This document shows positions 1 through 34,318 of a stretch of 34,318 bases of DNA, piece after piece. Both the position numbers and the translations under genes were made by a program. This DNA comes from an uncultured Lachnospiraceae bacterium (GTDB lineage: Bacteria; Bacillota; Clostridia; Lachnospirales; Lachnospiraceae): positions 1 to 34,318 of the forward strand of contig CAJOIL010000002.1 in NCBI GenBank assembly GCA_905234525.1, read 5' to 3'. Below the pieces are notes generated by a model. That model saw only the letters and a program-made list of their open reading frames with translations, was not told where the DNA came from and made no database searches. How positions within the stretch are numbered: position 1 is the first letter of the stretch; each line of letters starts with the position of its first letter.

Positions 1-21
1 GTCGGTGCTTTAAGCACCGAC
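1..21 (-). terminator. Hairpin GTCGGTGCT-TTA-AGCACCGAC, probable hsp20 terminator; any U-tract would lie outside the window
   Basis: Perfect 9-bp inverted repeat downstream of the hsp20 stop codon. Confidence 0.55.
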
Positions 22-68
22 AATTATTATATAATGAAGTATACTATTTTTCAAGTGTTATTTTGAAG

Positions 69-515
69 CTATCCTTCTATTGCGATTGTCTTCTTCTCAG
101 GCACCTTGCTTTCATCTTCCTTCGGAACTGATATCTTAAGAACACCGTCCTCAAACTTAGCCTTAATATCGTCCTCTTCAATGTCCTCGCCTATATAGAA
201 GCTTCTCTGCATTGAACCGCTGTAGCGTTCCTTCCTAATGAGCTTACCCTTCTCATCCTTCTCATCATTATTAACTGCCTTAGTAGCGCTTATAGCCATA
301 TATCCATTCTCAAGAGAAATACTAATATCTTCCTTCTTGAAGCCCGGTAAATCAACATCTAATTCATATCCATTATCCAGCTCATGAACATCAGTCTTCA
401 TCACGCGCGCACTGTCTGTTCCATATAGCTTGTGCTCTACGCTCGGTCTCTCCATCCTTGGAAAATCCATCCAATCATCTAATAAACTATCTCCGAAAAT
501 ACTTGGTAACAACAT
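69..515 (-). CDS. Hsp20/alpha-crystallin family small heat shock protein
   Basis: 148 aa; ACD-like core (VDLPGFKKEDISISLENGYMAISA ... ERYSGSMQRSFYI ... FEDGVLKISVPK); good SD (AAAGGAGGG); CIRCE upstream. Confidence 0.95.
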   Translation of the reverse strand: MLLPSIFGDSLLDDWMDFPRMERPSVEHKLYGTDSARVMKTDVHELDNGYELDVDLPGFKKEDISISLENGYMAISATKAVNNDEKDEKGKLIRKERYSGSMQRSFYIGEDIEEDDIKAKFEDGVLKISVPKEDESKVPEKKTIAIEG

Positions 516-560
516 AGGTCATCCCTCCTTTGTATAATTATTATCTATTGTTAATAGTGT

Positions 561-586
561 AAGAGCCATACTTACTATGGTCTCTT
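561..586 (-). promoter_or_regulatory. hsp20 5'-UTR hairpin AAGAG(A)CCATA-GTAAG-TATGGCTCTT
   Basis: 10-bp stem with a single bulged A, downstream of the predicted start site. Confidence 0.55.
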
Positions 587-602
587 CCTTAACTATGACC
601 AT

Positions 603-631
603 AGTATACACCTTGTTGTTAGCACTGTCAA
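603..631 (-). promoter_or_regulatory. SigA-type hsp20 promoter TTGACA-N17-TATACT
   Basis: -35 complement at 626-631, -10 complement at 603-608, 17-bp spacer. Confidence 0.85.
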
Positions 632-645
632 GGGGTGAGTGCTAA
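619..645. promoter_or_regulatory. CIRCE element (HrcA operator) TTAGCACTG-N9-GAGTGCTAA
   Basis: Matches TTAGCACTC-N9-GAGTGCTAA with one mismatch; overlaps the hsp20 -35. Confidence 0.93.
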
Positions 646-699
646 CAATTCTATGAACATTTTGTGAACTATCACTACGCTCATATAAATGTATATAGC

Positions 700-734
700 A
701 AAAGCCCCCTCCGGTTTTCAAATCGGAGAGGGCC
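700..734 (-). terminator. Intrinsic terminator of pgi
   Basis: GCCCTCTCCG / CGGAGGGGGC stem (one G-U) followed by TTTT on the minus strand, just past the pgi stop. Confidence 0.85.
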
Positions 735-752
735 AAAATATATTTACTAATA

Positions 753-2336
753 TTAAATATCCAACAACTCGCTATATGCCTTCAACGCACCATCAGTATC
801 ACCGGCAAGCACCTTCTTGGCTAATACCTTACCAAGCTGAACACCTTCTTGATCGAAGGAATTAATATTCCATGCAAAACCCTGGAACATAACCTTATTC
901 TCGAAGTGAGCCAGTAGCGCACCAAGTGCTTCAGGGGTTAACTCATCACCTACAATAATACTTGATGGTCTGTTACCCTCGAAATATTTGTTACGATTGT
1001 CATCATCCTTACCGCATGCGAATGCAACAATTTGAGCAGCCACATTCGCCTTTAATTTCTGCTGTGATGTGCTGTCCTCGATTACCACATCATTACCCAT
1101 CTGTGACTTCTTAAATCCGATAAATTGAAGCGGTATTATATCTGTTCCCTGATGAAGCAACTGATAGAACGAGTGCTGTCCGTTAGTGCCCGGCTCTCCG
1201 TAGATTACGGGGCCCGTCTTATAATTAATAGGCTCGCCGAATCTGTTAACACTCTTACCGTTAGACTCCATATCAAGCTGTTGTAAATGTGCAGGGAATC
1301 GCGAAAGTGCCTGCGAATACGGCAGAACTGCGGTAGTACCGTATCCTAATACATTTCTCTCATAAACACCGATTAACGCATCAAGTAGTGCCGGATTATT
1401 ACGTATGTCACTCTCGGTTGAATTCTTGTCTTCAGCTGCTGCACCGTTAAGGAAACGAGCGAATATATCAGGGCCAAACGCAAGCGATAATACTGCACCA
1501 CCAACGGATGACGTAGATGAGAATCGACCGCCGATATAGTCATCCATGAAAAATGCGTCTAAGTAATCATCACTCTTAGCAAGTGGTGAAGTCTCACTTG
1601 TAACCGCAATCATATGCTTGCTTGCATCAAGTCCCGCTTGACTTAAAGCATCCTTAACAAACGACTCATTGGTAAGCGTCTCCAACGTCGTTCCTGACTT
1701 AGATACAAGAATAAATATCGCATGTGCCACATCAACTCCCTCAAGAACAGCTGATGCATCATCAGGGTCCACGTTACTGATAAACTTTGCTTCCATCTTA
1801 AAGCATCCGTTAGTCTTAGCCCAATTCTCAAGACTAAGATACATTGCTCTGGGACCTAAATCACTTCCTCCGATACCGATTTGAACAGCTGTTGTAAACT
1901 TCTCGCCCTTCTCGTTAACGATATCGCCGTTGTGAACCTTATTTGCAAATTCTGCAATACGCTCCTGCTGACTTACATAGAACTGCCTCTTATTAACGCC
2001 ATCAGCCATAACATCATCACCAAGCTGACCGCGTGTAAGCTGATGAAGCACCAATCTCTTCTCACCTGTATTGATAACCTCTCCGTTGTAAAGCTCAGCG
2101 AACTTATCTGTAAGCTCTGCTTCATCCGCTAACCTCTGCAATGTGTCAATAACCTTATCATCCACCTGCTTAGAAGCGTAATTGTAAATAAGACCTGATG
2201 ACATCGGCACTTGATATTCCTTAACTCTCTTAGCACCGTTATCACCACTCATAACACCTTTTACTTCAACCTGAGTCTTAAGTCCTGCCAATTCCTTAGA
2301 GGCACTAAGCTCATCATAATTAGTCCAATTAACCAT
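753..2336 (-). CDS. pgi: Glucose-6-phosphate isomerase
   Basis: 527 aa; IGIGGSDLGPRAMY, VSKSGTTLET, GGRFSSTSSVGG, GTNGQHSFYQLLHQG motifs. Confidence 0.97.
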   Translation of the reverse strand: MVNWTNYDELSASKELAGLKTQVEVKGVMSGDNGAKRVKEYQVPMSSGLIYNYASKQVDDKVIDTLQRLADEAELTDKFAELYNGEVINTGEKRLVLHQLTRGQLGDDVMADGVNKRQFYVSQQERIAEFANKVHNGDIVNEKGEKFTTAVQIGIGGSDLGPRAMYLSLENWAKTNGCFKMEAKFISNVDPDDASAVLEGVDVAHAIFILVSKSGTTLETLTNESFVKDALSQAGLDASKHMIAVTSETSPLAKSDDYLDAFFMDDYIGGRFSSTSSVGGAVLSLAFGPDIFARFLNGAAAEDKNSTESDIRNNPALLDALIGVYERNVLGYGTTAVLPYSQALSRFPAHLQQLDMESNGKSVNRFGEPINYKTGPVIYGEPGTNGQHSFYQLLHQGTDIIPLQFIGFKKSQMGNDVVIEDSTSQQKLKANVAAQIVAFACGKDDDNRNKYFEGNRPSSIIVGDELTPEALGALLAHFENKVMFQGFAWNINSFDQEGVQLGKVLAKKVLAGDTDGALKAYSELLDI

Positions 2337-2373
2337 TGTATTATCTCCTATTCCTAATGCATCTGTCTCAACA

Positions 2374-3597
2374 CTACATATCCTTATCGATATTAGTCTG
2401 CTTATTGTTCTCCTCTAGTTCCTTTAGCTTTTTCCCTTCGGCTTCCCGCTTGGCCTTCTCTCGTCTTGAAGGAAGATATACCTGCTTGATAAGGTAATCA
2501 CCGATTGCAACAACGGGGATTGATAAGAGGATACCAATTACACCCAAGATACGACCGCCTACGATAATGGCAATTAATATTGCAAGTCCCGATACACCGA
2601 GCGTCTTACCGAACAGCTTAGGTCTGATTACATATCCGTCAAGCGTCTGATATACAAGCTCGAACACAACGAACCATACTGCTTGCCATGGATTAGACAG
2701 AAGCAGAAGTACCGCACCGAGAACTGTACCGATAATCGGACCGAATGTAGGAATAAGGTTGGTAACACCGATTATTACCGCAACCAAACCTGCATACTCC
2801 ATTCCGAATATCGCCATAAATATTCCTGTTGCAATTCCGATCAGAATACTGTCTACGATTGTAAATGCAAGATATTTAGATACAATCTCATCCATATTGG
2901 TTATATGCTTAAGTACATTCTTATATTTATCTTCATTCTTAATCATCGCTGCCATCAGCTTCTTAGATGTGTCTCTAAGCTTGTCCTTGCCCGCTAAGAA
3001 GTATATTGCAAATATAAATCCTAATGCCCATGCTCCGACATGACCTCCGACAGATGATAAGCCTGCACTGATTGAATCACCATTATTGGTAATAAATCCA
3101 ATAATCGCATCGAAGAGAGAAGTTTTACCATTAGTTAATCCTTCTATATATGAAAGAATTGATTGTGCTCCCCACTTATTAAGCAAATCGGTTATTGCCT
3201 CAAGATACTGATCCTTGTTCATATATATCGACATAATACTGTCATACAATTGCGGAACAAGTATTAGTATAATCGCTGTTATTGCAACAAGAACAACAAG
3301 CATGCTTAATGTAAGCGATATTGCTCTTTTAATTCCGGCCTTCTTAATCTTACCGAATATCTTATTCTCAAAAAACTTCATAAGCGGATTAATAAGATAC
3401 GCAAGAATAATACCCGCAATTATCGGATATAAATAATATGCAATCATGGAAATAATTGCTCCTACGGTATCTAAGTTAACAAGAATAAAATAAAATGCAA
3501 TTGCTATGCACAACGACACGGACAACTGAAATATAAACTTGTTGCCCATTAGTTTATTCATACGACCTTCCGGCTTTTCATTTTTGTTATCAAACAT
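2374..3597 (-). CDS. AI-2E family transporter (PF01594-type permease)
   Basis: Multi-TM protein with NLIPTFGPIIG and DGYVIRPKLFGKTLGVSGLAILIAIIVGGRILGVIG; the start at 3597 has better SD spacing than 3603. Confidence 0.87.
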   Translation of the reverse strand: MFDNKNEKPEGRMNKLMGNKFIFQLSVSLCIAIAFYFILVNLDTVGAIISMIAYYLYPIIAGIILAYLINPLMKFFENKIFGKIKKAGIKRAISLTLSMLVVLVAITAIILILVPQLYDSIMSIYMNKDQYLEAITDLLNKWGAQSILSYIEGLTNGKTSLFDAIIGFITNNGDSISAGLSSVGGHVGAWALGFIFAIYFLAGKDKLRDTSKKLMAAMIKNEDKYKNVLKHITNMDEIVSKYLAFTIVDSILIGIATGIFMAIFGMEYAGLVAVIIGVTNLIPTFGPIIGTVLGAVLLLLSNPWQAVWFVVFELVYQTLDGYVIRPKLFGKTLGVSGLAILIAIIVGGRILGVIGILLSIPVVAIGDYLIKQVYLPSRREKAKREAEGKKLKELEENNKQTNIDKDM

Positions 3598-3641
3598 TAA
3601 CATTGCCTCCTACAATTAATAATCTATAATATTATAATATA

Positions 3642-4748
3642 TTATTCTCTTCCTATCAATGCCGACAATACCGGCAGTGCATTATAAATGGCTGTCTCTC
3701 TGCCGTGGTCATTGTGTCCTTCATCCACGCCCAGTCCGTAACAGCAGTTGACTCCCTCCTCTGATGGCTTGCCAAATGTAAAGAAATCATTAAGCTTATT
3801 CATTGACTCAATTTGCTTTTCAACAGTACTCTTGGCAAAATCCACCGTACCGGTAGACATATAAAAGAAGAAATCATCTCTTGTATATCCCTGCGCTGTA
3901 ATGGCATCCTGCAAGGCCTTGCCTGCATTGTATGAGCTTCTGTTCGCATAAGCATCAGTTGTCCAATAAAGTGAACCCGATATCGGCATATAATATTTAA
4001 AGTAATCCATTGACTCTTTCATCTGCAGATTGGTTGCTACACCGCCCATCGAAAATCCACCCATTATACGGTGATTCCTGGAAGCCTTAAGACCTTCATG
4101 GTCAGTTGTCTTCGCGTATGTGCTGTACTTAGATTCAACAAAAGGAATAATATCGTTTCTCAATTCCTTACCGAAGGAATTAAGAATTGCCATGTCATAA
4201 TCAGATGTCTCTTCATCCTCATTATCATCATAATAGGTCATGCTGACAACAAGCATCGGACGCACCTTGCCATCCTCAATCAAATGGTCTAACACATTCT
4301 TGGTATCATACACATTAGTCGGCGAACCAAGCCATGTTGTAGCTCCTCCGGTGTGACCATGTGTTACATATAAAATGTCGTATTCCTTACTTGCATCATA
4401 ATCATATGGCGTGTAAACAACAAGATACTTATTCATCTCATGCCCATCATCATCATAATCGAACGTCTTGTAATCCTCGTATTGAAGCTTGCCTTGATGT
4501 GATGCCGGCGATTCATATTCATTGGGAACCGTTCCGTTAGTAAGCACCTTATCGTCTTCATCCGTATAAGACATGTCGGGCATGGCCGGATGGTAATTGC
4601 CGAATGTGTCAGCGCTTGTATTATTAGTCGTAGTGTTATCTGCGGTAGTGTTCGTATTATTATTGCTCTTTACACAACCTGCAAAACAGCCCGTTATAAG
4701 TAGCGACATAACCATTACCACAACTACTCCCCATATTTTATTTTTCAT
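3642..4748 (-). CDS. Secreted lipoprotein esterase, CE1/feruloyl-esterase-like alpha/beta hydrolase
   Basis: Lipobox LLITGC; VTHGHTGGATTW; nucleophile elbow GGFSMGG; GVDEGHNDHGRE; SD GAAAGGG places the start at 4748, not 4763. Confidence 0.8.
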   Translation of the reverse strand: MKNKIWGVVVVMVMSLLITGCFAGCVKSNNNTNTTADNTTTNNTSADTFGNYHPAMPDMSYTDEDDKVLTNGTVPNEYESPASHQGKLQYEDYKTFDYDDDGHEMNKYLVVYTPYDYDASKEYDILYVTHGHTGGATTWLGSPTNVYDTKNVLDHLIEDGKVRPMLVVSMTYYDDNEDEETSDYDMAILNSFGKELRNDIIPFVESKYSTYAKTTDHEGLKASRNHRIMGGFSMGGVATNLQMKESMDYFKYYMPISGSLYWTTDAYANRSSYNAGKALQDAITAQGYTRDDFFFYMSTGTVDFAKSTVEKQIESMNKLNDFFTFGKPSEEGVNCCYGLGVDEGHNDHGRETAIYNALPVLSALIGRE

Positions 4749-4785
4749 AATTATCCCTTTCAATAATTGATTGGTGACAGCTACA

Positions 4786-5547
4786 CTAATGCTCCAAGAA
4801 ATAATCCTTTAATTTCAGAAGCAGCTCATCCTTCGTAATACTCTTTAGGAAATATGCTTCCGGGCGAAGTGCAACAACCTCCATTACACTTTCCTTATCA
4901 TCCTTACTTGTCAAAAACATAACCGGAATCGACTTCGTATCATCATCTGCTCTTAACATTTCCAAGACCTGCGGACCGGTGGTGATAGGCATCTCATAAT
5001 CGAGAAGAATCAAGTCAACCGTGTTCTTACCGAGAAGCTTAATTGCCTGTAATCCCGAATTGGCCATCGATACCTTGTACGTATCCTTAAGCCACTCTCT
5101 GACGAGATTAAGATACTGTGGGTCATCGTCTACGATAAGTATTCTCTTCTTGGCCTGCTCTCGTCTCTCAGTGTCAAAAAACCTCTTAACCGACTGAGCG
5201 AACTCATCATTATTGACAGGTCTGGGGTACGTCTCATATATCATAGGTTCAGGCAGCTTCTTGCTCATCGTGTTGATATACCCCTGGTCTCCTATTAACA
5301 TGAAGTGTCCGTCTCGCTCACGCATCTTATCAGATAGGAAATGTGCTATATCATCATTAATCTTAGTATCATCATCAAGATATATTGCAATTAAAGCAAC
5401 ATCTCCCAATGCCTTATTAAGCGCATCAATATTAAACGGCACAAAATCACACAGCACCCCTATGTCATTAACCTTCTTGATAAGTACGCGCACCACAAAG
5501 GATTCCTTCTCTGCGGTAAATATAATCTTATTCTTATTATTGTTCAT
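4786..5547 (-). CDS. Response regulator: N-terminal degenerate receiver-like domain plus C-terminal REC, no output domain
   Basis: C-terminal [15 protein letters not shown]...[10 protein letters not shown]...VMFLTSK...FLKS; N-terminal REC-like fold pattern lacks the conserved Lys. Confidence 0.85.
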
Positions 5548-8500
5548 CAAACAATTCCTCCATGCCTTCCCAGTCTACATTCTTAAGGCACTTACGTAAT
5601 GCATCAATGCGCTTAGCATCTTCATCCGGAAGCTTGTATTCATCAAGGTCCTTAAGTATCATCTCAACTGCATCATAATCCATCTGCGATATTACATCCT
5701 TAAGCGCCTCATTGGCATCCTTAAGTACATCATCCGGAATCATCTCCTTGTCGCCTTCTTGAGTGTCATCATTATCAGACGGCTCATCAAGAATCCTCAT
5801 TAGCTTATGTCTGTAAGTCTCATAGTCTGTCATAAACCTCTGATGATTCTTATCGATATATTCCGTATCTGAATTATTGCCTGCATCCTCGAGGTTTTTA
5901 GCCATCTCAGACAATTCACCCGCACCTATAATCCTTGCATTAGACTTAAGTGCATGAACCTTAATGGTATACATACGAATATTCTTATCCTCGTACGCTT
6001 TGCCAATGACCTCTAAATTCTCGTCAATCATATCGTAGAACATCTTGAGCGAGAATAAATAATTAGATATTCCGCCGGAATTCTTAATTCCTTCTTCAAC
6101 ATTTATTCCATCAACATCATAGAGCCACTTCATATTATCGGGCATTGTGGTTATCTCCTGCGTAACAACTTCGCCCTCATCCTTAATCATCTTCTCCTCG
6201 CTGATATGCTTCATGATTGTACGTTCAAGAAGCTCAGTATCAACCGGCTTCTCAAGATAACCGTTAAAGCCCTTAGACACATAGTATTCTTCGCCCATTG
6301 TTGAATTGGCAGTAAGCGCATATACCGGAAGGTCGGGTGCGAATACCCTTACTCGCTCTAATGTCTCTACACCATCAAGTCCGGGCATCATATGGTCTAA
6401 AAGCACCACATCGAACTTTGTATCCTTAATCTTATCAATGGCCTCTTCGCCGCTTGCGGCGGTTGTCACAAACACCTTCGTCGCCTGCAATAATCCCTTA
6501 ATAACCGTAAGGTTCATAGGATTATCATCAACTACAAGTATGTCTGCATCAGGTGCAATAAACTTAGGCACATAACCCTTCTCAGCGCTCTCGTCTGTCT
6601 CTATAAATATTCCTATAGGCTTATCGTCAACAATCTTCTGCGTTACGGTAAGGATAAATTCACTACCCTCACCATAGACACTCTCACAGGTCAAGTCGCC
6701 TCCCATAAGAAGCGCAAGTCTCTTGGAAATGTCAAGTCCGAGACCTGTTCCCTGAATCTCAGAATTCTTCACCTCATCAAGTCTCTCATATGCAGTAAAG
6801 AGCTTATCAACCTCACCTTCCTTAACACCAATTCCCGTATCCTTAACGCTGATACGAAGGTCTATCATATCACCCGTCTTATTCGGGGATGTTACGTACA
6901 ATGAGAAGCCACCAATCTCTGTATATTTAACCGCGTTAGATAACAGATTAAGAACTATCTGCTTAATCTTGGAAATGTCACCGTACATCTTAGTAGGCAA
7001 TTTCTCATCAACAACAATATCAAATGTAAGTCCCTTATCTACACTTCTTTGTCTAATCATTGCCGAAACAGAGCGAAGCATTTCTCGAATATCGTATTCT
7101 TGCTCTACGAGATTCATCCTTCCCTCTTCAATCTTAGACATATCAAGTAAGTCATTAATAAGACTAAGAAGTGATTCCGAAGCATTATTAATATGATGAG
7201 AGTTGCTCATTACCTGACGATAATATGGCTTCGGAACATCTGTTGCATTTTCTCGAAGTGTCATCTCGTTCATACCCATTATCGTATTGATAGGTGTACG
7301 AATCTCGTGCGACATGTTGGCAAGGAATTTCGACTTCGCGGAATTAGCTCTCTCCGCTTCTTCCTTAGCCTTGCGAATCTCTTCATATTGCTGTCTGATT
7401 GTAGTAGATGTAATAACTCTCCATACAATTACGCCTGCTGCAATGACAAGCAATAATACAAATATTATTCTGATTATAAGTATTTCTCCGATTCTTGCAG
7501 TCTTATTAACCTGGTATACATCATCAGACAAAACACTTGCCGTAGCATTATCAAGAACCTGTATATGAAGCTTATAATTACCGTACGGCATATCCGTATA
7601 TTCCAATGGTGTCAGATCACTTCGAAGAACAGTAATACCATCATCCGGTCCGTCTTCAAGATATACATGCACAAGAGGGTCGCGCATAGTGTAATCCATA
7701 ACGGAAGCATTTATTCTGATACGCCCCTTTGATGCAGGTATGGTAAATGTTCCGTCAGAATTCACTTCTATTCTCTCATCATCACAATATATCGAGCTTA
7801 TACCTGTCTTAATTCTCTCATCCAGCTTGTAATAATTATTGATATTAACCTTAATTACGCCTGCCCTTCCCGGTATATAGAGATTACCTTCATTGTCTCG
7901 TCCGCTGAACGAATTACTTGTAATCTCGTAAGGCAGTCCGTTATCCAATGTATAGCAATAATAATCCGTAACCTTATCATCAAGCATTGCCTTCGTGTCT
8001 ACATTATATATACCTGCAGACGACAGTATCCATGCACTGCCGGTATTATCAAAATACATATCATAATTATTACTGTATGGGAATGTGGTTACGCCGGTGA
8101 CCAATTCATCCTTAAAATATTGTATAGAATTAGAGGTAATAAGCCAATACACTCCGTTAGCCGTATCCTTAACTATTCTTAATATAACATCACTGGATAA
8201 TCCCTGCTCACGACCAAGGCGTGTTACACTATCACCTTCAATTATATATAAACCATCACCGTCAGAACCGGCATATACTCTTCCGCCGTCTCCCTCTACA
8301 ACAGTCAAAAAAACGGTATTCTTAACACCCTGGTCTGTACCAACATTTCTTATAACCGCGCCATCCTTAATTACACTCAGACCGCCGTTCGTTCCGATAA
8401 GCATACTACCGTCACTTGCTTGTGTGATAGTTCTGACCTTGTTATGACTAAGTCCTGTCTCCTTGGTAAATGCTGTAACTCTGCCGTCAGGCGACATACA

Positions 8501-9784
8501 CGCAAGCCCCTTATCATTCGTAAAGGTTGCAACCCATAAATTGCCTGCATTATCCTCCTGAATACAGCGCACTCTTGCATCACCGACATATTTCGTAAGC
8601 TCATTCGTAATTGTCATACCATTGCCGTCAAGTATCTGTAAGCCTTTGTTCATTCCGATATATAACAATCCATCATGAACACAGGTTGCATTGGTAACAA
8701 TCTCCGGCAAATGATAGCTATCCATCAAGTCAATGAAATTATTGGCAACAAGCTTCATAAGACCCTGCGTAGATGATGCAAACCACATATTGCCTTGATA
8801 GTCATCAACCATCATCTCCATACCGCTGTTAATAGGAAGATTATTGATTAACTGAAATGCACCGGTCTCATCTATGTAGCCGATTTGTGTATCTGATGCA
8901 ACCCATAATCTATCGCAACAATAATTAATACAATATATGCTGTCTAAGCCGGTATTGATAACCTGCATCTGATCTGCCTTAGCACCAAATGCTCCATGAT
9001 ATATCTGTCCGCCATCTGTTCCGATATACAAGCTACCGTTGGTATTGGGGTCTACCGCAATTGTACTAATCTTGTTCATGCCAAGGTCTGTAGCCTCGTA
9101 TAAGCCCGTAACGGCTTTGTTGTCAACACAAAGCACCGCACCATCTCCGGTTAGGCCATATACTTTACCCGAAGCATCAGCGTACAGAGACGCAATCCCC
9201 TTCTTATCAATTCGTGTATCGGCAATACTATGCACTCCCTTATCGGAAGACACATAGCACATACCTGCCGATGTTCCTACAATGATATTACCTTCACTGT
9301 CTTCTGCAAATGCCCTGATTGAAGAAGCCGGTAGTCCCTCTTGATATGTAAGATGTGTTGTCTTGTCTCCGTCTATTATTAATACTCCGTTATCGTTGGT
9401 TCCGACCCAGATTCGCTTCTTACTGTCTTCGAATATTGCTCGACCATTGGTATATCCGTCAGCCACATCCAGCTTATCAAATGTGTTGCCGTCATAGACC
9501 ATAACTCCACTGTACGAACCAACCCATATACGACCGTCACTTGCACTCATTACACACATTGCATCAGATGAACTCATACCATTGGATGCATCATATAATG
9601 TAGTGGAATATCCCACATTGGAGGTCTGACCGGTAGCAGCATAAGCACCACCCGATTTGGACTTGGGAGCATCAGCCGCATTATCGGCATTAACAATAAT
9701 TGTATATGTCAATACCGGTAAGGCTGTCATTACCGCAATTATTAATGTTGCTATTATTCTTTTTCCGATAGATGTTCTTTTCAT
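5537..9784 (-). CDS. Hybrid sensor histidine kinase: signal peptide, Reg_prop-type beta-propellers, Y_Y_Y-like domain, TM, HisKA, HATPase, REC, Hpt, C-terminal helical tail
   Basis: Repeated 'IWVGT.. GV' propeller motifs; [37 protein letters not shown]...[18 protein letters not shown]. Confidence 0.93.
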
Positions 9785-9822
9785 TTCTTTTTTCTTTTCC
9801 CCAAATAAATATTATTCTGTCG

Positions 9823-11997
9823 TTAGAACTGTTCTTCTGAATATTTCTTATGAATAACTCTTACTCTCGGAAGATTATCCATAAATACCTCCACACATTT
9901 CGCATCAAATTGTGTGCCCTTGCCTTCTTCAATAATCGAAAGCGCTTTCTCTATCGAAAATGCCGGCTTATACACACGCGATGATGTCAGCGCATCAAAC
10001 ACATCTGCTACCGCCATTATACGAGCCGATAACGGAATTACTTCTCCGTGTAGTCCCTCAGGATAGCCCTTGCCATCCCAGCGCTCATGATGATATGCAG
10101 CCATGTTACGGGCTTCCTTCAAATAATTACCGCCACCGACAGTATCAATCGCCTTATCTAATATCTGCTTGCCGGCAGTTGTGTGCGACTTCATTATCTC
10201 GAATTCTTCGTCTGTTAATTTGCCGGGCTTATTAAGAACGTTATCGGGAATATTAATCTTGCCCACGTCATGAAGCGGTGCAGAGCGAACTACATCCGAC
10301 ATGTATTTAGGTGTGATACGGTCGGCGTAATATCCCTTCTGCTTAAGTCCCTCCACGATTATCTTGACATAAGCGGCAGTCTTCTGTATATGTGCTCCCG
10401 TATTCTCGTCTCTGTTCTCCACAAGGTCTGCCATTGTAATAATAAGACCCTCCTGCATCTGAAGAGTACTGTCTGATAATCTTCTTATGCTTCGAAGCTG
10501 CTCTGTCTGATTAATTGTCATCTCAGTTAAGTCGCGATACAACGCTTCAACTTCATCATGTGTTCTGACATCAACATCTTTAAATCTGTCAACAACTCCA
10601 TCGAGCTTCTTCTGGTCATCGCCGGCACTTATAAATTCTCTTATATGCAAGCCCAATGTTTCAAGAGGATATACGGTATAGTAATTAATCGTCCACATAC
10701 CATAGGCTATAATAAGCAACATTATACCGGACATTATAACAAGTACTCTGTTTGCAAAATCACCGATAAAATCAGACAGATAATTAATTGAAACATCTGC
10801 ACCTGCATAGCATACAACATTGCCTTCTTCATCAAACATCGGATAATACACGGTAACAAGCCAGCTCAAAGCGTCATCGGATTCTATAGGCGGTATCTCC
10901 TTTCCTTCCAACATATCATCCAAATACTCTTCAAACGCTTCTTCAATGGGCACAAATTCACCCGGTTCATATCCACTTGCACCCTCAGCAACATAGCCCT
11001 CGAACTTAGGGTCCGTGTCAAGATCAAAGATAAATGTAGAGCCCTCTCTACCCACCTTAAGAACATACAGATAACTGACTCCCGGTGCATTGTCTCTAAT
11101 GTGATAGAGCATTTCCTCTGTTTCTTTGTAACCGGGCACGCTCTCTCCGAATTTAATGTAATCCGCAACCTTAGACGTATCTACTACACTTGCTGCGAAC
11201 TTAGCTGCATTAGTGGCTACTTCTATTCTCTCTTGCTTAACATTCTCATAGTATCTTCTGATACCGATCCAAGCAGTTATAATAGAGGATGCCACAACCA
11301 TGATTACCATAATAATAAGCATCCTGCGTCTCGCAGATAATCTTATTCCATCACTCCAATTATCAATTGCCTTACGCTCTTCATCGGTAAGCGGCTTCTG
11401 CCTCCAACCGCTGTTAGCAATGGCATCACTTATCTTCTGAGGCATGACATGCCATATTAATATGGCAAGTCCTATACAGATTCCTTTATCAAATATATTA
11501 AATACTATGTTAATACCAAGAAATACAAAGACCGCGCCGACGCCTTCGGTTATACCCCATGACTCAAGTAAGGCAGTAATCATGTCGCTTTGTGGTTTGC
11601 CAAACATAATGTATTGTATTAATCCACTGACAAGACCGCTGATAAAGCCTATAGTGAGAATACAGAATATAATATTACGCGCATTATTAAGCGGGCGCTT
11701 CTTAACAAACATTACTGTTATAATAGCTACTAAAGCATTAACTATTCCAAAACATGCGGCATTTGGATTAAATAACATACATAATAGGTTACTTGCAATA
11801 GCAACTGCTATACCCGGGAATACTCCACCGATTCCGGCTACAACTACAGTACCTATGGTATCCCAATATACAGGCAACCCCGTCTGATATGACACATACG
11901 CAAGCACCACATTAACTCCGACACCCAAAAATACCGCTATTGCACGGAACAGTGCCGAGCGATTCATTTCGTGTTTACTGACCTTATACTCTTTCAA
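9823..11997 (-). CDS. HD-GYP domain protein with N-terminal multi-TM ECF-S-like domain and extracellular Cache-like sensor (putative c-di-GMP phosphodiesterase)
   Basis: HDVGKINIPDNVLNKPGKL and HHERWDGKGYPEGL...VADVFDALTS; TTG start preceded by GGAGG. Confidence 0.93.
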   Translation of the reverse strand: MKEYKVSKHEMNRSALFRAIAVFLGVGVNVVLAYVSYQTGLPVYWDTIGTVVVAGIGGVFPGIAVAIASNLLCMLFNPNAACFGIVNALVAIITVMFVKKRPLNNARNIIFCILTIGFISGLVSGLIQYIMFGKPQSDMITALLESWGITEGVGAVFVFLGINIVFNIFDKGICIGLAILIWHVMPQKISDAIANSGWRQKPLTDEERKAIDNWSDGIRLSARRRMLIIMVIMVVASSIITAWIGIRRYYENVKQERIEVATNAAKFAASVVDTSKVADYIKFGESVPGYKETEEMLYHIRDNAPGVSYLYVLKVGREGSTFIFDLDTDPKFEGYVAEGASGYEPGEFVPIEEAFEEYLDDMLEGKEIPPIESDDALSWLVTVYYPMFDEEGNVVCYAGADVSINYLSDFIGDFANRVLVIMSGIMLLIIAYGMWTINYYTVYPLETLGLHIREFISAGDDQKKLDGVVDRFKDVDVRTHDEVEALYRDLTEMTINQTEQLRSIRRLSDSTLQMQEGLIITMADLVENRDENTGAHIQKTAAYVKIIVEGLKQKGYYADRITPKYMSDVVRSAPLHDVGKINIPDNVLNKPGKLTDEEFEIMKSHTTAGKQILDKAIDTVGGGNYLKEARNMAAYHHERWDGKGYPEGLHGEVIPLSARIMAVADVFDALTSSRVYKPAFSIEKALSIIEEGKGTQFDAKCVEVFMDNLPRVRVIHKKYSEEQF

Positions 11998-12085
11998 CTC
12001 TAGTCAACCTCCACATTAACGCCTTTGTTCACATATCCCCGATAGTATCCCTATGAGTATCACGAACCCATTACCTTGCATAAAT

Positions 12086-12766
12086 TTACTTGTCTTCACT
12101 TGCATTTCTCCTACACACAGATATAACGTATTCCTTATCGTATATCCACTGGTATATAACACATGCTGAACGCTCTCCGTCTCTCACAACTTCTGCTACC
12201 CCCATAGGCGTAGCATTAGTTATGTCGCCTCCTATTGCATCCATACTGCCCGGTACATCAAGCACATTTACTTCATATCGGCTAAAGTCCAATAGTATTC
12301 CTTCACCGGTTAGCTTAATGTAGCTTTCCCTTGCTGTCCATATTCTGTAAAATGCCGGTATCTTATCAGCTTCTGAATCAATCCATGCTTTCTCCGCATC
12401 AGAAAAATACTTTTGTGCCGGCGAGACAATCCTGTCTCGCATAAGCTCAATATCACAGCCCACCGAAGCTTCATCAGATATCACCATAACAACATAATCT
12501 CCGGAATGACTCACATTAAAATCGATGCCGTCTATATACGGTCTTCCGTTATCGCTGATTAATATGTCATCCTGACTAAATCCGCATTTTAAAAGATTAT
12601 CCCTAATCATAATCCCGGCCATAAGACTCCGCTTCCTATCAGCCTCATTCTTAAGGCGAAGGATCTTGTCTCGCCGCACCTCACTCAACCCATCCATCAC
12701 GTGTGGGCACGTGAGCGGGTCCATTAAAGTTGTACAATCTCGTATAAAAATGCTTATCATAGTCAC
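12086..12766 (-). CDS. 4'-phosphopantetheinyl transferase (Sfp type)
   Basis: GRPYIDGIDFNVSHSGDYVV, VGCDIELM, WTARESYIKLTGEGI. Confidence 0.93.
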   Translation of the reverse strand: MTMISIFIRDCTTLMDPLTCPHVMDGLSEVRRDKILRLKNEADRKRSLMAGIMIRDNLLKCGFSQDDILISDNGRPYIDGIDFNVSHSGDYVVMVISDEASVGCDIELMRDRIVSPAQKYFSDAEKAWIDSEADKIPAFYRIWTARESYIKLTGEGILLDFSRYEVNVLDVPGSMDAIGGDITNATPMGVAEVVRDGERSACVIYQWIYDKEYVISVCRRNASEDK

Positions 12767-12772
12767 TTAATA

Positions 12773-13087
12773 CTAGGATTCCAGCATATCTATAAGCTGC
12801 TCACGTGTCTGCACACCAACCGCCGTCTTAACAACCTCCCCATTCTTAAACGACTTAATAGTCGGTATACTCATAATATTATACTCGCCGGCAATCTCTC
12901 TGTTATCATCAACATCAAGCTTACCAACCACATATTTACCATCAAACTCCTCCGCAAAAGCCTCTAATATAGGTCCCTGCTGCTGACAAGGTCCGCACCA
13001 TGTAGCCCAGAAATCAACAAGCACCGGCTTATCACTCTTAAGAACCACTTCCTCAAAATTTTCATTTGTTAATACTACTTCTGCCAT
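12773..13087 (-). CDS. trxA: Thioredoxin
   Basis: 104 aa; VLVDFWATWCGPCQQ, YNIMSIPTIKSFKNGE. Confidence 0.97.
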   Translation of the reverse strand: MAEVVLTNENFEEVVLKSDKPVLVDFWATWCGPCQQQGPILEAFAEEFDGKYVVGKLDVDDNREIAGEYNIMSIPTIKSFKNGEVVKTAVGVQTREQLIDMLES

Positions 13088-13116
13088 AATAATTCCTCCT
13101 TACTTAATTATAATTA

Positions 13117-15717
13117 CTATCCCTTCTCAACATTTTCTACAATAGCTATATTCTTAACTATTACATAGTCCACTTCATGCTTACTTAAGTATTTCTCAGC
13201 CTTTTCCATAGTCTTAACATAAGCACCGGTAAACGGTCCCTCCATATCACTTCTTGCTTCCTTGAGCACCTCGGGATCGGCGTCAACAACAAGCACCTTC
13301 TTCTTTTCTATAGGATTAGAATCAACAACAACCTTCTCTTTCTCTTCTTCTATATACTGCCTGATTTCTTCTTTGCTAAGTAACAAGTTCTCAGGCAAGA
13401 ATTGTGTAAGTGTTCTCTCAAGCTCTTCACCGTCAACAGGCTTAGGCAAAAATCCATCGAAGCCTTCCTTAATGTACTTAGGCTTGTCGCCGGCATCGGC
13501 TGTAAGAGCAATTATCGGCTTATCTATGCCCTTGTCTCTCATCTTATTCATGGTTGTTATTCCATCCATGCTCGGCATCATCTGATCAAGCATAATCAAA
13601 TCATATTGCTTCTTGTCAGCCAATGCAATTGCGTCCTCTCCGCTAAGCGCAGTATCAACATGAACTCTGCTTCCCTTAAGCAGTCCCGTTACAACATCAA
13701 GATTCATCTCATTATCATCAACAACAAGAAGCCTTGCTTGAGGTGCCATCAGACTTGGAATATAAGTAGGCTTAACAACAACATTTTCAATCTCCTTAGA
13801 CCATTCGCCTATTGGCTCTTCATTCCATTCAGGAAGCGGAATAATTATGGTAAATACAGAGCCCTTGCCGTACTCACTGTCAACCTTAAGCTCACCGCCC
13901 ATCATCTTAAGATAATTGGTTGTAATAGTAAGTCCGAGTCCCGTACCCTCTATGTTACGATTACGCGTTGTCTCAAGTCTTGAGAATGACTCAAACATTC
14001 CCTTTATGTCTTCCTTCTTGATACCTATACCCGTATCCTTAACATCAACTATGAGGTTACCCATTTTGTCCTGCAATGGCTCAAAGCTGATATCAGTTAA
14101 AACATAACCTTCATTGGTGTACTTAATGGCGTTATTAATAATATTAAGCATTATCTGTCTGATTCTTACCTCATCACCGGTAAAGCCCTTCGGTACATCA
14201 GGCGATACATTGATATGATAACTAAGTCCCTTATCGGATGCTCGAGACCTTGTAATATTGTTAACATCATTAATAACCGATGCAATATCAAAATCATCTA
14301 TAATAAGCTCTGCCTTGCCCGATTCAATCTTGCTGAGGTCTAAAATGTCATTGATAATTGACAGGAGCATATTACCGGCAGACTTAATATCCGAAGCATA
14401 CTTTATAACCTTCTCATTGCCGTTGGCTTCTCTTATTATCATTTCATCCATTCCGAGAATTGCATTCATCGGCGTCCTTATCTCATGAGACATATTAGCA
14501 AGGAAATTAGACTTGGCTTCCGATGCATCAAGTGCGGCTCTCTCCGCATCCTTAGCACGTCTTATAGCCAACAATTGTTCTATAATTGCAAATCCCAACC
14601 AGAGGTACGTACCGATCATTACGCCTGTTCCCGAATGTCTGTCATCTATATAAATATAAAGTACAAATTCTATGACGCAATAGACTAAAAGTATAGATGT
14701 ACCTATGAAGCTAAGTACATATTCTTTGATTTTTTTCCTAAACAAATCAGTTAAAATACCAAGGAAGCACGCGGCAATTTGTACCAAATCTATCAGAAGC
14801 ACTTCCGTAACCTCATTTCTGTAACCAACGTTCTGAGTAACATGTACAACGCCTATAACTATAGTCATAATCTCGCATATTAAAGCAACAGTAATATAGA
14901 ACCTCTTATATCGTCCCCTCTGCATTCCATTAATATAAGCAATAATGGGATAGCCCATAATAAGAAGCATCATATTAGACATAATGCCACTCAAATATAT
15001 ATTATGGAACAGAAACTGAAATAGTTCCGAGTTAATAACAAGCCAAAGGGCCATAAGCAATGTAGCCGTACCGGCCGCAATAATCGGAGATTCGGTTTTC
15101 TTGGTTAGCTTAAGTATAATACCTATAATTAACGCAAGAGTACCAAGAACAACAAGCGATACCGACAGCACGAAAAACATCATATTGGAATCAAATATTC
15201 TATAGAACAACGCAAGTCTCGTGCCGATATATACACGAGAAATAGTAATGTTGCCTTCTACTCTCTCTCTCGTAACAATTCTTATTGTGCCACCTTCGTC
15301 TCCATCCTGTAGCATAATAAAGGTATGATATTTCTTAAGACCTCCTATGTAATCATTCTTAGCCTCATCCACATAACTATATCGAAGTTCTCCGTTAATA
15401 TATACATCTGCATCGGTACTGTTGTAAAAATCAATCGAATTATACTTACTTATATCATCCGGAAGCTTAGCCTCTAACACGTTATAGTTACCCTTAGCCA
15501 TATCATATGTCTTAGGCAGTTCAACAATGGGATTAGCCGCATCCAAAACATCATGAAAATCTGTTATCTCTTCGTATTCATTGTACCAATCTACAAGCAA
15601 TTCTTCCTGCTTGCCGACACGAAAATAGAATGCAAAGGCAAAAAGCCAAAAGAGCATAAATATGACTGTTCCTATTATTATTAATACTTTAAAAAAATTA
15701 TCACCCTTAGTTTTCAT
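13117..15717 (-). CDS. Hybrid sensor histidine kinase: multi-TM sensor, HisKA, HATPase, REC, truncated second REC-like C-terminus
   Basis: [42 protein letters not shown]...MLDQMMPSMDG; C-terminal VLVVDADPEVL...VDYVIVKN. Confidence 0.92.
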   Translation of the reverse strand: MKTKGDNFFKVLIIIGTVIFMLFWLFAFAFYFRVGKQEELLVDWYNEYEEITDFHDVLDAANPIVELPKTYDMAKGNYNVLEAKLPDDISKYNSIDFYNSTDADVYINGELRYSYVDEAKNDYIGGLKKYHTFIMLQDGDEGGTIRIVTRERVEGNITISRVYIGTRLALFYRIFDSNMMFFVLSVSLVVLGTLALIIGIILKLTKKTESPIIAAGTATLLMALWLVINSELFQFLFHNIYLSGIMSNMMLLIMGYPIIAYINGMQRGRYKRFYITVALICEIMTIVIGVVHVTQNVGYRNEVTEVLLIDLVQIAACFLGILTDLFRKKIKEYVLSFIGTSILLVYCVIEFVLYIYIDDRHSGTGVMIGTYLWLGFAIIEQLLAIRRAKDAERAALDASEAKSNFLANMSHEIRTPMNAILGMDEMIIREANGNEKVIKYASDIKSAGNMLLSIINDILDLSKIESGKAELIIDDFDIASVINDVNNITRSRASDKGLSYHINVSPDVPKGFTGDEVRIRQIMLNIINNAIKYTNEGYVLTDISFEPLQDKMGNLIVDVKDTGIGIKKEDIKGMFESFSRLETTRNRNIEGTGLGLTITTNYLKMMGGELKVDSEYGKGSVFTIIIPLPEWNEEPIGEWSKEIENVVVKPTYIPSLMAPQARLLVVDDNEMNLDVVTGLLKGSRVHVDTALSGEDAIALADKKQYDLIMLDQMMPSMDGITTMNKMRDKGIDKPIIALTADAGDKPKYIKEGFDGFLPKPVDGEELERTLTQFLPENLLLSKEEIRQYIEEEKEKVVVDSNPIEKKKVLVVDADPEVLKEARSDMEGPFTGAYVKTMEKAEKYLSKHEVDYVIVKNIAIVENVEKG

Positions 15718-15727
15718 CCTGTATCCT

Positions 15728-16318
15728 TTAGCCTAATGCTTCTAACAATTCATCACACAAATCACACGCCTCATCATAATTAAAGGCATCTATCTCATCC
15801 TTAATATCATGGTATATATTCTTGGCGCTTGGAGTGAAGTCATACTCCGATAATCTCTTATAAAGCTCCAGCGATTTATTAAGCTCCATGTCATCCAGTG
15901 TCTCTTTTAATTCACCTATCAGCTTCTTAACCTCATTACTGCTTGGCTTGTTCGCTCCGTTCTCTTCGGCATAAGGAGCAATTATTTCCATAGTCTTCTT
16001 ATACTCCGCCAGCATGTTAGCATGATTGGCTTCTATAGTTGTCATATCCTTATCAGCTGCGGCATACTGCAATTTCTCACAGATGTCACCAAGTTCCATA
16101 TTGCCAATCATCCTTGAATTGCTCTTAAGAGAATGAACAAGCATTTCATAATTTGCAAGCTCATCTTCTGCAAGATATCTCTCCAGCTTGCCTCTGTTCT
16201 TCTCATATGCATTATGATACCTCGTAAGCGCCAGCTTATACTTCTTCTCATCACCTGTATAAGATAGTGCCGCTTCAACATCAAATCCCTTTTCTCTTAA
16301 ATCGCTAAAGTCTGCCAT
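15728..16318 (-). CDS. Free-standing Hpt phosphotransfer protein with C-terminal helical tail
   Basis: EMLVHSLKSNSRMIGNMELGDI Hpt motif; SD GAGGGAGAG places the start at 16318 (MADFSDL) rather than 16336. Confidence 0.85.
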   Translation of the reverse strand: MADFSDLREKGFDVEAALSYTGDEKKYKLALTRYHNAYEKNRGKLERYLAEDELANYEMLVHSLKSNSRMIGNMELGDICEKLQYAAADKDMTTIEANHANMLAEYKKTMEIIAPYAEENGANKPSSNEVKKLIGELKETLDDMELNKSLELYKRLSEYDFTPSAKNIYHDIKDEIDAFNYDEACDLCDELLEALG

Positions 16319-16410
16319 AAAACTCTCCCTCATCAAATGTACATTTCACATAAGTATAGTATGACACAATATCATTACTATTTTATCATTAGACGATTAG
16401 ATATACAACA

Positions 16411-16445
16411 AAAAAAAGGCTCTTGGGATTAATTCCCAAGAGCCT
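16411..16445 (-). terminator. Intrinsic terminator of the SpoIIE-type phosphatase gene
   Basis: AGGCTCTTGGGAATTAATCCCAAGAGCC followed by an 8-T run on the minus strand. Confidence 0.95.
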
Positions 16446-16455
16446 GTAATAATTA

Positions 16456-18054
16456 TCACTTAACTCCATTGTATCTGAAGCAAAGCATCGTAATATCATC
16501 AAATTGCTCTGCCTCCTCCACAAAATCATCAATTCCTCTCATAACATTTTCAAGAACCCTCTCAGGCTCTGCATCGGGCTCTTCGTTCAATGCCGTCAAC
16601 ATACGCTCCGTTCCGAACAGCTCATTATCTGCGTTAGTCGCTTCAGCCACGCCATCTGTGTAGACAAATAAGCTGTCACCGGCATTCAGCGCAAATTCAT
16701 GTTCCTTGAAAGGTATTCCTTCCATTGTCGCCACAGCTATGGAATGACGATAAACCTCAAGCTCATAATTACCGTCCACGCGACGAATCGCAGGGTGCTC
16801 GTGTCCTGCATTAGCTGCCATTCCTTTACCGGTGGTAAGATCAATCACTGCAAGCCAAACGGTAACGAACATATCCGAGTCATTGCCTTCACACAATTGA
16901 TTGTTCGCATTGCTTAATGCTTCGGCGGGACTGCTTCCATCCAACAAGCTATTCTTAATAAGCGTCTTGGCAATCACCATGAACAGTGCAGCCGGAACAC
17001 CCTTACCGGAGACATCCGCCATTACAAGCGCAATATGATTATCATCAACTAAGAAAAAGTCATAGAAGTCACCGCCAACCTCTTTAGCCGGAGTCATGCT
17101 GGCATATATATCAATATCCTTTCTTTCGGGAAATGCCGGGAAGTTTCGAGGCAACATATCAGCTTGAATCTTAGTTGCAACATTAAGCTCCGCACCGATT
17201 CTCTCCTTCTCTGCCGTTACATGCTCAAGCTCTTTGATATATGTACGAAGGTCTATGTCCATCTTGGCAAAGGAATCTGCCAAGTCTTCAATCTCATCAC
17301 GCGTATGTATATCCACATCAAATTGTACATCCTTATCGATGTTTTCAACCATATCCTTGGTAGCATTATTAAGAAGTACAATCGGCCTTATAATGTTCCT
17401 CTTTATGCCACGATAATATATAAATCCGGCAAGTGCTGTAATAAACGCAACAAGAAGTGTTACATATACGGCATATAATATTATCATAACAAGGAATTTA
17501 AGCATAAAATAATCGACGCCCACAACGGCCACGATTTTGCCGGCGCTATCGTACACCGGTGCCCATGCCGTGCCAAAGAAACCATATTTATTAGAGTAAT
17601 TAATCATGAATTCCGTTTCTTCACCTGCAAGTAGCTTAGGCAATTGTTCTCGCTCTTTATCGGAAATATCATTTTCTTTTTCTCCGATTAAAGTACCTTC
17701 TTCTGTGTCCCATATATATGTAAATTCATTTTCTCCGGGAACGAACACATAGATATACTCTATGTCAAACTCAGTCTTGAGTTTCTCCATTAAAACTTGT
17801 ATGTCATTATAATGCTCATCCTTATCTTTGTTCTCCAGATATCCCTGTATTCTATCTCCTTCAATATGGGAACTCACGGTTCTTGCCACAGCGAAGGAAA
17901 TCTCTCCAAACATATACACCTGGTTATCATAATAAATCTTACTCACCAATGCGCTAACGGCTATACTGATTACAAGAGCCAATAAAATAAGGGCTCCTAT
18001 AAATCTACCCCTAAGTGTTTTCTTCTTGAGCTTCTTAGTTTTCGTCTCACTCAT
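16456..18054 (-). CDS. SpoIIE/PP2C-type serine phosphatase with TM Cache-like sensor and HAMP-like linker (RsbU-like)
   Basis: ATKIQADMLP...ASMTPAKEVGGDFYDFF...ALVMADVSGKGVPAALFM...GDSLFVYTDGVAEATN. Confidence 0.93.
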   Translation of the reverse strand: MSETKTKKLKKKTLRGRFIGALILLALVISIAVSALVSKIYYDNQVYMFGEISFAVARTVSSHIEGDRIQGYLENKDKDEHYNDIQVLMEKLKTEFDIEYIYVFVPGENEFTYIWDTEEGTLIGEKENDISDKEREQLPKLLAGEETEFMINYSNKYGFFGTAWAPVYDSAGKIVAVVGVDYFMLKFLVMIILYAVYVTLLVAFITALAGFIYYRGIKRNIIRPIVLLNNATKDMVENIDKDVQFDVDIHTRDEIEDLADSFAKMDIDLRTYIKELEHVTAEKERIGAELNVATKIQADMLPRNFPAFPERKDIDIYASMTPAKEVGGDFYDFFLVDDNHIALVMADVSGKGVPAALFMVIAKTLIKNSLLDGSSPAEALSNANNQLCEGNDSDMFVTVWLAVIDLTTGKGMAANAGHEHPAIRRVDGNYELEVYRHSIAVATMEGIPFKEHEFALNAGDSLFVYTDGVAEATNADNELFGTERMLTALNEEPDAEPERVLENVMRGIDDFVEEAEQFDDITMLCFRYNGVK

Positions 18055-18093
18055 TGTCCTATTAGCATTCCCCTTCTAAATTTTAATACGGGT

Positions 18094-18102
18094 ATTATAC
18101 CA
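18094..18102 (-). promoter_or_regulatory. Extended -10 promoter TGGTATAAT for the SpoIIE-type phosphatase gene
   Basis: TGnTATAAT just downstream of the tuf terminator and upstream of the gene. Confidence 0.65.
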
Positions 18103-18105
18103 TAA

Positions 18106-18136
18106 AAGGACTTCGAAGATAATCTTCGAAGCCCTT
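18106..18136 (-). terminator. tuf / str-operon terminator
   Basis: AAGGGCTTCGAAGA-TTA-TCTTCGAAGTCCTTTT, 14-bp stem with one G-U, downstream of the tuf stop. Confidence 0.85.
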
Positions 18137-18159
18137 GAAATTACTCATCTTAGTAAAGA

Positions 18160-19371
18160 TTACTCGATGATAGAAGCAACCTTACCTGAACCTACTGTAC
18201 GTCCACCTTCACGAATAGCGAATGTAAGACCTTGCTCCATAGCGATTGGATGGATGAGCTCAATTGTCATCTCAATGTTATCACCGGGCATGCACATCTC
18301 TGTTCCGCTAGGAAGATTACATACACCTGTTACGTCAGTTGTTCTGAAGTAGAACTGAGGACGATAGTTGTTGAAGAAAGGAGTATGACGACCACCCTCG
18401 TCCTTAGTTAATACGTAAACCTGAGCTGTAAACTTAGTATGGCACTTAACAGAACCGGGTACTGCAAGAACCTGTCCTCTCTGAATCTCATCACGGTTAA
18501 CACCACGAAGAAGAGCACCAATGTTATCACCTGCTTGAGCCTCATCAAGAAGCTTTCTGAACATCTCGATACCTGTAATAACTGTCTTCTTAACATCTTC
18601 CTTAACACCGATGATTTCAACTTCGTCGTTAAGATGAAGTGTACCACGCTCTACTCTACCTGTTGCAACAGTACCACGACCTGTGATTGTAAATACGTCC
18701 TCTACAGGCATAAGGAAAGGCTTATCTGTCTCACGTACAGGATCAGGAATAGTCTCATCAACTGTGTTCATGAGTTCCATGATAGCATCGCCCCACTCAC
18801 CTGAAGGATCGTTAAGAGCCTCAAGTGCTGAACCTCTGATGAATGGACAATCATGGAATCCATACTCTTCAAGAATCTCTGTTACTTCCATCTCAACTAA
18901 TTCGAGCATCTCTTCGTACTCTTCCTCAGTCTCACAGTCAGCCTTAACCATATCGCACTTATTCAAGAATACTACGATGTTAGGTACACCTACCTGACGA
19001 GAAAGAAGGATGTGCTCCTTAGTCTGAGCCATAACACCATCTGTAGCAGCAACAACGAGGATAGCACCATCCATCTGAGCTGCACCTGTAATCATGTTCT
19101 TAACGTAGTCAGCATGGCCCGGGCAGTCAACGTGAGCATAGTGACGCTTCTCTGTCTCATACTCAACGTGAGCTGTAGAAATTGTGATACCTCTCTCACG
19201 CTCTTCAGGAGCCTTATCGATGTTCTCAAAATCTACTGCTGCGTTACCTGATACTCTCTCAGCAAGAGTCTTAGTAATAGCAGCTGTTAATGTTGTCTTA
19301 CCATGATCTACGTGACCAATTGTACCTATGTTACAATGTGGTTTAGTTCTTTCAAATTTCTCTTTAGCCAT
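18160..19371 (-). CDS. tuf: Translation elongation factor Tu
   Basis: [48 protein letters not shown]. Confidence 0.99.
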
Positions 19372-19450
19372 TTGTCTTCCTCCTTAAAAAAGCTATTATG
19401 AATATTACCTGCCTGCCCATACAGCAAGCATAGGCAATCGGTTAAAATTG

Positions 19451-19479
19451 ATTATATAAAATTAAATCAATTTTTTCAA
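19451..19479 (-). promoter_or_regulatory. Internal tuf promoter TTGAAA-N17-TATAAT
   Basis: -35 complement at 19474-19479, -10 complement at 19451-19456, in the fusA-tuf gap. Confidence 0.8.
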
Positions 19480-19492
19480 CAGTAAATATTAA

Positions 19493-21610
19493 TTATTTTT
19501 CTTTGTTATTAATCAACTTATCCTGTACTGACTTTGGTACCGGCTCATACTTCTCAAAGAACATTGAGTAGTTACCACGACCTTGGGTTCTTGAACGAAG
19601 ATCTGTTGAATAACCAAACATTTCCGCAAGTGGTACAAATCCACGAACAATCTTACCACCACCGAGGTCATCCATACCTTCGATACGACCACGTCTTGCA
19701 TTGATATCGCCGATAACATCACCCATATATTCTTCAGGCATTGTAACTTCAACCTTCATGATTGGCTCTAAAAGAACCGGCTCAGCCTTAGCCATAGCTT
19801 CCTTGAAGCACATAGAGCCTGCGATATGGAATGCCATCTCTGAAGAATCGACTTCATGATATGAACCATCATATACTGTCGCATGGATACCAAGTACAGG
19901 GAATCCGCATAAGATACCTGACTTAGCAGCTTCTTCAATACCTTCGCCGACAGCAGGAATATATTCCTTAGGAATGTTACCACCAACTACAGTAGATTCG
20001 AACTTGAATGTCTCTTCTGCGTTAGCATCCATTGGCTCGAATTTAACTTTACAGTGACCATATTGTCCACGACCACCTGACTGCTTTGCGTACTTGTATT
20101 CCTGATCAACAGGCTTGGTAAATGTCTCTTTGTATGCAACCTGTGGTGCACCTACGTTAGCTTCTACCTTGAACTCACGAAGAAGTCTGTCAACGATAAT
20201 CTCTAAGTGTAGCTCACCCATTCCGGCGATAATTGTCTGACCCGTCTCAGAATCAGTATGTGCACGGAATGTAGGATCCTCCTCAGCAAGCTTAGCAAGT
20301 GCTTCACCCATCTTCTGCTGACCGGCCTTAGTCTTAGGCTCGATAGCAAGCTCGATAACGGGCTCAGGGAATTCCATAGATTCAAGTATAACAGGGTTTT
20401 GCTCATCACAAATTGTATCACCGGTTGATGTAACCTTAAATCCAACTGCGGCAGCTATATCACCTGAATATACCTTATCTAATTCTTCTCTCTTATTAGC
20501 ATGCATCTGAAGGATACGACCAACTCTCTCCTTCTTGTTCTTAGTAGCATTAAGCACATAAGAACCCGAATTCATTGTTCCTGAATATACACGGAAGAAT
20601 GCTAATTTACCAACGAATGGGTCTGTCATAATCTTAAATGCCAATGCAGAGAAAGGCTCTTCATCTGATGAATGTCTCTCTGTCTCATTTCCATCAAGAT
20701 CAACACCCTTAATAGCAGGGATGTCAAGCGGTGAAGGCATAAATTCTACTATAGCATCAAGTAGCTTCTGCACGCCCTTATTACGATAAGCTGTACCACA
20801 GCATACAGGAACTGCCGTACATTCGCATGTTCCCTTACGGAGTGCTGCCTTAAGGTCGTCTACTGCAACCTCTTCACCCTCAAGATATTGCATCATAAGA
20901 TCATCATCTAATTCACAAATCTTCTCAATTAATTCTGTACGATAGAGCTCAGCATCATCCTTCATATCATCAGGAATATCTGTGATAGAAATGTCCTCAC
21001 CCTTCTCGTCATTATAGATATACGCTTTCATCTCGAACAAATCAATTATGCCCTTGAAGTCATCTTCCTTACCTATAGGAAGCTGAAGTACAATCGCATT
21101 TTTGCCGAGACGATCACGAATCTGATCAACCGCTGCATAGAAATTAGCACCTAGGATATCCATCTTATTGATAAATGCCATACGCGGTACGTTATAAGTG
21201 TCTGCCTGACGCCATACATTTTCTGACTGAGGCTCAACACCACCCTTAGCACAGAATACACCAACGGCTCCGTCTAATACACGAAGTGATCTCTCAACTT
21301 CAACTGTAAAGTCAACGTGACCCGGAGTATCAATAATATTGATACGATGCTCCTCTGCTCCTGCCTTGGGCTTATTATTCTCTTGGAGCGTCCAATGACA
21401 GGTTGTTGCTGCAGAAGTAATTGTTATACCTCTCTCCTGTTCCTGCTCCATCCAGTCCATTGTAGCAGAACCATCATGTGTCTCACCAATCTTATAGTTA
21501 ACACCTGTATAGTATAGGATACGCTCTGTTGTTGTCGTCTTACCGGCATCAATATGAGCCATTATCCCGATATTCCTGGTTCTCTCTAACGGATAATCTC
21601 TTCCAGCCAA
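19493..21610 (-). CDS. fusA: Translation elongation factor G
   Basis: [48 protein letters not shown]. Confidence 0.99.
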
Positions 21611-21663
21611 GATTGTTACCTCCTATATTAATTCGTGACAATATGCTTCGATGTAATAACAGA

Positions 21664-22134
21664 TTAGAATCTGTAGTGTGCAAATGCCTTGTTAGACTCT
21701 GCCATCTTATGCATATCTTCTTTTCTCTTAACAGCTGCGCCTGTGTTATTAGCGGCATCCATAATCTCGTTAGCTAATCTCTCTTGCATTGTCTTCTCGC
21801 CTCTCTTGCGTGCGAAAAATGTAAGCCAACGAAGGCCTAATGCCTGACGACGCGCCGGGCGAACCTCGATAGGTACCTGATATGTAGCACCACCGATACG
21901 TCTAGCCTTAACTTCTAGCATCGGCATAACGTTGTTCATTGCCTCTTCGAACACATCTACTGCGTTCTTGCCTGTCTTTTCTTCTACTGTTGCAAATGCT
22001 CCATATACAATCTTCTGGGCGATACCCTTCTTACCATCAAGCATGATGTTGTTGATAAGCTTAGTAACTACAGTGCTGTTATATATAGGATCTGCTAACA
22101 CTTCTCTTTTTTGAGTATGTCCTTTACGTGGCAC
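21664..22134 (-). CDS. rpsG: 30S ribosomal protein S7 (GTG start)
   Basis: [19 protein letters not shown]...; SD AAGGAGGG lies inside the ORF-track N-terminus, so the start is GTG at 22134. Confidence 0.97.
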
Positions 22135-22196
22135 GTTACTTCCCTCCTTAATCACTTAATTAAATCTTCGGTACTCACTTTATGGTGTTCGTGCTG

Positions 22197-22220
22197 ATTT
22201 ATTTTATGATGAAAATAAAT
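22197..22220 (-). promoter_or_regulatory. AU-rich hairpin in the rpsL-rpsG intercistronic region
   Basis: Perfect 9-bp inverted repeat ATTTATTTT-N6-AAAATAAAT. Confidence 0.5.
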
Positions 22221-22286
22221 TCAACATGTAACCTCATGCTCGTACTGAATGCTGTTATTCCACTTCATAGAATGACTGCATGTCGA

Positions 22287-22321
22287 GTGCCTTCATGCTT
22301 TGGCATGAACTAAACCGGCAC
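22287..22321 (-). promoter_or_regulatory. Bipartite hairpin in the rpsL-rpsG intercistronic region
   Basis: GTGCC-ggtttag-TTCATGC-CAAA-GCATGAA-GGCAC, two stacked perfect stems with an asymmetric bulge. Confidence 0.6.
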
Positions 22322-22332
22322 GAGACTCATTG

Positions 22333-22752
22333 TTATTTAGAGTCCTTTGGCTTCTTAGCACCATACTTAGAACGAGCCTGCTTTCTATTAGCCACGCCTG
22401 CAGTATCAAGTGTACCTCTGATTACGTGATAACGAGTACCGGGTAAATCCTTAACTCTTCCACCACGAATAAGAACAACACTATGCTCTTGCAGGTTATG
22501 ACCTTCGCCCGGAATGTAGCTTGTTACTTCGATTCCGTTGGAAAGACGAACTCTGGCAATCTTACGAAGTGCTGAGTTAGGCTTCTTAGGTGTAGCAGTC
22601 TTAACAGCTGTACATACACCACGCTTCTGCGGAGAAGGATTACTTGTCGGTCTCTTCTGAAGAGAATTGTAACCTCTCTGAAGTGCAGGAGAGTTAGACT
22701 TCTTCTGTGAAGTCGAACGGCCCTTTCTTACTAATTGGTTAAATGTTGGCAT
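22333..22752 (-). CDS. rpsL: 30S ribosomal protein S12
   Basis: [12 protein letters not shown]...[28 protein letters not shown] supports the start at 22752. Confidence 0.98.
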
Positions 22753-22777
22753 TATTTTCACCTCCTTTATACAAAAA

Positions 22778-22807
22778 TTCTAGCATGCGACAGGGCGCAC
22801 GCTAGAA
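22778..22807 (-). promoter_or_regulatory. Palindrome overlapping the predicted rpsL transcription start (terminator-like hairpin plus T5)
   Basis: TTCTAGCGTGCG-CCCTGT-CGCATGCTAGAA followed by TTTTT on the minus strand; one G-U. Confidence 0.65.
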
Positions 22808-22808
22808 T

Positions 22809-22837
22809 ATTATAGTCTCTTTGTGTTCAATTGTCAA
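22809..22837 (-). promoter_or_regulatory. str operon promoter, consensus TTGACA-N17-TATAAT
   Basis: -35 complement at 22832-22837, -10 complement at 22809-22814, 17-bp spacer. Confidence 0.92.
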
Positions 22838-22853
22838 CAAGGAAATGCTCGCG

Positions 22854-22903
22854 TGTGTCAGGGGGACGTGTAGCATAAGACCACAATCCCTGCGAATGAC
22901 ACA
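22854..22903. repeat. Degenerate REP-like element TGTGTCAGGGGGACGTGT...TGACACA
   Basis: 7-bp outer stem TGTGTCA/TGACACA and a GGGGGACGTGT core shared with the 30093-30122 element. Confidence 0.5.
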
Positions 22904-22962
22904 GTGTTTCTAAGAGACCTTAACGGGTCTCGGTGCTTAGCGATTCATAAGCAAATAAAGCT

Positions 22963-24540
22963 TTAGTCCAGCGCTTCCTTCTTGGGCACTGATACCTTCT
23001 CATCGAAGCACGCAAACATTTTATCCATATCATCCTTATCCGGCTTCTTAGTAATAAGCGTTACGAGCGGAACGATAACAAGTCCGCCTACCATCGCAAC
23101 AACACCGGAATTAATTGATGACTTGAAGATGAAGCCAAGCACAGGTCCCCAGCTCGATACATCAATTCCGACCATTGATACGATAAACTGGAACACTGCA
23201 AGTCCGCAGCCCCATACGAAGCACACGCCGACTGCTGCCTTTGATGTCTTCTTCCAGTATAATCCGTAAAGGAAGGGTGCAAGGAATGCTCCGGCGAGCG
23301 CTCCCCATGATACTCCCATCATCTGTGCGATAAATGTAAGTCCCGGGAAGGAATCCTTAACAATAGCTATTACAGCCGATGCTGCTATGAAGAACACAAG
23401 CAATACTCTCATAATACCAACCTGCTTCTTTTCCGTAAGCTCCTTCTTGCATAAGGGCTTAATTACATCCAGTGTAAATGTTGAGCTTGACGTAAGTACC
23501 AGCGAAGATAACGTAGACATAGACGCTGAAAGCACAAGCACAATTACAATCGCAATTATTATACCGGGAAGTGTACTAAGCATTGAAGGAATAATTGAAT
23601 CAAAAAGCGGCTTTCCGTCAGACTTATACTGTATCTTATCAGCATACAATCTTCCGAAGCCTCCGAGGAAATAGCATCCTCCCGCTACAACAATTGCAAA
23701 TATTGTAGAAATAGTTGTTCCCTTCTGAATATCCTTCTCACTCTTAATCGCATAGAACTTACCAACCATCTGTGGCAGTCCCCATGTACCGAGAGATGTA
23801 AGAAGTATAACGAAAAGTAAAGACAACGGATCGGGACCTAAGAACGATGAATATGCTCCGGCGCTCCAGCCTTCTGCCGGAACCTCTGCGAGCCTCTTAC
23901 TTGCCTCGACTATGCCTCCATTATCACTGACAACCGCAACAATTACAGCAATAATACCGATAAGCATAATTATTCCCTGTATAAAATCGTTAATAGCCGT
24001 AGCCATATATCCGCCAAACACAACATAGATGCCGGTAAGCACAGCCATAACAACAATGATTACCCAATACGGAACAGAAAATGCCATACCAAACAAGCTG
24101 GATAAACCATTATATAATGAAGCAGTATACGGAATTAAAAATATAAATACGATTATCGCCGCTGCAACCTTAAGCGCTTTAGAATTATATCTCTTCTCGA
24201 AATAGTCAGGCATTGTCTTAGAATCAAGCCTCTGTGTCATAATTCTTGTACGACGACCAAGCACCCTCCAAGCAAGTAGCGAACCGATTAGTGCATTGCC
24301 AAGTCCTGCCCATGTAGATGCAAGTCCGAAATTCCATCCGAACTGTCCCGCATAACCTACAAAGATAACCGCCGAGAAATAAGATGTACCGAACGCAAAT
24401 GCAGTAAGCCACGGACCTACCGCTCTACCGCCTAATACGAATCCGTTAACGTCGGTTGCATTCTTACGAGTAACAAAGCCGACCGCAATCATAATGGCAA
24501 AGAATACCACCAAAAAAATTGAACATAAAATAATTGTCAT
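22963..24540 (-). CDS. Sodium:solute symporter (SSS family)
   Basis: About 13 hydrophobic segments; FVLGGRAVGPWLTAFAFGTSYFSA; GGYMATAINDFIQGIIM. Confidence 0.87.
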   Translation of the reverse strand: MTIILCSIFLVVFFAIMIAVGFVTRKNATDVNGFVLGGRAVGPWLTAFAFGTSYFSAVIFVGYAGQFGWNFGLASTWAGLGNALIGSLLAWRVLGRRTRIMTQRLDSKTMPDYFEKRYNSKALKVAAAIIVFIFLIPYTASLYNGLSSLFGMAFSVPYWVIIVVMAVLTGIYVVFGGYMATAINDFIQGIIMLIGIIAVIVAVVSDNGGIVEASKRLAEVPAEGWSAGAYSSFLGPDPLSLLFVILLTSLGTWGLPQMVGKFYAIKSEKDIQKGTTISTIFAIVVAGGCYFLGGFGRLYADKIQYKSDGKPLFDSIIPSMLSTLPGIIIAIVIVLVLSASMSTLSSLVLTSSSTFTLDVIKPLCKKELTEKKQVGIMRVLLVFFIAASAVIAIVKDSFPGLTFIAQMMGVSWGALAGAFLAPFLYGLYWKKTSKAAVGVCFVWGCGLAVFQFIVSMVGIDVSSWGPVLGFIFKSSINSGVVAMVGGLVIVPLVTLITKKPDKDDMDKMFACFDEKVSVPKKEALD

Positions 24541-24559
24541 AACCTTTTCCCTCTTTTCC

Positions 24560-25747
24560 CTAAATATTTTGTCTTATTTCCATTGGACTAACACCATTAT
24601 CCTCTGCAAGCCTTGCAATATCATCATATTCTATCTTGCTTCTCTTAACACCGTAGCCCTCTACTTCCTTGATGCGTACATCACCGTACTTAGTATGCAT
24701 AATCGTCTGCTGCCTATCAAGCACATATCGTTCACATATCGTCTCGCGTACACCTATAGTGGTAGTATATTTGAACAAGTCTCTGACCATCCTATCACGC
24801 ATGTTGTCGTGACATAATACCGTAAGCAACGACGCCGGACGGCCTTTCTTCATATATATAGGAGTGGTAAATGCGTCATCAGCGCCATCCTTAAATAGCT
24901 TATCAACTGCATAGCCGATGTCTTCAGCTGTCATATCATCTATGTTACACTTCAGTTCTATTATTGCATCTTGGCCATTATTCTCGATAACCGGTTCACC
25001 CAAGAACACTCTTACCGCATTGAGAGCTTCAAATTCCTTCGTTCCGAATCCGATTCCTATACCCTCTACATTCATAACAGGCATGCTACCGAATTCATCT
25101 GCAAAATATCTTATTACTGCTGCTCCTGTGGGCGTACATAATTCTCCTTTGCTCCTCTCATCCGAATACATCGGAATATTCTGAAGCAACAGAGCTGTTG
25201 CGGGCGTGGGTACGGGTAGCGTGCCGTGTGCACATTTCACATAACCCGACCCCACATTAATCGGGGATACAACCACCTTATCGGGACACAGCATATCCAT
25301 AAGAATACATACACTGACGACATCTGCTATTGCATCCATCGTTCCGACCTCGTGGAAATGTATATCCGTAACGGTAGTACCATGCACCTTACTCTCGGCT
25401 TCTGCGATTAAGTTATATACTGAGACTGCATCCGCCTTTACTTTATCTGAGAGATTAAGACCGTTAATTATAGTCTCTATATCATTTATCTTTCTTAACG
25501 TAGTGTGCCGAGCCTCATTATGATAGCCTTCACCCTCAGCTTCTCCGTCAATCAACACATTTACCTTATTACCTGTTATGCCTTGCTTGACAGTCTCTTC
25601 ATGCACTACCTCAACACCCGATAGTCCAAGCGAATTAACCTTATCCAAGAACCTGCTTCGTTCGCCTTCGTTAAGTAATCCCAAAAGTGCAGCCGTAAGC
25701 ATATCACCGGCTGCACCCATTTTACATTCTATGTATAAACTTTTCAT
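24560..25747 (-). CDS. larC: LarC, nickel pincer cofactor biosynthesis (nickel insertion), single uninterrupted ORF
   Basis: YIECKMGAAGDMLTAALLGL; VTDIHFHEVGTMDAIADVV; TPTGAAVIRYF; LKCNIDDMTAEDIGYA. Confidence 0.93.
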   Translation of the reverse strand: MKSLYIECKMGAAGDMLTAALLGLLNEGERSRFLDKVNSLGLSGVEVVHEETVKQGITGNKVNVLIDGEAEGEGYHNEARHTTLRKINDIETIINGLNLSDKVKADAVSVYNLIAEAESKVHGTTVTDIHFHEVGTMDAIADVVSVCILMDMLCPDKVVVSPINVGSGYVKCAHGTLPVPTPATALLLQNIPMYSDERSKGELCTPTGAAVIRYFADEFGSMPVMNVEGIGIGFGTKEFEALNAVRVFLGEPVIENNGQDAIIELKCNIDDMTAEDIGYAVDKLFKDGADDAFTTPIYMKKGRPASLLTVLCHDNMRDRMVRDLFKYTTTIGVRETICERYVLDRQQTIMHTKYGDVRIKEVEGYGVKRSKIEYDDIARLAEDNGVSPMEIRQNI

Positions 25748-25752
25748 CCGAA

Positions 25753-26496
25753 TTATACTCCTATATGATTAATCATATTCGCCTGATAGCCGGCTCCGAA
25801 GCCGTTATCAATGTTAACGACACTTACCCCACCGGCGCAAGAGTTAAGCATTGATAAAAGTGCCGATAGTCCATCAAATGAAGCTCCATAGCCAACACTT
25901 GTCGGAACAGCAATAACCGGACAATCTGCCATTCCCGCTATCACACTTGCCAAGGCTCCTTCCATTCCCGCTATTGCAATAATAACGGTAGCCGTCATTA
26001 TATCGTCCATATTATGTAGAAGTCTGTGAAGTCCGGCCACACCAACATCATATAGCCTTGTAACTTCACTGCCTAAGGCTTCCGCTGTAAATGCTGCTTC
26101 TTCCGCAACACCTATATCACTTGTACCACCGGTAGCTATAACAATTTTACCTACTCCCGTAGGCGCAGGCATTGTTCCTATAAGAACAGCATTTGCCTGC
26201 TCATTATATTGTAGTTCATAAGCTTCCTCAAGCGATTGGACCTTATCCCTCGAAATCCTCGTTATTAATATGCACTCCTGTCCGGCTTCCTTCAACCTAT
26301 CACAGATACCCATAATCTGCTCAGCACTCTTGCCTTCTCCGAACACAACCTCCGCATAGCCTTGACGAAGGTGCCTGTGCGTATCGAGCTTGGCATAATC
26401 TATATCGATAAACGGTTCCTTCTTAAGCATAAGGACCGCATCATCTACAGATATCTTATTTGAAGCTACATCCTCCAGTATCCTATGAATATCCAT
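25753..26496 (-). CDS. larB: LarB, nickel pincer cofactor biosynthesis (PurE/AIR-carboxylase-like)
   Basis: HRHLRQGYAEVVFGEGKSAEQ; ATGGTSDIGVAEEAAFTAE; GMEGALASVIAGMADCPVIAVPTSVGYG. Confidence 0.93.
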   Translation of the reverse strand: MDIHRILEDVASNKISVDDAVLMLKKEPFIDIDYAKLDTHRHLRQGYAEVVFGEGKSAEQIMGICDRLKEAGQECILITRISRDKVQSLEEAYELQYNEQANAVLIGTMPAPTGVGKIVIATGGTSDIGVAEEAAFTAEALGSEVTRLYDVGVAGLHRLLHNMDDIMTATVIIAIAGMEGALASVIAGMADCPVIAVPTSVGYGASFDGLSALLSMLNSCAGGVSVVNIDNGFGAGYQANMINHIGV

Positions 26497-29301
26497 TTAA
26501 AATCTCTTTTCTTCTTGTATATCCGTAACATCAGCAATGAATATGTAGAATACGAATTCCTTACCGTTGAATATTTTACATCCGACATCAATGGCATCTC
26601 TCACTTCTCCGTCGGCTCTCTTAATCCTATAGCCAACGTAGTCCACACCATCATCTACGCTATTCTGTTGCCTAACAATCTCTGCCTCTACCTTGTCGAT
26701 ATCATCGGGATGAACCAGGGTCTTAAACGAACCGCCCACATGCTCCATGAATTCATCCTTAGTCTTACAGCCAAATATCTCCAATGTGGTGTTATCAACA
26801 TATAATATATCTTCATTGCCGTATACCTTGTATACGAAGCTTCCGCATTTACAGCCAAGCTTAATGTACTTATCCTTGAATGTCTCTACCTTGTCGAAAT
26901 TAACATAGTAATTCTTGAATTTAAGTACATTATTAACTGTCCTAAACACTTTCTCAATATCGAAGGGCTTAGCAATGTGCGCGTTCATTCCCGACATTAT
27001 TGCCTTATGCTTATCCTCGTCAAATGCGTTAGCGGTAACGGCAATTATCGGAATGCCTGCCTTCTTCTCATCATCAAATTCTCGAATTAGCTTCGCTGCC
27101 TCATAGCCGTCAAGCTTCGGCATCTGGATATCCATAAATACAACATCAAAATGATTCGTCGGTCTATTCTTAAGAATCGCTATGCATTCTGCTCCGTCAC
27201 AAGCTCTCTCAACCTCAAAGCCCTCATCCTCCAAGAGTTCAGTTGCAATTTCGGCGTTAAGGTCATTATCCTCCGCAAGAAGAATACGTTTGCCCCTAAG
27301 CTTGCTCATGTCTAATTCATCTGCGCCTCCGTAGGCTTCAACGTCATCATCCGCTATCCTATGAAGAACGGTAATTGATATCTTCGTGCCCTTTCCAAGC
27401 TTACTGTCAATATTAATGGTTCCACCCATAAGATTAACGAGGTTTTTAGATATTGCAAGACCCAAGCCTGTACCTGATACGTTAACCGTCTCTGCGGTCC
27501 TCTCTCTTGAGAACACATCATAGACATGATCCAAGAATTCCTTGGACATACCGATACCGTTATCCTCTATAAATGTATTAAGATAGCACTCCTCGGGAGT
27601 GGGACCCTGTTCCTCGGTTACTTTGACCTTGATTGTTCCTCCCTCAGGAGTATACTTTACAGCGTTACTGATAAGATTCATCATAACTTCTTCCGCATGG
27701 GTTCTATCCATATAGATTAAGTTATGCTTAACATCACTTGTATACGTCAAGGTAAGCTTATTCTTCTCTATATTATCTTGGAACATAGTAAGAATTCTTT
27801 GGTAGAATTCCGGTACATCTGTAGGCTTTCTGGTAACATCTATCTGATTATTCTCAATCTTCGCCATCTCAAGTACGCTGTTAAGAATATCCAATAGACT
27901 TTGACCGGAAGACCTAATATTATTAAGATATTTATTAAGCAGCTCTTTGTCATCCTGTTTCTTAATTGCAAGCTCCGTAAAGCCGATAATGGCATTCATT
28001 GGCGTACGTATATCATGACTCATATTGAATAAGAAATTGGACTTGGCTTGATTGGCCTCTTCAGCCTGTTCCATTTCACTACGAATCATCTTATCAACAT
28101 CACGAAATGCGCATACAAAGAAAAGCTTGCCCGTGTCATGTACAATTCTTGTAAAACAAATCTGGAAATAGCTCTTAGAGCCATCTACATTATTACGCAG
28201 ATAATTAATAGGATAAAGCTCACCCTCCTTAACCCTGGTTATAAGATTACCGAAGGATACTTCCTTCCTAACTCTCTCTTTATCAACATCATCTACATGC
28301 TTATCAATATAATTATCAAACATTCTCTCGTAAGAATCATATTGTAGGCCTTCTGTTATTACAGAGCCCGTTGTACCTTTATCTTCATTCTGTTGAATCA
28401 AGGTCATCTTATGAGATCTTGCGCTTATGTACCATACAGAAGTAAATTCACGAGACAAAACATCTATAAGATGCTTTTGTCTCTCAGCAATCTTATCATT
28501 GGTAATGTCATGAACTACACCAATCACTTCATTAGGCGAACCGTCCTTATTGAAGAACTTCTTACATATGGTACGAATCCAAATAATAGAGCCGTCTCTT
28601 CTGTTAACCCTATACTCCTCTTCGAATATCTTATCCGGATCGTTGGTGTGCTCTACCTTGTAAATGTGCTTCTCCAGCTTAACTATGTCATCAGGATATA
28701 CTACTGAAAAAAGCGCTTCTTTCGTATTGGGAAAATCTTCCTCCGAATTATATCCCAGCATATGTCTGAATTCATCCGAGAAAAAAATTCTTCTTGCCTC
28801 ACCTCTCTCATTATATACAGCCTGCCACCTAGCTGCTCCCATAATCTGATATGCCGCATCCACAAGCTCACTCTTGACAGCCCTCTCTATATAATCCAGA
28901 GCAATCTTATCATCAATCATATTACCGCCCGAATGAATACCGGAAATATCAATTACAGAGCCGTGCATAATATTAGGTCTGCCCTTCGGCGTCTCGATAA
29001 ACTTACCGGTGGCATTAACAAGGACATACTCACCCTGCTTATTCAAAATTCTATATTCAACATCATATCTGTCTGTGACACGCGTTCCCGCATCAATCGC
29101 ACCCTGAAGCATTATCTTAACATCATCAGGATGAATGTGTTCTATTAACGCCTCCAGTGTGTCCGGGAATTCTTCATGAGTATACCCGAGCATATCAAGC
29201 ATCTCATCGGAATAATATATATTCTCAATTCTTCCGTTATCCTTTAGCTCCTCGTACCACGTACCTGATTTAATTATGATATCATTCTTCTTATCAATCA
29301 T
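26497..29301 (-). CDS. Hybrid PAS sensor histidine kinase: PAS repeats, HisKA, HATPase, REC, C-terminal PAS
   Basis: PAS_3-like repeats; NMSHDIRTPMNAIIGF; GTGLGLAISKNLV; ILLAEDNDLNAEI...FMDIQMPKLDGYEAA; C-terminal VHPDDIDKVEAEI. Confidence 0.92.
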   Translation of the reverse strand: MIDKKNDIIIKSGTWYEELKDNGRIENIYYSDEMLDMLGYTHEEFPDTLEALIEHIHPDDVKIMLQGAIDAGTRVTDRYDVEYRILNKQGEYVLVNATGKFIETPKGRPNIMHGSVIDISGIHSGGNMIDDKIALDYIERAVKSELVDAAYQIMGAARWQAVYNERGEARRIFFSDEFRHMLGYNSEEDFPNTKEALFSVVYPDDIVKLEKHIYKVEHTNDPDKIFEEEYRVNRRDGSIIWIRTICKKFFNKDGSPNEVIGVVHDITNDKIAERQKHLIDVLSREFTSVWYISARSHKMTLIQQNEDKGTTGSVITEGLQYDSYERMFDNYIDKHVDDVDKERVRKEVSFGNLITRVKEGELYPINYLRNNVDGSKSYFQICFTRIVHDTGKLFFVCAFRDVDKMIRSEMEQAEEANQAKSNFLFNMSHDIRTPMNAIIGFTELAIKKQDDKELLNKYLNNIRSSGQSLLDILNSVLEMAKIENNQIDVTRKPTDVPEFYQRILTMFQDNIEKNKLTLTYTSDVKHNLIYMDRTHAEEVMMNLISNAVKYTPEGGTIKVKVTEEQGPTPEECYLNTFIEDNGIGMSKEFLDHVYDVFSRERTAETVNVSGTGLGLAISKNLVNLMGGTINIDSKLGKGTKISITVLHRIADDDVEAYGGADELDMSKLRGKRILLAEDNDLNAEIATELLEDEGFEVERACDGAECIAILKNRPTNHFDVVFMDIQMPKLDGYEAAKLIREFDDEKKAGIPIIAVTANAFDEDKHKAIMSGMNAHIAKPFDIEKVFRTVNNVLKFKNYYVNFDKVETFKDKYIKLGCKCGSFVYKVYGNEDILYVDNTTLEIFGCKTKDEFMEHVGGSFKTLVHPDDIDKVEAEIVRQQNSVDDGVDYVGYRIKRADGEVRDAIDVGCKIFNGKEFVFYIFIADVTDIQEEKRF

Positions 29302-29420
29302 AAAACCCTCATATATCTATCAACTTGATATGTTATTGTTCCCCGATTGTTAGAACCTTTTAGATTATACCACAAAAATAGCATGTTTGATAAGTATTTA
29401 ACACTATTAATTATAATAAG

Positions 29421-29449
29421 TTGCTTTTTTAATTTTTCTTCGGTATACT
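29421..29449 (+). promoter_or_regulatory. Candidate bioY promoter TTGCTT-N17-TATACT
   Basis: Hexamers at 29421-29426 and 29444-29449, upstream of a GGAG SD. Confidence 0.5.
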
Positions 29450-29485
29450 TTTATAGCAGACTTATTATAGCTTTGGAGTAAATGT

Positions 29486-30052
29486 ATGGAAAAACCATCA
29501 GTCAAAAAGAAAAAACGTTGGTCACCAAAAGTGCAAACTCTTACGTATGTTGCGCTATCAACCGCAATCACCTGTATAATCGGACCACTGTCTATTGTGA
29601 TACCGATTAGCCCCGTGCCGATTTCGCTTACAATCCTTGCCATATACATATCAGTTTATGCAATAGGATTAAAACGAAGCTTGGCGTCATTATTTTTATA
29701 CTTTCTGATAGGATTTGTCGGTCTTCCCGTTTTTTCAAATTTTAAAGGCGGATTCCAGGTATTAATCGGTCCGACAGGCGGATACATAATCGGATTTATA
29801 TTCGTTGTTATTTGTACGGGAATATTTATCGAACGATTCGAAAGCAAAGTATATATGCATGTAATCGGAATGATACTCGGAACAATTCTTTGTTATATCG
29901 CCGGAACGGCCTGGCTCGCATACCAGGGCAACATGACATTTCTCGAAGCACTGTTCGCGGGAGTTATTCCGTTCATATGGGCAGATGCAATTAAAATTAT
30001 TATAGCGGCTATCGTTGGTCCAAAGCTTAGACGTGCACTTAAAAAAATATAG
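29486..30052 (+). CDS. bioY: Biotin transporter BioY (ECF S component)
   Basis: ISPVPISLTILAIYISVYAIG; GPTGGYIIGF; GTAWLAY. Confidence 0.93.
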   Translation: MEKPSVKKKKRWSPKVQTLTYVALSTAITCIIGPLSIVIPISPVPISLTILAIYISVYAIGLKRSLASLFLYFLIGFVGLPVFSNFKGGFQVLIGPTGGYIIGFIFVVICTGIFIERFESKVYMHVIGMILGTILCYIAGTAWLAYQGNMTFLEALFAGVIPFIWADAIKIIIAAIVGPKLRRALKKI

Positions 30053-30081
30053 CGTGACAGAAAAACTCCCTATCACGCTAT
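30041..30081 (-). terminator. Que operon intrinsic terminator; T-tract lies antisense within the bioY 3' end
   Basis: Minus: ATAGCGTGA...TCACGCTAT perfect 9-bp stem then ATTTTTTT. Confidence 0.75.
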
Positions 30082-30092
30082 CCTCTTTAAAA

Positions 30093-30122
30093 TGTGTCAC
30101 CGGACACGTCCCCCCTGACACA
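30093..30122. repeat. REP-like hairpin TGTGTCAGGGGGGACGTGTCCGGTGACACA abutting the queF stop
   Basis: 7-bp outer stem TGTGTCA/TGACACA with G-rich GGGGGGACG core. Confidence 0.75.
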
Positions 30123-30614
30123 CTATCTGTTATCTACTACTTCCGGATTCATGTCATGATGCGACAATCTCTCCCATGCAAGCTCTTCCCATTTAGTACC
30201 GGACATGCCGTAATTGCAATACGGATCGATTGAGATTCCACCTCTCGGAAGGAATCTACCGAGCACTTCGATATATTTAGGTTCCATCAGCTTGATTAAA
30301 TCCTTCATTATTGTATTAACACAATCCTCGTGAAAATCACCCTTGTTCCTATAAGATAATAAATACAGCTTAAGACTTTTGCTCTCTACCATTCGTTCAT
30401 TCGGCACATAGGAAATCGTAATTGTTGCAAAGTCAGGCTGACCCGTAATAGGACATAACGATGTGAATTCCGGACAATTGAATTTAACAAAATAATCATT
30501 ATCCTTATGCTTATTCTCAAATGTCTCTAATATATCAGGATTATATTCATTGTCATACTTGACTCCCTTGTTGCCAAGTAATGTAAGCTCTTCTCTGTCT
30601 CTCATAATATGCAA
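30123..30614 (-). CDS. queF: PreQ1 synthase (NADPH-dependent 7-cyano-7-deazaguanine reductase)
   Basis: [42 protein letters not shown]. Confidence 0.97.
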
Positions 30615-30621
30615 TCCTCAC

Positions 30622-30702
30622 CGCGACAGGGGGACGGGTTCCTTGTCGCGCTTTTCTTTAGATAGTACTATTCTCGCGACAAGGAACCCGTCCCCCTGTC
30701 GC
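30622..30702. repeat. Paired inverted REP-like element (BIME-like) 1, overlapping the 3' end of queC
   Basis: CGCGACAGGGGGACGGGTTCCTTGTCGCG (30622-30650), 24-nt spacer, 28-bp exact inverted copy (30675-30702). Confidence 0.95.
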
Positions 30703-31374
30703 AGGATCTGTGACACCGTTAAGCTCGAACGCTTTCGCTCTATCGATACATGTGCCGCATTTACCACAAGGCTTGTCGCCGCCCTCATAACACGACCAAG
30801 TCAGTTCATAGGGTACACCAAGTTCAAGTCCTCTCCCCACAACATCAGCCTTGTTCATATTAACAAACGGTGCTTCTATCTTAACCTGATGACCGCTTCC
30901 TTCATAAATGGCGGTATTCATTGCATTATTAAATACATCTGAACAATCCGGATAAGCGAACCCTGCGGCATCATCTGAATGCACACCGTAGTAAATCACT
31001 TCACAACCCTTACTGATTGCAATTCCCGCAGCTATCGACAAGAATATTCCGTTACGAAACGGCACATAAGTACTTACAGGCGTTTCACCGCCGGTCTTTT
31101 TTATCTGCTCATCATAGCTTTCCTTGGGGATAGTGTCATCTGAATGCTTTAATAATGAACTATTGCTATACTTGAATATATTAGATATGTCTGTCTCAAT
31201 GTGCTTAACATCATAATGCTTTGCAACTGCCCTCGCAGACTCTAATTCCTTCGTGTGCGTCTGACCGTATGTTATCGATAATGATATTACATTATCATGT
31301 CCGTTTAATCGGACAGCTTCTGCAAGTGCTGTGGTTGAATCTATTCCTCCACTGGATAATACAAGTACTTTCAT
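30658..31374 (-). CDS. queC: 7-cyano-7-deazaguanine synthase; C-terminal residues encoded by the REP-like repeat
   Basis: VLSSGGIDSTTAL; SITYGQTH; VPFRNGIFLSIAAGIA; CYEGGDKPCGKCGTCIDRAKAF. Confidence 0.97.
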   Translation of the reverse strand: MKVLVLSSGGIDSTTALAEAVRLNGHDNVISLSITYGQTHTKELESARAVAKHYDVKHIETDISNIFKYSNSSLLKHSDDTIPKESYDEQIKKTGGETPVSTYVPFRNGIFLSIAAGIAISKGCEVIYYGVHSDDAAGFAYPDCSDVFNNAMNTAIYEGSGHQVKIEAPFVNMNKADVVGRGLELGVPYELTWSCYEGGDKPCGKCGTCIDRAKAFELNGVTDPATGGRVPCRENSTI

Positions 31375-31387
31375 TGACGCCTCTCAA

Positions 31388-31470
31388 GCGCGACAGGGGG
31401 ACGGGTCCCTTGTCGCGCACGAGTTAATTACCACAATTCCCGCGACAAGGAACCCGTCCCCCTGTCGCGC
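31388..31470. repeat. Paired inverted REP-like element (BIME-like) 2, between folE and queC
   Basis: CGCGACAGGGGGACGGGTCCCTTGTCGCG (31389-31417), 23-nt spacer, inverted copy (31441-31469) identical to element 1's arm. Confidence 0.95.
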
Positions 31471-31471
31471 T

Positions 31472-32050
31472 TTACCTCACATATATCTGCAGTGACGGGT
31501 CTGTCTTGAATTCGCCCCTTAGCTCTGCTGTAAATGTCTTAGTGTTATTCTTCTTAATCCCCCTGGCATTAACGCAGCTGTGACAGCCTTCGATTGTTAC
31601 CGCTACATTATCCGTATCAACTATCTCGCTGATTATATCAGCTATATCCTTGCCGATTCGCTCTTGCAATTGAAGACGACGAGCCGCCATATCACACACT
31701 CTCGCAATCTTAGATAAGCCGATCACTTTGCCATTGGGAATATACGCAACATTAACCTTCATATCATACATAAGCGCAAGATGGTGCTCACAATACGAGA
31801 ATATATCAATATTACGCATCACAATAACACGTCCAATCATGTTATCCGTAACATCTTCCAGTGATTCTTCAAATGTCTTATTGAACATCTCAGCAATCTC
31901 ATGATTGGTATAATTCATACCTTCAAACACTTCTTCATACATCTTGGCCACTCTTGCCGGAGTATCAACAAGCCCTTCACGAGTAGGGTCGTCACCTATT
32001 GCTTCGATTATTCCTCTGATATGTTCTTCAATTGCCTTTGTATCTATCAT
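31472..32050 (-). CDS. folE: GTP cyclohydrolase I
   Basis: [59 protein letters not shown]. Confidence 0.97.
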
Positions 32051-32063
32051 TGTAGTTCCTCTT

Positions 32064-32717
32064 TTAAACGCCCCTTTGGTCAGGCTCCCATATAACCTTA
32101 TGCATCTGAAGCTGAAGCCTTACATTGTTCAGCTCATGCTCCTTCATAAATTCGACAATTTCCTCGGGCTCTATATTACCATAAATCGGACTATAATACA
32201 CGAAACACTTGTCAGTCAAATGATATGAATAAATTATCTCAAGCGAGCGATTCAAATCATCCCTTGAACCCACTACGAATTTGACTGTGTCATCCTTCAT
32301 TAAATACATAAAATTATCCGTAAGCATTAATTCTTCCATGCCACTTGACGGAAGCTTGTAATCCATCGTATAACTCACACCGTCAGCAGGAAGCTTACTA
32401 ATATCAACTGCACCGTTAGTCTCTACTTCAACCGATAAATCATCATCTTGAATTAACATTTCCAATAAATCTGAAATATCGGATTGCAATAGGGGTTCTC
32501 CACCCGTAAGCGTAACATTTCTTATATGGGTAGACTTAATGTAGTTATATACTTGCGTCGGCGACATCTCTTGATAAGCAACATCCTGCTCATTGGCCCA
32601 AGCCGTATCGCAATAGCTACAGTTAAGATTGCAGCCTGCGAAGCGAACAAAAACAGCAAGCTCGCCGGCCTTAACACCCTCACCGTTAATACTGACAAAT
32701 GTCTCTACAACCTTCAC
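32064..32717 (-). CDS. queE: 7-carboxy-7-deazaguanine synthase (radical SAM), GTG start
   Basis: [41 protein letters not shown]. Confidence 0.96.
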
Positions 32718-32766
32718 TATCTACCTCACTAATGTAGTGCCCCCTCATTACATTCGGTGGCAAGTC

Positions 32767-32812
32767 GGTAAATGCGATTATAATTTGTGACTGCGTTACA
32801 AACGCATTTACC
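32767..32812 (-). promoter_or_regulatory. Large hairpin overlapping the queD stop codon in the queD-queE gap
   Basis: Perfect 10-bp arms GGTAAATGCG/CGCATTTACC enclosing an imperfect TTTGTAAC-GCA-GTCACAAA hairpin. Confidence 0.65.
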
Positions 32813-33227
32813 TCTCATAAATCGCGCAATTGTTAGGTGTCTCATAAATCTCGATACGATGTATGTCGTATCCCCTATCCTTAAGCTTGTCAAAGAAATG
32901 CTTAGCAAGATTCTCCGCTGTAGGTCTAAAAGAAAGCTCTCTAAGCTTAAAGCCTTCTTCGGATAAAGCCTCAATTGTCTTAGCCTTAAGCGAGCCGGTC
33001 TCATACATTAAAATATGATCATAATCATCGCACATGGCACGTAAATCCTCTTTGAGAAATGAGAAATCCATAACCATGCCCTTGCTATGACCCGATTCAA
33101 CCAGCTTTTCGCCTTGCACCTCTGCAATGACTCTCCATCTATGTCCATGTATGTTAGCACATTTACCATCATATTCATATAGGAAATGTACCGCATCAAA
33201 GTGCGCTTCTGTCCTAAGATAATACAT
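32808..33227 (-). CDS. queD: 6-carboxy-5,6,7,8-tetrahydropterin synthase
   Basis: HFDAVHFL...CANIHGHRWRVIAEVQGE; DYDHILMY; PTAENLAKHFFDKL. Confidence 0.95.
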   Translation of the reverse strand: MYYLRTEAHFDAVHFLYEYDGKCANIHGHRWRVIAEVQGEKLVESGHSKGMVMDFSFLKEDLRAMCDDYDHILMYETGSLKAKTIEALSEEGFKLRELSFRPTAENLAKHFFDKLKDRGYDIHRIEIYETPNNCAIYER

Positions 33228-33246
33228 ATCGCCCCCCTGTCTTCAC

Positions 33247-33277
33247 ATTATACACCTAAGTAGTTACTGTCTGTCAA
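33247..33277 (-). promoter_or_regulatory. Candidate que operon promoter TTGACA-N19-TATAAT
   Basis: Consensus hexamers at 33272-33277 and 33247-33252 (complement); 19-bp spacer is longer than ideal. Confidence 0.6.
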
Positions 33278-33301
33278 GTTCATGACTTAGGCTGAAGCGG
33301 T

Positions 33302-34300
33302 CTACCTGTCGCGATGAGTAAAGTGGCGCTTTCCGCTTGCGTAATCTGTTACTATATTACCATTACCTTGTATTATGTACTTGTATGTTACAAGACCATC
33401 AAGTCCGACAGGTCCTCTTGCATGAAGCTTACCCGTACTGATTCCTACTTCTGCTCCAAAGCCGTATCTGTATCCGTCAGCAAATCTGGTAGAGCAATTA
33501 ACATATACTCCTGCACTATCTACCATCTGTGTAAAGCGATTAGCGGTCAGTTCATTAGTAGTGATAATTGCATCTGTATGATGTGATCCGAAGTAGTTAA
33601 TGTGCTCTATTGCTTCATCAACATCTTCAACTATCTTAAGCGATATCTCATAATCGTTATATTCCTTGGCAAATGAATCATCCGTCATAAGACCGATATC
33701 TTGCCCTGCTATATCTTGCACCTCTTTAGTTCCATTGATACGAACATTTTCTTTTCTTAACATTTCACATAAGGCAGTAGCAAATGTGTCAGCAATCTTA
33801 CGGTTAATCAAAACGGTCTCAACTGCATTACACGCTGCTGCATATTGCTTCTTAGCATCAAGAATTACCTTCAGTGCCAAATCAGTATCAGCCTCATCAT
33901 CTACATAAATGTGACAGATGCCGCTTGAATGACCCATAACAGGAATCTTGGTGTTATCCATAATGTACTTAACAAATTTGTTAGAGCCACGAGGAATGAG
34001 CAGGTCCACTTCGCCGTCACATTTTAAAAGTTCATCAATCTCGTTATGCGCCGTAACTTGAAGAAGACAGTCACCGGGAAGCCCGGCTTCAATTACACAA
34101 TCCTTAATGATATCAAAAAGCACCTTGTTAGTATTGGCTGTCTCCTTGCCGCCCTTAAGCACTGCGCAATTACCGCTCTTAATACAAAGCGATGCAACCT
34201 GAATAAGCGCATCCGGACGCGCTTCGAATATCACGCCGATAACGCCGATTGGCACACTTATCTTAGTCATGATGAGATCATCATCAAGCTCTCTCTCCAT
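33302..34300 (-). CDS. proA: Glutamate-5-semialdehyde dehydrogenase, N-terminus beyond the window edge
   Basis: [39 protein letters not shown]-like region; [42 protein letters not shown]; no start within the window context. Confidence 0.96.
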   Translation of the reverse strand: [332 protein letters not shown]

Positions 34301-34318
34301 TAAAACCTTGCCGATTGG

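Follow-up and report, generated by a model that had tools for sequence, protein, structure and literature searches.

The queC gene of an uncultured Lachnospiraceae bacterium (probably a member of the genus Pseudobutyrivibrio) is bracketed by two short elements that are very likely REPINs, i.e., non-autonomous units of two inverted REP hairpins, spread by a RAYT-type Y1 (HUH/tyrosine) transposase encoded on another contig (C60). Both elements belong to a single family of about 50 dispersed loci in this genome. The window, meaning the whole stretch of DNA that was analysed, is 34,318 nucleotides long, and the features around queC are as follows:

30123..30614, minus strand: queF, with a likely ATG at 30605, 17 nt downstream of REPIN 1.
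30622..30703, no strand: putative REPIN 1, on the queC-queF side, with arm 30622-30650 (+), spacer 30651-30674 and inverted arm 30675-30703 (-); based on the four-arm match, the fold and its absence from seven congeners.
30658..31374, minus strand: queC, based on a Pfam QueC match (8e-61), the translation and congener sequences.
31389..31469, no strand: putative REPIN 2, in the folE-queC gap, with arm 31389-31417 (+; T-to-C variant), spacer 31418-31440 and inverted arm 31441-31469 (-); based on the arm match, the fold and a congener gap of a few nt.
31472..32050, minus strand: folE, GTP cyclohydrolase I, whose stop codon begins 3 nt from REPIN 2.

The original prediction of four 29-nt arm copies in two inverted pairs around queC was borne out at these positions, and none was expected by chance (0 of 100 shuffles). 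Its account of the arm match also holds: two arms are exact, the arm at 30675-30703 differs at its outermost base only, so that 28 bp are present, and the arm at 31389 carries a single T-to-C change relative to the others. As had been proposed, this change turns a G-T (or, in RNA, G-U) pair into a G-C pair. Folded as single-stranded DNA, an isolated arm reaches -8.7 kcal/mol (z -3.6) in the T form and -10.9 kcal/mol (z -4.2) in the C form, which gains two extra stem pairs, and whole elements form one long hairpin per pair (-37 to -41 kcal/mol, z about -11 to -13). Read as mRNA, the window elements have predicted folds of -68 and -77 kcal/mol; the earlier suggestion was that either could form a structure in the folE-queC-queF mRNA. 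The spacers are 24 nt (REPIN 1) and 23 nt (REPIN 2) long, as described before, but they are not unrelated, as had been claimed, since both are diverged members of one homologous cluster. Similarly, recombination between the elements could delete queC, as suggested, but inversion is just as possible, each element being an inverted repeat in its own right.

The host genome is a 1.85 Mb draft of 134 contigs, an assembly in which repeats can be misjoined, and copies in it were counted by pattern search. The arm core has 87 matches at up to 2 mismatches (45 forward, 42 reverse), compared with 2 for a reversed control pattern. As predicted for a dispersed repeat, the 29-mer occurs about 81 times, mostly in inverted pairs; the 81 arms counted in the retrieved loci comprise 32 inverted pairs and 17 unpaired arms, with some at contig ends or decayed. 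The REP-spacer-inverted-REP layout is likewise maintained, with a modal spacer of 23-24 nt, a range of 13 to 48 nt, and many singleton spacers. Twelve spacers, including both at queC, form one homologous cluster of 23-25 nt that occurs in either orientation. Arm variants are coupled within pairs: 19 pairs are TTC/TTC, nine are TCC/TCC, and four are mixed, and within-pair arm differences total 19 compared with a permuted mean of 36.0 (0 of 5000 permutations). Since the arms of a pair share variants, the data are most simply read as spread or homogenisation of whole pairs.

Spacer lengths in this genome cluster near 13, 24, 34-36 and 44-48 nt, at intervals of roughly one helical turn. Helical phasing (13, 24, 34, 44 nt) had a p of about 0.001 for hand-picked independent lengths and was not clearly reproduced in a second genome, G009. 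On contig C105, two elements with 48-nt spacers (locus L061, 481-586 and 3655-3760) are mutually inverted copies, about 3 kb apart.

Placement relative to genes was scored with our own crude ORF calls. The 34 scored intergenic copies are distributed as 21 minus-minus, 8 plus-plus, 5 convergent, and 0 divergent. A check against stop codons, which had been recommended with the original prediction, placed about 23 of 49 copies within 8 bp of one, and 13 copies lie inside ORFs. MurT, a Mem_trans transporter, and TrmK are each interrupted by an in-frame copy, and a GlfT2-like glycosyltransferase is interrupted twice; in QueC, an MtnA-like, and an Nth-like protein, a copy lengthens the end of the protein. 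The MurT insert is absent in congeners. The T-rich spacer has no consistent orientation relative to genes that would indicate a terminator, and one site (fba-like) is suggestive. On contig C76 (L054, around 1500-1640), a REPIN with a T-rich stretch after its first arm lies where four congeners (L249-L252) have an intrinsic-terminator-like hairpin ending the upstream gene.

Comparison with congeners shows the unoccupied state at the que operon, which lacks the elements in 7 of the 7 congeners searched. There, only a few nt separate the folE stop from the queC start, and the GTGAGG ahead of the queC start sits in the folE end, whereas the host gap consists of the 81-bp element plus 16 nt, and a new GAGAGG lies ahead of queC. 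Congener QueC stops shortly after DPA, whereas the host frame runs on through an arm, such that the last QueC residues (ATGGRVPCRENSTI) are encoded by the right arm of REPIN 1 and the stop codon lies within its spacer, a point that the original coordinates leave out. Both window elements appear from this comparison to be recent insertions, with REPIN 1 replacing the QueC end and REPIN 2 filling the folE-queC gap. The two insertions would post-date the divergence of the host from the other sequenced congeners, would have altered the QueC end as well as the gap, and would add two strong hairpins to the folE-queC-queF mRNA, with a possible effect on expression.

A single full Y1_Tnp gene is present in the host genome, outside the window (C60:2077-2859; Y1_Tnp match 6e-13), with an additional weak Y1_Tnp fragment on contig C74. 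The gene is an intact open frame whose 248-aa product contains the motifs NHVH, LFQGR, YILQNP, and WSS, and its C-terminal tail, SMRQIERLTGISKDIIYR, is helix-turn-helix-like, with weak matches to HTH Pfam models. Its best relatives are about 52% identical. A profile built from the family matches the solved structure of E. coli TnpAREP (4er8; E=4e-4), and the NCBIfam model for REP-associated transposases scores 50 bits, below its cut-off of 80. Identical elements flank the gene, at 143 bp on the upstream side and 6 bp on the downstream side, which is a REPtron architecture. The proposal to look for a RAYT gene bordered by the same palindrome, none being encoded in the window, was thus answered by one such gene elsewhere in the genome.

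According to the 2018 survey (Quentin 2018, PMC6006769), subclass 2.1 contains nearly all RAYT group 1 sequences; it also contains most TIRYTs of Di Nocera 2013 (PMC3733652). Its members are characterised by NHVH, FQ, Y--NP, and SS motifs, a length of about 240 aa, and a C-terminal HTH (PMC6006769). By motifs, length, and C-terminal HTH, the C60 transposase matches subclass 2.1 (TIRYT / RAYT group 1). The 2018 survey reports no REP-like sequences for subclass 2.1 (PMC6006769), and TIR repeats have been published with GGGGWSAS, some TIR families being moderately repeated (PMC3733652). Near the C60 gene, REP-like sequences are present as hairpin pairs on both sides, in addition to the genomic population. 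Compared with GGGGWSAS, the core of the host family, GGGGACGG, is one base off, and relatives carry GGGGACAG or GGGGTCAG besides GGGGACGG. Two congeners (G200 and G201) encode sister transposases with flanks that contain the core GGGGACGGTCC.

The association between transposase and repeat extends beyond this genome. Our comparison covered 200 genomes of the family, one per genus, of which 46 (host included) have a homologous transposase, as well as 80 further named transposase loci, drawn from Bacillota together with a few other phyla. At 72 of 99 transposase loci, the upstream flank has at least 14 identical bases in common with the downstream flank, compared with 5 of 93 controls; the shared sequence is mostly around GGGGAC, and the core is found on both sides in 71 of the 99 loci. 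At least 15 genomic copies of GGGGACGGTTC occur in 10 of 45 transposase-bearing genomes versus 2 of 154 others (Fisher p=7e-6), and in 9 of the 10 genomes whose transposases are the most closely related (p=2e-12), p-values that are somewhat optimistic because the genomes are related. Inverted-pair matches number 43 in G009, 31 in G079, 29 in G089, and 17 in G045, with 0 for the reversed-pattern control. Additionally, core variants are distributed in line with the transposase tree (32 changes, compared with a shuffled mean of 47.8; 0 of 200). G009 and G039 have 122 and 21 copies of GGGGACGGTTC, respectively, and no transposase match, perhaps as a result of loss or an assembly gap. A text search of the open-access literature returned no paper describing GGGGACGGTTC as a repeat, which is weak evidence of novelty.

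The host family resembles the REPINs and REPtrons of RAYT groups 2 and 3 (TnpAREP 2.2 and 2.5; E. coli, Pseudomonas, Stenotrophomonas) in its dispersed, mostly extragenic pairs of inverted palindromes and in having one copy of a Y1 transposase gene with these repeats on either side. However, compared with those systems (PMC6006769, PMC8266576), the host elements have the core GGGGGACGGG instead of a GTAG foot, and the transposase is of another subclass, with a C-terminal helix-turn-helix, and from a Lachnospiraceae host. No GTAG/GTRG tetranucleotide was found at the hairpin foot, where the outward flank is C followed by A/T-rich sequence. The REP-linker-inverted REP layout is also that of E. 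coli BIMEs, but the sequence is unrelated and GTAG is again lacking. With TIRtrons and their TIRYTs, the host system shares transposase motifs, length, and HTH, and has inverted repeats with a GGGG-rich core at both ends of the gene, as they do; the differences are the hairpin pairs, the population of about 50 loci, and the core GGGGACGG. Rickettsia palindromic elements and other intragenic REPs are similarly read in frame in conserved proteins, but the Rickettsia conorii repeats are of the CGTC type, for which no transposase is known (PMC3733652), whereas a flanked transposase is present here. An unpaired CGTC at the hairpin end was not found, and CGTC occurs solely inside the arm core (CCCGTCCCC). 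What appears to be new is the combination of REPINs with a subclass-2.1 transposase, hairpins without a GTAG foot, and a shared GGGGAC core. The enzyme that apparently multiplied the family is a single-strand DNA transposase, and its type had been reported without such repeats.

In the favoured reading, that of REPINs spread by the C60 enzyme, each arm would fold as a hairpin on single-stranded DNA, and the transposase would recognise the stem and the GGGGGACGGG core, its tyrosine cutting near the hairpin foot. The element, usually as a two-arm unit, would then be inserted into new single-stranded sites, and the copies left by selection would be those just past stop codons, those between co-directional genes, and those in frame in tolerant loops. 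The observations themselves establish the architecture, the dispersal, the flanked transposase, the unoccupied sites, the coupling of the arms, and the association across the family; cutting and the single-strand mode are what we infer, and mobility is suggested by architecture and comparison.

Several other readings bear on the same observations. A que-specific RNA regulatory element (e.g., a queuosine-precursor sensor or a processing hairpin) that occurs twice by chance would agree with the location of both queC copies within one biosynthetic operon and with their very stable RNA folds. However, dozens of copies lie beside unrelated host genes, and none is found in the same operon of the seven congeners, such that this reading is highly improbable. 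The combination named earlier as contradicting a dispersed repeat, no further copies together with conservation across genera, did not occur. A regulatory-only origin is excluded by the genome-wide copies and the absence from congener que operons, and a secondary regulatory effect is possible. We give an equally slight chance to the possibility that the elements are MITEs with terminal inverted repeats, moved by a conventional DDE transposase. The shape is MITE-like, with two inverted repeats and a short centre in about 82 bp, but each arm is itself a hairpin, and the gene with the repeat at both ends encodes a Y1/HUH enzyme. Flanking direct repeats of at least 4 bp are found in 5 of 32 pairs, compared with about 1.5 expected by shuffling; because these matches are barely above the shuffled expectation and have no fixed length, no target-site duplication is evident, and they were not taken as evidence of one. 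It is somewhat less improbable, though still unlikely, that the arms owe their spread to homologous recombination or gene conversion between old copies and that transposition is no longer active. Arms are near-identical while spacers diverge, and the one transposase is diverged and single-copy, as this reading would have it, but the que and murT copies are absent from congeners and the transposase frame is intact and open, which points to insertion within the history of the species.

A further reading concerns the spacers, and we consider it doubtful but a genuine possibility: the transposase inserts single arms, and where two of them have been inserted 20-50 nt apart, the native host DNA between them then appears as the spacer. 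Variation in spacer length and the many singletons are in line with this. Additionally, the spacer may be native host DNA between two arms in three in-gene copies. In murT, 15 nt of native sequence are gone outside the arms, but its TTCTGATAATG lies in the spacer (shuffle p=0.002). Without its arms, the Mem_trans sequence is 7 nt shorter than most congeners, and without the whole element it is 43 nt shorter, and in trmK the native linker is likewise gone outside the arms. However, the homology of 12 spacers and the variants shared by the arms of one element argue against bracketing. Conservation is poor in the linkers that were compared, and insertion of a whole unit accompanied by a small deletion would explain the data as well. 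Between genes, the congener sequences have diverged too far for a comparison with the spacers. The corresponding general proposal, that subclass-2.1 transposases insert arms in inverted pairs around short target DNA and that many spacers are captured host sequence, is equally tentative. If true, bracketing would be unlike unit transposition, and would explain both the de novo origin of REPINs and their in-frame entry into genes.

If the favoured reading of REPINs mobilised by the C60 transposase is correct, REPIN-transposase systems, known mainly from Proteobacteria and with GTAG hairpins, would extend to a large Bacillota transposase group, and the GGGGAC... core would provide a defined sequence for finding such systems in Bacillota. 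Because core variant and transposase subtype are so closely tied, hairpin recognition could be tested by interspecies hairpin swaps, and the copies in murT, trmK, and queC illustrate how such elements reshape proteins.

Other repeats and rearrangements were also observed. A second family, a single hairpin with a related core (GTGTCA...GGGGGACGTGTCC...TGACAC), is present in the window at 30093-30123 and 22856-22873, and elsewhere at C24:9855, C36:15893, and C76:7532; no transposase belonging to this family was detected in the host genome. In G205 (L222), the queC-queF gap, the same gap as that of REPIN 1, contains a different repeat, in two tandem copies with CACACCCCGTTCGGGGTGCG. On contig C24 (L034:11185-11901), a REPIN is in frame in whiA, and its spacer is the same as in another copy at a distance of 2.7 kb. 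Relative to the usual length of WhiA, most of the N-terminal domain seems to be missing, with the REPIN in its place, which would be due either to a deletion by recombination or to a misjoin in the assembly.

Follow-up and report, generated by a model that had tools for sequence, protein, structure and literature searches.

A REPIN at the 3' end of queC

We analyzed a 34,318-nucleotide stretch of DNA (the window) from the draft genome (G000) of an uncultured Lachnospiraceae bacterium. On its minus strand lies an operon with the order queE (32717-32064), folE (32050-31472), queC (31374-30658), and queF (about 30606-30123). The features around queC are as follows:

31472..32050, minus strand: folE (GTP cyclohydrolase I; PF01227), C terminus unaltered, with the LQ[IV]YVR end shared by congeners
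31386..31472, strand not assigned: second REPIN (inverted repeat), in the folE-queC gap, just after the folE stop codon
30658..31374, minus strand: queC (7-cyano-7-deazaguanine synthase), 238 codons plus TAA
30661..30702, minus strand: predicted REPIN-encoded QueC tail ATGGRVPCRENSTI, by direct reading; in no orthologue read
30675..30702, minus strand: REP arm read as queC sequence (inverted repeat, 100% complementary)
30658..30660, minus strand: queC stop codon TAA, supplied by the REPIN spacer (direct reading)
30623..30650, plus strand: second REP arm (inverted repeat partner), directly upstream of the queF ribosome-binding region
30123..30606, minus strand: queF, start inferred from MRDREE..., common to orthologues
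30090..30120, strand not assigned: single REP variant with GTGTCA stem ends, just after queF (direct reading, pattern listing)

QueC matches PF06508 in a profile search (E 8e-61; match end at residue 218) and is above the cut-off for TIGR00364. Its Cys-rich zinc motif is present, with C195, C203, C206, and C209 invariant among 25 aligned orthologues. The C terminus predicted by direct reading is ...KAFELNGVTDP-ATGGRVPCRENSTI-stop. Nine codons within the arm (30676-30702) specify ATGGRVPCR, and the last five (ENSTI) derive from a junction base and the spacer. The codons, GCG ACA GGG GGA CGG GTT CCT TGT CGC GAG AAT AGT ACT ATC TAA, are exactly those given in the original prediction, which correctly had the queC frame run through one repeat arm and stop in the spacer. 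That prediction placed a REP-like repeat at 30658-30710, a range that starts at the stop codon and covers one arm, whereas the whole element occupies 30623-30702 and is better described as a REPIN, in which two REPs in inverted orientation move together. Its arms (27-28 nt) are 100% complementary over 28 nt and lie 24 nt apart.

In congeners only 2-5 nt separate the folE stop from the queC start, whereas here the second REPIN lies between them. Rfam gave zero matches in 30000-31600, and a terminator scan found a terminator-like match from the REPIN only on the strand opposite queC. The variant after queF belongs to a related repeat (GTGTCA...GGGGACGTGTCC) that we saw as single copies in the window and at L061:5421, L073:7059, and L060:5390.

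C termini of QueC orthologues

Among congeners QueC ends NGVKDPAL (G005, 77% identical), NGITDPAL, NGIEDPAV, NGIPDPAIQ, NGLPDPAIQ, or NGVVDLLADD, each followed by a stop codon, and most same-genus proteins end DPAL, DPAV, or DPAIQ and then stop. More distant orthologues likewise end near NGxxDPA; for close relatives the original prediction had expected an end near NGVxDP. We read 76 of 80 loci from named genomes (L124, L134, L140, and L141 were missed by the tail-reading pattern), and in these QueC ended no more than about 12 residues from the DP position, usually within five. Some named genomes overlap with the congener set; in total more than 80 distinct orthologues were covered. None has a GGRVPCRE-like tail, and none shows an equivalent tail where the repeat is lacking, the case that would have counted against the original prediction. 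In an alignment of 25 sequences the extra C-terminal columns were unique to the window QueC, apart from one misplaced end residue. Tails in Selenomonas, which tblastn matched to query residue 238, were considered as common tails and rejected; the DNA has a stop after DPAIG, and the match is an alignment overrun. Because in a few repeat-free orthologues up to 12 residues follow DP, almost as many as in the window QueC, the origin of the window tail is proved by its sequence and not by its length.

Comparison of the region between queC and queF with G005 located the junction. In G005, GACCCT is followed by GCACTTTAATTGAAAGGATTTTATAATG, which contains the queF start. In the window the REPIN comes after GATCCT, extending from GCGACAGG to CTGTCGC, with GGTGAGGATTGCATATTATG beyond it. 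The flanks therefore meet at about the last residue and stop codon of the orthologue. The original prediction had the insertion remove the old stop. The insertion at the end of queC is supported; as for the stop, a few bases at the queC junction were lost or have diverged, which is compatible both with deletion of the stop and with its being pushed downstream.

The repeat family and a RAYT-like gene

A pattern search found 77 exact copies of the core GGGGGACGGGTYCC in the genome, and a slightly looser arm pattern (up to one mismatch) gave 86 matches; the reversed pattern, used as a control, gave 0 copies, so the resemblance at queC is not a chance one. There were 0 copies of the 13-nt core in seven congeners, in keeping with the proposal that the tail is unique to the genome that carries the repeat, and among 249 further genomes taken from the family it occurred in two, in one and four copies. 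These copy numbers, with the lack of any such tail in more than 80 orthologues, support the claim that the last 14 or so residues of QueC are repeat-derived.

We surveyed the stretches fetched round the repeats (44 clusters) in the draft assembly (134 contigs), using simple ORF calls. There were 32 inverted arm pairs, with a commonest spacer of 26 nt. The arms are almost invariant and the spacers vary, some of them, including that of the queC copy, being clearly related. The queC spacer resembles those of other copies (for example, L055:13272 and L062:1575), and therefore the arm pair moved as a unit. No fixed target tag was seen beside the arms, where the flanking bases vary. The distances between paired arms (L054-L082) are concentrated at the modal value and, relative to it, at roughly -11, +10 to +12, and +20 to +21 bp, near whole helical turns, in a set of only 32 pairs of which some are related by descent.

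A tyrosine-transposase gene at G000:C60 has REPIN clusters on both sides. Its product is over the PF01797 cut-off and has HVH and YILQNP motifs; HVH and YxxxNP are motifs of TnpA-REP class 2 (PMC6006769). Against the REP-associated transposase model NF047646 it scored 49.9 bits (E 2.9e-13), below the cut-off of 80, and its C-terminal extension gave only weak helix-turn-helix matches (E about 0.1). Judged by these sequence features, we class the repeats as REPINs with a RAYT-like gene, whose product probably moves them.

The repeats resemble known REPINs/RAYTs and REPtrons in being short imperfect palindromes in inverted pairs, with tens of copies, mostly extragenic and near gene 3' ends, and with a Y1 transposase gene flanked by copies. 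They differ in that the flanking bases vary, so that there is no fixed GTAG tag, and in that the RAYT-like protein falls under the NCBIfam cut-off. The fixed terminal GTAG tetranucleotide of the GTAG REP superfamily is absent from these repeats, as is the terminal unpaired CGTC of the CGTC superfamily, CGTC occurring only mid-arm. TIRYT/TnpA-REP subclass 2.1 (PMC3733652, PMC6006769) shares the YxxxNP motif. The protein here also has a C-terminal extension, which matches helix-turn-helix models only weakly, and the repeats have a GGGGAC core near the published GGGGWSAS motif; compared by motif, however, the core GGGGACGG departs from GGGGWSAS at position 7.

Origin of the QueC tail

The tail is best explained, and very probably arose, by insertion of a REPIN at the last codon or codons of queC with loss or displacement of the old stop. 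The element, of about 80-82 bp (two inverted REP arms and a spacer of about 24 nt), would presumably have been mobilized by the RAYT-like tyrosine transposase, whose gene lies at another site in the genome, and the original end, probably A-L-stop or similar, would have been lost or displaced. Since all six frames of the arm lack stop codons, the queC frame would have stayed open through it until closed by the spacer TAA, leaving 14 residues beyond NGVTDP, roughly 12 more than congeners have. Six other ORFs of the genome, described below, also end inside REPINs, in line with such an origin. By the same token, any insertion of the element just before a stop codon would extend the protein to a stop in the spacer or beyond. 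We rejected the idea that being open in six frames is an adaptation: when the arm was shuffled with its composition preserved, 36% of the shuffles were equally open, as against 3% of random 27-mers at the window G+C, and so high G+C largely explains it.

An AlphaFold model (25 orthologues) has a confident QueC core (mean pLDDT 86.5), with residues 231-238 below 50. The enzyme keeps its catalytic and zinc-binding parts intact, and disorder is predicted for the tail; QueC is therefore most likely still functional. Its tail, if translated as the reading frame predicts, would most likely be a tolerated by-product that is probably neutral.

It is possible, though we think it unlikely, that the main effect of the insertion is on the operon and not on the protein, a reading that is compatible with REPIN insertion. 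The pair folds as a hairpin of about 32 bp (-67.9 kcal/mol, z -12.4) whose loop holds the queC stop; the second arm, at the hairpin foot, abuts the queF ribosome-binding region; and the operon has a further REPIN after folE and a REP variant after queF. Because the stop lies in the loop, ribosomes translating queC would open the hairpin, and they could plausibly keep queF translation or transcription going. This argument, however, is drawn entirely from sequence, and the stop-in-loop arrangement is not a fixed design, because many other REPINs in the genome have the gene stop ahead of the arm.

Selection of the tail itself, with REP-encoded peptides tagging QueC and similar proteins or extending them for regulation, is very improbable. 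Including queC, seven ORFs in the genome have REP-encoded ends; the other six, which also end inside REPINs, encode a P-type ATPase, a SpoU-family methylase (trmL-like), an IF-2B-family protein, WhiA, a GNAT acetyltransferase, and Nth. Comparison with congeners shows that nth, whiA, the P-type ATPase gene, and the SpoU-family gene natively end differently and that their tails come from the repeat; the IF-2B-family and GNAT cases rest on Pfam and on simple ORF calls round the repeats. Nth ends ...C-ATGGRVPCREKCPD, the C being its last cluster cysteine, and its tail and that of QueC have ATGGRVPCRE in common. But the seven tails are spread over all three frames, and because of this their sequences are unlike (ATGGRVPCR, RQGDGFLV, DRGTGSLS); the host proteins are unrelated, and the QueC tail is predicted to be disordered. 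The use of all three frames suggests that the tails are tolerated by-products rather than selected sequences.

We give equally little weight to an assembly artefact in which reads from different loci were joined at queC. The genome is a draft in 134 contigs, copies of its repeat differ very little from one another, some contigs break off near REPs, and repeated hairpins can cause misassembly. The flanks, however, are queC and queF, whose order is conserved in congeners; the queC spacer differs from those of other copies; and the element (about 82 bp) is shorter than ordinary reads. An ancestral tail that came to resemble the repeat by convergence is the least credible alternative, for although a few orthologues have longer ends (for example, ...DPAIRMRRKGECKE and ...DPATEYWRSRTNEK), these are unlike GGRVPCRE, and convergence is refuted by copy number, being impossible given the identity of the whole arm to dozens of other copies.

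Precedents and other genes with REPs inside them

REP-encoded C termini and in-frame REPs are known from other phyla (Di Nocera et al. 2013, PMC3733652), and GTAG repeats are able to supply stop codons (PMC3733652). The intragenic GTAG/CGTC REPs described there likewise place REP-encoded residues within proteins; they belong to another repeat family and another bacterial group, and in queC it is the spacer that supplies the stop. Rickettsia palindromic elements, the classic in-frame case, also lie in frame in unrelated genes but are larger (about 150 bp; PMC10969869), and the insertions seen here are mostly between genes. A literature search of partial coverage found no report of the queC repeat family in Lachnospiraceae. 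The QueC tail is a well-supported fresh instance of an already known event, in other bacteria and with another repeat. Less ordinary are the density of cases in a single genome and a replacement within WhiA.

In whiA (L060:6689-7402, minus strand), an in-frame REPIN at 7267-7348 stands where some 70-90 codons, most of the N-terminal domain, would be expected, and the REP tail at the C terminus comes from a second REPIN. The WhiA_N domain (PF10298) was found nowhere else in the genome, and the N-terminal loss is either a real deletion or an assembly collapse between the two REPINs. In-frame REPINs also lie inside MurT (L069:4780-6243, minus strand) and an AEC-family transporter (L067:1063-2082, plus strand), both confirmed by comparison with congeners. 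Events of this known kind are unusually frequent in this one Lachnospiraceae-related draft genome. That a recently expanded, six-frame-open REPIN acts as a general protein remodeler, re-ending seven proteins, inserting in frame in others, and replacing most of the WhiA N-terminal domain while the genes remain functional, is a broader proposition that we regard as doubtful.

QueC provides a clean comparison, with and without a mobile palindrome, of how such an element rewrites a protein end, and it has many siblings in one genome, and tests of whether such tails are translated, tolerated, or harmful thereby become possible. For annotation, REP-derived C termini such as ATGGRVPCR or DRGTGSLSR should not be taken for conserved protein sequence. 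Two further genes seem to bear the repeat in frame: a TrmK-like methyltransferase gene (L065:1042-1845, plus strand), a simple ORF call assigned by Pfam, and a glycosyltransferase-like gene (L060:14968-16626, minus strand), with two REPINs.
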